From Isoptericola halotolerans (GTDB taxonomy: Bacteria; Actinomycetota; Actinomycetes; Actinomycetales; Cellulomonadaceae), in NCBI RefSeq assembly GCF_003003075.1, contig NZ_PVTX01000007.1, positions 1-64,000 of the forward strand: a stretch of 64,000 nt of DNA, given 5' to 3'. The notes beneath the pieces were generated by a model that was not told the origin of the DNA, did not search any database, and worked only from the letters and a program-made list of their open reading frames with translations. Shown here piece after piece: positions 1 through 64,000 of this stretch. The position numbers were made by a program, and so were the translations under genes. Numbering within the stretch: the first letter of the stretch is position 1; every line of letters starts with the position of its first letter.

Positions 1-109
1 CACCCGTTCGCCACTGATCCACCCAGCAAGCTGGGCTTCACCGTTCGACTTGCATGTGTTAAGCACGCCGCCAGCGTTCGTCCTGAGCCAGGATCAAACT
101 CTCCGTAAA
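1..109 (-). rRNA. 16S ribosomal RNA, 5' end only
   Basis: The reverse complement contains AGAGTTTGATCCTGGCTCAG at 102-83, the near-universal 5' motif of 16S rRNA, followed by GACGAACGCTGGCGGCGTGC and AACACATGCAAGTCGAACGG, both standard 16S sequence. The mature 5' end is placed at about 109 by analogy with other 16S genes, so it is approximate. Only roughly the first 109 nt are present; the gene continues past the left edge. It lies in the same orientation as tyrS and the arg operon. Confidence 0.97.
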
Positions 110-323
110 AGAGAGAAAACAACCAACGACCCCCGAAGGAGCCACCAGTCGCCTATCGATACTGGCCAGACCAAACAGACTAGCTGTTCAATCCAGTCCA
201 AAGGAACCAAAAAGGTTCAAAATTTGGCATTGACTATCAAGCACACTGTTGAGTTCTCAAACAACCGACGCACACCATCCACGACCGGAACACCGTCCCG
301 ACCCCGTCCGGGGCAACCCTTCA
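110..323 (-). promoter_or_regulatory. 16S rRNA leader region
   Basis: This stretch lies between the nearest candidate rrn promoter and the 16S 5' end and holds no credible gene. On the minus strand it carries GTTGTTTGAGAACTCAAC at 265-248 followed by AGTGTGC, a sequence resembling the boxA-containing antitermination leaders of actinobacterial rRNA operons. The A/T-rich tract after it, about 240-110, would hold the RNase III and processing sequences. Assignment rests on position and on family resemblance from memory. Confidence 0.6.
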
Positions 324-352
324 ACCTTACCCGATCCGATCTTCGTGGTCAA
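324..352 (-). promoter_or_regulatory. rrn promoter candidate, proximal
   Basis: On the minus strand TTGACC (352-347) is separated by exactly 17 nt from TAAGGT (329-324). This is the closest match to a sigma-70/SigA-type promoter in the tyrS-16S gap. Confidence 0.6.
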
Positions 353-413
353 CCTGCGCTCTGTGAGCGGCAGCCGGCCGAACATCGGTGGGTCCTCGAT
401 CGTCGGGCACATT

Positions 414-442
414 ACTGTACCCGATCTGAAGGTCGAGGTGAA
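414..442 (-). promoter_or_regulatory. rrn promoter candidate, middle
   Basis: On the minus strand TTCACC (442-437), a 17-nt spacer and TACAGT (419-414) form a second promoter-like pair oriented toward the 16S gene. The -10 is good and the -35 matches four of six consensus positions. Confidence 0.4.
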
Positions 443-524
443 CACCCACGGGACCGGCCACCGGTACCCAGCCCGTGGGCTGTCTCCTCGGTGTCCGTGC
501 CTCCCTCTCGGGCGAACGACCAGA

Positions 525-554
525 ACATTACACACGCTCTGGCCTGACGACCAA
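525..554 (-). promoter_or_regulatory. rrn promoter candidate, distal
   Basis: On the minus strand TTGGTC (554-549), an 18-nt spacer and TAATGT (530-525) form a third promoter-like pair, just downstream of the tyrS terminator hairpin. It would be the outermost of three tandem rrn promoters. Confidence 0.4.
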
Positions 555-578
555 ATCCGCAGGTCAGTGCGCATCTTG

Positions 579-617
579 GGCCTTCTCGAGCACGTTCGAC
601 GCGTGCTCGAGAAGGCC
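579..617 (-). terminator. tyrS terminator hairpin
   Basis: A perfect 16-bp inverted repeat (579-594 with 602-617) with a 7-nt loop lies 15 nt past the tyrS stop. There is no strong U-tract, common in high-GC actinobacteria. It isolates the arg-tyrS transcript from the rrn promoters. Confidence 0.75.
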
Positions 618-632
618 CCGCAGGCGCGGCCG

Positions 633-1892
633 TCAGTCCGCGACGGCGACGGCGAGCGTCTTCTTGCCCCGCCGCAGCACGGCGTACCGGCCGTGCAGCA
701 GGTCCTCCGCCCGCAGGACGGCGTCCTCCGACTCCACCTTGGCGTTGTTGACGTAGGCCCCGCCGTCCGCGACGGCTCGCCGGCCCGCGGCGCGGGAGGC
801 GACCAGCCCGCTGTCGACCAGCGCGTCCAGCACCGGTGTTCCGACGGCGACGTCGGCGCGCGGCAGCTCAGCCGTCGCTGCCCCGAGCGTCTCGGCGTCG
901 AGCGTGGCGAGCTCGCCCCGACCGAAGAGCGCCTGGCTCGCCGCGACGACCGCCTCGGTCGCTGCGGCGCCGTGCACCAGCGTCGTGACGTCTGCGGCGA
1001 GGGTCTTCTGGGCCACGCGTGCGAAGGGGCGTTCCGCCACCTCGCGCTCCAGCTCGGCGATCTCCTCGCGCGAGCGGAAGGTGAAGATCTTCAGCCACGG
1101 CACGACGTCGGAGTCGGACGCGTTCAGCCAGTACTGGTAGAAGGCGTACGGGCTCATCAGGTCGGGCGCCAGCCAGACGGCACCGCCCTCGGTCTTGCCG
1201 AACTTGGTGCCGTCGGCCTTGGTGATCAGCGGGGTCGTCATGACGTGGACGGCCTCACCCTCGGTCCGCCGCACGAGCTCGACGCCGGAGAGCAGGTTGC
1301 CCCACTGGTCGTTGCCCCCGGTCTGCAGGGTCACCCCGTGGCGCCGGTAGAGCTCCAGGAAGTCGATGCCCTGCAAGATCTGGTAGCTGAACTCCGTGAA
1401 GCTGATGCCCTCGTCCGAGCTCAGCCGGCGCGCCACCGTGTCCTTCGCCAGCATGGTGCCGAGCCGATAGTGCTTGCCGACGTCGCGCAGGAAGTCGATC
1501 GCCGACATCCCGGCGATCCAGTCGAGGTTGTTGACCAGGACGGCGGGGTTGTCCCCCTCGAAGTCGAGGAAGCGCGAGATCTGCGCCTTGAGCCGCTCGG
1601 ACCAGTCGGCGACCGTCTCCTTCGTGTTGAGCACCCGCTCTCCGGACTGCCGAGGGTCGCCGATCATCCCGGTCGCGCCGCCCACCAGCGCGACGGCGCG
1701 ATGGCCGGCACGCTGCAGGTGCCGCAGCAGGATGAGCTGGACGAGATGGCCGTGGTGCAGGCTCGGCGCCGTCGGGTCGAAGCCGCAGTAGTACGCGATC
1801 GGACCCTCCGAGAGCGCGTCGCGCAGCGCAGCCTCGTCGGTGGTCTGCGCCACCAGGCCCCGCCAGTGCAGCTCGTCGAGAACGTCGGTCAC
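633..1892 (-). CDS. tyrS: tyrosyl-tRNA synthetase
   Basis: This 419-residue protein charges tRNA-Tyr with tyrosine in the cytoplasm. The N-terminal class I Rossmann domain shows YYCGFDPTAPSLHHGHL, the HIGH-type signature region, and later FGKTEGGAVWL with the KMSKS-like loop. The C-terminal part (VDSGLVASRAAGRRAVADGG) is the S4 RNA-binding domain. Start: a GTG preceded by AAGGAG at 6-nt spacing gives VTDVLDELHWRG, the usual beginning and length for the family; upstream in-frame sequence is not protein-like. It is last in the arg gene train, 85 nt after the glycosylase gene, and is probably at least partly cotranscribed with it. Confidence 0.96.
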   Translation of the reverse strand: MTDVLDELHWRGLVAQTTDEAALRDALSEGPIAYYCGFDPTAPSLHHGHLVQLILLRHLQRAGHRAVALVGGATGMIGDPRQSGERVLNTKETVADWSERLKAQISRFLDFEGDNPAVLVNNLDWIAGMSAIDFLRDVGKHYRLGTMLAKDTVARRLSSDEGISFTEFSYQILQGIDFLELYRRHGVTLQTGGNDQWGNLLSGVELVRRTEGEAVHVMTTPLITKADGTKFGKTEGGAVWLAPDLMSPYAFYQYWLNASDSDVVPWLKIFTFRSREEIAELEREVAERPFARVAQKTLAADVTTLVHGAAATEAVVAASQALFGRGELATLDAETLGAATAELPRADVAVGTPVLDALVDSGLVASRAAGRRAVADGGAYVNNAKVESEDAVLRAEDLLHGRYAVLRRGKKTLAVAVAD

Positions 1893-1977
1893 CGTGTGCT
1901 CCTTGAGGTGGTTCGTCGCGGCCCGGACGAGCCGCCCACCTAGTGTGCCCGATGCGGCCACCGCGTCACCGCACGTC

Positions 1978-2655
1978 TCAGCGCACGCGTCGTGCCACCG
2001 GCCGGTACGCCGACACGCTCGGCTCGTCGACGAGCCACGACCGCCAGCCGAACCGCGACGGGTCGGCGCCCTCGCCACCGACGCCGACGCGGGGCCCGGT
2101 CGCGATGGTGCGCGGCAGCGGGTCCACGGGCAGGTGCACGACGACGGCGCCGTCGGCGTCCGTGACGCCCACGCCGTCGTCCTCACGATCGAGCGCGAGG
2201 GCCACCGTGAGCCGCGCGGGCCCGCGGGCGATCTGACGGTCCGAGTCGCAGCGCCCCGCGGCCGTGCGACGCGAGCGCGCGAGGTCGGTACCGGCGACGA
2301 CCTCTCCGGCGCGCAGCAGGACGGCCGAGGCGGTCCCGGCCGGCCCGCACACCACGTTCACGCAGTGGTGCAGGCCGAGGTGACGGTAGACGTAGAGACG
2401 GCCAGGTGCGCCGAACATGGACCGGTTGCGCTCCGTGCGGCCCCGGTAGGCGTGCGACGCGGGGTCGACGGCCCCCGCGTACGCCTCGACCTCGGTCAGG
2501 CGGAGCGTGACGTCGCCCTCCGCCGTCCGGCGCGTGACATAGGCACCGAGCAGGTCGCGGGCCACGGTGTGCACGTCCCGGTCGTACCAGGACGGCCCGG
2601 GAACCTGCCACGGCGCGGTGGGCACCTGCGCCGGACCCGCCGTCGTGCCTGTCAT
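1978..2655 (-). CDS. 3-methyladenine DNA glycosylase (AAG/MPG family)
   Basis: A 225-residue protein of the alkyladenine DNA glycosylase family, which excises alkylated purines to begin base-excision repair. Family sequence is plain: ARDLLGAYV, RLTEVEAYAG (with the catalytic Glu), DPASHAYRG, RNRSMFGAPGRLYVYRHLGLHHCVNVVC and ARGPARLTVAL. Its ATG has a strong GGGAGG Shine-Dalgarno and overlaps the stop of the upstream kinase gene as ATGA, so translation is probably coupled. The length is normal for bacterial members. Its place at the end of the arg operon has no obvious metabolic logic. Confidence 0.92.
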   Translation of the reverse strand: MTGTTAGPAQVPTAPWQVPGPSWYDRDVHTVARDLLGAYVTRRTAEGDVTLRLTEVEAYAGAVDPASHAYRGRTERNRSMFGAPGRLYVYRHLGLHHCVNVVCGPAGTASAVLLRAGEVVAGTDLARSRRTAAGRCDSDRQIARGPARLTVALALDREDDGVGVTDADGAVVVHLPVDPLPRTIATGPRVGVGGEGADPSRFGWRSWLVDEPSVSAYRPVARRVR

Positions 2656-3275
2656 CCCGCCTCCCGAGGACCCGGTGCCGTGGCGCGCGGCCGACCGAGG
2701 CCGTCGAGGTGGACGTCGGCCCTCGCGCACGTCTGCTCCGCAGCGTAGTGGGCCGCCTCGTCGGCCATCCACCGCTGCCAGTGCGCTCGTGCCGCCTCCC
2801 CGTCACGCACGAGACCGCGGTGCAGGCGCTCGGCGTCGTCGGCCTCGACCCAGATGCGCAGCGCGGCCCACGGGTCCACCTGCCGTGCGGCCGCACCGCA
2901 CCCCTCGACGACGAGGAACGGCGCCGGCTCCACGGTGTGCGCCTCGGCGTAGGAACCGGTGACCCAGTCGAACCGTCGGTACTCCCCCGCCCTGCCGGCC
3001 ACCAGCGGCTCCAGGACCCACGAACGCAGCCGCGCCGCCCCACCGCCGGGCCCCGCCTCCCAACCCTCGTAGAGGTCGTCCATGTGCACCACCTGGCACG
3101 CCAGCTCGACGGCGAGCTGCGTGGCGAGCGTCGTCTTGCCCGACCCGGCCGGGCCGTCGACGCAGACCAGCCGGGTGCGTCGCCACGGAGCCGGCGCACC
3201 CGGTCCCGGCAGGCGCGGCGCGCCGTCGTGCACCCGCTGCACGACGGCGGCCAGCACCTCCGCGCCGACGCTCAC
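2652..3275 (-). CDS. P-loop nucleoside-kinase-like protein
   Basis: A 207-residue cytoplasmic P-loop NTPase. CVDGPAGSGKTTLATQLA at about 38-55 is a clear Walker A, followed by VVHMDDLYEGW, whose Asp pair resembles the substrate/Mg site of uridine-kinase-like proteins, and FLVVEGCGAA as the Walker B-like strand. No lid or substrate motif fixes the substrate, so (d)NMP or nucleoside kinase activity is a family-level inference. The GTG start follows the argH stop TGA with no gap, and the 3' end overlaps the glycosylase start. It looks like a permanent passenger of the arg operon, perhaps reading cellular nucleotides rather than arginine. Confidence 0.75.
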   Translation of the reverse strand: MSVGAEVLAAVVQRVHDGAPRLPGPGAPAPWRRTRLVCVDGPAGSGKTTLATQLAVELACQVVHMDDLYEGWEAGPGGGAARLRSWVLEPLVAGRAGEYRRFDWVTGSYAEAHTVEPAPFLVVEGCGAAARQVDPWAALRIWVEADDAERLHRGLVRDGEAARAHWQRWMADEAAHYAAEQTCARADVHLDGLGRPRATAPGPREAG

Positions 3276-5977
<2,702 letters not shown>

Positions 5978-6022
5978 GAAAGGTCATCCTTGCTGTGCGG
6001 TTGAGGGTCGAGTCTGACAGGC

Positions 6023-8740
<2,718 letters not shown>

Positions 8741-8744
<4 letters not shown>

Positions 8745-9709
8745 GCGTCCACGCTCGCAGTCTCGGGGTCGGGGTCGGGGTCGGGGACGACCATCGTGCC
8801 GTTGCCGCGGGAGGTGAAGACCTCCAGCAGCACGGAGTGGGGCTGGCGGCCGTCGATCACGGAGGCCCGCGGCACGCCGCCCTGGACGGCTCGCAGGCAC
8901 GCCTCCATCTTCGGGACCATGCCGGAGGTCAGGCTGGGCAGCAGCGTCGCCAGCTCGCCGGCCGTGATCTGCTCCACCAAGGAGGTCGGGTCGGGCCAGC
9001 TCGTGTACAGGCCCTCGACGTCGGTGAGCACGATGAGCTTCTTCGCGCCGAGCGCCACCGCGAGCGCCGCCGCGGCGGTGTCCGCGTTGACGTTCAGCAC
9101 CTGGGTGGGATCGTCGACGTCAGGGGCGACCGTGGAGACCACGGGGATGCGGCCCGCCTCGAGCAGGTCCTCCACCGCGGAGGGGTTCACCTGGACCACG
9201 TCGCCCACCAGACCGACGTCCACGGGCTCGCCGTCGACCGTGGCGTGGCGGCGCACCGCACCGAACAGTCCGCCGTCCTCCCCCGACAGCCCGACGGCGC
9301 GGGGCGCGTGGGCGTTGACCAGGCCGACGAGCTCCCGCGAGACCTGGCCTGTGAGGACCATCCGCACGACCTCCATCGCCTCCGGGGTGGTGACCCGCAG
9401 GCCACCTCGGAACTCGGAGGCGATGCCGACCCGGTCCAGCATCTTCGAGATCTGCGGACCGCCGCCGTGCACGACCACGGGGCGCAGGCCGACCTGGCGC
9501 AGGAAGACCATGTCCTGGGCGAACGCGGCCTTGAGGTCGTCGTCGATCATGGCGTTGCCGCCGTACTTGACCACGACGAGCGCTCCGGCGAACTCCTGCA
9601 GCCACGGCAGGGCCTCGATGAGGACCTCCGCCTTCTGGTCAGGACGCAGGCCGGTCCGGGTGTCGAACCCCGGCCCGGCGGCGGCACCGATCGTCTCGTG
9701 GTCGCTCAT
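8741..9709 (-). CDS. argB: acetylglutamate kinase
   Basis: 322 residues; phosphorylates N-acetylglutamate, commonly the arginine-feedback-inhibited step. Amino-acid kinase fold: VVKYGGNAM near residue 40, [13 protein letters not shown] and [14 protein letters not shown]. The C-terminus ends in a short Asp-Pro repeat ([10 protein letters not shown]) encoded by a TCGGGG hexamer run near 8763-8788, which is a possible slippage site. Coupled by ATGA to argD downstream and to argJ upstream. Confidence 0.96.
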
Positions 9710-10896
9710 GAGGAGTACGCGCTGTTCTCGTGGACGTAGTCGTGCGTGAGGTCGTTGGTCCAGACGGTGACCTCGGCGTCGCCGGCGTGCAGGTCGACCT
9801 CCACGTGGACCTCGCGGTCGGCGGCCAGGTCGACGAGCTCCCGCGGCTCGCCGACACCTCCTGCCCGGCAGACCTGCACGCCGTTGACGGAGACGTCGAG
9901 CGTCAGCGGGTCGAAGGGCGCGACCTCGGGCGGCACCGTGCCGACGGCGGCGAGCACGCGGCCCCAGTTCGGGTCGTTGCCGAACACGGCGGCCTTGAAG
10001 AGGTTGGACCGGGTCACGGCGCGGGCGCACGCGAGCGCGGCGTCCTCGGTGGTCGCGTTCCGCACGGTGACCGCGATGTCGTGGCTCGCGCCCTCCGCGT
10101 CCGCGACGAGCTGGCGCGCCAGCGACGCGGTGACCTCGGTGATCGCTGCCGTCAGTTCCTCGAGACCGGTCTCGACGCCCGACGCCCCGCTCGCGAGCAG
10201 GATCACGGTGTCGTTGGTGGACATGCAGCCGTCGGAGTCGACGCGGTCGAACGTCGTGCGGGTGGCGGCGCGGAGCGCGGCGTCGGCGACGGCGGGGTCC
10301 ACCACGGCGTCGGTGGTGATCACCGAGAGCATCGTGGCGAGCCCGGGCGCGAGCATGCCTGCGCCCTTCGCCATGCCGCCGACGGTCCAGCCGTCACGCT
10401 CGGCGACCGCGGTCTTGGCGACCGTGTCGGTGGTCATGATCGCGTGCGCGGCGTCCGCGCCGCCGTCGGCAGCCAAGGAACCCGCTGCGGCGTCCACGCC
10501 ACCGAGCAGGGCTTCCAGGTCGAGACGGATGCCGATGAGGCCCGTGCTGCACACGAGGACGTCGCCCGCACCGACCTCGTCGTCGGGAGTCGAGGCGCCG
10601 GACGACAGGACGGCCGCGACGTGCTCGGCCGTGCGGTGCGTGTCCGCGAACCCCTCGGGGCCGGTGCAGGCGTTGGCACCGCCGGAGTTGAGCACGACGG
10701 CGCGCGCGGCGCCGTCCGAGACCGCCTGCCGCGTCCAGACCACCGGCGCGGCCTGCACGCGGTTGGTCGTGAGCACCGCGGCGGCCGTGCGCCGGGGCCC
10801 GTCGTTGACGACGAGCGCGACGTCACGCCCGCCCGAGGCCTTGAGGCCGGCGGCGACGCCGGCGGCCCGGAAACCTGCCGGTGCGGTGATGCTCAC
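9706..10896 (-). CDS. argJ: glutamate N-acetyltransferase / amino-acid acetyltransferase
   Basis: 396 residues; recycles the acetyl group from acetylornithine to glutamate. [21 protein letters not shown] contains the self-cleavage site; the Thr of ATML becomes the N-terminal nucleophile of the beta chain. [12 protein letters not shown] and [14 protein letters not shown] are further family hallmarks. The GTG start overlaps the argC stop (GTGA). Presence of argJ indicates the cyclic arginine pathway; whether it is mono- or bifunctional cannot be told. Confidence 0.96.
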
Positions 10897-11972
10897 GGTG
10901 CGACTCCTTCGGTGCCGAGGCCGGCCGTCTCCGGCAGGCCGAGGGCGAGGTTCATGGCCTGGACCGCCTGGCCGGCGGTGCCCTTGACCAGGTTGTCGAG
11001 GGCGGTCACCGTAACGACGCGGCCGGCGGCCTCGTCGAGAGCGACCTGGACGAGCGCCGTGTTGGCCCCGAGGGTCGCCGCCGTGGACGGCCACTGGCCT
11101 TCGGGGAGCAGCTCGACGAACGGCTCGTCCGCGTAGGCGCCCGCCCAGGTCTCGCGCACCTGCGCGGACGTCGCGTCCTCGTGCCCCGGCGCCAGACGCG
11201 CCGTGACGGTGGCGAGGATCCCGCGCGACATCGGCACGAGCGTCGGGGTGAAGCTGATCGTCACCTCGGCCGCACCCGCGGTCCGCAGGTTCTGGGTGAT
11301 CTCGGGGATGTGCCGGTGCGTGCCGCCGACGGCGTAGGGTGCCGCGGCACCGAGCCCCTCGGCGGCGAGCAGGTGCGGCTTGAGCGCCTTGCCCGCGCCG
11401 GAGTAGCCGTTGGCGAGCACCGCGACGAGGTCGGTCGGGTCGAGCAGCCCGGCGGCGACGCCCGGCTGCAGGCCGAGCGTCACGGCGGTCACGTTGCACC
11501 CGGGGACCGCGATCCGTCGGGCACCGGCCAGGTGGTCGCGCTGGCGGGTGCCGTCGGCGTGGGCCAGCTCGGGCAGCCCGTAGGGCCAGGTGCCGGCGTG
11601 GGGCGAGCCGTAGAAGGCCTCCCAGTCCGCCGCCGACGCCAGCCGGTGGTCGGCACCGAGATCGAGCACGAGGACGTCGTCGGGCAGCTGCGCCGCGATC
11701 TCGCCCGACGCGCCGTGCGGCAGCCCGAGCACGACGACGTCGTGCCCCGCGAGCACCTCGGCCGTGGTCGGCTCGAGCACCCGGTCGGCCAGCGAGCGCA
11801 GGTGCGGCTGCAGCTCACCCAGACGGCTGCCCGCGGTGGAGTGCGCGGTGAGGGCGCCGACCTCCAGGTGCGGGTGCGCCACGGCGAGGCGCAGGAACTC
11901 TCCGCCGGCGTATCCCGACGCACCGGCGACGGCGACGCGCAGCGGGGTGGGGGTGTCCGGTGTGCTGACCAT
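10893..11972 (-). CDS. argC: N-acetyl-gamma-glutamyl-phosphate reductase
   Basis: 359 residues from the ATG chosen here. NADPH-dependent reduction of acetylglutamyl phosphate. N-terminal Rossmann motif [17 protein letters not shown] and catalytic-site [15 protein letters not shown] (Cys nucleophile) are clear. I prefer ATG 11972 ([10 protein letters not shown]) to the GTG three codons upstream because TATAGT lies exactly 7 nt before it, so the transcript would begin at the ATG; there is no Shine-Dalgarno. First gene of the arg operon. Confidence 0.95.
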
Positions 11973-11988
11973 GCATCGCACTATACAT
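11970..11988 (-). promoter_or_regulatory. argC promoter with ARG-box-like operator
   Basis: The plus-strand sequence ATGCATCGCACTATACAT (11971-11988) is an imperfect palindrome with arms ATGCAT and ATACAT, close to the ARG boxes known for actinobacterial ArgR. The minus-strand -10 TATAGT (11985-11980) lies inside it and the argC ATG (11972-11970) overlaps its end. ArgR bound here would cover both -10 and start site. A -35 is weak (TTCGCT at 18 nt). Confidence 0.7.
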
Positions 11989-12040
11989 ACATATGCGCCA
12001 CTCAGCGAAGATATTCCACGACGCGGTCAGAGCGAGGCGG

Positions 12041-12535
12041 TCATACCAGGCTGCGGTACATCACGTGCAGCCCGACCTCGCCGTGCGCGGGGCTGCGGAA
12101 CGCCCCGGGCACCGTGCCGACGATCTCGAAGCCCAAAGACCGCCACAGCCGCACCGCGGCCGTGTTGGACTCGACCACCGCGTTGAACTGGATGCCGCGG
12201 TACCCCTCCGCGCGGAGCCGGTCGACGACGTGCTCGGCCAGCGCCCGGCCGACGCCACGGCCGCGCGCGGCCTCGGCGACCATGAACGACGCCGTGCCGA
12301 CGTGGTCGCCGTGGCCCGGGCGGTTGGGCCCCATCTTCGCGGTGCCGAGCACGACCCCGGCCTCCACGGCGACGACGGTGCGGCCGGGTGGCCGCTCCAT
12401 CCAGAGCTCGCACGCCTGCCCGGACGTCAGGTCGAGAGGATAGGCGTAGGTCTCGCCGGCACGGACGACCGCCTCGACGACGGGCCACAGGAGCGGCCAG
12501 TCGGCGTCGGTCGCGGTGCGGATCTCCAGGGTCAC
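12041..12535 (-). CDS. GNAT family N-acetyltransferase
   Basis: 164 residues as annotated (MTLEIRTATDADW). A single GNAT domain: ATDADWPLLWPVV at the N-terminus and the acetyl-CoA loop EAARGRGVGRALAEHVVDRL with the R/Q-x-x-G-x-G/A pattern, then NAVVESNTAAVRLWRSLGFEIVGTVPGAF. Substrate unknown; the closest general resemblance is to phosphinothricin/ribosomal-protein-type acetyltransferases. A GTG two codons upstream is in frame, but it touches the TAGCCT hexamer directly; the GTG used here sits 6 nt after that hexamer, fitting a leaderless start. Confidence 0.85.
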   Translation of the reverse strand: MTLEIRTATDADWPLLWPVVEAVVRAGETYAYPLDLTSGQACELWMERPPGRTVVAVEAGVVLGTAKMGPNRPGHGDHVGTASFMVAEAARGRGVGRALAEHVVDRLRAEGYRGIQFNAVVESNTAAVRLWRSLGFEIVGTVPGAFRSPAHGEVGLHVMYRSLV

Positions 12536-12541
12536 GGCCAC

Positions 12542-12563
12542 AGGCTACGGCGGGTCGTAGGCT
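12542..12563. promoter_or_regulatory. face-to-face leaderless promoters
   Basis: Minus-strand TAGCCT (12547-12542) lies 6 nt before the GNAT GTG, and plus-strand TAGGCT (12558-12563) lies 6 nt before the quinone oxidoreductase ATG. The two start codons are only 34 nt apart, so each -35 must fall at or inside the other gene's start. Confidence 0.55.
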
Positions 12564-12569
12564 CGGACC

Positions 12570-13553
12570 ATGCGTGCAGTCGTGGCCCGTGCGGCGGGCG
12601 GTCCCGAGGTCCTGGAGCACATCGAGCGTCCCGACCCGGAGCCCGGGCCGGGCGAGCTGCTCGTGCGCGTGGCTGCGGCGGGGGTGAACTTCATCGACAC
12701 CTACCGGCGCGCGGGCGTCTACCCGATGGACTACCCGCACGTGGTCGGCGTCGAGGGCTCCGGCACGGTCGAGGCGTGCGGTCCGCAGGTCCACGGGTTC
12801 GCCGTCGGCGACCGCGTCGCCTGGCACCAGGCACCCGGGTCGTACGCCGAGCTCGCCGTGGTCGGCGCCGACGTCGCGGTGCACGTGCCCGCCGGCCTCG
12901 ACCTGAGAACGGCGGCGGCCCTCCCCCTGCAGGGCATGACGGCGCACTACCTGGTCGCCTCGACCTTCGAGGTCGGTCTGGGGCACGACGTCCTGCTCAC
13001 CGCCGGCGCCGGCGGCGTCGGCCTCCTCGCGACACAGCTCGCCGCGGCGCGGGGCGGACGGGTGCTGACCACCGTCTCGACGCCGGAGAAGGCGGCACTG
13101 TCGTCCGCGGCGGGAGCGGCCCACACCATCGACTACGCGGCGATGGACGACCTCACGGCCGAGCTGCCCGCCGTCGTGCACGAGCTGACCGACGGAGCCG
13201 GCGTGCACGTGGTGTACGACGGCGTCGGCGCGGCGACCTTCGACGCCTCGCTGGCGTCGTTGCGTCCGCGAGGGACCCTGGTGCTGTTCGGCGGGGCGTC
13301 GGGACAGGTGCCACCGTTCGACCTGCAGCGGCTCAACGCGGGTGGATCGCTCTACGTCACCCGCCCCACGCTCGCGCACTACACCGCGACCCGCGCGGAG
13401 CTGGAGTGGCGGGCCGGCGAGGTGCTCGGCGCCGCGGCCGACGGCGACCTCGAGGTGCGCGTCGGGGCGACCTACCCGTTGGCGGAGGCCGCCGCAGCGC
13501 ACACGGCCCTCGAGGGCCGGGCGACGACCGGCAAGGTGCTCCTGCTCCCCTAG
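12570..13553 (+). CDS. NADPH:quinone oxidoreductase, zinc-independent MDR family
   Basis: 327 residues; medium-chain dehydrogenase/reductase of the QOR type, predicted to reduce quinones or enones with NADPH. GroES-like N-terminal half with GVNFIDTYRRAGVYP and VVGVEGSGTV; Rossmann half with VLLTAGAGGVGLLATQLA. The zinc-binding Cys/His residues of alcohol dehydrogenases are absent, as expected for QOR. Start ATG is 6 nt after TAGGCT with no Shine-Dalgarno. Six nucleotides after its stop comes the tam palindrome, so readthrough into tam is possible. Confidence 0.9.
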   Translation: MRAVVARAAGGPEVLEHIERPDPEPGPGELLVRVAAAGVNFIDTYRRAGVYPMDYPHVVGVEGSGTVEACGPQVHGFAVGDRVAWHQAPGSYAELAVVGADVAVHVPAGLDLRTAAALPLQGMTAHYLVASTFEVGLGHDVLLTAGAGGVGLLATQLAAARGGRVLTTVSTPEKAALSSAAGAAHTIDYAAMDDLTAELPAVVHELTDGAGVHVVYDGVGAATFDASLASLRPRGTLVLFGGASGQVPPFDLQRLNAGGSLYVTRPTLAHYTATRAELEWRAGEVLGAAADGDLEVRVGATYPLAEAAAAHTALEGRATTGKVLLLP

Positions 13554-13558
13554 CATTG

Positions 13559-13576
13559 TATCTTGACGTCAAGATA
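13559..13576. promoter_or_regulatory. perfect 18-bp palindrome upstream of tam
   Basis: TATCTTGACGTCAAGATA is identical to its reverse complement. A second, partial copy (CTTGATGTCAAAG) follows immediately and runs into the ribosome-binding site of the methyltransferase gene. The form suits a MarR-family dimer. In Streptomyces the MarR-type regulator TamR is known to control a trans-aconitate methyltransferase gene, so the same regulation is inferred here; no such regulator gene is adjacent. Confidence 0.7.
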
Positions 13577-13598
13577 CTTGATGTCAAAGGAGCCTGCC

Positions 13599-14396
13599 GT
13601 GCCCGACTGGTCCCCCACCGCCTACCTGCGATACACCGACGAACGGTCGCGGCCGTTCGCGGAGCTCCTCGCGCGCGTTCCCGGCCGACCCGCCACCGTG
13701 GTCGACCTCGGCTGCGGGCCGGGCCACCTCACCGGGCGGCTGCGCGCCCGGTGGCCCGACGCCGACGTCCTGGGCATCGACGCCTCCCCCGCCATGATCG
13801 AGCGGGCGAGCGCAGACAACACCGACCCCCACGTGCGGTACGAGATCGCCGATCTGCGCGACCTCGCCCGCGGCCGTGCGTCGGTGGCAGGCGCCGACCT
13901 CGTCCTCAGCAACGCTGCGCTGCAGTGGGTGCCCGACCACCGCCGGTACCTGGCACCGTTGGCCGCGGCCGCCGCCCAGACCTTCGCCTTCCAGGTACCC
14001 GGCAACCACGACGCCCCCAGCCACACCCTGCTCCGCGAGGTCGCGGCCCGCGCACCGTACGCCGACGTCGTCGGGGCGGTGCCCCGCCGCGCGACCGCCG
14101 ACCCGGCCGAGTACCTCGACCTGCTCGCCGCGCCCGGCTGGGCCGTCGACGCGTGGGAGACCACCTATACCCATGTGCTGGACGGCCCGGACCCGGTGCT
14201 GCGGTGGATCGCCGCGACGGGGGCGCAGCCCACGCTCCAGGCCCTGGCGGCGCACGACGCCGCCCACGGCACCGCGCTGCACGCGGCCTTCGAGGCGGAG
14301 TACGGCGCGGCGCTCCGTGACGCCTACCCCGAGCGGTCCTGCGGGACACCGCTGGCGTTCCGGCGCGTCTTCGTCGTCGCGACGCGCGTCGGCTGA
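13599..14396 (+). CDS. tam: trans-aconitate 2-methyltransferase
   Basis: 265 residues; SAM-dependent methyltransferase that esterifies trans-aconitate, an inhibitor formed spontaneously from cis-aconitate. The SAM motif VVDLGCGPGHL is at about 34-44, followed by VLGIDASPAMIERA and DLVLSNAALQWVPDH; the N-terminal PDWSPTAYLRY and late ETTYTHVLDGPDPVLRWIAATG are typical of Tam. The start GTG is preceded by AAAGGAG at 6-nt spacing. An upstream ATG at 13581 is in frame but lies within the second operator-like repeat, so I do not use it. Confidence 0.9.
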   Translation: MPDWSPTAYLRYTDERSRPFAELLARVPGRPATVVDLGCGPGHLTGRLRARWPDADVLGIDASPAMIERASADNTDPHVRYEIADLRDLARGRASVAGADLVLSNAALQWVPDHRRYLAPLAAAAAQTFAFQVPGNHDAPSHTLLREVAARAPYADVVGAVPRRATADPAEYLDLLAAPGWAVDAWETTYTHVLDGPDPVLRWIAATGAQPTLQALAAHDAAHGTALHAAFEAEYGAALRDAYPERSCGTPLAFRRVFVVATRVG

Positions 14397-14483
14397 CCGG
14401 CTCGTCCCCGCCGACCGATCGGCCGGCGAGTCCCGGCCGGTCGACCGATGCCCCGGGACCGACGGGCGCCGCATGCTCCGAGC

Positions 14484-15149
14484 ATGACCCTCTCCTCCAC
14501 GCAGCCGCACCCCTCCCGTCCGGCGTCCGGGCCCTCGGCGCGCCGCGCCCGCCTCGCCGTCGCCGGACTCCTGATGCTGTCCCTCGTCCCCGTCCTGGCC
14601 GGTGCGCTCCGCGTGGGCGAGGTCGTCGCCGGCGATGTCGGCCCCGACGACGCACGGTTCCTCGCCGCGCCGGTGCCCGTGCTGCTGCACATCGCCGCCG
14701 CGACCGTCTACTCGGTGCTCGGTGCGCTCCAGTTCGCCCCCGGCCTGCGGCGTCGCCACAACGCCTGGCACCGTGGGGCCGGCATGATCCTCGTCCCGGC
14801 CGGGTTCGTGGTGGCCGGCTCCGGTCTGTGGATGACAGCCACCTACGACATGCCGGCCCACAACGACGCCGGTCTCGCTGCCGTCCGCACCGTCGTCGGC
14901 GTGGCGATGATCGCGCAGCTCGCCCTGGCGGTCCGGGCACTCGTGCGCCACGACCACCGTGCCCACGGCGCCTGGATGACCCGTGCGTACGCCCTCGCGC
15001 TCGGGGCGGGGACACAGGTCGTCACGCTGTTCCCGATGATCGTCACCGGCACGACCACGGCGTGGGTGAACACCCTGCTGATGACTCTCGGCTGGGCCGT
15101 CAACGCTAGTGTGGCCGAGTGGGTCATCGTGCGGCGGCGACGGTCGTGA
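14484..15149 (+). CDS. DUF2306 membrane protein
   Basis: 221 residues, integral membrane, with about five to six hydrophobic segments (LAVAGLLMLSLVPVLAGAL, VPVLLHIAAATVYSVLGAL, GMILVPAGFVVAGSGLWM, TVVGVAMIAQLALAV, ALALGAGTQVVTLFPMIV and VNTLLMTLGWAVNA). HIAAATVYSVLGALQF and WHRGAG match the DUF2306 family, whose function is unknown; conserved histidines suggest heme or metal binding as in related membrane families, which is speculation. Its TGA overlaps the histidine-kinase GTG (GTGA), so it may be the sensory partner or output of that pair. Confidence 0.8.
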   Translation: MTLSSTQPHPSRPASGPSARRARLAVAGLLMLSLVPVLAGALRVGEVVAGDVGPDDARFLAAPVPVLLHIAAATVYSVLGALQFAPGLRRRHNAWHRGAGMILVPAGFVVAGSGLWMTATYDMPAHNDAGLAAVRTVVGVAMIAQLALAVRALVRHDHRAHGAWMTRAYALALGAGTQVVTLFPMIVTGTTTAWVNTLLMTLGWAVNASVAEWVIVRRRRS

Positions 15150-16312
15150 ACACGGCCGGGGTCGTGCGGCGGACCGGGCTGCGCCCTCTCGCCCTCCGGC
15201 CCGCGGCGCCCGGGGCGGAACCACCGCGCCGGCGCGACGCGATCCTCAGCGGCCTGCTCGTCGCAGCCGCCGTCGCCGAGGGCGTGCTGCGCACCGACCT
15301 GGTCTGGCCCGTGGCCGGCACGGCGGTCACCGTCGTCGCGCTCGCCGCCCTGCCGTGGCGCCGGGTCCACCCCTTGGCGGTGGTGGCGGTCGCCACCCTC
15401 GGCGGGACGGCGCTCGCGCTGGTCCAGCTCGCCGCCGGACGGACGCCGACCACCCTCTACACCGCCGTGGCCCTGATCCTCGCCGCGTACGCCTTGTTCC
15501 GCTGGGGCAGCGGCCGGGCCGTGCTCGGCGGTGCGACGCTCCTGGTCGCCGGGCTCGCCGTGTCGATCGGCGTGCAGCCCGCCGGGCTCGACGACGTCCT
15601 GGGTGGCATCGCGTTCCTCCTCCTCGTGGCCGCGCTGGGCGAGCTGCGGCGACACCACGTCGCGGCGCGGGCTCACGATCTCGAGCAGGCCGGGTTCCAG
15701 GAGCGCACGCGCATCGCCCGCGACCTGCACGACACGCTCGCCCACACGCTGTCCGCGATCGCGGTGCGCGCGCAGGCGGGTCAGGTCGCGGCACGCCGCG
15801 AGCCCGCCGCCGCCGTCGACGCCCTCGCCCCCATCGAGCACGAGGCCCGCGCGGCCCTCGGCGAGCTGCGCGCGATCGTCGGCGCGATGCGCACCAGCGG
15901 CGACGACGCGCTCCGACGCCCCGCACCGGGTCTCGACGACCTGATCGCGCTCGCCGGGCAGGACGGGGCCGGTTCCCTCGAGGTGAGCGTGCGGGTGGCC
16001 GACGACGTCGGCGCCCTCGCCCCGTCCGTCGCCACGGCTCTCTACCGCATCGCCCAGGAGGCCGTCACCAACGCCCGGCGGCACGCCGACGCGGCCAGCC
16101 GTGTCCGGGTGGACGTCGGGCGCACCTCCGACGCGGTCACCCTGCGGGTGCACGACGACGGCGTACCGCCGGTCGCGCGGCACACCGCCGGACACGGCAC
16201 CGTCGGGATGGCGGAGCGCGCGGCGCTGCTCGGCGGCCGGTGCACCGCGGGACCGGACCCGGACGGCGGCTGGACCGTGACCGCTGCGCTGCCCACCGGG
16301 GCGGTGCGGTGA
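15146..16312 (+). CDS. NarL-type sensor histidine kinase
   Basis: 388 residues. N-terminal half holds four or more transmembrane segments with very short loops, so it probably senses within or near the membrane. The HisKA_3 dimerisation box ERTRIARDLHDTLAHTLSAIA places the phospho-accepting His at about 195. The ATPase domain has EAVTNARRHADA (N-box) and VHDDGVPP, GHGTVGMAERAALLGG (G-boxes). GTG start overlaps the DUF2306 stop, and its own TGA overlaps the regulator GTG. The signal is unknown. Confidence 0.9.
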   Translation: MNTAGVVRRTGLRPLALRPAAPGAEPPRRRDAILSGLLVAAAVAEGVLRTDLVWPVAGTAVTVVALAALPWRRVHPLAVVAVATLGGTALALVQLAAGRTPTTLYTAVALILAAYALFRWGSGRAVLGGATLLVAGLAVSIGVQPAGLDDVLGGIAFLLLVAALGELRRHHVAARAHDLEQAGFQERTRIARDLHDTLAHTLSAIAVRAQAGQVAARREPAAAVDALAPIEHEARAALGELRAIVGAMRTSGDDALRRPAPGLDDLIALAGQDGAGSLEVSVRVADDVGALAPSVATALYRIAQEAVTNARRHADAASRVRVDVGRTSDAVTLRVHDDGVPPVARHTAGHGTVGMAERAALLGGRCTAGPDPDGGWTVTAALPTGAVR

Positions 16313-16956
16313 TCCGGGTACTGCTCGCCGACGATCAGGAGATCGTCCGCACCGGCCTGCGCACCATGCTCGAGGCGCACGACGACGTCACGGTGGTGGC
16401 CGCGGCACCCGACGGTGCCGAGGCGGTACGCCTGGCCCGCCTCCATCGACCCGACGTCTGCCTGCTCGACATCCGCATGCCGGTCCTCGACGGCGTCGCC
16501 GCCACCCGCCGGCTCGCCGGCCCGGACGTCGCGGACCCTGTCCCGGTGGTGGTCATCACCACGTTCGACCTCGACGAGCACGTGCACGCCGCGCTCGGCG
16601 CCGGGGCGCGCGGGTTCCTGCTCAAGGACGCCGGACCGGACCTGCTCGCGCAGGCGGTCCGCGCGGCCGCCGCCGGCGACGCCCTCATCGACCCGTCGGT
16701 GACGGTGCGGCTGCTGTCGCACTTCGCCCGTTCCGCACCCCGGCCCGCAGCCCCCGCAGAACCCCTGACGAGCCGCGAGACGTCCGTGCTGCGCCTCGTC
16801 GCCGACGGCTGCACCAACGGGGAGATCTCCGTGGCGCTGCACCTGAGCCTGAGCACCGTCAAGACCCACCTGGGGTCGGTGCTGGCGAAGACCGGGACGC
16901 GCAACCGTGTCGAGGTCGCCCGCTGGGCCATTGAGTCGGGTCTCGCCGGGCGTTAG
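16309..16956 (+). CDS. NarL/LuxR-type response regulator
   Basis: 215 residues. Receiver domain with acidic pair DD (8-9), phospho-acceptor Asp at about 54 (CLLDIRMPVLDG), conserved T (ITTFD) and K (LLKDAG). C-terminal LuxR helix-turn-helix: LTSRETSVLRLVADGCTNGEISVALHLSLSTVKTHLGSVLAKTG. Start GTG overlaps the kinase stop (GTGA). The pair are cognates by context. Targets are unknown; neighbours DUF2306 and the LLM oxidoreductase are first candidates. Confidence 0.92.
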   Translation: MIRVLLADDQEIVRTGLRTMLEAHDDVTVVAAAPDGAEAVRLARLHRPDVCLLDIRMPVLDGVAATRRLAGPDVADPVPVVVITTFDLDEHVHAALGAGARGFLLKDAGPDLLAQAVRAAAAGDALIDPSVTVRLLSHFARSAPRPAAPAEPLTSRETSVLRLVADGCTNGEISVALHLSLSTVKTHLGSVLAKTGTRNRVEVARWAIESGLAGR

Positions 16957-16959
16957 CGT
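16954..16959 (+). promoter_or_regulatory. -10 element built on the regulator stop codon
   Basis: TAGCGT at 16954-16959 begins with the TAG stop codon of the response regulator and sits 6 nt before the ATG of the LLM oxidoreductase. Spacing and lack of Shine-Dalgarno fit a leaderless promoter. Confidence 0.5.
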
Positions 16960-16965
16960 GCCCGC

Positions 16966-17751
16966 ATGACCTCACGCCCGCTCCGCATCGCCGTCCAGCT
17001 CCAGCCGCAGCACGCCGAGTACGCCGACCTGCGCGACGCCGTCCTGCGTGCCGAGGAAGCCGGCGTCGACGTCGTGTTCAACTGGGACCACTTCTACCCG
17101 CTGACCGGCGACCTCGACGGCAAGCACTTCGAGTGCTGGACCATGCTCGGAGCCTGGGCGGAGCAGACCGAACGGGTCGAGATCGGCGCCCTCGTGACCG
17201 GCAACGGGTACCGCAACCCCGACCTGCTGGCCGACATGGCCCGCACGGTGGACCACATCAGCGGTGGGCGGCTCGTCCTCGGGATCGGTGCCGGCTGGAA
17301 CCAGAAGGACTACGAGCAGTTCGGCTACGAGTTCGGCACGGCCGGCTCCCGCATCGCGCAGCTCAGCGCAGCGCTCCCCCGCATCCGCGCACGGCTCGCC
17401 GCCGGGAACCCCGCACCGACGCGTGACGTCCCGCTGCTCATCGGCGGCGGGGGAGAGAAGAAGATGCTGCGGCTGGTCGCCGAGCACGCCGACATCTGGC
17501 ACTCGTTCGGCGACGCCGAGGTCCTGCGCCGCAAGTCGGCGATCCTCGACGCCCACGGCGCCGACGTCGGACGGGACACGACGCGGCTCGTCGAGCGGTC
17601 CGTCGGCGTCTCGCGGCCGCCGGCCGAGGTCGGTGACGCCGTCACCGCCGCCGGTGCGACGCTCCTGACCATCGGCGTCGACGGACCGGACTACGACCTG
17701 TCGCTCGTGGAGCAGTGGGTCGCCTGGCGCGACGAGCGCCGGCAGGACTGA
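16966..17751 (+). CDS. LLM-class F420-dependent oxidoreductase
   Basis: 261 residues of the luciferase-like monooxygenase fold (TIM barrel). In actinobacteria this class usually uses coenzyme F420 rather than FMN. Recognisable parts are FNWDHFYPLTGD, FECWTMLGAWAEQTERVEIGALVTGNGYRNPDLLADMARTVDHISGGRLVLGIGAGWNQKDYEQFGYEF and PLLIGGGGEKKMLRLVAEHADIWH. This gives a family call; the substrate cannot be inferred. It converges on the SDR gene. Confidence 0.9.
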   Translation: MTSRPLRIAVQLQPQHAEYADLRDAVLRAEEAGVDVVFNWDHFYPLTGDLDGKHFECWTMLGAWAEQTERVEIGALVTGNGYRNPDLLADMARTVDHISGGRLVLGIGAGWNQKDYEQFGYEFGTAGSRIAQLSAALPRIRARLAAGNPAPTRDVPLLIGGGGEKKMLRLVAEHADIWHSFGDAEVLRRKSAILDAHGADVGRDTTRLVERSVGVSRPPAEVGDAVTAAGATLLTIGVDGPDYDLSLVEQWVAWRDERRQD

Positions 17752-17801
17752 CGGCTCGGGCGGCACCGGGCCGGCGCGCGCACGGTGGGCTCACGGTGGG
17801 C

Positions 17802-18653
17802 TCAGCGCCCCGTGAGGTCCGCACCCAACGGGTCCGCGCCGTTCGCCGGCAGCACGCGCAGGTGGCGTGCTGTGGGCCCGGAGCCGCTCGCCACCATCTC
17901 CTGCAGCGAGGAGGGCGTGTCGTGGGTGACCCGGATGTACCAGCCCGCGCAGGCGTCCAGGGCACCGGTCGCGATCGCCGCGATCATCTCGACCGTCCGT
18001 TCCACCGGGGTCCACTCGGTCCGCTCGGCGTGCATCGGCATCGATCCCGTCATGTCGGTGGCCACCGTCCCCGGTGCCACCTCGAAGACCCGCAGGCCGC
18101 GCTCGGCACCGGCGGCGTCGAGGTGGTGGCCGAGACGCAGCAGCGCCGTCTTGCTGACGTTGTAGGCGCTCGCCACCGTCATGTCGTGCGTGCCGGCCCC
18201 GCTGTTGAGGTCCACGACCCGCCCGCCGCCGCGGGACAGCATCCCGGGCACGAGGTGCCGGGCGAGGAGGAAGGGACCGCGGACGTTCGTCTCCACCACG
18301 GACCACCACTCGTCGGCGTCCGCCTCCCACAGCGGGACCTCCGTGTCGATGCGCCCGGCGTTGTTGACGAGCAGGTCGACACCGCCCAGACCGCCCTCGG
18401 CGACCGGCGCCTCGGCACGCCCCACGGCCTCGGCGACCCCCTCCGGGTCCGTGACGTCGACCTCCAGCGCCAGCGCCGTCCGGCCGCGCTCGCGCACGAG
18501 ATCCGCGACCTCGGTGAGCCGCACGGCATCCCGGGCGAGGAGCGCGACGTCGAGTCCGGCGTCGGCCAGGCCGAGGGCGACCGCCCGGCCGATGCCCCGC
18601 GTGGCCCCGGTGACGAGCGCCGTCCGGGCGGCCGGGACGCCGTGCTCAGCCAC
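17802..18653 (-). CDS. short-chain dehydrogenase/reductase
   Basis: 283 residues; Rossmann-fold NAD(P)H oxidoreductase. Cofactor motif VTGATRGIGRAVALGLA at about 14-30, NNAG motif at LLVNNAGRID, and the catalytic Ser-Tyr-Lys set in VVDLNSGAGTHDMTVASAYNVSKTALLRL. Substrate unknown. The GTG start lies inside the 3' end of pheT (8-nt overlap), so it is cotranscribed with pheST although functionally unrelated. Two tandem copies of ACGGTGGGCTC straddle its stop codon. Confidence 0.9.
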   Translation of the reverse strand: MAEHGVPAARTALVTGATRGIGRAVALGLADAGLDVALLARDAVRLTEVADLVRERGRTALALEVDVTDPEGVAEAVGRAEAPVAEGGLGGVDLLVNNAGRIDTEVPLWEADADEWWSVVETNVRGPFLLARHLVPGMLSRGGGRVVDLNSGAGTHDMTVASAYNVSKTALLRLGHHLDAAGAERGLRVFEVAPGTVATDMTGSMPMHAERTEWTPVERTVEMIAAIATGALDACAGWYIRVTHDTPSSLQEMVASGSGPTARHLRVLPANGADPLGADLTGR

Positions 18654-21209
18654 GCAGGACCGCCCCCACCCGCTCGGCGGCGGCCGCCACCACGCCGTCG
18701 CGCACGCTGCGCACGTCGTCGGCGCTCAAGGTGCGGTCGGCGGCACGCAGGCGCAGCGAGTACGCGAGCGACTTCTTGCCTGCGCCGACCTGCTCGCCGG
18801 TGAAGACGTCGAAGAGGTTCACGTCCTCGAGGAGCTCCCCGGCCCCCGCCACGATCGCCGCACGGACGTCCTGCGCGGGGACCGCCGCGTCCACGACGAA
18901 CGCGAAGTCCTCCTTGGCGGCGGGGAACGCCGAGACCGGGGAGGCCGCGACGGGCTCCCCGCTCGACGCCTCGACCAGCACCGACAGGTCGAGCTCGAAG
19001 GCCGACGTCCGGGCCGGCAGACCGAGCCGCTCGACGACCTTGGGGTGCAGCTCGCCGGCGTGGCCGACGAGCGTCCCGTCCGGCAGCGAGAGGCGCGCGC
19101 ACCGTCCGGGGTGCCACGGCTGGTGGTCCGGATCGGCAGACACGACCACGTCGACACCGACGACGTGGGCGACGAGGCGGGCCGCCTCGAGGGCGTCGGC
19201 CCAGTCCACCGACCGGCCCTCGCCCCACCATCCGGTGGGCACCGCGTGGCCCGCGAGCACACCGGCCACGCGACGCGGCTGCGGCGGCGTGGCGGCGGCG
19301 AGGGCGTCGAGCTGCTCCTCGCTCGGGCGGACGCCGACCGGGAGCTGCGGCGCGGCCGGGGCACCCGGCGTCGGGCGGGAGACCAGGCCGACCTCGAAGA
19401 CGGCGACGTCGTCGAGACCTCGCGAGACGTTGCGGCGTGCGGCGTCCAGGAGCGTCACCAGGAGGTGCGTCCGCAGCAGCGGCTTGTCGTCCGCCAGCGG
19501 GTTCACGAGCCGCAGCGCCGCTCGGCGCGGGTCGTCGGCCGGCAGGCCGAGGGCGTCCAGGTCGGCCTCGCCGATGAACGGGTAGGTGAGCACCTCCACG
19601 AGTCCGGCGTCCGCGAGCGCCCTGGCGACCGACCGGCGCGTGCGCTGCTCGGCGGTCAGACCGCGGCCGCCGCGCGCGGCCGGGAGGACCGACGGGATCT
19701 GGTCGTAGCCGGCGATCCGCACGACCTCCTCCACCAGCGTCGCCGGCTCGGTGAGGTCCGGTCGCCACGTGGGGGGCGTGACCTCCACCAGGTCGCCGGA
19801 GGCGTCGGCCACGGCGCAGCCGATCTGCGCGAGGATCCCGACGACCTGGCTACGGGTGTACGTGACGCCCGCCGTCCGCGAGGGCAGGGCCACGTCGAGG
19901 ACGATCGGCCGCGGCGGTGTCGTCGCGTCGAGGTCGCTGACGGCGGGGTCGGCCGTGCCGCCGGCCAGCTCCACCAGCAGGTCCACCACGCGCTGCGCCG
20001 CCACGGCGGGCAGGTGCGGGTCGACCCCGCGCTCGAACCGCTTGGCCGCCTCGGACGGCAGCTTGTGCCGCCGGGCGGTCCGGGCGACGGTGACCTGGTC
20101 GAAGTGCGCGGCCTCGATCAGCACGTCGGTCGTGCTCCCCGTCACCTCCGAGGAGGCGCCGCCCATGACGCCGGCCAGACCGAGGACCCGCGAGCCGCGG
20201 GCGCCGTCCGGCGAGTCGGTGATCAGGAGGTCCTCGGTATCGAGGGCGCGGTCGACGTCGTCGAGCGTGGTCAGCCGCTCCGACGGTGCGGCCCGGCGCA
20301 CCACGATCGGCTCGGCCACCTCGGTCAGGTCGTAGGCGTGCAGCGGCTGGCCCAGGTCGAGCATGACGTAGTTGGTCACGTCGACCGTCAGCGAGACGGA
20401 CCGCATGCCCGAGCCCTCGAGCCGGCGCTTCATCCACGCCGGGGTCGGGGTCGACGGGTCGATGCCGCGCACGACGCGCGTCACGAACCGGTCGCAACCG
20501 ACCCGGCCGTCGATCGGCGCGCCGTCGTCGACCGTGACGGCGAACCCGTCCGCGGTCGCGGCCGGCGGCGCCGTCGGCAAGGCGTCGGGCAGGCCGCGGT
20601 CCGTGAAGGCGGCCCCGGTGGAGTGCGCGTACTCCCGCGCCACACCGCGATAGCTGAAGGCGTACCCGCGGTCCGGCGTGACGTTGATCTCGAGGACCTC
20701 GTCACCCAGCCCGAGCAGCGCGATCGCGTCCTGGCCCGGGGCCAGGTCGGCGGCGTCGAAGCCGGCCTGCGTGAGCACGAGGATGCCGTCGTGGTCGTCG
20801 CCCAGCCCCAGCTCCTTCGTGGAGCAGATCATCCCGTCCGAGACGTGGCCGTAGGTCTTGCGCGCCGCGATCTCGAACCCGCCGGGCAGCACCGTGCCGG
20901 GCAGCGAGACGACGACGAGGTCACCGACGCCGAAGTTGTGGGCACCGCAGACGATGCCGCGAGCGCCGTCGTCGTCGTTGTGCTCCGGGCCGACGTCGAC
21001 GCGGCACCAGTTGATGGTCTTGCCGTTCTTCTGCGGCTCGCCCGTCAGCTCGAGGACACGTCCCACGACGAGGGGACCCGACACGGCGGCCGGGTGGATC
21101 TCCTCCTCCTCGAGACCGACCCGCACCAGGTCGGCGGCGAGCTGTTCCGTCGTCAGGTCCGCCGGCAGCTCGACGTGGTCGGCGAGCCAGTCAGCAACGA
21201 TGCGGGGCA

Positions 21210-21210
<1 letters not shown>
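18646..21210 (-). CDS. pheT: phenylalanyl-tRNA synthetase beta subunit
   Basis: 854 residues, normal for bacterial PheT. Together with PheS it forms the (alpha-beta)2 enzyme. N-terminal MPRIVADWLADHVELP; EMAP/OB-fold tRNA-binding region around GRVLELTGEPQKNGKTINWCRVDVG; B3/B4 editing domain including GDEVLEINVTPDRGYAFSYRGVAREYA; B5 domain near RTAGVTYTRSQVVGIL; C-terminal anticodon-binding FDX-ACB domain with SAFPAAKEDFAFVVD. The ATG overlaps the pheS stop by one base (TGATG). Confidence 0.97.
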
Positions 21211-23439
<2,229 letters not shown>

Positions 23440-23446
23440 GTCCTGT

Positions 23447-23494
23447 CCGTCCCGGCGGGGCCGTCGCGGTGCCGCGACCTTCCCGCCGGGACGG
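23447..23494. terminator. nested bidirectional terminator
   Basis: Perfect 13-bp outer arms (23447-23459 with 23482-23494) enclose a perfect 7-bp inner hairpin (23463-23469 with 23472-23478). It lies between the convergent secreted-protein gene and the rRNA methyltransferase gene and would serve both strands. Confidence 0.8.
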
Positions 23495-23497
23495 TGC

Positions 23498-24361
23498 TCA
23501 GCGCTGCGCGCGGCTCGAGGCGTACAGGCAGACGGTGGCGGCCGTCGCGAGGTTGAGGGACTCGGCCGCCCCGCGGATCGGCACGCGGACGACGGCGTCG
23601 GCGAGCTCGCGGTCGGCCTCGTCCAGTCCCCGGGCCTCGTTGCCGAAGACCCAGGCGGTCGACGCCGCCAGGTCGGGCACCGCTGCCGGACGGCCGGCCG
23701 CGCCCGCCACGTCCAGGAGCTCGTCCAGGTCGTGGTCGCCGGCGCCGTCGGCGGCGAGCACCGAGCACCCGCTCGCCCGGACGGCTCGCACGACCTCGGC
23801 GAGCGGCACGCCCGAGACCACCGGCAGGTGGAAGAGCGAACCAGCCGTGGAGCGCACGACCTTCGGGTTGTGCACGTCGACGCTCTCGCCGGCGAGGACG
23901 ACGAGGTCGGCACCGGCGGCATCGGCGGCCCGGATCACCGTGCCGGCGTTGCCGGGGTCGCGCACGGTCGCCAGCACGGCGACGAGCAGCGGCCGACGAC
24001 GGCCCTCGGCGAGCGACCCGAGCGCTTCCGCCAGCGTCGGCCGCACCGCCCGCACGACCGCGAGGACGCCCTGCGCGTCCGGGCTCATGGCCGCCAGCAC
24101 CTCGGGCGTGCCGACGTGGACGAACAGGCCCGCCTCCAGGGCGGCCTCGTAGATCTCTCGATAGCGCTGTGCCGCGGCCTCGGTGAGGTAGAGGTCGCGC
24201 ACGGCGGACGGCGCGCACCGGACCGCCTCACGCACCCCCTGCGGTCCTTCGACGAGGAACTGGCCGTGCTGGGAACGCGCAGGACGCCCGGACAGCGCCC
24301 TGACCTGCTTGACGCGCGCCGCTCGCGGGTTGGCGAGGGTCACGTCGGGGATGCGGGGCAT
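23498..24361 (-). CDS. TrmH/SpoU family RNA methyltransferase
   Basis: 287 residues. N-terminal substrate-binding domain (about 10-95, with FLVEGPQGVREAVR) followed by the SPOUT trefoil-knot methyltransferase domain: motif 1 LATVRDPGNAGTVIRAADAAGADLVVL, motif 2 WVFGNEARGLDEADRELADAVVRVPI and motif 3 GAAESLNLATAATVCLY. Predicted 2'-O-ribose methylation of rRNA. The gene after rplT in actinobacterial infC-rpmI-rplT operons is often of this type. The start MPRIPDVTLA was chosen for domain fit; it lies 44 nt after rplT. Confidence 0.9.
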   Translation of the reverse strand: MPRIPDVTLANPRAARVKQVRALSGRPARSQHGQFLVEGPQGVREAVRCAPSAVRDLYLTEAAAQRYREIYEAALEAGLFVHVGTPEVLAAMSPDAQGVLAVVRAVRPTLAEALGSLAEGRRRPLLVAVLATVRDPGNAGTVIRAADAAGADLVVLAGESVDVHNPKVVRSTAGSLFHLPVVSGVPLAEVVRAVRASGCSVLAADGAGDHDLDELLDVAGAAGRPAAVPDLAASTAWVFGNEARGLDEADRELADAVVRVPIRGAAESLNLATAATVCLYASSRAQR

Positions 24362-24405
24362 CGGCAGGTGGGCGGGTCCGGGCGTCCGGGTGGTGCGACG
24401 CAGGC

Positions 24406-24789
24406 TCAGGCGGCCTTGGGCGCGTTGACGTCCGTGGGGAGGGCGTCCTTGGCGACCTGGACCAGCGCGTTGAACGCTGCGATGTCGTTGACCGCGAGCT
24501 CGGCGAGCATGCGACGGTCGACCTCGACGCCCGCGGCCTTGAGGCCCTGGACGAAGCGGTTGTAGGTCATCCCCTGCGCGCGGGACGCAGCGTTGATGCG
24601 CTGGATCCACAGCTTGCGGAAGTCACCCTTCTTGGCCTTCCGGTCGCGGTACGAGTAGACGAAGGAGTGGGTGACCTGCTCCTTGGCCTTCCGGTACAGG
24701 CGCGAGCGCTGGCCGCGGTAGCCGCTGGCGCGCTCGAGGGTCGTACGGCGCTTCTTGTGGGCGTTGACCGCCCGCTTCACGCGTGCCAC
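24406..24789 (-). CDS. rplT: 50S ribosomal protein L20
   Basis: 127 residues, normal for L20. The sequence [35 protein letters not shown] and the later [39 protein letters not shown] are diagnostic. It binds 23S rRNA early in assembly and in other bacteria represses its own operon. Sixty-one nucleotides separate it from rpmI. Confidence 0.98.
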
Positions 24790-24850
24790 GTGATGCTCCT
24801 TGCAGTTCGGGTCGGAAGATGGCTACCGGCGGGATCGCCGCCGGCGAGGC

Positions 24851-25045
24851 TCACTTGCCGAGCAGCTTCTTGATTCGCTTGACGTCGGCGGGTGCGACGT
24901 CCTGGTCCACGGCGAGCCGACGCGTACGGCGGCTCGACTTGTGCTCGAGGTAGTGGCGAGCGTTGGTCTGCTCGCGCATGAGCTTGCCCTTGCCGGTCAC
25001 CCGGAAGCGCTTCTTGGAGCCGGAGTGCGTCTTGTTCTTCGGCAT
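24851..25045 (-). CDS. rpmI: 50S ribosomal protein L35
   Basis: 64 residues, very basic. [26 protein letters not shown] is the standard L35 N-terminus. Second gene of infC-rpmI-rplT; the 102-nt gap from infC is longer than elsewhere here and could hold a regulatory structure, though none was picked out. Confidence 0.98.
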
Positions 25046-25147
25046 GACTGCCGTCTCTCCTCGTGTCGGTCAACCGCCCGAGGGCGGATGACGTGATGCT
25101 GACCGCGGCCGGTGCGCCGGCCCGGTGTCAGGTGGTCTGTCGAGCCG

Positions 25148-25873
25148 TCAGCTGGGCCGCTGGCTCGGCTTGGGTGCGGGCCGCGGCGCCGACGTCGACT
25201 CGTCCTGCTCCGGAGCCGGGGCCTCGGCGGGCTGCTCGGCCGGTGCGGCCGCCTTCTCCTCCGAAGCGGCCTTGGCGCGAGCCTCGGCCTTGACCTCCGA
25301 CTTGGTCTTGCGCTGGGCGTCCACCGCGGCGGAGCGCTTGCGCTGCTCGCTCTTGGCGTCGGCCTTCTTCTTGACCGGTCCGAGGACCATGGTCATGTTG
25401 CGCCCGTCCTGCTTCGGCATGGACTCGACGAAGCCGAGCTCGGCCACGTCGTCCGCGAGCCGCTGCAGCAGCCGCACGCCCATCTCGGGGCGGGACTGCT
25501 CACGACCACGGAACATGATCATGACCTTGACCTTGTCGCCGGCCGACAGGAAGCGCTCGACGTGGCCCTTCTTGGTGGCGTAGTCGTGCGGGTCGATCTT
25601 GAGGCGGAACCGGATCTCCTTGAGGAGCGTGTTCGCCTGCTTGCGGCGCGCCTCGCGCGCCTTCATGTCCGACTCGTACTTGAACTTGCCGAAGTCCATG
25701 AGCTTGGCCACGGGCGGCCGGGCTTCCGGCGCCACCTCGACGAGGTCGAGGTCGGCGTCCTGCGCCAGCTTGAGGGCGACCCCTGTGGCGACCACGCCGA
25801 CCTGTTCCCCGCCCGGGCCGATGAGCCGGACCTCGGGGACGCGGATCCGGTCGTTGATGCGAGGCTCGCTGAT
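25148..25873 (-). CDS. infC: translation initiation factor IF-3, ATC start
   Basis: 241 residues. The protein begins (M)[25 protein letters not shown], the exact usual IF-3 N-terminus; the codon ahead of Ser is ATC at 25873-25871, placed 7 nt after AGGAG. No ATG, GTG or TTG fits. IF-3 genes elsewhere use rare AUU or similar starts so that IF-3 inhibits its own translation. The N-domain, linker and C-domain ([30 protein letters not shown]) are complete. A charged Ala/Glu/Lys/Pro-rich C-terminal tail of about 65 residues extends beyond the E. coli length, as in other actinobacteria. Confidence 0.95.
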
Positions 25874-26132
25874 GGTGATGCTCCTAGAAGTCGTCGTGAG
25901 ACCGCCAGGAACGAGGGAAGGCCCCCGACCTGAGCGAGCAGGTGGAGGCCATCGGTCCGGTGACATCGAGCGCGAACGCCGACGACCGGGGCAGGACGAC
26001 CTGAGTCGCCCGACCGGACCCGGCCCCTGTCGGCGCTGCCTCGCGGCGGGCGCTCGTCGGTGCTCGGGTGGGATGTTCTCCACTTGCTGCACCCGGCCGT
26101 CTAGCGGTCGGGTCGGTCAGCACACGAGACTA
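25874..26132 (-). promoter_or_regulatory. infC promoter and long leader
   Basis: A -10 candidate TAGTCT (26132-26127) lies about 250 nt ahead of infC; no -35 is convincing. No gene is supported in the leader. A hairpin at 25950-25920 (GGCCTCCACCTG, 6-nt loop, CAGGTCGGGGGCC) is followed on the minus strand by TTCCCTCGTTCC and ends about 46 nt before the ATC start. It could act as an attenuator or translation switch for IF-3, L35 or L20 control; this is inference from shape and place. Confidence 0.4.
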
Positions 26133-26199
26133 GCACGGGACACCGCCGCCCGGGCCAGCCCGGCGACACCCGCCGTGTCACGTTCATCACCCGACTATG

Positions 26200-26229
26200 T
26201 TGGAATCGTTCCAGAGAACGTCGTAGGCT
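26200..26229 (+). promoter_or_regulatory. fur promoter with TGGAA-n3-TTCCA operator
   Basis: TTGGAA (26200-26205), an 18-nt spacer and TAGGCT (26224-26229) form a promoter whose -10 is 6 nt before the ATG. TGGAATCGTTCCA at 26201-26213 is a perfect 5-3-5 inverted repeat covering the -35, well placed for self-repression by the Fur-type protein. Confidence 0.65.
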
Positions 26230-26235
26230 GCGGAC

Positions 26236-26679
26236 ATGGCCCACACCACCCCCGCCGTCACGGCGACCGCGGAGCACGAGCTCCTGCGTGGCGCCGGCCT
26301 GCGGGTGACCGGTGTCCGGCTCGCCGTCCTGCGTGCGCTGGACGGACACGAGCACTCGACGGCCGACGACGTCGTGCGTGCCGTGCGCGCGGACCTCGGC
26401 ACCGCGTCGGTGCAGGCCGTCTACGACTCCCTCAACGCCCTCTCCACGGCCGGGCTCCTGCGCCGGATGGAACCGGCGGGCCACCCCGCCCGGTACGAGC
26501 GCCGCGTCGGGGACAACCACCACCACATCGTGTGCCGCGGCTGCGGCCTCGTCGCCGACGTGGACTGCACCGTCGGTCACTCCCCCTGCCTGGCACCGAG
26601 CGACACCCACGGGTTCCGCGTCGACCTCGCCGAGGTGACCTTCTGGGGCACGTGCCCCCGGTGCGCCGAGCACCGTTGA
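26236..26679 (+). CDS. Fur-family peroxide/iron-type repressor
   Basis: 147 residues. Winged-helix N-domain ([34 protein letters not shown]) and dimerisation domain with two C-x-x-C zinc pairs, CRGC at 100-103 and CPRC at 140-143, plus the HHH metal-site run at 95-97. Just upstream of catalase, the arrangement of FurA-katG/CatR-catA systems in actinobacteria, so it is best called a peroxide-sensing catalase repressor rather than a general iron Fur. Starts 6 nt after a -10 with no Shine-Dalgarno. Confidence 0.9.
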
Positions 26680-26759
26680 CCGACCGCAGCCCCGACCTCT
26701 CCCGACCGTCATCCCGAGTTCCCCCGAGTTCCCCTGAAAGCCCTGAGAAAGGACGTCAT

Positions 26760-28211
26760 ATGACGACCCCGTACACGACGACGCAGACCGGCACGCCGGT
26801 CGCCAGCGACCAGTACTCGCTGACCGTCGGGTCCGACGGCCCCACCGTGCTGCACGACCGCTACCTGGTCGAGAAGCTCGCGTCGTTCAACCGCGAGCGC
26901 GTCCCGGAGCGCAACCCGCACGCCAAGGGTGGCGGCGCCTTCGGCGAGTTCGAGGTCACGGAGGACGTGTCGCGGTACACCAGCGCCGCCGTGTTCCAGC
27001 CGGGCGCCAAGGCCGAGACCCTCCTGCGGTTCTCGTCCGTCGCCGGTGAGCAGGGCTCGCCCGACACCTGGCGCGACGTGCGGGGCTTCGCCCTGCGCTT
27101 CTACACCACCGAGGGAAACCTTGACGTCGTGGGCAACAACACCCCGGTGTTCTTCCTGCGCGACGCGATGAAGTTCCCGGACTTCATCCACTCGCAGAAG
27201 CGGCTCGGCGCCTCCGGCCTGCGCAACGCCGACATGCAGTGGGACTTCTGGACCCGGTCGCCGGAGTCGGCGCACCAGGTCACCTACCTCATGGGCGACC
27301 GCGGCCTGTCGACGTCGTGGCGCCACCTCAACGGCTACGGCTCGCACACGTACCTGTGGGTCAACGCCGCAGGCGAGCGGTTCTGGGTCCAGTACCACTT
27401 CATCTCCCACCAGGGCGTGGAGAACATGTCCCCGGAGGACGCCCAGCGCATCGCCGGTGAGGACGCGGACTACTACCGCCGCGACCTGTACGAGGCGATC
27501 GAGCGCGGCGAGCACCCCTCGTGGGACGTCAAGGTCCAGGTCATGCCGTACGAGGACGCGAAGACCTACCGGTTCAACCCGTTCGACATGACGAAGGTCT
27601 GGCCGCACGCGGACTACCCGCTGATCAAGGTCGGCACGTTCACGCTGAACCGCAACCCGCGCAACTTCTTCGCGGAGATCGAGCAGGCCGCGTTCTCGCC
27701 GGGCAACCAGGTGCCGGGCACCGGCATCTCGCCCGACAAGATGCTCATGGCCCGCGTGTTCGCGTACAACGACGCGCACCGCCACCGCATCGGCGCGAAC
27801 TTCAACCAGCTGCCGGTGAACCAGCCGCACGCGGCCTCGGTGAGCACCTACATGCACGAAGGCCCGATGCAGTACCACTTCAACGGCCCCGAGCACCCCG
27901 TCTACACGCCGAACTCGTTCGGTGGCCCCGCGGCCGACCCGGCGCGGGGCACCGAGGCGACGTGGGAGTCGGACGGCGAGCTCATGCGTTCGGCGTACTC
28001 CCTGCACGCCGAGGACGACGACTTCGGCCAGGCCGGCACCCTGTACCGCGAGGTCTTCGACGACGCCGCCCGCGCGCGGTTCCTGGAGAACCTCACCGGT
28101 CAGGGGAAGTCGATCACCGTCGACGAGATCCGTGAGCGGTTCTTCCAGTACTGGACGAGCGTCGACGCGGAGCTGGGCGCCAAGCTCCGCACCGAGGTCG
28201 CCGCCGGCTGA
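26760..28211 (+). CDS. katA: monofunctional heme catalase
   Basis: 483 residues, clade 3 size; converts hydrogen peroxide to water and oxygen. Distal His 54 in [14 protein letters not shown], heme-contacting Asn in [13 protein letters not shown], and proximal Tyr 336 in [14 protein letters not shown] are present. The segment normally [21 protein letters not shown] reads [21 protein letters not shown], with several unusual substitutions near the heme pocket. ATG has an AAAGGA Shine-Dalgarno at 80 nt past fur; the two are probably one operon. The last codons form part of a 25-bp repeat. Confidence 0.95.
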
Positions 28212-28315
28212 GCCGGAGCGCAGCAGAGGGTGGGGGCCGAGGGACGAGGCACCCGCCCGCCGCGCAGCGCAGGCTCGGCCGGCATCGACACCGCCGGCTG
28301 AGCCGGAGCGCAGCA
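28201..28315 (+). repeat. 25-bp direct repeat spanning the katA stop
   Basis: An identical 25-nt sequence occurs at 28201-28225 and 28291-28315 (90-bp period). Copy one encodes the final Ala-Gly and stop of catalase; copy two is intergenic and forms the right arm of a hairpin. This looks like a partial duplication of the gene end or a dispersed actinobacterial repeat unit. Confidence 0.7.
28272..28304 (+). terminator. catalase terminator hairpin
   Basis: GGCTCGGCCGGC (28272-28283) pairs 11 of 12 with GCCGGCTGAGCC (28293-28304) around a 9-nt loop. Flanking sequence extends the pairing imperfectly. There is no U-tract. Confidence 0.65.
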
Positions 28316-28382
28316 CCCGAGGCCGGGTCCGCCACGTGCGGGCCCGGCCTCGGGCCTCTCTCCGCCTTCCGAAGGTGCCAAG

Positions 28383-28754
28383 ATGGACCCCATGAGCCAC
28401 ACCCCCGAAACCGGTGCCACCCCGGACGCCGGCACGGCGACGCGCGACATCGCCGACGTCGCCGCCGTCGAGGTCATCACCACCGCCGCCGTCCATCTCA
28501 TGAGTGCCGCCGCCGTCAAGTGCGGTCTCGCCGAGGAGGACCCGGCCGAGCACCTCGACCTCGACGAGGCGCGCAAGCTCATCACGGCGCTGGCCGCACT
28601 GGTGACGGCGTCGGCACCGGACATCGGCAACCAGCACGCCCGGTCCCTGCGCGACGGCCTGCGGTCCCTCCAGCTCGCCTTCCGCGAGGCCTCCGTCGTC
28701 CCGGACGAGCCGGGCGAGGGCCCGGGCGAGAAGTTCACGGGCTCCGTCGTCTGA
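28383..28754 (+). CDS. DUF1844 domain protein
   Basis: 123 residues. The core VAAVEVITTAAVHLMSAAAVKCGL...LDLDEARKLITALAALVTA matches DUF1844, a small helical family common in actinobacteria and often encoded near infC-rplT, as here. Function unknown; cytoplasmic, acidic. An ATG at 28392 is an alternative start, but the first ATG has GAAGG at 7 nt. One nucleotide separates it from the next gene. Confidence 0.8.
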   Translation: MDPMSHTPETGATPDAGTATRDIADVAAVEVITTAAVHLMSAAAVKCGLAEEDPAEHLDLDEARKLITALAALVTASAPDIGNQHARSLRDGLRSLQLAFREASVVPDEPGEGPGEKFTGSVV

Positions 28755-28755
28755 C

Positions 28756-29364
28756 ATGTCGCAGCCCTCGGGTCCGTGGGAGCCGACGACGGCGCCGGCC
28801 GCCGCGGGCGTCCCCGCACCGGACGAGCCTGCGCCGGCGGATCCACCGCGCCGGCGAGGGCGGGCTGCCCGGGTCGCCGCCGTGGTCCTCGCGGTGCTCC
28901 TCGTCGGTGCGCTCGTCGCGGCCGGCTACCTGTGGCGGACGACCGCGGCCTGGGAGGACCACGCCGCGCAGTGGGAGTCCGAGGCTCGCGGATACGCCGA
29001 GGAGGTGGCTGCGCTGCAGGCGGAGCTGGACGGCGTCACCGCCGAGCTGGTGGCGGCGCGTGAACAGCTCGACACGGCGACGGCCCGGATCACCGACCTG
29101 GCGGACGAGAAGGCGCAGCTCGGCGACGAGAACGTCGCGAGCCAGCAGTACCTCGACTACCAGCGGCGCGTGAGCGAGGCGGCCGGTGTGGTCGCCACTG
29201 CGCTGGGGCAGTGCACCGCTGCGCAGTCCCAGCTCATCGGTTACCTGGAGGACCGCGACGCCTACGACCCGGCCGACCTGGACCGGTTCGCCGCGGACGT
29301 CGAGGCCCTGTGCGACGAGGCCAACGACGCCAACGCCCAGCTGCAGCAGGAGCTCGCGCGGTGA
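28756..29364 (+). CDS. single-pass membrane coiled-coil protein
   Basis: 202 residues, not recognised as a named family. A Pro/Ala-rich cytoplasmic N-terminus (1-38) with a basic stop (PPRRRGRAAR), one transmembrane helix (VAAVVLAVLLVGALVAAGYLW, about 39-60), then an extracytoplasmic helical region with heptad-like EEVAALQAELDGVTAELVAAREQLDTATARITDLADE. Two cysteines in the outer domain (QCTAAQ, LCDEAN) could form a disulfide. Its stop overlaps the protease GTG, so the two are coproduced and may work together at the membrane. Confidence 0.75.
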   Translation: MSQPSGPWEPTTAPAAAGVPAPDEPAPADPPRRRGRAARVAAVVLAVLLVGALVAAGYLWRTTAAWEDHAAQWESEARGYAEEVAALQAELDGVTAELVAAREQLDTATARITDLADEKAQLGDENVASQQYLDYQRRVSEAAGVVATALGQCTAAQSQLIGYLEDRDAYDPADLDRFAADVEALCDEANDANAQLQQELAR

Positions 29365-30110
29365 GGGCCCCCACGCGCGACCCCCGGCGACCGAGCGGCC
29401 TCCTCGCCGTCCTGGTGACGACGTTCGTGGCCACGTCCTGCGCGGCGGTGCCCGAGCTGCCGCCGCCGGTGCCCCAGGACGTCGTCCCCTCGGTCGCCCC
29501 GCCGACGCTGTCGGCCGCAGGGTCCGACCAGCTCTCCCCCGACGGGTTCGACGCCGTCCAGCGCATGGCCGTGCGGATCCGGAACGTCGGCTGCGCCAGC
29601 CTGTCGACCGGGTCGGGGTTCGCCGTCGACGAGCACACGCTCATCACCAACCGCCACGTCGTCGCGGACTCCGAGTCCTTGCAGGTGAGCACCTACGACG
29701 GCCGCGACCTGGACGTGTCGGCGGCGAGCACGGCCGCGCTGGCCGACCTCGCCGTCGTGCGGACCGAGGACCCGCTGCCGTCCTTCCCGCAGATCGCCGA
29801 CGACGACCCCGAGGAGGGCGACGACGTGACGGTCGTGGGTTACCCGGCGGGCGGGCGCCTGACCGTGACGGCCGGCCGGGTGATCGGCACGACGCGCGAC
29901 CCCCTGCACGAGAACCTCGGCGAGGTGCTGGTCACCGACGCGCCCGTCGAGCCCGGGTCGTCCGGCTCGGCGGCGCTGGACGACGACGGCGACGTCATCG
30001 GCGTCGTCTACGCCAAGACCACGGACGGCCGGTCGCTGCTGGTCCCGCAGTCGACCTTGCGCGAGATGCTCGACGACACCTCGGCCTTCACCGAGCTCAC
30101 GCCCTGCTGA
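29361..30110 (+). CDS. secreted trypsin-like serine protease
   Basis: 249 residues. N-terminal secretion signal (SGLLAVLVTTFVATSC) ending in a weak lipobox ATSC, so it may be a lipoprotein anchored at Cys 27. Chymotrypsin-fold protease with catalytic triad His 99 (LITNRHVVAD), Asp 129 (ADLAVVRT) and Ser 201 (EPGSSGSAAL), similar to bacterial trypsin/HtrA-type domains; no PDZ domain follows. GTG start overlaps the coiled-coil gene (GTGA). Ends 9 nt from the convergent sseB stop with no terminator between. Confidence 0.85.
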   Translation: MRAPTRDPRRPSGLLAVLVTTFVATSCAAVPELPPPVPQDVVPSVAPPTLSAAGSDQLSPDGFDAVQRMAVRIRNVGCASLSTGSGFAVDEHTLITNRHVVADSESLQVSTYDGRDLDVSAASTAALADLAVVRTEDPLPSFPQIADDDPEEGDDVTVVGYPAGGRLTVTAGRVIGTTRDPLHENLGEVLVTDAPVEPGSSGSAALDDDGDVIGVVYAKTTDGRSLLVPQSTLREMLDDTSAFTELTPC

Positions 30111-30119
30111 GGACCGGCG

Positions 30120-30857
30120 TCAGCGCGCCGCGGCGATGCGCAGCTCGAGGGAGTCCACCCGGTCCGCCACCACCTTCGCTGCAGCCAACCGGGCGTTCAC
30201 CTGGCCGAGCACCGTGTCGAGGCCGGCACGGTCCAGGCCCGGATCGAGCGCCAGGACGACGGCGACCTCGGCCGTGCGGCCCGGCTCGGCGGACGCGCGC
30301 ACGACGTGCTGGACGGGCGCGGCCGCGTCGCCGACGGCGCGAGCCACCTCGGCGTCGACCACCATGCCGTCGGCCGTCGGCACGAGGGCGGGCCGCCACT
30401 CGACGCCCTGGGCCAGCGCCCAGACAGCGGGCCGGGGCACGAGCGCGGTCACGGGGCCCGCCGGGTCGACGACCAGCAGGGACCACTTCTCGTTGACGGC
30501 GGACAGCGCCGCGCGTGCTGCCTCGACCGGGACGGGGCGCGCGTCGGGACGCCAGGCCTGCATCGACGCCACGGAGGTGAAGACGGGCAGCGCCCGGCGT
30601 CCGTCGGGCGACTCGAGCGCCACGACGCCCGACGAGGCTTCCTTGTCCACCGTGTGCTCGACGCCGTCGTGCTCGACCGTCCCGGTCGCCTCCAGCTCGG
30701 CGAGCACCGGCACGAGGACCCGGGTCTCCGCGAGCCGAGCCACGACGTCGCGCAACGGGGTGGTGCCGGCGCGCAGGCCCTCGAGCCGGCGCACGAGCTC
30801 GGCGTCGGCCGAGCCGTCGTCACCGGCAAACTGGCTGGTCGGCTGGATGGACCTCAT
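30120..30857 (-). CDS. SseB family protein
   Basis: 245 residues. N-terminal SseB domain ([13 protein letters not shown]...[46 protein letters not shown]) and a C-terminal extension of the SseB_C type. The E. coli namesake affects serine sensitivity; the biochemical function is unknown. ATG overlaps the hisA stop (ATGA), making it the last gene of the his operon, an association commonly seen in actinobacteria. Confidence 0.82.
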
Positions 30858-31585
30858 GGGCGCCCCGCGACGTCGAGCGCCTCGGGGAGCGTGAACGCGC
30901 CCGCGTAGAGCGCCTTGCCCACGACGGCACCCTCGACGCCGTCACCGGTCAGGGCACGCAGCGCCGCCAGGTCGTCCAGCGAGGAGATGCCACCGGAGGC
31001 CACGACCTTGGCCGAGGTCCTGGCGGCGACGTCGCGCAGCAGCTGGACGTTCGGGCCCCGGAGCGTGCCGTCCTTGGTGACGTCGGTGACCACGTACCTG
31101 GCGCAGCCGGCGTCGTCGAGACGTGCCAGGACCTCCCAGAGGTCCCCGCCGTCCTGCGTCCATCCGCGGGCGGCGAGCGTGGTGCCGCGCACGTCCAGGC
31201 CGACGGCGACCTTGTCCCCGTGCTCGGCGATCACCCGCGCGGTCCACTCGGGGTCCTCGAGGGCGGCGGTACCGATGTTGACACGGCGGGCGCCGGTGGA
31301 GAGGGCGCGCTCCAGCGACGCGTCGTCCCGGATGCCGCCGGAGAGCTCGACCTGCACGTCGACCTCCGCCACGACGCTCGCCAGCAGCTCCGCGTTGGAG
31401 CCGCGGCCGAAGGCGGCGTCGAGGTCCACCAGATGGATCCACTCCGCGCCGCCCGTCTGCCAGTCGAGCGCAGCGGCGCGGGGGTCGCCGTAGGAGGTCT
31501 CCGAGCCGGCCTCCCCCTGGACGAGGCGGACGGCCTGGCCGTCGGCGACGTCGACGGCGGGCAGCAGGACGAGGCGTTCGGTCAT
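30854..31585 (-). CDS. priA: phosphoribosyl isomerase (HisA/PriA)
   Basis: 243 residues, TIM barrel. Isomerises ProFAR in histidine synthesis and, in actinobacteria, usually also phosphoribosylanthranilate for tryptophan. [29 protein letters not shown] and [15 protein letters not shown] hold the catalytic Asp pair; [12 protein letters not shown] and [18 protein letters not shown] match PriA rather than enteric HisA. The dual role is inferred from family; absence of trpF elsewhere in the genome could not be tested. Confidence 0.93.
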
Positions 31586-31628
31586 GCGTGAGTACTCCAG
31601 TCGTGGGGGATGGCGGGGCGACGGCGGC

Positions 31629-32369
31629 TCAGAGCGACCGCACCCAGTTCTCGAGGAGGGTGGCACCGGCGTCGCCGGACTTCTCGGGGTGGAACTGCGT
31701 CGCGGACAGCGGGCCGTCCTCGACCGCGGCGACGAACCGCGCGGCCGCTCCGGCGGGGCCGTGGGACGACCAGGTGACACGCGGCGGCGTGTACCGCGGG
31801 TCGGCGGAGTCGTCGTGCCCCTGCGTGAACTCCTGGGCCGCGTACGAGTGCACGAAGTAGAAGCGCTCCTGCTCCACCCCGGCGAACAGCGTCGACCCGG
31901 TCGCCGCCTCGACGCCGGACCAGCCCATGTGCGGCACGACGGGCGCCTCGAGCCGGTCGACGACGCCGCGCCACTCCCCCAGGCCGTCCGCCCGGACGCC
32001 GTGCTCGACGCCGGCGTCGAACATCACCTGCATGCCGACGCAGACGCCCAGCACGGGCCGACCTCCGGCGAGCCGGCGGTCGACGACCTGGTCGCCGCGG
32101 ACCGCCCGGAGGCCCTCCATGCAGGCGGCGAACGCGCCGACACCCGGTACCACGAGACCGTCCGCCTCGGTCGCGGCGTGCCGGTCGGCCGTGAGCTCGA
32201 CGTCGGCCCCGACGCGCTCGAGCGCTCGCACGGCTGACCGGACGTTGCCGAAGCCGTAGTCGAGGACCACCACGCGGGGCCGGGCCGCGGGGCCGCCGGG
32301 AGCCACGGGCCGGGCGTTGAGCTCCGCGGCGGCGCCGTCGTCGGGCAGCAGGCCGGGTGCGGGGGTCAT
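31629..32369 (-). CDS. hisH: imidazole glycerol phosphate synthase glutaminase subunit
   Basis: 246 residues. Class I glutamine amidotransferase giving ammonia to His[19 protein letters not shown]-terminus; nucleophile Cys in [13 protein letters not shown]; catalytic His and Glu in TQFHPEKSG. An N-terminal extension of about 30 residues precedes the usual start, so a later start is possible, but the ATG chosen overlaps the upstream gene as ATGA. hisF is not in this window. Confidence 0.93.
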
Positions 32370-32911
32370 CGCTTCTTCTTCCGTCCCTTGCGTGCCACCT
32401 GCGACAGCATCCGCACGGCCTTGAGCCGGCTGATGCCCGACGACGACACGACACCGGGCAGGTCGGCGAGCGTGAGGTGCCCGGTCAGGAGGTCCTCGAG
32501 GGCGTCGGGGGCACCGCCGAGCACGAGACCGGGCGGCAGCTCGCCGTCGTCCGCCCCGTCGGTGTAGCGCACGCAGGTGAGCTGCTCGCCGTGGCGGGTG
32601 ACGAGGACGAGCGGGACGCCCGCCACGAGCTGGGAGACGGCGGTGGCAGCGCGGTTCGGCAGGTCGCCCGAGGTGTCGCGCAGCACGCCGAGCGCACCGA
32701 CGGGCGTCGGGACGACGTCGACGTCGAGGCCGGCCAGCACGCACGCGGCCGCGAGCGGCTCGGCCTCGGCGACCTGGGTGATCAGCACGGCGAGCTCGGG
32801 GTCCTGCCGTGCGTCCGTGAGGCTCGACAGGTCGTCGGGGATCTCGATGTCACCGAGGACGTCGGGCAGGTCCTCGTGCCCGGGCTGGTCAGGGGTCGAG
32901 GGACTGGGCAC
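32366..32911 (-). CDS. uncharacterised protein of the his operon
   Basis: 181 residues, no recognised domain. Acidic N-terminal half ([23 protein letters not shown]) and a very basic tail ([14 protein letters not shown]). Middle [25 protein letters not shown] looks like a small alpha/beta fold. It is translated between hisB (1-nt gap) and hisH (ATGA overlap), so its amount must track histidine enzymes. I recall a gene of this kind between hisB and hisH in related Micrococcales. Possible roles in PRPP or imidazole-phosphate handling are guesses. Confidence 0.8.
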
Positions 32912-32912
32912 C

Positions 32913-33515
32913 CTACAGCGCTCCCTTGGTCGACGGGATGCCCTCGACGCGCGCGTCGCGGGCGACGGCGGCCCGCAGCGCGCGGGCGAGGGCCTTGAAC
33001 TGGGCCTCCACGATGTGGTGCGGGTCCCGGCCGGCCAGGACCCGCACGTGGAGGCAGATGTCGGCGTGGTGGGCGATCGACTCCAGGACGTGCCGGGTCA
33101 GCGACCCGGTGAAATGGCCGCCGATGAGGTGGTACTCCTGCCCGGCCGGCTCGCCGGAGTGCACGAGGTACGGCCGTCCCGACACGTCGACGACCGCCTG
33201 GGCGAGCGCCTCGTCGAGCGGGACGAGCGCGTCGCCGAACCGCGCGATGCCCGACTTGTCGCCGAGCGCCGCCTTGAGCGCCTCGCCGAGCACGATCGCG
33301 GTGTCCTCGACCGTGTGGTGGGCGTCGATGTGCGTGTCACCGGTCGCCCGGACGGTCAGGTCGACGAGGGAGTGCTTGCCCAGGGCGGTGAGCATGTGGT
33401 CGTAGAACGGCACGGTCGTGGAGATGTCGGTGCGCCCGGTGCCGTCGAGGTTCAGCTCGACGACGACGCTCGACTCGCTCGTGGTGCGCTCCACGCGCGC
33501 GGTGCGGTCTGCCAT
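32913..33515 (-). CDS. hisB: imidazoleglycerol-phosphate dehydratase
   Basis: 200 residues; dehydrates IGP to imidazole acetol phosphate. The family sequence is intact: [44 protein letters not shown] and [16 protein letters not shown], holding the metal-binding His/Glu set. Monofunctional, with no histidinol-phosphatase fusion. ATG overlaps the hisC stop (TGATG). Confidence 0.97.
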
Positions 33516-34645
33516 CACTGCTCCTTCTCGCCGATCACGGCGGTCAACGCGTCCTTGAACGCCTGGGTCTCGCCGGGCGTTCCCACCGACACCCGCAGCC
33601 ATCCGTCGGGCCCCGTCTCACGGATGAGCACGCCGCGGTCGAGCAGTCCCTGCCACACGGCGTGCCGGTCGTCGAGCACGCCGAACAGGACGAAGTTCGC
33701 GTCGCTCTCGGCCACCTGCAGGGGCCGGCCGCCGACGTGCTGCTGGCGCAACCATGCCACGAGCTCGTCGCGTCCCGCACGCAGGTCCGCCACCTGGGCG
33801 AGCAGCGACTCGCGGTGCTCGAGGGCCGCCCGGGCCGCGGCCTGCGTGACGGCGGACAGGTGGTACGGCAGCCGGACGACCCGGAGCGCGTCCACGAGCG
33901 CCGACGACGCCGCCAGGTAGCCGAGCCGCAGCCCCGCGGCCGCGAAGGCCTTGGACATGGTGCGCGTCACGGCCAGGTGCGGGTACCGGTCGAGGAGCGC
34001 GAGCGCCGAGGGCGTGCCTTCACGCCGGAACTCGGCGTAGGCCTCGTCGACCACGACGACGGCGGGCACCCGCGTCGCGGCGTCGAGCACCGCCTCGATC
34101 GTCCCGGGGTCCAGCGCGGTGCCGGTCGGGTTGTTGGGGCTGGCGAGCAGCACGACCGACGGCTGCTCGGCCTCGATGAGCGCGACCGCCGCGTCGGGGT
34201 CGATGGTGAAGTCCTCGGCCCGGCGACCGGTCACCCACCGGGTGTGCGTGTCCCGCGCGTACTCGGGGTACATCGAGTACGTCGGGGCGAACGACACCGC
34301 GGTCCGGCCCGGGCCGCCGAAGGCCTGCAGGAGGTGCAGCATGATCTCGTTCGACCCGTTGGCGGCCCACACCTGCGTGGGGTCGAGCCGGACGCCCGAC
34401 TCCACGGCCAGGTAGTCCGCGAGGTCGGCCCGCAGGTCCGCGAAGTCACGGTCCGGGTAGCGGTTCAGGGTGTGCGCCGCCTGCGCGACCCGCTCGGCGA
34501 CGGTCGCCACGACCTCGTCGGAGGGCGGGTAGGGGTTCTCGTTGACGTTGAGCCGCACGGGCACGTCGAGCTGCGGTGCGCCGTAGGGCACCTCGTCGGC
34601 GAGCTCGGGGCGCAGCGGCAGTGCCGGAGCGTCGGGGGTGGTCAC
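33515..34645 (-). CDS. hisC: histidinol-phosphate aminotransferase
   Basis: 376 residues; fold-type I PLP aminotransferase. [61 protein letters not shown] and the PLP lysine in [19 protein letters not shown] are all present. GTG start 6 nt after TAGACT and no Shine-Dalgarno, fitting a leaderless mRNA that begins the hisC-B-x-H-A-sseB unit. In most actinobacteria hisD directly precedes hisC; here it lies 6.8 kb upstream. Confidence 0.96.
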
Positions 34646-34651
34646 CGCCCC

Positions 34652-34657
34652 AGTCTA
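34652..34657 (-). promoter_or_regulatory. -10 element of the hisC operon
   Basis: Minus-strand TAGACT (34657-34652) is 6 nt before the hisC GTG, a separate promoter for hisC-B-x-H-A-sseB. Confidence 0.55.
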
Positions 34658-34686
34658 CGAGCGGGCGGAAGGTGCCCGGGCTGGCG

Positions 34687-35154
34687 TCAGGAGACGACGA
34701 CGTCGGCCCCGGAGATCTCGACGGCGATCTCGCCGAGGGGCTCGGGCGCGGGACCGGACTGCACGGAGGCGTCCGTGAGGGAGAACACCGACCGGTGGCA
34801 CGGGCACTCGAGCACACCGTCGCCGGGGGTGACGGTGCAGCCCTGATGGGTGCAGACCGCGCTGAAGGCGTGCACCTCGTCCTCGGCCGGCCTCGTGACC
34901 AGCACCGGGACGCCGGCGACCTCGGCGCTCACCGCACCCCCGACCGGTACGTCCTCGAGCGCCACCACGGCCTGGCCCGCCGCGGACGTGCTGACGTCGT
35001 CGGCCGACCGGTCCGGGTCCGTCCCCTCGGCGCACGCCGCGAGGACGCCGCCACCGACCACCACGCCCGCCAGGGCGCCCGCACCGTGCAGCACCTGACG
35101 CCGGGACCGGCACGCGGTGTCGGCGGGTCGTGGGACGGCGGTGGGCTCGCTCAT
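34687..35154 (-). CDS. Rieske [2Fe-2S] lipoprotein
   Basis: 155 residues. Twin-arginine-like signal (SRRQVLHGAGALAGVVVGGGVLAAC) with a lipobox VLAAC, so the mature protein should be exported and lipid-anchored at Cys 41. Rieske cluster ligands CTHQGC (101-106) and CPCHRS (117-120) are intact. It is too short for a cytochrome bc1 subunit and has no cytochrome genes nearby; likely a stand-alone electron carrier of unknown partner. Own Shine-Dalgarno GAGGAG. Divergent from the membrane gene. Confidence 0.88.
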   Translation of the reverse strand: MSEPTAVPRPADTACRSRRQVLHGAGALAGVVVGGGVLAACAEGTDPDRSADDVSTSAAGQAVVALEDVPVGGAVSAEVAGVPVLVTRPAEDEVHAFSAVCTHQGCTVTPGDGVLECPCHRSVFSLTDASVQSGPAPEPLGEIAVEISGADVVVS

Positions 35155-35207
35155 GGGAGGGCTCCTCGGAGGGTCTCGTGGTGACGTCGGTCATACCGGG
35201 TGGCAGC

Positions 35208-35630
35208 ATGTCCATCATGGACGCCCCCACCGGCAAGGTGCCAGCGCCGCGCGGCCGAGGCGACGTCGGCCCCTCGTGGCTGTGGCGCTCGCTCGCGGCG
35301 CTGGGCGTGCTCGTGTCGGCGGTGGTGCACCTGGTCCTCTGGACGCGCGGCTACGACGACATCGACCTCGTGGGGCCGCTGTTCCTGGTCAACGCCGCCG
35401 GCGGCGTCGTCCTGGCGACGCTGATGCTCACCTGGCGGCACTGGCTGCCGCTCGTGGGCGGCATCCTCTTCGGCGCCGTGACGCTGCTCGCGTTCGTCAC
35501 GTCCGCCACCTCGGACCTGCTCGGCATCTCGCCGGAGGTCATCGGGGTGAACGAGCTCGTCGCGGCGGCCGCAGAGCTGGTCGCCGTGGTGGCCTCCACC
35601 GTGGCCCTGGTCCGCGAGCAGGCGCGCTGA
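35208..35630 (+). CDS. small integral membrane protein
   Basis: 140 residues with four hydrophobic segments (WRSLAALGVLVSAVVHLVLW, GPLFLVNAAGGVVLATLML, LPLVGGILFGAVTLLAFVT and VNELVAAAAELVAVVASTVAL). No named family recognised. The ATG is preceded by GGGTGG; an upstream GTG-started extension is possible but overlaps the Rieske start. Divergent Rieske/membrane pair may share regulation. Confidence 0.7.
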   Translation: MSIMDAPTGKVPAPRGRGDVGPSWLWRSLAALGVLVSAVVHLVLWTRGYDDIDLVGPLFLVNAAGGVVLATLMLTWRHWLPLVGGILFGAVTLLAFVTSATSDLLGISPEVIGVNELVAAAAELVAVVASTVALVREQAR

Positions 35631-35669
35631 CCCTGTGGACGGCGGCAGCGGTCTGTCGCTCGCTCCGCC

Positions 35670-35675
35670 TACGAT
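35670..35675 (+). promoter_or_regulatory. -10 element of recQ
   Basis: TACGAT lies 6 nt before the recQ GTG, with no Shine-Dalgarno, fitting a leaderless transcript. Confidence 0.45.
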
Positions 35676-35681
35676 CGCAGG

Positions 35682-38123
35682 GTGACCTCCTCGGACGACC
35701 CGTACGCCGACCTCGTGCCCTCCTGGACCGACGACGACGTCCCACCGGACGACGACGTCCCACCCCCGGACGACGAGCCCGCCCCGCCGACGGACGCCGC
35801 GGCGGCGCGCCCGGTCACCGACCGCTCCGAGGCGGCCAAGCGGGCCAAGCTGGCCATGCTGCGAGGCCTGATGGACACCGCGGGCGGCGAGGGCGGGACC
35901 TTGCGCGAACAGGCGACCGACGCCCTGCGCGCGCTCGTCGGGCGCGACGACGCCGAGCTCCGTGACGACCAGTGGAGCGCGATCGAGGCGCTCGTCGCGT
36001 TCCACCGGCGTGCGCTGGTCGTGCAGCGCACCGGGTGGGGCAAGTCGGCGGTGTACTTCGTGGCGACCAGCCTGCTGCGCGCCCGCGGCGCGGGGCCGAC
36101 GGTGATCGTCTCCCCGCTGCTCGCCCTCATGCGCGACCAGATCTCGGCCGCGGCCCGCGCCGGGATCCACGCGGTGACGATCAACTCCTCCAACGTCACC
36201 GAGTGGGACCAGGTGCACGCCCAGATCGCCGCCGGTGAGGTCGACGTCCTGCTGTGCTCCCCGGAGCGGCTCAACAACCCGGCGTTCCGCGACGAGGTGC
36301 TGCCCCGCCTGGCGGCGGACGCCGGCCTGGTCGTCGTCGACGAGGCCCACTGCATCTCGGACTGGGGGCACGACTTCCGGCCGGACTACCGCCGGATCCG
36401 CACCCTGCTGACGGACCTTCCGCCCGGCATCCCCGTGCTCGCCACGACGGCCACGGCGAACGAGCGGGTGACCCGCGACGTCGCCGAGCAGATGGCGGTG
36501 CAGGCCGACGGGCGTACCGCGGGCGTGGCCGACGGCGACGGCCCGCTGGGGGCCACCGACGACGTGCTGGTGCTGCGCGGAGCCCTCGATCGCGAGTCCC
36601 TGCACCTGGCGGTGCTCGAGCTGGGCGACCAGCCGACGCGGGTCGCCTGGCTGGTGGAGGCCCTGCAGGAGATCGACGGCTCCGGCATCGTCTACTGCCT
36701 CACCGTCTCCGCCGCCGAGGAGGTGGCGACCCAGCTCCGTGGCGCCGGTCTCGCGGTGGCCGCCTACACCGGGCGGACCGATCCGACGCAGCGTGCGCAG
36801 CTCGAGGAGGACCTCAAGGACAACCGGGTCAAGGCCCTGGTCGCGACGTCCGCGCTGGGCATGGGGTTCGACAAGCCGGACCTCGCGTTCGTCGTGCACC
36901 TGGGCGCGCCCTCGTCGCCGATCGCCTACTACCAGCAGGTGGGCCGCGCCGGCCGTGGCGTGGACGACGCGGTCGTCGTGCTCCTGCCCGGCCACGAGGA
37001 CAAGGCCATCTGGGACTGGTTCGGTTCCCAGGCCTTTCCCGCCGAGCAGCAGGTCCGGGCCACCCTCGCGGCGCTCGCGCAGACAGGCGAGACGATGTCG
37101 ACCGCGGCTCTCGAGACGCACGTCGACCTCAAGCGCTCGCGCCTCGAGTCGATGCTCAAGGTCCTGGACGTCGACGGAGCGGTCCGGCGGGTCAAGGGCG
37201 GCTGGGTCGCCACCGGGGCCGAGTGGGTCTACGACGCCGCCCGATACGCACGGGTCGCCGAGACCCGCAGCACGGAGGCCCGGGCGATGCTCGACTACGT
37301 CGCCACGACCGGCTGCCGGATGCGGTTCCTCCGCGCGCAGCTGGACGACCCGGCGCTGCCGGACGGCTGGACGTGCGGACGGTGCGACCGGTGCGGCGGT
37401 GTCGCCCTCCCCCCGCCGCCCTCCACCGAGTCGGTGGCCGAGGCCCGTGCCGAGATGGACCGTCCGGGCGTCGAGGTCGAGCCCCGCAAGATGTGGCCCT
37501 CCGGACTCGACACGCTCGGGCTCGACGTCAAGGGCAAGATCCCGGACACCGAGCGCGCCGAGCCGGGGCGTGCCGTGGCGCGGTTCGACGGGCTGGGCTG
37601 GGCCGGCCCCGTGCGTGAGCTGTTCGCACCGACGACGCCGGACGGCGAGACACCGACGGCGCTGCGCACGGCGGCGGCACGGGTGCTCGACGACTGGGAC
37701 GCGATCCGGGCGGGCTCGGGATCCGAGGACGGGTCGTCGGACGCCACCGGCGCCGGACGCGACCGGACGCTGGTCGTCGAGGGCGTGGTCGCCGTGCGCT
37801 CCGTGACGCGCCCGCAGCTCACGTACCACCTGGCCAACGGCCTGGCGTCCTACCTCGGCGTGCCGCTCATCGGCGCCGTGGGACCTGCCTCCGGCGCGGA
37901 GGAGCCGGGCCGCCACGACGTGAACTCCGCCATGCGCCTCGCCGGCGTCGCCCGGCGCCTCCGCCTCGAGCTCGGCGACGCGGCCCTGTCGGGACTCCCG
38001 GGTCGCACCGTCCTGCTGGTGGACGACTGGACCGAGTCGGGATGGACGCTGACCGTCGCGGCGAGGCTCCTGCGCCAGGCCGGAGCAGCGGCGGTCCACC
38101 CCTTCGTGCTGGGCGTGCGCTAG
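35682..38123 (+). CDS. recQ: RecQ-type DNA helicase with C-terminal phosphoribosyltransferase-like domain
   Basis: 813 residues. An acidic N-terminal stretch rich in Asp and Pro, then a RecQ helicase core: Walker A QRTGWGKSAVYF (about 114-125), DEAH box VVVDEAHCISDWGHDFRPDYR, motif VI YYQQVGRAGRG. A zinc site follows (TTGCRMRF...CGRCDRC). From about residue 690 the sequence departs from helicases: VLLVDDWTESGWTLTVAARLL at 777-797 matches the PRPP-binding signature of type I phosphoribosyltransferases. It resembles the ComF/PRT tail seen in some actinobacterial RecQ proteins; enzymatic activity is unknown. Stop shared with the SNF2 gene. Confidence 0.88.
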   Translation: MTSSDDPYADLVPSWTDDDVPPDDDVPPPDDEPAPPTDAAAARPVTDRSEAAKRAKLAMLRGLMDTAGGEGGTLREQATDALRALVGRDDAELRDDQWSAIEALVAFHRRALVVQRTGWGKSAVYFVATSLLRARGAGPTVIVSPLLALMRDQISAAARAGIHAVTINSSNVTEWDQVHAQIAAGEVDVLLCSPERLNNPAFRDEVLPRLAADAGLVVVDEAHCISDWGHDFRPDYRRIRTLLTDLPPGIPVLATTATANERVTRDVAEQMAVQADGRTAGVADGDGPLGATDDVLVLRGALDRESLHLAVLELGDQPTRVAWLVEALQEIDGSGIVYCLTVSAAEEVATQLRGAGLAVAAYTGRTDPTQRAQLEEDLKDNRVKALVATSALGMGFDKPDLAFVVHLGAPSSPIAYYQQVGRAGRGVDDAVVVLLPGHEDKAIWDWFGSQAFPAEQQVRATLAALAQTGETMSTAALETHVDLKRSRLESMLKVLDVDGAVRRVKGGWVATGAEWVYDAARYARVAETRSTEARAMLDYVATTGCRMRFLRAQLDDPALPDGWTCGRCDRCGGVALPPPPSTESVAEARAEMDRPGVEVEPRKMWPSGLDTLGLDVKGKIPDTERAEPGRAVARFDGLGWAGPVRELFAPTTPDGETPTALRTAAARVLDDWDAIRAGSGSEDGSSDATGAGRDRTLVVEGVVAVRSVTRPQLTYHLANGLASYLGVPLIGAVGPASGAEEPGRHDVNSAMRLAGVARRLRLELGDAALSGLPGRTVLLVDDWTESGWTLTVAARLLRQAGAAAVHPFVLGVR

Positions 38124-41100
38124 GGATCCAGCAGGCCGCGGACATCGTCGGCGGCGAGCGCCCCGGCGAAGGCTCCGGCGTCGTCGTCGAGCACCGCGTC
38201 GAACAGTGCCGCCTTGCGCTGCGCGAGCGCCATCACCTTCTCCTCGATGGTGTCGGCGGCGACCATCCGGGTGACGACGACGTGACGCGTCTGGCCGATG
38301 CGATGGGTGCGGTCGATCGCCTGCGCCTCGGCCGCCGGGTTCCACCAGGGGTCCAGCAGGTAGACGTAGTCCGCCTCGGTGAGGTTGAGGCCGACGCCGC
38401 CCGCCTTGAGGCTGATGAGGAACACCGGGGCGGTGCCCTGCTTGAAGCCGCGGATGACGCCCGCCCGGTCACGGGTGCTCCCGTCGAGGTAGGCGACGGG
38501 CAGGCCCGCCTCGGCGCACCGCTGCTCGACCCGTCGCAGGAACGAGGTGAACTGCGAGAACACGAGGGCACGGTGCCCCTCGGCGGCGACCTCGACGAGC
38601 TGGTCGACGACGGTGTCCAGCTTGGTCGACGTGACCCCGGCGTAGGCGTCGTCGACCAGGGCGGCGTCCAGGGCGAGGCGGCGCAGCGTCGTCAGGGAAC
38701 GGAAGATGGCGGCCTTGTTGGCCTCGAAGTCGGTGAGCAGGCCCAGCAGGCGCTGTCGCTCGCGCTGCAGGTGGGTGTCGTAGACCTTGCGGTGGTCCGG
38801 CGCGAGCGGGACCCTCAGCACCTGCTCCTGCCGGGCAGGCAGCTCGGGAGCGACCTGCGCCTTGGTCCGCCGCAGCATCAGCACGCGGATACGTCGCTTG
38901 AGCCGTGCCAGCGCACGGTTGCCCGCCGCGACGACCGCGGCGTCGTCGTCCTGCGCGGCAGCGTCGACGGGCCGGATCGTCTCGGCCCGGAACCGGTGCA
39001 ACGACGGGTACAGCCCCGGGGCCACGATGGCGAGCATCGCCCAGAGCTCGGTGAGGTTGTTCTCCAGCGGCGTGCCCGTGATCGCGAGCTTGAACGGGGT
39101 GTCGAGCCGGCGGGCGGTCTGGTTCGCCCGGGTGCGCGGGTTCTTCGCGAACTGTGCCTCGTCGAGGATGAGGCCGGACCACTCGAGCGCGGCGAACGCC
39201 TCGAACTCCAGCCGGTACACGGCGTACGACGTGACGACGACGTCGACATCCTTGACGAGCTCCGCCAGGCTGCGACCGAGCTTCTTGGTGGTGGCCGGCA
39301 GGGCCACCACGTCGAGGCCTGGGGTGAACCGGGTGGCCTCGTCGACCCAGTTGCCGACGACGGACGCGGGGGCGACGACGACGAACGGCGGCGCGGCGCG
39401 CCCGTCGGCCGCTGCTTCCGCGCGGGCACGGGCGAGGAAGGCGAGCGTCTCGACGGTCTTCCCGAGCCCCATGTCGTCCGCGAGGATGCCGCCGAGCCCG
39501 TGCCGCCACAGATAGGTGAGCCACTCGTACGCCTGGTGCTGGTACGGACGCAGGTCGGCCCGCAGCCCGTCGGGCACGTCGACGGGCACCGGCGTGCCCC
39601 CTCCGTGGGCGATCCGGCGCAGGTCCGCCACCGAGCGCCGCCAACGGTCGGAGACGCGCACCTCGTCCGCGGCGTCCTCCAGCTCGCCCCACAGCTGGGT
39701 GTCGTAGCGGCTCAGGCTGAGCCGGCCCGGCCGGTCGCTGAGCGCGGTGGCCTCCTCGATCAGCGAGCGCAGGCGTCCCAGCGAGGGCTGGTTCAGCCGC
39801 AGCCACGAGCCGTCGACGAGGAGCAGGCGCTTGCGCCCCTGGGCGAGCGCCGTGAAGAGCCGGGTGAACGGGACTTCCTTGCCCGCGACCGTCACCGAGA
39901 TCCCGAGGTCGAGCCAGTCGGAACGGCCCGAGGGTGCGCCCTCCACGACCACCCGCGCGGGGCCGTCGAGGTGGTGGTAGTCGGGTGCCGGGTCACCCTC
40001 GATGCGCACCTCGGTCGCCGCGAGCGCCGGGAGGACGTCCTGCGCCAGGTCGAGGGCGTCGAGCCCGGTGAACCGCTGGTGGTCGGCGAGCTCGAACCGC
40101 TCGAACCCGACGATCCCGCGCACCACGGAGGTGGCCTTCTCCTGGATCTCCGCCTCGGCCTGCGGGTCGCGGGCCGGGTCCACCGCCCCACCCGCCAGCG
40201 GGACGGTGCGCGGGTCGCCGTCGCCCCGCGGGTAGTGCCACGACCAGGTCAGCTCGGCCTGCTCGGGAGAGCCGAACCGGGCGGCGGCCACGAGCACCGG
40301 CCGAGGGTTCTCGGGCAGGTCGACGCTGCCGTCCGAGACGACCTGGGCGGTGCGCCGCAGGGCGGGCAGGTGCTCGGTGAAGAACTCGTCCACGTCCGAC
40401 GCCGGGACGTCCGTCGGGCCGAGCCCCACGAGCTCGCGGGCCCCCTCCCCCAGCCGCCGGGGGGTCGGGCCGATCCGGAGCACGGTCCGGCCGTCCTCGG
40501 CCTCGACGGCGTACAGGCCGGTGTCGCCGACAGCGCCGAGCTGCGCCCCACCGACGGCGTCGACCCCGTCGTGCGCGACCACCGGGGACAGGCGGACGCC
40601 GTCGACCGAGGCCGCCACCTCCAGCCGAAGCGTCGCGGTCCTCGCCAGGTGGACCTCGTCACGGGCACCGTGGCCGACGAACGGGATGTCGAGATCGGTC
40701 GCCTCGGCCAGGAGCGCCCACAGGCCGCGCCCGCCGGCGCCCAGCGGGCGCCACGCGTCGCGGGCGCGCACGGAGCCGTCGCCCAGGGTGGCGCCGAGGT
40801 CGGCGAACCAGCGCCGCACCTCGGGCGCCGGCGTGGCTCGGACGCCGGCGAACGCGTAGAGCCCGCGGGTCAGGGCGTCCCAGCTCGCCTCGGGGGCGGT
40901 CTTCCAGCCCCCGTTCCGCGACGGGACGACGGGCCGGACGGACAGCCCCGGCGCGGCCTCACCCAGGGCGCCGTCGAGGCGGAAGCGCAGCGCCACGGGC
41001 AGCACACCGCCCGCCGATGCTGACGCCGTCGGGCCCTCGACGCCCGTGACGGCGGCCAGGCGGCCACGCCAGTCGCCGCCGTCGGTACCGCTGGTGCCCT

Positions 41101-41416
41101 CCTCGCCGTGCGGGCGGACGTGGAGCAGCGTGGCCGCGACGTGCTTGCAGTCGACGGCCACGGGGCAGGAGCAGGACGAGTCGTGGAACGCGTAGCGGCC
41201 CGCGTCGTCGACCACGAACCAGATGCGGCAGTCGTAGGGCTGCGGCCCGCTGCCCGCGACCCGCGCGCTGAGGACCAGGTCGTGACCGTCCCACCGCCAC
41301 GAGGCGACCATGCCGGCGCGCTGGTACCCCTGGGCACGGCGGAACGTCGTCGTGCCCACGATCCCGCCGACGACGAGCGGGTCGAGCCGGGGCGGCCTGG
41401 AGGAGGGGGCGGGCAT
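38120..41416 (-). CDS. SWIM zinc-finger SNF2/DEAD helicase
   Basis: 1098 residues. N-terminal SWIM zinc finger (CSCPVAVDCKHVAA, about 86-99), a long SNF2-associated middle region, then the Swi2/Snf2 ATPase: motif I DDMGLGKTVETLAFL, motif II LDEAQFAKNPRT (DEAQ), motif III ITGTPLENNLTELWAML, and helicase C with YLDGSTRDR and DPWWNPAAEAQAIDRTHRIGQ. Likely moves along duplex DNA; role unknown. The start MPAPSSRPPRLD is used because sequence before it is not protein-like. It begins 36 nt after hisD, so the two may be cotranscribed. Confidence 0.9.
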   Translation of the reverse strand: MPAPSSRPPRLDPLVVGGIVGTTTFRRAQGYQRAGMVASWRWDGHDLVLSARVAGSGPQPYDCRIWFVVDDAGRYAFHDSSCSCPVAVDCKHVAATLLHVRPHGEEGTSGTDGGDWRGRLAAVTGVEGPTASASAGGVLPVALRFRLDGALGEAAPGLSVRPVVPSRNGGWKTAPEASWDALTRGLYAFAGVRATPAPEVRRWFADLGATLGDGSVRARDAWRPLGAGGRGLWALLAEATDLDIPFVGHGARDEVHLARTATLRLEVAASVDGVRLSPVVAHDGVDAVGGAQLGAVGDTGLYAVEAEDGRTVLRIGPTPRRLGEGARELVGLGPTDVPASDVDEFFTEHLPALRRTAQVVSDGSVDLPENPRPVLVAAARFGSPEQAELTWSWHYPRGDGDPRTVPLAGGAVDPARDPQAEAEIQEKATSVVRGIVGFERFELADHQRFTGLDALDLAQDVLPALAATEVRIEGDPAPDYHHLDGPARVVVEGAPSGRSDWLDLGISVTVAGKEVPFTRLFTALAQGRKRLLLVDGSWLRLNQPSLGRLRSLIEEATALSDRPGRLSLSRYDTQLWGELEDAADEVRVSDRWRRSVADLRRIAHGGGTPVPVDVPDGLRADLRPYQHQAYEWLTYLWRHGLGGILADDMGLGKTVETLAFLARARAEAAADGRAAPPFVVVAPASVVGNWVDEATRFTPGLDVVALPATTKKLGRSLAELVKDVDVVVTSYAVYRLEFEAFAALEWSGLILDEAQFAKNPRTRANQTARRLDTPFKLAITGTPLENNLTELWAMLAIVAPGLYPSLHRFRAETIRPVDAAAQDDDAAVVAAGNRALARLKRRIRVLMLRRTKAQVAPELPARQEQVLRVPLAPDHRKVYDTHLQRERQRLLGLLTDFEANKAAIFRSLTTLRRLALDAALVDDAYAGVTSTKLDTVVDQLVEVAAEGHRALVFSQFTSFLRRVEQRCAEAGLPVAYLDGSTRDRAGVIRGFKQGTAPVFLISLKAGGVGLNLTEADYVYLLDPWWNPAAEAQAIDRTHRIGQTRHVVVTRMVAADTIEEKVMALAQRKAALFDAVLDDDAGAFAGALAADDVRGLLDP

Positions 41417-41452
41417 GGCCCCATGGTCCCACCCCACGCCGACACGACCGGC

Positions 41453-42775
41453 TCAGAAGCGGCCGCGCACCGCCTCGCCGTGCGCGGGAAGGTCCTCGTC
41501 GTTCGCGACGGCCACGATGCGGTCGGCCACCTTCGCCAGCGCCTCGCGGGAATAGTCGACCACCTGCACCGACCGCAGGAAGGCGTGCACGCCCAGCCCG
41601 CTCGCGAAGTGCGCCGTGCCCCCGGTGGGCAGCACGTGGTTGGAGCCCGCCATGTAGTCACCGAGGGAGACCGGCGAGTACGGACCGACGAAGATCGCTC
41701 CGGCCGACCGGACGCGCTGAGCGACCGCCGCGGCGTCCTCGGTCTGGATCTCCAGGTGCTCGGCGCCGTAGGCGTCGACCACGGCCAGCCCCTGCTCGAC
41801 GTCGTCCACCAGGACCACCGCCGACTGCGGACCTGCGAGCGCCGTCGTGACCCGGGCGGTGTGCTTCGTGGCCTCCGCGAGGTCGACCAGCTTGGCCTCC
41901 ACCGCACCGGCGAGCTCCACCGACGGCGTGACCAGCACCGACGCCGCCATCAGGTCGTGCTCCGCCTGGCTGACCAGGTCGAGCGCCACGTGCCCCGCGT
42001 CGGCCGTGTGGTCGGCGAGGACCGCGATCTCCGTGGGACCGGCCTCGGCGTCGATGCCGACGACGCCGCGCACGAGCCGCTTGGCGGCTGCGACGTAGAC
42101 GTTGCCGGGCCCCGTGACGACGTCCACCGGCTCGCAGAGGACCTCGCCGTCGACGGGCTCGCTCCCGGCCGCACCGTAGGCGAACATCGCGACCGCCTGG
42201 GCGCCGCCGACCGCGTAGACCTCGTCGACGCCGAGCAGCGCGCACGCGGCCAGGATGGTCGGGTGCGGGAGCCCGCCGGAGGCCTTCTGCGGCGGCGAGG
42301 CGACGGCCAGGGCGGGCACGCCCGCCTCCTGGGCGGCGACCACGTTCATGATCACGGACGACGGGTAGACCGCCAGGCCTCCCGGCGCGTAGAGGCCCAC
42401 GCGCTGGACGGGGATCCATCGCTGCCGCACCTCCGCGCCGTCCGCCAGGACGGTGGTGTGCTCGGTGGGCACCTGGTCGGCGTGCACGGCGCGCACCCGG
42501 GCGATCGCCTCCTCGAGCCCGTCGCGGACGACGGGGTCGAGGCCGGCCAGCGCCTCGTCGAGCGCGTGCCGGGGCACCCGCAGATGGCCCGGACGCACCC
42601 CGTCGAAACGCTCGCCCAGGTCGCGCAGCGCGGCGGCGCCACGGGCCCGGACGTCGGTCAGGATCGGGGCGACGGCGTCGACGGCCTGCTCCACGCCGAT
42701 CTCGGGGCGCGGCAGCACCCGGAGCAGCTCGGTGCGGGACAGGACCTGTCCACGGAGGTCGATGCGTTGGATCAC
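41453..42775 (-). CDS. hisD: histidinol dehydrogenase
   Basis: 440 residues; two-step NAD oxidation of histidinol to histidine. [46 protein letters not shown] and [10 protein letters not shown] are hallmark segments; His residues in VLVTPS...AEHLEIQ and [27 protein letters not shown] belong to the zinc/catalytic site. GTG start (VIQRIDLRG) is 7 nt after TAGACT; leaderless. Isolated from the other his genes by the Rieske-recQ-SNF2 block. Confidence 0.96.
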
Positions 42776-42782
42776 GCGCACC

Positions 42783-42788
42783 AGTCTA
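42783..42788 (-). promoter_or_regulatory. -10 element of hisD
   Basis: Minus-strand TAGACT (42788-42783) lies 7 nt before the hisD GTG. It is the same hexamer as at hisC and dnaE. Confidence 0.55.
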
Positions 42789-42849
42789 GGTCGTGCCGGA
42801 GCAGGCCGGCCGGTCGTCCCGGACGGTGGGCGCTGGGACAATACGGAGC

Positions 42850-43089
42850 ATGGACACCCCCCTCGAGGTCCCCATCCGCGACGACGTCATCCGGCTCGGC
42901 CAGTTCCTCAAGCTGGCCGGGCTTGCCGAGTCGGGCAACCATGCCCGCGACCTCGTGGCCGACGGCGACGTGCGCGTCGACGGCGAGACGGAGAACCGGC
43001 GCGGCCGCCAGCTGCGCCCCGGAGCACGCGTGACCGTCGTCGGTCCCGAGGGCGAGGAGACCGCCGTCGTCGTTCAGGACGACATGTAG
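42850..43089 (+). CDS. S4-domain RNA-binding protein
   Basis: 79 residues, consisting of little more than one S4 fold: [50 protein letters not shown]. Related small proteins (YaaA/YbcJ type) bind structured RNA; no target known. A GGAG touches the ATG too closely to work as Shine-Dalgarno, and GACAAT (42837-42842) sits 7 nt before the ATG, so this too may be leaderless. Its last 16 nt overlap the convergent PPOX gene. Confidence 0.85.
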
Positions 43090-43481
43090 GCGGACGCCAT
43101 CACCCGGTCGGCTGCGAGCTGCAGCACGATCCGGTCCGGGTCGTGCTGCAGCTGCCGGAACCGCTTCGCGTAGCGCCGCACGGCCTCGGCCACCTCGTCG
43201 GCGTCCTCGACGACGGTGATGGTGCCCTCGAGCGTCATCCACCGGCCACCGTCGACCTGGCAGACCGCAGCCCGTGGCGGCTCGCCGTCGGGCCCCCGAC
43301 GGCGGGCGTTGCGTGCTTTCACCGACGTGCGCCGCGCGGTGATGCGCACGACGCCCTGGTCGGCGTCCCAGGTGAAGGCGACCGGGACAACGTGGGGCGT
43401 GCCGTCGGCGCGCAGGGTGGTCAGCGTCGCGAGGTGTCGTTCCGTGACGAAGACGAGCTGCTCGGGGTTGAGTCGGATCAC
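43074..43481 (-). CDS. PPOX-class F420-dependent oxidoreductase
   Basis: 135 residues; split-barrel flavin/F420-binding fold of the pyridoxamine-5'-phosphate-oxidase superfamily. LVFVTERHLATLTTLRADGTPHVVPVAFTWD and VRITARRTSVKARNARR are typical of the mycobacterial-type F420H2-dependent reductases. GTG start is 7 nt after TAGGCT (43494-43489). Substrate unknown. With the LLM gene this is the second probable F420 enzyme in the window. Confidence 0.85.
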   Translation of the reverse strand: MIRLNPEQLVFVTERHLATLTTLRADGTPHVVPVAFTWDADQGVVRITARRTSVKARNARRRGPDGEPPRAAVCQVDGGRWMTLEGTITVVEDADEVAEAVRRYAKRFRQLQHDPDRIVLQLAADRVMASAYMSS

Positions 43482-43497
43482 GGACGCGAGCCTACGC

Positions 43498-44001
43498 TCA
43501 GGCGTCGGCGTCCGAGCCACCGAAGCCGCGGACCGTGATGCGCGGCACCGCGCCGTCGTGCAGGGCACGCAGCACCGCCAGCTCGTGGGGCACGACCGGC
43601 TCGGGCAGGTGCACGAACGGGAACCAGCGCAGGTCCGCCGCCTTGTCCGGCTCCTGCAGCACCGGGTCGCCCTGCCAGCGGCTCACCGCGAAGAAGAAGT
43701 CCACCCGCTGCTCCAGGGCCGGACCGCCGGGCAGCCCGCGGTGCGAGACCGTCAGCGCCTCGAGGTCCGACGGCGCGACGGCCACCCCCAGCTCCTCGCG
43801 CGCCTCCCGCACGGCGGCCTCGAGCACCGACTCGTCCGGCTCCACGTGGCCGGCCGCGCCGGCCGCCCAGTACCCGTCCATGAATCCCGTGCCGGCGCGC
43901 AGCTGCAGCAGCACCTGCCCCTCACGGCGCAGGAGCAGGTAGACGGCCGGCACCACGCGGAACCGGTGGTCCGCGCTGCCGTCGTCCCAGCCGGCGCTCA
44001 C
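43498..44001 (-). CDS. Nudix hydrolase
   Basis: 167 residues. Complete Nudix box G-x5-E-x7-REAREELGV at 51-73 (GHVEPDESVLEAAVREAREELG). Cleaves nucleoside diphosphates linked to another group; the specific substrate cannot be read. GTG start overlaps the dnaE stop (GTGA), giving translational coupling to the replicative polymerase, which makes a nucleotide-pool cleaning role attractive but unproven. Confidence 0.9.
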   Translation of the reverse strand: MSAGWDDGSADHRFRVVPAVYLLLRREGQVLLQLRAGTGFMDGYWAAGAAGHVEPDESVLEAAVREAREELGVAVAPSDLEALTVSHRGLPGGPALEQRVDFFFAVSRWQGDPVLQEPDKAADLRWFPFVHLPEPVVPHELAVLRALHDGAVPRITVRGFGGSDADA

Positions 44002-47000
44002 GAGAGACAGCTCGGGCCGAGGAGTGCCTTGAGGTCGCCGAAGAGCGCCGGCGACTTCTCCACCCGGAGCCGGTCGGCCGCCCGGACCACGGTCTTCTTG
44101 CCGGGCTCGGCCACGTGCACGTGGACCTCGGCCGGCCCCGGGTGCGAGACCAGCACCTCGCGCAGCCGGACCATCACGGGCTCGACGCAGCGGGTGTGCG
44201 GCACGGTCACCTGCACCGGCGAGTCCGCCACGGCCGAGGTGTCCGGGAGCGTGACCTCCTGCGCCTGCAGCTGCATCTGCTCGTCGCGCCGGCGGACCCG
44301 ACCCTTGAGCGTGACCACCTGGTCCTCGGCGAGCACCGTCGAGTAGGCCAGGTAGGTCTCGCCGAAGAACATGACCTCGACGGAGCCCTCCAAGTCCTCG
44401 ATGGTCACCGCCGCCCACGGGTTGCCGTTCTTGCTCATCTTGCGCTGCACGGAGGTCAGCAGCCCGGCGACGGTGACGGAGGAACCGTCCGGACGGCCCT
44501 CGTCGGCCATGAGCGACGCGATCGACGTGTCGGCCGCACGGGCCAGCACGTGCTCCATGCCGGACAAGGGGTGGTCCGAGACGTACAGCCCCAGCATCTC
44601 CCGCTCGAACGCGAGCAGCTGCTTCTTGTCCCAGTCGGGCAGGTCCGGCACGTCGACGCTGAAGCTCATCTTCTCGTCGGTCGCGGCCAGGTCGGCGAAG
44701 AGGTCGAACTGTCCCTTGGCCTCCTCCCGCTTGACCGAGATCACCGAGTCCACGGCCTGCTCGTGGACCACCAGCAAGGCGCGGCGCGGGTGCCCGAGGG
44801 AGTCGAAGGCCCCGGCCTTGATCAGCGACTCGATGGTGCGCTTGTTGCAGACCACCGCCGGCACCTTGTCCAGGAAGTCGGTGAACGACGTGAAGTCGCC
44901 GTGCTCCTCGCGGGCCGCGATGATCGCCGAGACCACGTTCGCGCCGACGTTGCGGACGGCCGTCAGCCCGAAGCGGATGTCGTCGCCCACGGCCGTGAAC
45001 TTCGCCGCCGACTCGTTGACGTCGGGCGGCAGGACGGTGATGCGCATCCGACGGCACTCGCCGAGGTACAGCGCCATCTTGTCCTTGTCGTCCCGCACGG
45101 ACTGCAGGAGCCCCGCCATGTACTCCGTCGGGTACTTCGCCTTGAGATAGGCCGTCCAGTAGGCGACCAGCCCGTACCCGGCCGAGTGCGCCTTGTTGAA
45201 CGCGTAGCCGGCGAACGGCACGAGCACGTCCCAGACCGCCTTGATCGCGGCGTCCGAGTAGCCGCGCTCCTTGCAGCCGGCCTCGAAGTTGACGAACTCC
45301 TTGGCCAGCACCTCGGGCTTCTTCTTGCCCATGGCACGCCGTAGCAGGTCCGCCTGCCCGAGCGAGTAGCCCGCGAGGATCTGCGCGGCGCGCTGCACCT
45401 GCTCCTGGTAGACGATGAGGCCGTAGGTCTCGTCCAGGACCTCGGACAGCGGCTCGGCCGTCTCGGGGTGGATCGGCTCGATCTTCTGCAGGCCGTTCTT
45501 GCGCAGCGCGTAGTTCACGTGCGAGTTCATGCCCATCGGGCCCGGGCGGTACAGCGCGATGACGGCGGAGAGGTCGTCGAACTTGTCCGGGCGCATCTGC
45601 CGCAGGAGCGAGCGCATCGGCCCGCCGTCGAGCTGGAAGACGCCCAGGGTCTCGCCGCGGGCCAGCAGCTCGTAGGTGGCGACGTCGTCGAGCGGGACGT
45701 GCTCGATCTCGACCGCGTCCTTGCCGTTCATGATGATGTTCTCGAGCGCGTCGTCGAGGATCGTCAGGTTCCGCAGCCCGAGGAAGTCCATCTTGATCAG
45801 GCCGAGGCCCTCGGACGTCGGGTAGTCGAACTGCGTGATGACCGCGCCGTCCTGCGGGCGCCGCATGATCGGGATGACGTCGATGAGCGGCTCGCTGGAC
45901 ATGATCACGCCTGCCGCATGCACGCCCCACTGCCGCTTGAGCCCCTCGATCCCCCGCGCGGTCTCCACGACGCGCTGCGCCTCGGGGTCGGTGTCGTGGA
46001 CCTGCCGGAACTCGGCGGCCTCGGAGTAGCGCTCGTGCGAGGGGTCGAAGATCCCGGACAGCGGGATGTCCTTGCCCATGACGGGCGGCGGCATCGCCTT
46101 GGTGAGCTTCTCCCCCATGGCGAACGGGAAGCCGAGGACCCGCGACGCGTCCTTGAGCGCCTGCTTGGCCTTGATCGAGCCGTAGGTGACGATCATCGCC
46201 ACCCGGTCGTCGCCGTACTTGTCGCTCACGTAGCGGATGACCTCGGAGCGCCGGCGCTCGTCGAAGTCGACGTCGACGTCGGGCATGGAGACGCGCTCCG
46301 GGTTGAGGAACCGCTCGAAGATCAGACCGTGCTCGAGCGGGTCGAGCTCGGTGATGCCCATGACGTAGGAGACCATCGAGCCGGCCGCCGAGCCACGGCC
46401 CGGGCCGACGCGGATCCCCTGCTCCTTGGCCCAGTTGATGAAGTCGGCGACCACGAGGAAGTACCCGGGGAAGCCCATCTGGATGATGACCTCGGTCTCG
46501 TACTTCGCCTGCGCGCGGACCTCGTCCGGGACTCCCGCCGGGTAGCGGCGGTGCAGGCCGTGCTCGACCTCCTTGACGAACCAGGAGATCTCGTCCTCGC
46601 CCTCGGGCACCGGGAAGTTCGGCATGTAGTTCGCGCCGGTGTCGAACGAGACCTCGCACCGCTCGGCGATGAGCAGCGTGTTGTCGACCGCCTCCGGCAT
46701 CTCCGCGAAGAGCCGCCGCATCTCCGCGCCGGACTTGACGTAGAAGTTGTCGCCGCTGAACGCGAACCGGCTGCCACCCTGGTCGTAGGTCGGCTCGTCG
46801 AGGGTCGAGCCGGAGTTGACCGCGAGCAGCACCTCGTGCGCGTGGGAGTCCTCCTGCTTGGTGTAGTGCAGGTCGTTCGTCGCCACGAGCGGGGCCCCGA
46901 TGTGCTCGGCCAGCCGCAGCAGGTCCTTGGACGTGCGGGACTCGATCTCGATCCCGTGGTCCATCAGCTCGACGAAGTAGTTCTCCTTGCCGAAGATGTC

Positions 47001-47555
47001 CTGGTACTCCCCGGCGGCCCGGACGGCCTCGTCCCACTGGCCGAGGCGCAGGCGCGTCTGGATCTCTCCCGACGGGCAGCCCGAGGTGGCCATCAGCCCT
47101 TCGGAATAGGTCTCCAGCAGCTCGCGGTCCATGCGCGGCCACTTGCCCATCTGGCCGTCCAGGGACGCCAGCGACGACGCCCGGAACAGGTTGTGCATGC
47201 CCGTGTTGTCCCGGGACCACAGGGTCATGTGGGTGTACGCGCCGCCCGCGGAGACGTCGTCGCGCCGTTGGCCCTGCTCCCCCCACAGGACCTTCGTGCG
47301 GTCGTGCCGGCTCGTGCCCGGCGTGACGTACGCCTCGACCCCGATGATCGGCTTGACCCCGAACTTCTGCGCCGTGCTCCAGAAGTCGAACGCCCCGAAG
47401 AGGTACCCGTGGTCGGTGATCGCGATGGCCTTCTGGCCCAGCCGAGCCACCTCGGTGAACAGGTCGTTCATCCGCGCCGCGCCGTCCAGCATCGAGTACT
47501 CGGTGTGGACGTGGAGGTGGACGAAGTCGTCGTTCTTCTCAGGTGCGTCCGGCAT
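43998..47555 (-). CDS. dnaE: DNA polymerase III alpha subunit
   Basis: 1185 residues, DnaE1 type, the main replicative polymerase. N-terminal PHP domain (FVHLHVHTEYSMLDGA, ITDHGYLFGAFDF); polymerase core with catalytic Asp residues in PDVDVDFDERRR at about 424-435 and GPGRGSAAGS; HhH and OB-fold (VTVAGLLTSVQRKMSKNG). ATG is chosen at MPDAPEKND, 7 nt after TAGACT (47568-47563), because there is no Shine-Dalgarno and eight residues upstream are unlike the family. Followed by a coupled Nudix gene. Confidence 0.97.
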   Translation of the reverse strand: MPDAPEKNDDFVHLHVHTEYSMLDGAARMNDLFTEVARLGQKAIAITDHGYLFGAFDFWSTAQKFGVKPIIGVEAYVTPGTSRHDRTKVLWGEQGQRRDDVSAGGAYTHMTLWSRDNTGMHNLFRASSLASLDGQMGKWPRMDRELLETYSEGLMATSGCPSGEIQTRLRLGQWDEAVRAAGEYQDIFGKENYFVELMDHGIEIESRTSKDLLRLAEHIGAPLVATNDLHYTKQEDSHAHEVLLAVNSGSTLDEPTYDQGGSRFAFSGDNFYVKSGAEMRRLFAEMPEAVDNTLLIAERCEVSFDTGANYMPNFPVPEGEDEISWFVKEVEHGLHRRYPAGVPDEVRAQAKYETEVIIQMGFPGYFLVVADFINWAKEQGIRVGPGRGSAAGSMVSYVMGITELDPLEHGLIFERFLNPERVSMPDVDVDFDERRRSEVIRYVSDKYGDDRVAMIVTYGSIKAKQALKDASRVLGFPFAMGEKLTKAMPPPVMGKDIPLSGIFDPSHERYSEAAEFRQVHDTDPEAQRVVETARGIEGLKRQWGVHAAGVIMSSEPLIDVIPIMRRPQDGAVITQFDYPTSEGLGLIKMDFLGLRNLTILDDALENIIMNGKDAVEIEHVPLDDVATYELLARGETLGVFQLDGGPMRSLLRQMRPDKFDDLSAVIALYRPGPMGMNSHVNYALRKNGLQKIEPIHPETAEPLSEVLDETYGLIVYQEQVQRAAQILAGYSLGQADLLRRAMGKKKPEVLAKEFVNFEAGCKERGYSDAAIKAVWDVLVPFAGYAFNKAHSAGYGLVAYWTAYLKAKYPTEYMAGLLQSVRDDKDKMALYLGECRRMRITVLPPDVNESAAKFTAVGDDIRFGLTAVRNVGANVVSAIIAAREEHGDFTSFTDFLDKVPAVVCNKRTIESLIKAGAFDSLGHPRRALLVVHEQAVDSVISVKREEAKGQFDLFADLAATDEKMSFSVDVPDLPDWDKKQLLAFEREMLGLYVSDHPLSGMEHVLARAADTSIASLMADEGRPDGSSVTVAGLLTSVQRKMSKNGNPWAAVTIEDLEGSVEVMFFGETYLAYSTVLAEDQVVTLKGRVRRRDEQMQLQAQEVTLPDTSAVADSPVQVTVPHTRCVEPVMVRLREVLVSHPGPAEVHVHVAEPGKKTVVRAADRLRVEKSPALFGDLKALLGPSCLS

Positions 47556-47670
47556 GGGGTCGAGTCTAGGAGGCACCACCGACCTTCGACGACGCCCCTC
47601 GCCGGATCGCCGTCACGGCCGGCCGTGCCCAGTACAGTGCTCCCAACGTCCGGCCGGAGAAGGAGGAGCG

Positions 47671-48639
47671 GTGGCCTCAGTGACGAGCGCCGACGTCGCC
47701 CGCGCCGCGGGGGTCTCCCGCACGACCGTCAGCTACGTGCTCAACGACACGCCCGGGGCGTCGGTCTCCGAGGCGACACGCGAGCACGTCCGCAGCACGG
47801 CCGCGCGGCTCGGCTACGCGCCGTCGGCGGCCGCACGGACGCTGCGGCGCGGCCGCAGCGACCTGGTCGTCTGCGTGCTGCCCGACTGGCCGACCGGGCC
47901 CGTCGTGGACTCCCTCCTGGACCACCTCACCGACGTGCTCGCCGAGCGCGGGCTGTTCGTGCTCGTCCACCACCACCGCGACTCCCGCGCGCTGGCGGAG
48001 CTGTGGCGGGCCGTGACGCCGCGTGCCGTCGTCGGGCTGGCGCCGTTCGCCGCCGAGGACGTCCGGGCGATGGAGCAGGCTGGGATCGCCGTCGTGGGAT
48101 CGGTGGAACCGGCCGACGGCGGCGCGTTCGACCGCTCGCAGCACGACCTGGCCGTGCTCCAGGTCGACCACCTGGCGTCCCGCGGGCACCGGTCCGTCGC
48201 GTTCGCCACGCCGACCGACGACCGGCTGCGCCGGTTCGGGGACGCCCGGTTCGCGGGGGTCCGTGACGCCTGCGCGGCTCGTCGGCTCCCCGCACCGCGC
48301 CAGGCCGCCGTACCGGCCGACGAGCCGGCCACCGGCACGGTCCGCGCCTGGCACGCCGAAGGGGTCACCGCCGTCGCCGCGTACAACGACGAGGTCGCGC
48401 AGGCGGTGCTCGCCGGGGCACGGGACGCCGGTCTGACGGTCCCCGACGACCTCGCGGTGATCGGCGTCGACGACGCTCCCGCCGCCCGGGTGACGACGCC
48501 CCCGCTGACCACGGTGGCGCAGCCCGTGACCCCGCAGTCGGAGCACCTGGCGGCCAGCGTGCTGGCGGTGCTGGACGGACAGGGACCGCCACCGTGGCCG
48601 GACGACCCGGCGCGCGTCGTCGTCCGCTCCTCGACGTGA
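47671..48639 (+). CDS. LacI-family transcriptional regulator
   Basis: 322 residues. LacI helix-turn-helix and hinge: VTSADVARAAGVSRTTVSYVLNDTPGASVSEATREHVRSTAARLGYAPSAAARTLRRGRS, then a periplasmic-binding-like ligand domain ending LAVIGVDDAPAARVTTPPLTTVAQP. GTG start has AAGGAGGAG. A promoter-like TACAGT precedes it in the dnaE gap. It converges on the beta-helix gene and is the natural candidate to bind the LacI-like operator at 50630-50647. Confidence 0.92.
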   Translation: MASVTSADVARAAGVSRTTVSYVLNDTPGASVSEATREHVRSTAARLGYAPSAAARTLRRGRSDLVVCVLPDWPTGPVVDSLLDHLTDVLAERGLFVLVHHHRDSRALAELWRAVTPRAVVGLAPFAAEDVRAMEQAGIAVVGSVEPADGGAFDRSQHDLAVLQVDHLASRGHRSVAFATPTDDRLRRFGDARFAGVRDACAARRLPAPRQAAVPADEPATGTVRAWHAEGVTAVAAYNDEVAQAVLAGARDAGLTVPDDLAVIGVDDAPAARVTTPPLTTVAQPVTPQSEHLAASVLAVLDGQGPPPWPDDPARVVVRSST

Positions 48640-48640
48640 G

Positions 48641-48674
48641 CCGGCCCCACCCCACGGCTGTGGGGCGGGGCCGG
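48641..48674. terminator. bidirectional terminator
   Basis: Arms 48641-48655 and 48660-48674 pair at 14 of 15 positions around a GGCT loop, immediately after the LacI stop and 8 nt from the convergent beta-helix gene stop. Confidence 0.8.
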
Positions 48675-48681
48675 GGCGAGG

Positions 48682-50607
48682 TCAGGGCGCCGGGTAGTTC
48701 ACCACGTACTCCGGGGACCCGGACGTCGACGGCGGGACCGCATCACCCACGCCGTTGACGACGTGCTGGATGGTGCCGGCGCTGAGGTTGACCGTCATGA
48801 CGTGGTGCAGCTGGACGCCCGGTACCTGCGGCACCGAGAACCCGTTCTCGGTGACGATCTCCGGGTTGTTCTGGTTGAACACGTACACGCCTGCACCGAA
48901 GAGCCGGTGCCGCTCGACGTCGTCGGCGACCTTGTAGCCCTCCCAGCCGAGGGTGCCGTCGGGCTGGGTCCAGTCCGCCTGGGTGGGCGGGTCGTAGGGC
49001 AGCTCGTTCTGGTAGAGCACCACGGTGCCGTCCTCGCCGTTCCAGATCGTGTTGTGCTCCTGGAAGTGCTCGACGAACAGCCCCGTCGCGGTGACCCGGT
49101 CGCCGTTCACCACGACGCCGTTGCGTCCGACGTTGGTGGCCCAGCGCTCCGTGTCGCCGTTGACGCCCGCCGACCCGTCCGTCGGGAAGCCCTCCACGCC
49201 GTGGTCGCCGCGCCACACCCAGGTGTGGTCGATGAGCACGTCGTGCGCGTTGACCTCCAGCGCGACGTCCGCCTTGCCGACGTGCGGCCCGCCGACGCGG
49301 AAGTACACGTCGGACAGCGTGATCGGGTCGACCGGGTCGGACCGGTGGTTCTTGCCGTGCTCCTTGCCCACCCGGAGCAGCGCCGGGGACTCCACGGTGC
49401 CGGCGTCGATGGAGACGCCCGCCACGACGACGCCGGAGGTGTCGGCGACCGTCAGCGGCACGGCGCCGTCGACGGCGGTGAGCGTGGCGTGGCCCATGCC
49501 GAGCACCACGGTGCCGGGGCGCTTGACGGCGATGCTCCGGTCGACGTCGTAGACCCCGGGCGTGAGCAGCAGGTGCTTGCCGCGTGCGAGGTGGCTGTTG
49601 ATGGTCGCCACCGAGTCGCCGGGCTTCGCGACGTAGAAGTCCGTGATCGGCACGGTGCGCCCCGGCGTGGCGCCGTCGGCCCACGAGACCCCGCGGGTCT
49701 CGGTCTGCGCGGCGGGGACGCGCACCTGGTAGCGGCCGGCGTCGTCGACGAACAGGTACGGCTTCTCGCGACTCACCGGTGTGGTGTCGAGCGTCGTGTA
49801 CGGCTCGGTCGGGAAGTTGTCCTCGCTCGGAGCGCCCTCGACGCCGGCGAAGACCTGGTTCCACACCGCGTTGGACCAGCCGCCGCCGAGCTCGCTGTTG
49901 CGGGTCAGCCACTGCTGCTGCGAGCCGTTGGTCACCTGGGTGTCGAAGCGGGAGTCGGCGATGAAGCCGCCGCTGGCGTACTGCGGTCCGGCCGTGCAGT
50001 AGTCCATGAGCGACAGCGGACCGCGCACGTCGAGGCGTCGCATCGAGACGGCCTGGGAGACGGCCCAGAAGTTGGTCGTGGCCTCGCACCCGCCCTGGCC
50101 GGCGGTGTTCACGTCGAGAGCCAGGTTGGAGATCGTCCGCCAGAAGTTCACCAGCGCGATGCAGTTCGGGTTCTCGGGGTCGTCCGACAAGCAGCGGTTG
50201 CGTACCTCGATGGCGCCCTCGACGGTCACATCCTGCGGGGACTCGCCGAGGCCGGCCACCTCGGTGTAGTACCCGACGCCGAACTGCAGCGGGTCCTCGG
50301 CCGAGCCGTAGGTGCCGGGCAGGAAGTAGACGGCGTGCCGGTCCGTGCCCATCTCGGCGTCGACCTGCTGGGCGTGCAGGGCGTCCATGGTCGCCTGGAT
50401 CTCGTCCTGGGGCGTGTCCGGGCCGAACACGGTCACGTTCGGGCCGAAGTCCGGGGCGGTGGGGGCGGCCGCGTCGGGCGGGGCGGCCTGCGCGCCGGGG
50501 ACGGTGGCGATGGCGGTCACGAGGGCTGCTCCTGCGGCGACGGTGGGTACGAGCCGGTGGTGCCGTCGTCGTGCGGTCGCCCGGGCCGGTGCGTGAGGTG
50601 ATGACAT
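48682..50607 (-). CDS. large secreted beta-helix-type protein
   Basis: 641 residues with a secretion signal (about 1-41: basic RRRHHR, hydrophobic VAAGAALVTAIATVPGAQA). The mature part has repeated short strands and turn motifs (VVLGMGHATLTAVDG, VVVAGVSIDAGTVESPALLRVG, DVLIDHTWVWRGDHGVEGF, NGVVVNGDRVTATGLFVEH) like right-handed parallel beta-helix enzymes of the pectate-lyase superfamily. Similar Streptomyces proteins are, as I recall, labelled adenylyl cyclase, for which I see no support. Probably binds or cleaves an extracellular polysaccharide. Start has GAGGAGGA. Adjacent to a LacI regulator; own operator. Confidence 0.78.
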   Translation of the reverse strand: MSSPHAPARATARRRHHRLVPTVAAGAALVTAIATVPGAQAAPPDAAAPTAPDFGPNVTVFGPDTPQDEIQATMDALHAQQVDAEMGTDRHAVYFLPGTYGSAEDPLQFGVGYYTEVAGLGESPQDVTVEGAIEVRNRCLSDDPENPNCIALVNFWRTISNLALDVNTAGQGGCEATTNFWAVSQAVSMRRLDVRGPLSLMDYCTAGPQYASGGFIADSRFDTQVTNGSQQQWLTRNSELGGGWSNAVWNQVFAGVEGAPSEDNFPTEPYTTLDTTPVSREKPYLFVDDAGRYQVRVPAAQTETRGVSWADGATPGRTVPITDFYVAKPGDSVATINSHLARGKHLLLTPGVYDVDRSIAVKRPGTVVLGMGHATLTAVDGAVPLTVADTSGVVVAGVSIDAGTVESPALLRVGKEHGKNHRSDPVDPITLSDVYFRVGGPHVGKADVALEVNAHDVLIDHTWVWRGDHGVEGFPTDGSAGVNGDTERWATNVGRNGVVVNGDRVTATGLFVEHFQEHNTIWNGEDGTVVLYQNELPYDPPTQADWTQPDGTLGWEGYKVADDVERHRLFGAGVYVFNQNNPEIVTENGFSVPQVPGVQLHHVMTVNLSAGTIQHVVNGVGDAVPPSTSGSPEYVVNYPAP

Positions 50608-50629
50608 GCGTCCTCCTCGTCGAGGTCGC

Positions 50630-50647
50630 GGGTGACTCGTGTCACCC
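50630..50647 (-). promoter_or_regulatory. LacI-type operator of the beta-helix gene
   Basis: GGGTGACTCGTGTCACCC has perfect 7-bp arms and, read on the minus strand, a central CG, as LacI-family operators often do. It lies just downstream of a promoter-like pair TTGTCC-18-TAGAGT (minus strand, 50686-50657), where a bound repressor would block early transcription. Confidence 0.65.
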
Positions 50648-50693
50648 GTCGTCGCGACTCTAACGGGCGAGAGGTCCCGCGGACAAGTACTCG

Positions 50694-51623
50694 TCAGGCG
50701 TAGGCGCCGCGGACGACCTCGAGCGCCGTCTCCAGGTCGTCGGGGTACTCGCTGGTGACCTCGACGCGACCACCGGTCAGCGGGTGCTCGAACCCGAGGC
50801 GCATCGCGTGCAGCCACTGCCGCGTGAGCCCGACCTTCGACGCCAGCACCGGGTCCGCGCCGTACGTGAGGTCGCCCACGAGCGGGTGCCGCAGCGCCGA
50901 GAAGTGCACGCGGATCTGGTGCGTGCGCCCCGTCTCCAGGTGCACCTCGGCCAACGAGGCCGCGGGCAGCATCTCCAGCACCTCGTAGTGCGTCACGGAC
51001 GGCTTGCCCTCCGCCACCACCGCGAACCGGTAGTCGTGGTGCGGGTGCCGACCGAGCGGTGCGTCGATCGTCCCGGTGGTCGGTTCGGGGTGGCCCTGGA
51101 CGAGCGCGTGGTAGACCTTGTTCACGGTGCGCTCCTTGAACGCACGCTTCAGCCCGGTGTACGCCGCCTCGCTCTTGGCCACCGCCATCAGCCCGGAGGT
51201 CCCGACGTCGAGCCGGTGCACGATGCCCTGCCGCTCGGCCGCCCCGGACGTGGAGATGCGGTAGCCCGCCGCCGCCAGCGCGCCGACCACCGTCGGCCCC
51301 GTCCACCCCGGCGACGGGTGCGCCGCCACGCCGACCGGCTTGTCGACCACCACGACGTCGTCGTCCTCGTAGGCGATCCGCATCCCCTCGACGGGCTCCG
51401 CGACGACCGCCGGTGCCGAGGTGGGTTTCGGCACGTCGACCTCCAGCCAGCCACCCGGGGTGAGACGGTCCGACTTGCCGACCTCGCGGCCGTCGAGCCG
51501 GACGGCACCCCCGGCGGCGAGCTCCGCCGCCTGGGTGCGCGAGAAACCCAGCATGCGCCCGAGGGCGACGTCCACCCGTTCGCCCACCAGGCCGTCCGGC
51601 ACCGGCAGCGTCCGCGCCACCAT
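50694..51623 (-). CDS. RluD-family 23S rRNA pseudouridine synthase
   Basis: 309 residues. N-terminal S4 domain ([34 protein letters not shown]) and the RluA/RluD catalytic domain with [18 protein letters not shown] (catalytic Asp in RLD), YHALVQGH and [12 protein letters not shown]. Encoded right after lspA in most bacteria, as here, with a TGATG overlap. Predicted to modify helix 69 or a similar 23S site; the exact site is inferred from the family. Confidence 0.93.
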
Positions 51624-52216
51624 CAGGCGGCGTCCCGGGCCTCGCGGCTGCCGTCGATGCCCACACCGCGGAAGGAGAGCACCACGATGAGGCCGGCCGC
51701 GACGACGATCGCGATGTCGGCGACGTTGCCGACGAAGAAGTCGGCGTAGGCGATCATGTCGACGACCTCGCCCCGGGCGAATCCTGGTTCGCGCAGCAGC
51801 CGGTCGACGAGGTTGCCCAGGGCGCCGCCGAGCAGCAGCCCGAGGGCGACGGTCCAGCCCACGGAGCCGAGCCGCCGCATCGCACGGAAGATCACCACGA
51901 CGACCGCCACGACCACGATCGTCAGGACCCACGTGTAGCCGTTGGCCATGATGGACAGCGCGGCCCCGGGGTTGAAGACGAGGGTGAGCCCGAGCAGGTC
52001 GCCCAGCAGCGGGACCCGCACGCCCTCGGTGAGGGCTGTCAGCGCCCACCACTTCGTGAGCTGGTCGACCACGAGGACGGCGCCCGCCAGCAGGAGTGCC
52101 CACCGGCCCAGCCGCCCCCGGTGTGCGCACGGCTCGGAGGGAGGCGTCGAGGAGGCGGCCTCGGGCTCGTCGGGGATCTCAGGAACCGGCTGGGCACCGG
52201 TGGGCGTGGAGGACAT
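51623..52216 (-). CDS. lspA: lipoprotein signal peptidase
   Basis: 197 residues. Four transmembrane helices; catalytic aspartates in GNLVDRLLR and [12 protein letters not shown], and VFNPGAALS as the conserved Asn motif. An acidic/Pro-rich cytoplasmic N-terminus of about 45 residues precedes helix one. Cleaves signal peptides of prolipoproteins such as the Rieske protein here. Start ATG is 8 nt after TAGAAT (52230-52225), so a promoter sits between it and the DksA-like gene. Coupled to rluD. Confidence 0.94.
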
Positions 52217-52233
52217 CGCGCCCGATTCTACGG

Positions 52234-52695
52234 TCAGCGACGCTCCTCGCGCGCCTTCGCCTCGACCGACAGGGTCGCCCGGGGGAAGGCCTGCAGCCGC
52301 GCCTTGCCGATCGGGTGGTTCGTGATCTCGCACGTGGCGTAGGTGCCGCTGCGGATCCGGTCGAGCGCGTGCGTCGTCTGCGCCAGCAGGTCGCGCAGGT
52401 TGTTGACCAGCGTCAGCTCCTGCTCGCGCTCGAGTGCGCTCGAGCCGTAGTCGGCCTGGTCGTCGCCGGCGCCGTCGCCGGAGTTGCGCAGCAGGTCGCT
52501 CAGCTCGGCGTCGGCCGCGGCCAGCTCGCGGGTGAAGCGCTCGCGGTCCTCCAGCAGGAGCAGCGCGAGCTCGGACACCTCCTGGAGGGTCCAGGGGTCC
52601 TCCCCGTCACGGACGGGGAAGTTCTTGACGTCCCGCGCGAGGTTCGGGAACTCTTCCCGGACCGTGTCCCGCTGGGAGGTGGAGAGCTTGGCCAT
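52234..52695 (-). CDS. TraR/DksA-like protein without zinc ligands
   Basis: 153 residues. Long coiled-coil (SELALLLLEDRERFTRELAAADAELSDLL; EREQELTLVNNLRDLLAQTTHALDRIRSGTYATCE) leading to the DksA C4 zinc-finger region. The usual C-x2-C...C-x2-C is reduced to a single Cys 122: CEITNHPIGKARLQAFPRATLSVEAK, where CEICN/CVEC would be expected. So it has the DksA shape and position but cannot bind zinc the normal way. Family members bind RNA polymerase secondary channel. Seventeen nucleotides before lspA. Confidence 0.85.
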   Translation of the reverse strand: MAKLSTSQRDTVREEFPNLARDVKNFPVRDGEDPWTLQEVSELALLLLEDRERFTRELAAADAELSDLLRNSGDGAGDDQADYGSSALEREQELTLVNNLRDLLAQTTHALDRIRSGTYATCEITNHPIGKARLQAFPRATLSVEAKAREERR

Positions 52696-52822
52696 TCGCT
52701 GCCCTTCCGTTCGTGAGGTCACCGCAGCGTAAGTGCGCGGACCGGCCCGCACAACAGCACGCGCCGACGTGGCGTGTCCTGCGGTGGGGCCGGTCCGCGC
52801 AGGGACCGCTCCGGAGGTCCGC

Positions 52823-53470
52823 TCAGAGTTCCTGGGGACGTCCCGCGTTGGCGTTCTGCCGCTGGGGCGGGAGCGCCGAACCGCGCGCGTCCAGGTCGCC
52901 GAGCAGGTTCTGCAGGAAGCTCTTGAGCCGCGTGCGGTAGTCCCGCTCGAACAGCCGGAGCTCGTCGATCTTGCGCTCGAGGAGCGAGCGCTCCTGCTCG
53001 AGCTGCGAGAGCGTGCGGTGGCTCGTCTCCTCCGCCTCCCGCACGATGCGGCTGCCCTCGGACTTCGCCTCGGAGATCAGGCGGTCGCCCTCCTCCTGGC
53101 CCGAGCGCACGTAGTCGTCGTGCAGCTTCTGCGCCAGCTGGAGCATGCCGGTGGCCGACTCGGGCTCCGCGTGCGGCTTGTCGCCCGCCGGCGGTGCTGC
53201 CGCGGCGGCCGCGGCCGCCGCCTGGACCTGCGCCGCGACGTCAGGCTGCTCGGCGGACTGCTGCGCGGCATCGCTGCGGCTCAGCTCACCGACGCGGCGC
53301 TCGGCCGCGGCCAGCTTGGAGCGCAGGTCGTCGTTCTCCTCCTGCACGGACGTGAGCGTGCGGACGACCTCGTCGAGGAAGTCGTCGACCTCTTCGACGT
53401 CGTATCCCTCGCGGAACTTGGTCGCCGAGAACTTCTTGTTGAGGATGTCCTCTGCCGTCAGCAGTGCCAT
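52823..53470 (-). CDS. divIVA: DivIVA (Wag31-type) polar growth protein
   Basis: 215 residues. N-terminal membrane-binding DivIVA crossed-loop domain MALLTAEDILNKKFSATKFREGYDVEEVDDFLDEVVRTL, first coiled coil (TSVQEENDDLRSKLAAAERRVGEL), an alanine-rich linker (AAQVQAAAAAAAAAPP) and a second coiled coil (DRLISEAKSEGSRIVREAEETSHRTLSQLEQERSLLERKIDEL). In actinobacteria it is a cytoskeletal scaffold for polar cell-wall growth. ATG with GAGG at 7 nt. 210-nt upstream gap probably holds its own promoter; no clear pair seen. Confidence 0.95.
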   Translation of the reverse strand: MALLTAEDILNKKFSATKFREGYDVEEVDDFLDEVVRTLTSVQEENDDLRSKLAAAERRVGELSRSDAAQQSAEQPDVAAQVQAAAAAAAAAPPAGDKPHAEPESATGMLQLAQKLHDDYVRSGQEEGDRLISEAKSEGSRIVREAEETSHRTLSQLEQERSLLERKIDELRLFERDYRTRLKSFLQNLLGDLDARGSALPPQRQNANAGRPQEL

Positions 53471-53680
53471 CGTGTCACCTCGTTGCCGTAGCGCGGTCCA
53501 GTGCACGGACCCGGAGCGTCCGTGGATGCCCACGGTAGCCGACGCCCGCGGCGACGGCCCCCCGGGCGGGTCGCGCTCACGGTGTCTTCACAGGTCCGAC
53601 GGCAGTTGGTCCCGCGTGTCGCGGGACGCACGCCGGGTCGGCGCGCGTCGGCGCGCGCCGCCGCCGCCGCACGGGGATGC

Positions 53681-53977
53681 TCAGAAGCTCGCCGCGAGCG
53701 CGCCGGCGACGCGCAGCAGGATCGACGTGGCCAGGAACAGCACGAGGAACGCCAGGTCGAGGCGGATGCTGCCCAGGCTCAACGGCGGGATGACGCGGCG
53801 CAGCGCACGCAGCGGCGGGTCCGTGACCGTGTACACGGCCTCGGCGATCACCAGCACGATGCCGCGCGGACGCCACTCCCTGGCGAAGACCTGCACCCAG
53901 TCGAAGACGAGGCGGACGATCAGGCAGACGAGGAACAGGAACAGGGCGAAGTAGACGACGCCGAAGATCACACTCAC
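53681..53977 (-). CDS. YggT family membrane protein
   Basis: 98 residues with two YggT hydrophobic segments (VIFGVVYFALFLFLVCLIVRLVF and LDLAFLVLFLATSILLRV) joined by the conserved VYTVTDPPLRALRRVIPPL. Found between sepF and divIVA in most actinobacteria; implicated in division or osmotic stress, role unproven. GTG start is 6 nt after TAGGTT (53989-53984): probable leaderless promoter, useful since a hairpin lies upstream. Confidence 0.9.
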   Translation of the reverse strand: MSVIFGVVYFALFLFLVCLIVRLVFDWVQVFAREWRPRGIVLVIAEAVYTVTDPPLRALRRVIPPLSLGSIRLDLAFLVLFLATSILLRVAGALAASF

Positions 53978-53998
53978 GAGGGCAACCTACCGGACGCA

Positions 53999-54037
53999 CG
54001 ACGCGCGGCCCGGGGGGCGCTCCCGGGCCGCGCGTCG
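53999..54037 (-). terminator. sepF terminator hairpin
   Basis: A perfect 16-bp stem (53999-54014 with 54022-54037) with a 7-nt loop lies 9 nt past the sepF stop and before the yggT promoter, dividing the cluster into separate transcripts. Confidence 0.75.
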
Positions 54038-54046
54038 CGGTTGGTC

Positions 54047-54520
54047 TCAGCTCTGGTTGTAGAACGCGCCGGCACGGGGGTCGGGTCGCTCGGCGACCTG
54101 CTCCTCGCCCGTGATCTCGACGTGCTCGGGCGAGAGCAGGAAGACCTTGTTCGTCACCCGCTCGATCGACCCGTGCAGGCCGAAGATGAGCCCGGCCGAG
54201 AAGTCGACGAGACGCTTGGCGTCGGCGTCGTCCATGTCGGACAGGTTCATGATGACCGGGGTGCCACCGCGGAAGGCCTCCCCGATGAGCCGGGCGTCGT
54301 TGTACGACCGGGGGTGGATCGTCGTGATCCGCCGCAGGTCTCCCCCGGCGAACGCGTCCATCGGTGCTCCGTCCCGGTGCAGAGGCGTGACCTCGGCCTG
54401 GTAGTCGTCGTCACGCACCGGCTCCAGCTCCTCGTCGAACTCGTCGAGGTACTCCCCGTCAGGGCGCTGGTCGTCGGCCAGCCCCAGGTACAGCATGGTC
54501 TTGCGAAGCGCTCCGCCCAT
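54047..54520 (-). CDS. sepF: cell division protein SepF
   Basis: 157 residues. N-terminal membrane-binding amphipathic stretch ([16 protein letters not shown]), acidic linker, then the SepF fold: [73 protein letters not shown]. It anchors FtsZ to the membrane where FtsA is absent, as here. Ninety-two nucleotides after pgeF, with GGAGCAGGG before the ATG. Confidence 0.95.
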
Positions 54521-54612
54521 CGCCCTGCTCCGTTTCGTCGGTAGGTCTGTGACTTGACGGTAACCAGCACCGCGCGGTAAGCGGCGCACGACACGCCGGG
54601 GGCCGCACGGAC

Positions 54613-55422
54613 TCAGGCGAGGACGATCACTCCCGCCTGGCGCCCGGTGACCTCGCCCGCGGCCGTGGCCTGACGGTGCGAGAAGAGATCCGGGTCGGTG
54701 CGCGTGCACCGTTCCACCCGGTCGGCCGGAACGCCCATCGCCGACAGGCGGGCCAGCACGCCGGCCGGCAGGTCGAGCGCGGGGGTGCCCGAGGCGGTCG
54801 TGGCCCACGCCTCCGGCACGACGGCGGTCACTTCGTCGCGCAGGGCCTCCGGCACCTCGTAGCACGCACCGCAGACGGCCGGGCCGACGGCGGCGCGCAG
54901 CCCGTCCCTGCTGGCTCCGCGCGCGACCATCGCGTCGACCGCACGGTCCACGACGCCGGCCACGAGCCCTCGCCGCCCGGCGTGGGCGACACCGGCGACG
55001 CGTGCGACGGGATCGACGAGGAGGACCGGGACGCAGTCGGCCACCAGGACCCCGAGCCCCAACCCGGCCTCGGCCGTGACGAGGGCGTCGGCCTCGCCGG
55101 CGCTCAGCGGCGGCGTCACCGACTCCCACTCGGTGCGCTCCGCACCGCCGAGCGCCAGCACCGTGGCACCGTGCACCTGGGTGGCGAAGGCGACGGGCGC
55201 CCCGATCCATCCGGCCAGCTGCTCACGGTTGCGACGCACCCGGGCCTCCTCGTCGCCCGTCGACGTGCCGAGGTCGAGCGAGGACCAGGGCGCGGGCGAC
55301 ACGCCGCCGTGCCGCGTGGTGAAACCGGCCACGACGCCCGGACCGAGGTCCACACGCAGCAGTCCTGCTCCGAGGTCCGCGGGCAAGAGCGCCTCCTGGG
55401 CCCAGGTGGCCGACGACGTCAC
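54613..55422 (-). CDS. pgeF: multicopper polyphenol oxidase / purine nucleoside phosphorylase family (YfiH)
   Basis: 269 residues. The family signature residues are present: [31 protein letters not shown] and [14 protein letters not shown], giving the zinc-binding His-Cys-His set. Homologues act on inosine/adenosine or remove mis-incorporated residues from peptidoglycan (PgeF); which applies here is not decided. GTG start overlaps the ftsZ stop (GTGA). Conserved neighbour of ftsZ in actinobacteria. Confidence 0.9.
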
Positions 55423-56720
55423 TTCAGGAAGTCGGGCACGTCGAGCTCGGGCTCCGGCCGGGACCTCTCGGCCACCCGCGGCACCTCGACCGGCCGCTCC
55501 ACGGTCACGCCCTCGCCGTCCTCGACCACGGTGAAGGCGGGCCGCGCCTGACCGGAGCCCACCGGCTGCAGGCTCGCGGGGACGTCGTCGGGGTCAGCAG
55601 GGATGGGCCTCGGCCTGGCGTGCGCCGGCTCGGCGGCGGGCACCGGGGCGGTCGCCGGCGAGCCCCCCTGCGGCGAGGAGGCCGCGGGGGCCGTCCGGGC
55701 GCTGTCGGCGACGGCCGGCGAAGCGGCCCCGGCCACCTGACCCAGGGCGCGGGAGTCCTCCCGGGTCTTCGGCAGACCGCCGTCGAACCCCGCCGCGATG
55801 ACCGTGACGCGCACCTCGTCACCGAGGGCGTCGTCGATGACCGTGCCGAAGATGATGTTCGCCTCCGGGTGGGCCGCCTCCTGCACCAGGCGCGCCGCCT
55901 CGTGCACCTCGAACAGCCCGAGGTCGCTGCCGCCCTGGATGGACAGCAGCACGCCGTGGGCGCCGTCGATCGAGGCCTCGAGCAGCGGCGAGGAGATCGC
56001 CAGCTCGGCGGCCTGCACCGCCCGATCCTCCCCGCGGGCAGAGCCGATGCCCATCAGGGCCGATCCCGCACCCTGCATCACCGACTTGACGTCGGCGAAG
56101 TCGAGGTTGATCAGTCCGGGGGTGGTGATGAGGTCCGTGATGCCCTGGACACCGGAGTGCAGGACCTGGTCCGCCGAGTGGAACGCTGCGATCGCCGAGA
56201 CGCTCTTGTCGGACATGGACAGCAGGCGGTCGTTCGGGATCACGATGAGGGTGTCGACCTCCTCGCGGAGCGCCTCGATGCCCTGCTCGGCCTGGACCGA
56301 GCGGCGCCGACCCTCGAAGGTGAACGGCCGCGTCACGACGCCGACGGTCAGCGCCCCCAACGAGCGGGCGATGCGGGCCACGACGGGCGCGCCGCCGGTG
56401 CCCGTGCCGCCGCCCTCGCCGGCGGTGACGAAGACCATGTCCGCCCCGCGCAGGACGTCCTCGATCTCCTCCTCGTGGTCCTCGGCGGCCTTGCGCCCGA
56501 CCTCGGGGTCGGCGCCGGCCCCCAGGCCGCGGGTGAGCTCGCGCCCGACGTCGAGCTTGACGTCGGCGTCCGACATCAGCAGCGCCTGGGCGTCGGTGTT
56601 GATGGCGATGAACTCGACGCCCTTGAGGCCGACCTCGATCATGCGGTTCACGGCGTTCACGCCGCCACCGCCGATGCCGACCACCTTGATCACTGCCAGG
56701 TAGTTCTGCGGAGTTGCCAC
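55419..56720 (-). CDS. ftsZ: cell division protein FtsZ
   Basis: 433 residues. Tubulin-like GTPase forming the Z-ring. [16 protein letters not shown], the GTP signature [15 protein letters not shown], and T7 synergy loop [12 protein letters not shown] are intact. The C-terminus ends in [10 protein letters not shown], the conserved tail for SepF/FtsW contact. GTG start chosen at [14 protein letters not shown] with GAGAGG upstream; a 164-nt leader separates it from ftsQ. Confidence 0.98.
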
Positions 56721-56884
56721 GTCGTTGCCTCTCGGGTCGTTCCGGGTCCTGACCCCACCGCCGTCGTTCAACCTTCAGGTTGTAGTTGAAGGTGAGAGTT
56801 ATGTCAGGTTGCTGCTGTGACGACGGTAGGTCGCCCGGAGCGGCGCCCGCCGGACGTGGCCCGGCGTGTCGCGACCGCTCGGGC
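56721..56884 (-). promoter_or_regulatory. ftsZ leader with nested inverted repeats
   Basis: No gene fits in this gap. ACCTTCA (56771-56777) pairs perfectly with TGAAGGT (56787-56793); TTCAAC (56768-56773) also pairs with GTTGAA (56785-56790), so two alternative pairings overlap. On the minus strand CATAACT precedes them and may be a -10. A local ftsZ promoter with an RNA or protein switch is suggested. Confidence 0.5.
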
Positions 56885-57856
56885 TCACCGGGTGACCGGG
56901 AGCTCGGGCGACGACACGTCGATCACCCCCGCGTCCGCCGCCACCTCCCGCAAGGTCTGGACGACCTCCACCTTGAGGGGCAGGCTCGTCTCCCCGCCCC
57001 AGCGCACGCTCACGCCGTCGCGCAGGACGGTCTCGACGTCGTCCTGGGTCTGCGCGCTGACCTGCTCGACCTCGAGGGCCAGCTCCACCGGCAGGGCGGC
57101 GACCACGGCCAGCGCGGCCCGCAGGCTGTCCGCCGACTCGTCGTCCAGCGGCACCGAGACGACGGGGAGCTTCCGCGGGGCCTTCTGGCGCGATCCCACC
57201 CGCACCCCCTCCGCGTCCAGCAGCACGTACCGGTCCCCGTCGGGCACCGCCGCGACCGGCTCCCGGGCGGTCAGCAGCACCTCGATCCCCTGGGGCCACG
57301 ACCGCTGGACGCTCACGTCCTTGACACCACGCAGCCCGAGGATCTCGCGGCGCATCCCCCCGGTGTCGATCCGCAGCAACGGCGTCCCGGCCGCGGCCTC
57401 GACCACCTCGCGGACCCTGTCCGCGTCGACCGTGGTGCCCGCGCCCGACACGCTCACCTCGCTGCGCTCGAGCGCGAGCAGCTCCGACCAGCCGGCCACC
57501 CAGCCGGCCCCGCCCAGCAGGGCGAGCACGAGCACGACCGCGACCACGAGACGCCACGACCGGTGGCGCCGCATGGCCGAGCGCTCCGCCAGCCGGTCGG
57601 CCATCGCCGAGGACACGCGCCCGGGCGAGCCGGTGCCGGCGGCGCCCGCGGCACTGCTCGTGGTTGCGGCGCTGCTCGGGCTCGCGGCGCTCGCCGCGCT
57701 GCTCGCCGAGCGCTCGACCGCCCGGCCGGCCGGACGCGCCGGACGCGCCGGACGCTCCGCCGGCCGCGCCGGGCTCGCCGCGCTGCGCGCCGAGCCGGCA
57801 CCCGACGCGGACGACGGGCGCTGGGGCGTGCGGGGGCGAGGTGGCGGGCGCATCAC
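56885..57856 (-). CDS. ftsQ: cell division protein FtsQ
   Basis: 323 residues. Low-complexity Pro/Ala/Arg/Ser cytoplasmic N-terminus of about 100 residues, one transmembrane helix (LVVAVVLVLALLGGAGWVAGW), POTRA domain (VSVSGAGTTVDADRVREVVEAAAGTPLLRIDTGGMRREILGLRGVKDVSVQRSWPQGIEVLLTAREPVAAV) and the beta domain. Starts GTG or ATG, back to back, with GTG overlapping the murC stop. Bridges FtsL/FtsB type proteins to the divisome. Confidence 0.93.
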   Translation of the reverse strand: MMRPPPRPRTPQRPSSASGAGSARSAASPARPAERPARPARPAGRAVERSASSAASAASPSSAATTSSAAGAAGTGSPGRVSSAMADRLAERSAMRRHRSWRLVVAVVLVLALLGGAGWVAGWSELLALERSEVSVSGAGTTVDADRVREVVEAAAGTPLLRIDTGGMRREILGLRGVKDVSVQRSWPQGIEVLLTAREPVAAVPDGDRYVLLDAEGVRVGSRQKAPRKLPVVSVPLDDESADSLRAALAVVAALPVELALEVEQVSAQTQDDVETVLRDGVSVRWGGETSLPLKVEVVQTLREVAADAGVIDVSSPELPVTR

Positions 57857-59367
57857 CCCATGGTCGCGCCGTCGGCCCCGTCGCCGGGACCCGCCACGCC
57901 GTGCCCGGTGCGGAGCCGGGCCAGGATCACCCCGGCGAGCTCGGTCACGTCGCCCGCTCCGACCGTGATCACCAGGTCACCCGGGCGCGCGAGGTCGGCG
58001 ACGGCGTCCGCGGCCTCGAGCCGGTCCTCGACCGCGCGGAGCCGCCCGCCCGACCGGGTGCCACGGGAGAGGTCCGCGATCGTGCGTGCGGTGACCGTCG
58101 GGTCGACGTCCTCCCGCGCACGGTAGACGCCGGTCACGACGACCTCGTCCGCCAGCTCCAGCGCTCGCGCGAAACGGTCCGCGAAGGCACGGGTCCGCGA
58201 GTACAGGTGGGGCTGGAAGAGCACCAGGACCCGCCCCTCCCCGGCCGCCGGGCGTGCGGCCGTCAACAGGGCCTCCACCTCTGTGGGGTGGTGGTCGTAG
58301 CTGTCGAAGACCCGGACGCCGGCCGCCTCCCCCTTGGGCTCGAACCGGCGCCCGGTGCCGACGAACCCCGCCGCGCCGCGCACGGCGTCGGCCGTGTCCA
58401 CGCCGAGGAGCACGGCCGTCACGACGGCCGCGGTCGCGTTGAGGACGTTGTGCGCCCCCGGCACGGCCAGGTCCAGCACGTGGTCCTCGGGACCGAGCGG
58501 CCCACCACCCACCGTGGCTCGCGCCGTCCCCGCCCCGACCACGACGTCGCGCACGACGACGTCGGCCCCGGCTGAGGTGCCGTACGTCACCGCGCGCCCC
58601 CCGGCCTGCCGGTGCGCGGCCGCGAGCCGGGCCGAGCCCGCGTCGTCGGCGCAGGCGACCAGCCAGCCGTCCGGGGTGATGCGGGCGGCGAAGTCGACGA
58701 ACGCCTGCTCGAACGCCTCCTGCGAGCCGTAGTGGTCGAGGTGGTCGGCCTCGACGTTCGTCACGACCGCCACGGCCGGCGCGTAGTTGAGGAACGAGCC
58801 GTCCGACTCGTCGGCCTCCGCGACGACCAGGTCCGAGGTCCCGGCGTGCCCTCCGGGCACGGCGTGCTCCCCGGTGTCGTCGCGGACCCGCACCGTCCCG
58901 CCGATCGCGAACGACGGGTCGAGACCACCGGCGCGCAGCACGGTGGCCACCATCGCGGAGGTCGTGGTCTTGCCGTGCGCCCCGGCCACGGCCACCCCGC
59001 GCCGCCCGGCCATGAGGGCGGCGAGCGCCTCCGAGCGGTGCAGCACCCGGACTCCGGCCGCCCGTGCGGCAGCCAGCTCCGGGTTGTCCGGTCGCACCGC
59101 GGAGGACACCACGACGGTGTCGACCCGGGGAGCCCCCGTCGCGTCCACCACGTGGTCCGCGTCGTGCCCCACCCAGACCCGCACGCCGTCCGCCCGCAGG
59201 GCGTCGAGCGCCGCGGACCGCACCGCGTCGGAGCCCTGCACCTCCAGGCCCCGGGCGGCGAGCAGCCGGGCGACCACCGAGACCCCGGCACCGCCCACGC
59301 CGATCAGGTGGACGGTACCCAGCCCCGCCACGGGCACCGGCGCGTTCCCCTCGGCCGTGCCGCTCAT
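57853..59367 (-). CDS. murC: UDP-N-acetylmuramate-L-alanine ligase
   Basis: 504 residues. Rossmann UDP-binding start VHLIGVGGAGVSVVARLLAARG, ATP P-loop GAHGKTTTSAMVATVL and EADESDGSFLNY, VVTNVEADHLDHYGS. Adds the first amino acid of the peptidoglycan stem. ATG overlaps murG stop (ATGA), and its TGA overlaps ftsQ. Confidence 0.97.
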   Translation of the reverse strand: MSGTAEGNAPVPVAGLGTVHLIGVGGAGVSVVARLLAARGLEVQGSDAVRSAALDALRADGVRVWVGHDADHVVDATGAPRVDTVVVSSAVRPDNPELAAARAAGVRVLHRSEALAALMAGRRGVAVAGAHGKTTTSAMVATVLRAGGLDPSFAIGGTVRVRDDTGEHAVPGGHAGTSDLVVAEADESDGSFLNYAPAVAVVTNVEADHLDHYGSQEAFEQAFVDFAARITPDGWLVACADDAGSARLAAAHRQAGGRAVTYGTSAGADVVVRDVVVGAGTARATVGGGPLGPEDHVLDLAVPGAHNVLNATAAVVTAVLLGVDTADAVRGAAGFVGTGRRFEPKGEAAGVRVFDSYDHHPTEVEALLTAARPAAGEGRVLVLFQPHLYSRTRAFADRFARALELADEVVVTGVYRAREDVDPTVTARTIADLSRGTRSGGRLRAVEDRLEAADAVADLARPGDLVITVGAGDVTELAGVILARLRTGHGVAGPGDGADGATMG

Positions 59368-60512
59368 CGGGCACTCTCGGCGGCGTCGGCCACCAGGTCG
59401 GCCATCTTGGCGGCGGCGTCCCGCACGCCGACGGAGCGGGCCGCCGCCGACATCGCCGCGAGCCGCTCCCGGTCACCGGCGAGCGCCGGGACGTGGGTGG
59501 CGACCCAGGCGGCGTCGAGGTCCGCGTCGTCGACCAGCAGCCCTCCCCCGGCACCGACGACCCCGGAGGCGTTGAGCCGCTGCTCGCCGTTGCCGATCGG
59601 CAGCGGGACGTAGACGGCCGGCAGACCCAGGGCCGCCAGCTCGCAGACGGTGCCGGCGCCGGACCGTGCCACGACCAGGTCGCAGGCCGCGAGCGCCTGG
59701 TGCATCTCGGACAGGTACTCGCGCACCTGGTAGCGAGCAGGGTCGTGCCCGCCGGCGGTGACCGCCTCGCCCACCGTGTCCCGCACGGGTCCGGACTTGT
59801 CGCGACCGGTGAGGTGCAGGACCTGCAGGCCGACGCCGAGCAGGGCGTCGGCCGCCCCCGCGACGGCCTCGTTGACGCGCAGCGCCCCGGACGAGCCGCC
59901 CGTGACCAGGAGCGTGGGCAGCGTCGGGTCGAGGCCGAGCGCCTCGGCCGCCCGTCGCCGCGCGGCGACGGCGTCGCGCTCGCGCTCGTCGACGAGCCCG
60001 GCGATCTCGGTCCGCAGCGGCAGACCGACGCAGGTGGCACCCGGCAGGTCGGTCTCGGCGAAGGTCGTCCCCACGGCAGCGGCCCAGCGGGCACCGAGCC
60101 GGTTCGCCAGGCCGGGGCGCGCGTTCTGCTCGTGGATGACCACGGGGACGCCCCGGCGGCGGGCCGCGAGGTACGCGGGTGTCGAGACGTACCCGCCGAA
60201 GCCGACGACGGCGCGGGCACCGATCTCGTCGATCGCCGCCTCGGCGGCCTTCACCGCGGACCCGAGCCGGCCGGGCAGCCGCAGCAGGTCGACGCTGGGA
60301 CGACGCGGCAGCGGTACCCGCGGGATCTCGCGCAGCTCGTAGCCGCGCGCCGGGACCAGGTCGGCCTCGAGCCCCGTCGCGGTGCCCAGCACGAGGAACG
60401 ACGCCTCGGGCTCGCGCGCGCGCAGCTCGTCCGCGACGGCCAGGAGGGGGTTGACGTGGCCGGCGGTCCCGCCGCCGGCCAGCACGACGGATCGTACGGA
60501 GGAGGAGTTCAC
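59364..60512 (-). CDS. murG: lipid II synthase (MurG glycosyltransferase)
   Basis: 382 residues; transfers GlcNAc to lipid I. LAGGGTAGHVNPLLAVADEL at the N-terminus, VVIHEQNARPGLANRL, VTGGSSGALRVNEAV and VARSGAGTVCELAALGLPAVYVPLP are diagnostic GT-B segments. I use GTG 60512 (VNSSSVRSVVL), 10 nt after the ftsW stop, rather than an upstream ATG at 60545 that would overlap ftsW by 23 nt and add a basic tail. Confidence 0.95.
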   Translation of the reverse strand: MNSSSVRSVVLAGGGTAGHVNPLLAVADELRAREPEASFLVLGTATGLEADLVPARGYELREIPRVPLPRRPSVDLLRLPGRLGSAVKAAEAAIDEIGARAVVGFGGYVSTPAYLAARRRGVPVVIHEQNARPGLANRLGARWAAAVGTTFAETDLPGATCVGLPLRTEIAGLVDERERDAVAARRRAAEALGLDPTLPTLLVTGGSSGALRVNEAVAGAADALLGVGLQVLHLTGRDKSGPVRDTVGEAVTAGGHDPARYQVREYLSEMHQALAACDLVVARSGAGTVCELAALGLPAVYVPLPIGNGEQRLNASGVVGAGGGLLVDDADLDAAWVATHVPALAGDRERLAAMSAAARSVGVRDAAAKMADLVADAAESAR

Positions 60513-60522
60513 ACGCCGGACC

Positions 60523-61761
60523 CTACCGGCCCGCGCGACGTCCACGGCCGAGCACGGTGAGCGATCGCCGCACGGCCCCGCCCCGCGCGGCGAACGCCTC
60601 GGGCGCCCCGGGTTCGGACCGCGCGAAGCTGATCACCATGCCGAGCGCGACCACCGTCGCCACCAGCGCCGACCCGCCCGCCGAGACGAGCGGCAACGGG
60701 ACACCGATGACGGGGAAGACGCCCACGACGACCCCGATGTTCAGGAACGCCTGGCCCACGACCCAGCACGCGACCGCCGCGGTGGTGATCTTCACGAACG
60801 GGTCGGGGTGCCGGCGGACCACCCGGGCCATCGCCACGCCGAGCACGGCGAACAGCGCGAGCACCAGCAGGGTGCCGAGCAGCCCGAGCTCCTCGCCGAT
60901 GACGGCGTAGATGAAGTCGTTGTGCGCCTCCGGCAGGTATCGCCACTTCTCCCGGCTGGCCCCCAGGCCCACGCCGAAGAGCCCGCCGGTGCCCAGGCCC
61001 CACAGGCCGTGCAGCGACTGGTAGCACTCGTCCTGGGTGTCCGTGCAGCCGCTGTACACGGTGAGGATGCGCCCCATGCGGTTGGAGTTGCCGTACACGA
61101 AGAAGAACCCGACGACGAAGGTCGCCGCCAACGCACCGAGGCCGAGCAGGCGGGTGGGCGCACCCGCGACCCAGAGGGCACCGGCGACGAGCCCCGCCAT
61201 GACCAGCACGGTGCCGAGGTCGTTGCCCGCCATCACCAGGCCGAGCACGACCAGGGCGCCCGGCACGGCCGGGACGAGGGCGTGGCCCCACGACCCCAGG
61301 AGGTGCTGCTTGCGCCCGAGCACGAAACCCAGCCACAGCGCCAGGGCCAGCTTGCTGACCTCGGCGGGCTGCAGCGACAGGCCGCCACCGAGGTAGATCC
61401 AGCCGACGTTCCCGCCCGCGCCACGGGCCAGCGCCGGCACCAGGGTCAAGGACTGCAGCGCCACGGCCGTGATGAGCGCCGGCCAGGCCATCCGCCGGTA
61501 CCAGCGCACCGGGATGCGGGTCGCCACGACCGCCAGCGGCACCCCGATGAGCGCGAACCGCGCCTGCTCCAGGCCCTCCGCCCACGGTGGGTCGCCCGCG
61601 GCGATCGACGTCACGGTCGAGCTCGAGAACACCATGACCAGGCCGATGACGAGCAGCAGCCCTGTCGCGCCCACGAGGAGGTAGTAGCTCGTGGCGGCCG
61701 AGTTCCACTGCCCCAGCCACGGCCGGTCCGTGCTGCGTCGCACCCCCTGGGTGACCGCCAT
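60523..61761 (-). CDS. ftsW: SEDS peptidoglycan glycosyltransferase FtsW
   Basis: 412 residues, ten predicted transmembrane helices. SEDS family sequence NVGWIYLGGGLSLQPAEVSKLALALWLG, MAGNDLGTVLVM (the functional Asp), EAHNDFIYAVIGEELG and PLVSAGGSALVATVVALGM. Polymerises septal glycan with a PBP partner. Eight nucleotides after murD. The ~30-residue C-terminus is basic (GRGRRAGR). Confidence 0.96.
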   Translation of the reverse strand: MAVTQGVRRSTDRPWLGQWNSAATSYYLLVGATGLLLVIGLVMVFSSSTVTSIAAGDPPWAEGLEQARFALIGVPLAVVATRIPVRWYRRMAWPALITAVALQSLTLVPALARGAGGNVGWIYLGGGLSLQPAEVSKLALALWLGFVLGRKQHLLGSWGHALVPAVPGALVVLGLVMAGNDLGTVLVMAGLVAGALWVAGAPTRLLGLGALAATFVVGFFFVYGNSNRMGRILTVYSGCTDTQDECYQSLHGLWGLGTGGLFGVGLGASREKWRYLPEAHNDFIYAVIGEELGLLGTLLVLALFAVLGVAMARVVRRHPDPFVKITTAAVACWVVGQAFLNIGVVVGVFPVIGVPLPLVSAGGSALVATVVALGMVISFARSEPGAPEAFAARGGAVRRSLTVLGRGRRAGR

Positions 61762-61769
61762 CGTGCTCC

Positions 61770-63176
61770 CTACGCCAGGTCCTGCACCGCGGTGGTGAAG
61801 GCGTCACCCCGCTCGGCGTAGGACGAGAACTGGTCCATGGACGCTCCCGCCGGTGCGAGCAGCACGGTGTCGCCGGGGCCGGCGAGCTCCCGCGCGGCTC
61901 CCACCGCTCGGCGCATCACCGTGCCAGTGTCCCCGGGATCGACGACGACGACGGGGATCTCGGGTGCGTGTCGGGCGAGCGCGTCCGTCCACGGCGTCGG
62001 GTCGGTCCCGACGACCACGGCCGCCCGCAGCCGGTCCGCCCGGCTCGCGACCAGGTCGTCGAAGGACGCGCCCTTGGCGAGCCCGCCGGCGACCCACACG
62101 GCGGTGCCCGGCGCGCAGGCGGCCAGCGCGGCCGCGGCCGCGTGCGCGTTCGTGGCCTTCGAGTCGTCCACGTAGGCCACGCCGTCGACGTGCCGCACGA
62201 CGGCGGCCCGGTGGGCGTCCGGCCGGAAGGCGCGCAGACCGTCGCGCACGGCGTGGGCCGCGACGCCGTGCGCCCGGGCGAGCGCGGCCGCGGCGAGGGC
62301 GTCGGCGACGACGTGCGGTGGCGCCCCGGCGGGGCCCAGGTGCGCCAGGTCGTCGAGGGTGCCGAGCTCGGCGGCGGTGCGCAGCCGGTCCCGGGCGTCG
62401 GCCGGCGCGTGGAACGCCCGGTCCACGAGGACGCCCTCGACGACGCCGAGCTGGCCCGGGCCGGGCGCCCCGAGGGTGAACCCCACCGCGAGGGCGCCCT
62501 CCGCGACGTCGGCGTCCCGCACGAGCTGCTCGGTCCGCGGGTCCGCCACGTTGTAGACGCACGCGACCTGCGCCCCGCGGTAGATGCGGCCCTTGGCGGC
62601 GGCGTACGCGTCCAGCGAACCGTGCCAGTCGAGGTGGTCGGTCGCCACGTTGAGCACGGCGCCCGCCTGCACCGCCATCGAGACCGTGTGGTGCAGCTGG
62701 AAGCTGGAGAGCTCGACGGCCAGCACGTCCAGGGACGGGTCCTGGGCCGCGGCCAGGACGGGTGTGCCCACGTTGCCCACCGCGGCGGTCCGCAGCCCGG
62801 CGGCGGTGAGGATGGAGGCCAGCATCCGTACCGTGGTGGTCTTGCCGTTGGTGCCCGTCACCGCGAGCCACGGCGCACCGGCCCGCAGCCGCCAGGCGAG
62901 CTCGACCTCGCTCCACACCGGGACGCCGGCCGCGCGGGCCGCCGCGAGCAGGGCCGCCGAGGGCGGCCAGCCGGGCGAGACCACCACGACGTCGGCGTCC
63001 GCGACCAGCCGTGCGGCGACCACGGGGTCCGCCGCGTCCGTCCCGGAGACGTCGGCGTCCTCCGCCCGGGCGTCCACCGTCACCACCGACGCCGCACGTC
63101 CCGCCAGGGCGTCGACGACGGCACGACCGGTCACCCCGAGGCCCGCCACCACCGCACGGGCGCCGTCCACCGTCAA
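61770..63176 (-). CDS. murD: UDP-N-acetylmuramoylalanine-D-glutamate ligase
   Basis: 468 residues if TTG 63176 is used. Motifs: [17 protein letters not shown] at the N-terminus, ATP loop [35 protein letters not shown] and [12 protein letters not shown]. Adds D-Glu to the stem peptide. The TTG forms TTGA with the mraY stop and has GAGTGG about 8 nt upstream; a GTG two codons later (466 residues) is an equal alternative. Confidence 0.92.
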
Positions 63177-64000
63177 CTGACGACCCACTCGGCGTAGAAG
63201 ACGCCCATCCCCAGCGCCGCGAAGAAGCCGGCGATGAGCCAGAAGCGGATGACGATCGTCACCTCTCCCCACCCGGACAGCTCGAAGTGGTGGTGCAGCG
63301 GCGCCATCTTGAAGACCCGCTTGCCGGTGAGCTTGAACGACCCGATCTGGATGATGTCGCTCATCACGATGATGACGAACAGTCCACCGATGATCGCCGC
63401 GAGGATCTCCGTGCGGCTGAGGATCGACAGCCCGGCGAGGGCGCCCCCCAGCGCCAGCGAGCCCGTGTCGCCCATGAAGATCTTCGCCGGGCTCGCGTTC
63501 CACCACAGGAAGCCGACGCAGGCGCCCATGATCGCCGCCGCGACGATCGCCAGGTCCTGCGGGTCGCGCACCTCGTAGCAGCCCGGCCCGGCGGCGGCGG
63601 CCCGCTGGCAGGACTGGTTGAGCTGCCAGATGCCGACCAGCACGTACGCACCGAACACGATGAGGGAGGACCCGGTGGCCAGCCCGTCGAGACCGTCGGT
63701 GAGGTTGACCGCGTTCGACCAGGCCGTGATGAGGAAGTTCGCCCAGATCACGAACAGGAGCAGGCCCACGGTGGCACCGGCGAACGCGAGGTCGAGGTTG
63801 GTGTCGCGCAGGAACGAGATCCGCGTGGAGGCCGGGGTGCGGGAGTTCGCGTTGGGGAACTGCAGGGCCAGCACCGCGAACGAGATGCCGACGAACCCCT
63901 GGCCGACGATCTTGGCCCGCGCCGTCAGTCCGAGGGACCGCTGGTTGCGGATCTTGGTGAAGTCGTCGAGGAACCCCACCAGCCCCAGCCCGGTCATGAG
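63173..64000 (-). CDS. mraY: phospho-MurNAc-pentapeptide transferase MraY (5' end missing)
   Basis: The C-terminal 275 or so residues of MraY; the gene runs off the right edge, so the first catalytic helices are absent. [13 protein letters not shown] (the DD catalytic pair), [27 protein letters not shown] and [14 protein letters not shown] are all diagnostic, the HHH near the C-terminus being essential in the family. Makes lipid I. Stop TGA overlaps the murD start. Confidence 0.97.

Follow-up and report, generated by a model that had tools for sequence, protein, structure and literature searches.

A LacI-family regulator and its putative operator mark a proposed beta-1,3-glucan regulon in Isoptericola and Cellulomonas

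The closest described system is GlyR3-celC-licA of Clostridium thermocellum, in which a LacI repressor of glucanase genes is encoded inside its own operon, represses itself, is associated with a 14-bp palindrome with a central CG at the target promoter, and has laminaribiose as its inducer (PMC5483248). The laminarinase operon of Thermotoga maritima, which also carries a transporter and a beta-glucosidase, is controlled by BglR, a repressor of the ROK family whose effectors are cellobiose and glucose (PMC3750489). On the enzyme side, SacteLam55A is a GH55 exo-beta-1,3-glucosidase from Streptomyces sp. SirexAA-E (PDB 4PEW, 4PEX, 4TYV, 4TZ1); its catalytic and subsite positions, the role of E502 as general acid, and beta-1,3-glucan as the known GH55 substrate are taken from PMC10637969.

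We analysed a 64,000-nucleotide stretch of Isoptericola halotolerans (contig NZ_PVTX01000007.1, positions 1 to 64,000; hereafter the window), in which a lacI gene converges on the gene of an exported 641-residue protein (Table 1). We hold it to be quite probable that this LacI is a GlyR3-like repressor of three secreted proteins directed at beta-1,3-glucan, acting as a local repressor with the neighbouring GH55 gene as a target. Like GlyR3, it is a LacI-family protein, and the target promoter carries a palindrome with a central CG. Unlike GlyR3, it is encoded convergently to its neighbour, no operator at up to two mismatches was found in the 3966 nt around lacI (L091), and its candidate targets are unlinked genes of GH55, GH81 and an unclassified family. 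Repression of a laminarinase gene is what the proposal shares with BglR, which belongs to another regulator family.

Table 1. Features of the locus and of the exported protein gene elsewhere in the genome
Feature	Position	Strand	Basis
LacI/GalR-family regulator, 322 aa, GTG start, proposed repressor	47671..48639	plus	PF00356 and PF13377
GC-rich hairpin between convergent lacI and GH55 genes, probable bidirectional terminator	48641..48674	.	RNA fold
GH55-family beta-1,3-glucanase gene, 641 aa, exported	48682..50607	minus	phmmer, PF12708, catalytic positions
E535 codon, counterpart of SacteLam55A general acid E502	49003..49005	minus	alignment to 4PEW and 4PEX
Predicted signal peptide, about 41 aa (...GAQA/APPD cleavage)	50485..50607	minus	read by eye from translation
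Putative operator GGGTGACWCGWGTCACCC	50630..50647 (core 50632-50645)	.	of ten LacI-bearing genomes that have this GH55, core identical in nine and one mismatch off in the tenth
Candidate -10 box TAGAGT	50657..50662	minus	TAnnnT hexamer with its first base 15-18 nt before the operator core in 9/10 genomes; not seen in G051
Candidate -35 box TTGTCC	50681..50686	minus	TTG-starting hexamer with its first base 38-42 nt before the operator core in 9/10 genomes; not seen in G033
Tat-type exported protein gene, proposed regulon member	own genome C5:270160-271623		56 loci in named genomes

By homology, the 641-residue protein (P0002) is a GH55 beta-1,3-glucanase. A phmmer comparison with 4PEW gave 467 bits over residues 51-639, an alignment that spans both beta-helical domains, and a PDB sequence comparison up to E 1 matched SacteLam55A chains only. 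Ten of the 11 named catalytic and subsite positions of SacteLam55A are retained in the alignment: E502 (E535 in P0002), Y505, Q174, S198, E480, H481, W444, W446, D449 and F152. The general acid, aligned also to 4PEX, the chain with Ala at the E502 position, and the helper Tyr (E535 and Y538) are present in all 26 aligned GH55 loci. Subsite -1 residues W446, D449 and H481 and the aromatic block F152, W444 and W446 are complete, and three of the four residues of the water-activating relay (T149, S198, Q174, E480) are kept. The difference is T149, a relay and subsite -1 residue, which is Leu in P0002 (L152), beside an insertion bearing Cys. This position varies within GH55, since the T149 equivalent is Glu in MnLam55A (PMC10637969). 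G009 and G033 carry a second GH55 of the T149 type without the operator.

It is highly improbable that the protein is instead a pectate lyase, a rhamnogalacturonase, a GH87 enzyme or a binding protein: PF12708, the only Pfam family above the cut-off, is named for rhamnogalacturonase/epimerase, but the exclusive PDB matches to SacteLam55A and the retained general acid, helper Tyr, three of four relay residues and aromatic block argue for a beta-1,3-glucanase. A single-sequence model was unusable (pLDDT 34), and the two-domain right-handed beta-helix is predicted from the solved homologues only. The sequence-only reading had proposed a probably sugar-induced beta-helix protein, either a polysaccharide-active enzyme or a binding protein, with GH55 among the folds it named, from a family mislabelled in databases and preceded by a LacI-type operator. 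That general interpretation is largely right as to the polysaccharide-active enzyme, the LacI-type operator and the mislabelling, and relatives indeed carry the labels 'adenylyl cyclase', 'coagulation factor 5/8 type domain' and 'discoidin domain'. Its description of the protein as 'giant' does not hold at 641 residues against 561 in the solved relative, and its view that there was no convincing function gives way to the full-length GH55 homology and retained catalytic positions.

The regulator has an N-terminal helix-turn-helix (PF00356, 2e-14, 53.5 bits) and a periplasmic-binding-protein-like domain (PF13377, Peripla_BP_3, 1.5e-31, 110 bits), with the recognition helix SRTTVSYVLN. Its gene is convergent with the GH55 gene in nine genomes and with GH81 in G033. 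Between the convergent genes, a 66-nt stretch folds at -46.8/-46.9 kcal/mol, with z of -3.3 and -4.5 on the two strands. The hairpin has no T-run and a terminator scan gave no canonical terminator, so the terminator that lacI and the 641-residue gene were said to share is only likely; the convergence of the two genes is confirmed, and the hairpin between them is strong.

On the minus strand, TTGTCC, an 18-nt spacer, TAGAGT, the operator and 22 nt precede the ATG at 50607, and the ORF ends at 48682. The 18-bp palindrome, GGGTGACTCGTGTCACCC at 50630-50647, thus sits just downstream of the TTGTCC-18-TAGAGT promoter, as had been read from the letters, and its position is conserved. A simple sigma-70 scan did not pick up this promoter (0 listed), and the promoter call rests on conservation across genomes. 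In the operator-anchored comparison, column conservation is 0.99 in the operator and 0.51-0.71 in the flanks.

A phylogenetic footprint identifies the palindrome as a real operator and putative LacI-type binding site. Among relatives, genomes were scored as LacI+ at 58% identity or more (the next value is 48%), a threshold set after seeing the gap. GTGACACGAGTCAC lies just after the promoter of the P0002-type GH55 gene in all ten genomes with the orthologous LacI, without mismatch in nine of them and with a single one in the tenth. At up to 1 mismatch it is present in 0 of 17 GH55 loci of LacI- genomes, including the three most similar (G052, G039, G057). Two GH55 paralogues in LacI+ genomes (L024, L029) have no operator; counting both, the contrast is 10/12 versus 0/17 (Fisher 3e-6; 29 of 30 loci, L027 being excluded as the second half of a split match), in related genomes whose operator and regulon counts are not independent events. 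As a palindrome with a central CG located at target promoters, the footprint has the features of a LacI/GalR operator. Genome-wide, the exact 18-mer has a single occurrence. Allowing 3 mismatches shows no enrichment of it in the window (15 occurrences, 11.4 expected), and a limit of 2 mismatches is too permissive for the genome (49 forward matches versus 14 with the reversed control). The degenerate motif GTKNCACGWGTMAY, defined with the sites already known, has one match in the window, where 0.03 would be expected.

The palindrome could be bound by another LacI paralogue or a different regulator, with the neighbouring LacI incidental, and we consider this very improbable. Other genomes do encode LacI proteins of 42-52% identity (L269-L280) whose recognition helix is identical or similar, and one of these proteins (L275) has its own GTGACACGTGTCAG site. 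Within the own genome, however, only the neighbouring LacI of the 25 LacI-family matches (E 1e-10) has SRTTVSYVLN, the nearest other helix being SASTVSYVLS in L298; the loci of the other 24 (3.7-4.0 kb) contain no site at up to 2 mismatches, and across genomes the sites track the presence of the orthologue. Very improbable, in our estimate, is a role for this LacI as an activator or global catabolite regulator. Some LacI-family proteins, those of the CcpA type, are global regulators, but the own genome has three strict sites only, and in nine of ten genomes the operator comes directly after the -10 box, a placement that suits blocking rather than activation.

Besides the GH55 gene, the local repressor we propose would have two further targets, unlinked genes of exported proteins that the sequence-only reading had overlooked. 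The three strict motif sites of the own genome lie before the GH55 gene, a GH81 endo-beta-1,3-glucanase gene (C4, L160; PF17652, E 9e-59) and the gene of a Tat-type exported protein. Across 13 LacI+ genomes the strict motif gave 25 matches versus 1 control match, 23 of the 25 at GH55, GH81 or Tat-type genes, a descriptive count in that the motif was composed after seeing sites; 11 of 12 Tat-type loci of relatives were counted (the fragment L150 was left out). The two remaining matches, with neighbours read by eye, adjoin a subtilase-like gene (G008:C1:190586) and genes for an XRE-type regulator and an isocitrate-lyase-like protein (G006:C357:5991). The 1-mismatch word GTGAGACGAGTCAC (G002, G005, G006, G008, G010, G016, G017) was set aside as the site of another regulator; in the three cases read by eye (L108, L109, L113) it is flanked by a TetR-like and a thiolase-like gene that diverge from it. 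Other 1-mismatch sites that were inspected adjoin unrelated genes.

In the own genome and in four relatives, the GH81 site is 3 positions off the core; of 400 random stretches, 4 came as close. A site at up to 3 mismatches is present at nine of 16 GH81 loci in LacI+ genomes; the other seven comprise six distant GH81-like genes (29-37% identity) and one close paralogue (L175). At up to 2 mismatches, four of ten close LacI+ loci have a site versus 0 of 12 LacI- loci taken without sorting by closeness (Fisher 0.03; 28 of 30 loci counted, L170 and L172 left out).

Cellulomonas provides a set nearer to an independent test, with a core pattern that was nevertheless widened after seeing the earlier sites. 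LacI+ here means at least 59% identity (next 52%), again a threshold set after seeing the gap, and 53 of 56 Tat-type loci of named genomes were examined (all but L200, and L227 and L231, which have no start). The same LacI is convergent with GH81 in 12 of 16 loci. The variant core site occurs at the Tat-type loci of 13 of 16 LacI+ genomes, in 11 within promoter regions and in two only inside coding sequence; before the Tat-type gene, the contrast is thus 11/16 versus 0/29 in genomes where a search found no LacI at the threshold, some of them incomplete assemblies. That group numbers 29 rather than 33, the LacI search having covered all but L215, L217, L218 and L234, which have no site; L182-L185 belong to Isoptericola genomes that the first set had included. 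A plain mismatch count to the Isoptericola core gives a weaker contrast, 11/16 versus 3/29 (L196, L214, L224) at up to 3 mismatches and 4/16 versus 1/29 at up to 2. Three LacI+ genomes (L202, L208, L211) lack a site upstream of the Tat-type gene, and the 1.5 kb covered at their lacI holds no GH81. LacI presence and the operator co-occur across the two genera.

The Tat-type protein matched no Pfam family at E 0.01, its best NCBIfam match scored 10.9 bits against a cut-off of 800, and no curated model from either collection placed it in a known (alpha/alpha)6 glycosidase family (GH15, GH76 and others). Its structure model is an (alpha/alpha)6 barrel (pLDDT 83.8) resembling many (alpha/alpha)6 enzymes, with Z up to 32.8, a fold that does not in itself show an activity. 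Its invariant Glu residues include E251 and E385 (L185 numbering). A more far-reaching proposal, to which we give somewhat less than an even chance, is that the protein represents an undescribed (alpha/alpha)6-barrel glycoside hydrolase family that partners GH55 and GH81 in attacking beta-1,3-glucan, its own targets being, for example, side branches or released oligosaccharides. The same proposal holds that Isoptericola and Cellulomonas have a beta-1,3-glucan regulon, defined by this regulator, that was not found in the literature searched. Open-licence literature yielded nothing on a LacI with GH55 and an operator, a LacI regulon with GH81, a Cellulomonas LacI regulator with its operator, or this LacI with laminarin and glucanase, and nothing relevant on an Isoptericola glucanase.

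We infer a mechanism in which LacI binds the 18-bp palindrome, which would overlap the GH55 transcript start, at about +4 to +21 if transcription begins 7 nt after the -10 box; GH55 transcription would be blocked by this overlap. In the presence of beta-1,3-glucan, be it laminarin, callose, curdlan or fungal wall, a small product of its breakdown, most likely a laminari-oligosaccharide, would enter the cell and free the operator of repressor, so that the exported GH55 is made and may cut the glucan from its non-reducing ends. The same LacI would act at a distance on the GH81 and Tat-type (alpha/alpha)6-barrel genes, and with one repressor on three genes, an endo-cutter, an exo-cutter and a third exported protein would be induced together.

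The inducer might instead be cellobiose, gentiobiose or glucose rather than a beta-1,3-gluco-oligosaccharide, with the regulon serving mixed beta-glucans or fungal walls generally, a reading we regard as unlikely but serious. The strict motif matches include no transporter gene that would indicate a particular sugar, and the laminarinase operon under BglR responds to cellobiose and glucose (PMC3750489). Two of the three targets, however, belong to beta-1,3-glucan families, GH55 (PMC10637969) and GH81, and laminaribiose releases GlyR3 from its glucanase genes (PMC5483248). Laminari-oligosaccharide induction is our preferred reading. For GH81, as a family, the known substrate is beta-1,3-glucan.

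A vague annotation thus becomes a testable regulon of one proposed repressor, one motif and three unlinked exported proteins, and the 'adenylyl cyclase' label on some GH55 genes is exposed. The system may also offer a compact inducible switch for beta-1,3-glucanases. The analysis also suggests a substrate for a secreted protein family that lacks a Pfam model, within a proposed regulon that spans two genera of polysaccharide degraders.

Inspection of the sequence recovered every element named in the sequence-only reading, at coordinates collected here with two further sites found by motif search, and a whole-genome word search found the exact operator 18-mer once in the 3.85-Mb genome.

Features of the LacI-GH55 locus and further strict-motif sites in the genome (C4 and C5, other contigs)
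Feature	Position	Strand	Remark
ORF of exported GH55 protein (P0002), 641 aa	48682-50607	minus	signal peptide at N-terminus by eye
Operator GGGTGACTCGTGTCACCC	50630-50647		22 nt from GH55 ATG
TAGAGT and TTGTCC, 18-nt spacer			upstream of operator relative to GH55 gene
LacI gene	47671-48639	plus	convergent with GH55 gene
Strong hairpin	48641-48674		between LacI and GH55 genes; no T-run
Strict-motif site	C4:61895		before GH81 gene (PF17652)
Strict-motif site	C5:271670		before gene for 488-aa protein, twin-arginine-like signal by eye

A search of PDB sequences with P0002 returned a sole protein, the GH55 beta-1,3-glucanase SacteLam55A, in four sequence versions (up to 467 bits, residues 51-639). 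The general beta-helix model PF12708 scored above cut-off in Pfam, no NCBIfam model matched, and the predicted beta-helix fold rests on homology. Using the catalytic positions of SacteLam55A set out in PMC10637969, the alignment pairs the general acid E502 with E535, and Y505, Q174, S198, E480, H481, W444, W446, D449 and F152 with Y538, Q185, S212, E513, H514, W463, W465, D468 and F155, respectively. The sole departure among mapped positions is the relay residue T149, which is L152 in P0002 and adjoins an insertion. Leucine occupies this position in all nine LacI-linked GH55 genes aligned (of ten; G005, a split match, was left out) and in part of the other GH55 sequences, and the second GH55 copies of G009 and G033, which have no operator, carry threonine. 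The LacI-linked enzymes thus fall into a subgroup of GH55, possibly with differences in their fine mechanism. The suspicion that the family is mislabelled in databases was borne out, as plasmid-borne relatives are annotated 'adenylyl cyclase', 'coagulation factor 5/8 type domain-containing protein' and 'discoidin domain-containing protein', alongside 'glycoside hydrolase family 55 protein'.

Across 58 genomes (own included), GH55 occurs in 22 and LacI at E 1e-60 in 15, 13 of these with at least 58% identity (LacI+). In six genomes the convergent LacI-GH55 pair is flanked by dnaE and rluD, and three others have it at a different place; in G008, LacI still sits between dnaE and rluD and GH55 is absent. 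The core upstream of GH55 is exactly GTGACACGAGTCAC in nine genomes and GTGACTCGATTCAC in G033, and none of 17 GH55 upstream regions from genomes without this LacI has a site at ≤1 mismatch. In an operator-anchored comparison, operator columns were 0.99 conserved vs. 0.51-0.71 for the flanks, and a TAnnnT hexamer begins 15-18 nt upstream of the operator in 9/10 genomes, a spacing that would set the operator over the likely GH55 transcript start, where it would be suited to repression.

Some related words occur outside this arrangement. G013, in which no LacI orthologue was found, has a broken GH55 gene (L054, ~6060-7270; fragmentary matches spread over several frames and reaching residue 425) with a two-mismatch operator remnant, GTGACGCGGGTCAC. 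The word GTGAGACGAGTCAC is conserved at L108:4735, L109:4839 and L113:4743 (G002, G010, G016) and recurs in G005, G006, G008 and G017; in the three cases read, the genes on its two sides diverge and look TetR-like and thiolase-like by eye, and it is likely the operator of another regulator, resembling that of LacI. In G035 (L132:4796), a further LacI gene and an ABC-permease-like gene diverge, with the palindrome GTGATACGAATCAC directly upstream of the LacI gene.

A whole-genome search with the strict motif, a degenerate core written after sites had been seen, gave three matches in the own genome, at the GH55, GH81 and Tat-type genes, the last encoding an exported protein with a twin-arginine-like signal. 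Across the 13 LacI+ genomes it matched 25 times, vs. once for a reversed control, and 23 of these matches fall at one of the three gene types. Sites at ≤2 mismatches precede the Tat-type gene in 7/7 LacI+ vs. 0/4 LacI- relatives, and close GH81 genes have a site at ≤3 mismatches in 9/10 LacI+ vs. 1/12 LacI- cases. By chance, three mismatches were reached in 4 of 400 random 580-nt stretches of the window; four more gave a perfect match, as expected where a stretch overlaps the operator itself. Two sites occur at the GH81 gene in G009 and G012, one possibly inside the first codons, where coding constraint may help conserve it.

Among 25 LacI-family matches in the own genome (E 1e-10), the next best after the window LacI is 38-39% identical, and the other 24 lack its SRTTVSYVLN recognition helix, the nearest being SASTVSYVLS (L298). 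No operator site was found at the LacI paralogue loci of this genome. Nor was one found near lacI itself, so autoregulation by way of this motif is unlikely. In Cellulomonas cellasea NBRC 3753, GTGACACGTGTCAG lies upstream of a LacI paralogue (52% identity) itself (L275:2605), so paralogues with this helix may share the motif.

In a second set of named genomes, the Tat-type family was found at 56 loci (Isoptericola, Cellulomonas, Cellulosimicrobium, Oerskovia, Sanguibacter, Streptomyces and others), and LacI orthologues (at least 59% identity) in 18/47 genomes searched; the 16 LacI+ loci outside Isoptericola are all Cellulomonas. The core GACACGTGTC, chosen after a first look at the data, or its form GTGACACGATTCAC (C. 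cellasea NBRC 3753), precedes the Tat-type gene at 11 of these 16 loci; two others have it only in the signal-peptide coding region and three lack it. No such core precedes the gene in 29 LacI- genomes (promoter sites, Fisher 4e-7, kinship not corrected for). Counting plain mismatches (≤3 to the Isoptericola core) gave 11/16 vs. 3/29 (Fisher 1e-4). At seven Cellulomonas loci there are two sites, spaced 22-35 bp; both are upstream of the gene except at L207, where the second falls in the coding region. At 12/16 loci, a GH81-encoding stretch lies convergent to the LacI gene and no more than 1.5 kb away; L267 (G077) has no such stretch, yet Tat-gene sites are present, and L263, L264 and L265 (G075, G081, G084) have neither; the regulon may be rewired in these three. 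In Cellulomonas biazotea, whose best LacI match is just 51% identical, GTGTCACGAGTCAA (two mismatches from the core) lies 317 nt upstream of the match (L214), a chance word or the site of a paralogue. Which gene neighbours LacI thus differs between the two genera, GH55 in one and GH81 in the other, and related motifs occur at the Tat-type gene in both.

No Pfam family matched the Tat-type protein, NCBIfam gave nothing meaningful, and sequence hints of GH76 are weak (E 0.01). Structure prediction from 38 sequences (mean pLDDT 83.8; residues 1-59 below 50; 321/477 at least 90) gave an (alpha/alpha)6 barrel, with structural neighbours at Z ~29-33 including dextran dextrinase, 'Glycosidase' 5z3a, methylmannose polysaccharide hydrolase, bacterial glucoamylase and cellobiose 2-epimerase. 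E251 and E385, invariant in the 38 sequences, would fit the acid and base of a hydrolase; the modelled fold would also be compatible with epimerase or other activity. The neighbours of the gene in Ornithinimicrobium pekingense (L216:1-7245) are a GH1 gene, a different LacI gene and, by eye, ABC-transporter-like genes.

In Clostridium thermocellum, the LacI-type regulator GlyR3 is known to control glucanase genes, with laminaribiose as inducer (PMC5483248); in Thermotoga, a laminarinase operon is under ROK-type control (PMC3750489). The present system is alike in kind to GlyR3, although its targets differ and self-regulation is probably absent. No paper on this regulon was found in the open-licence literature searched. 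The finding is real and better explained here than in the sequence-only reading, which had seen no convincing function in the exported protein. GH55 and LacI are of known kinds; what is new is the proposed regulon, together with an unclassified family of predicted (alpha/alpha)6 fold.
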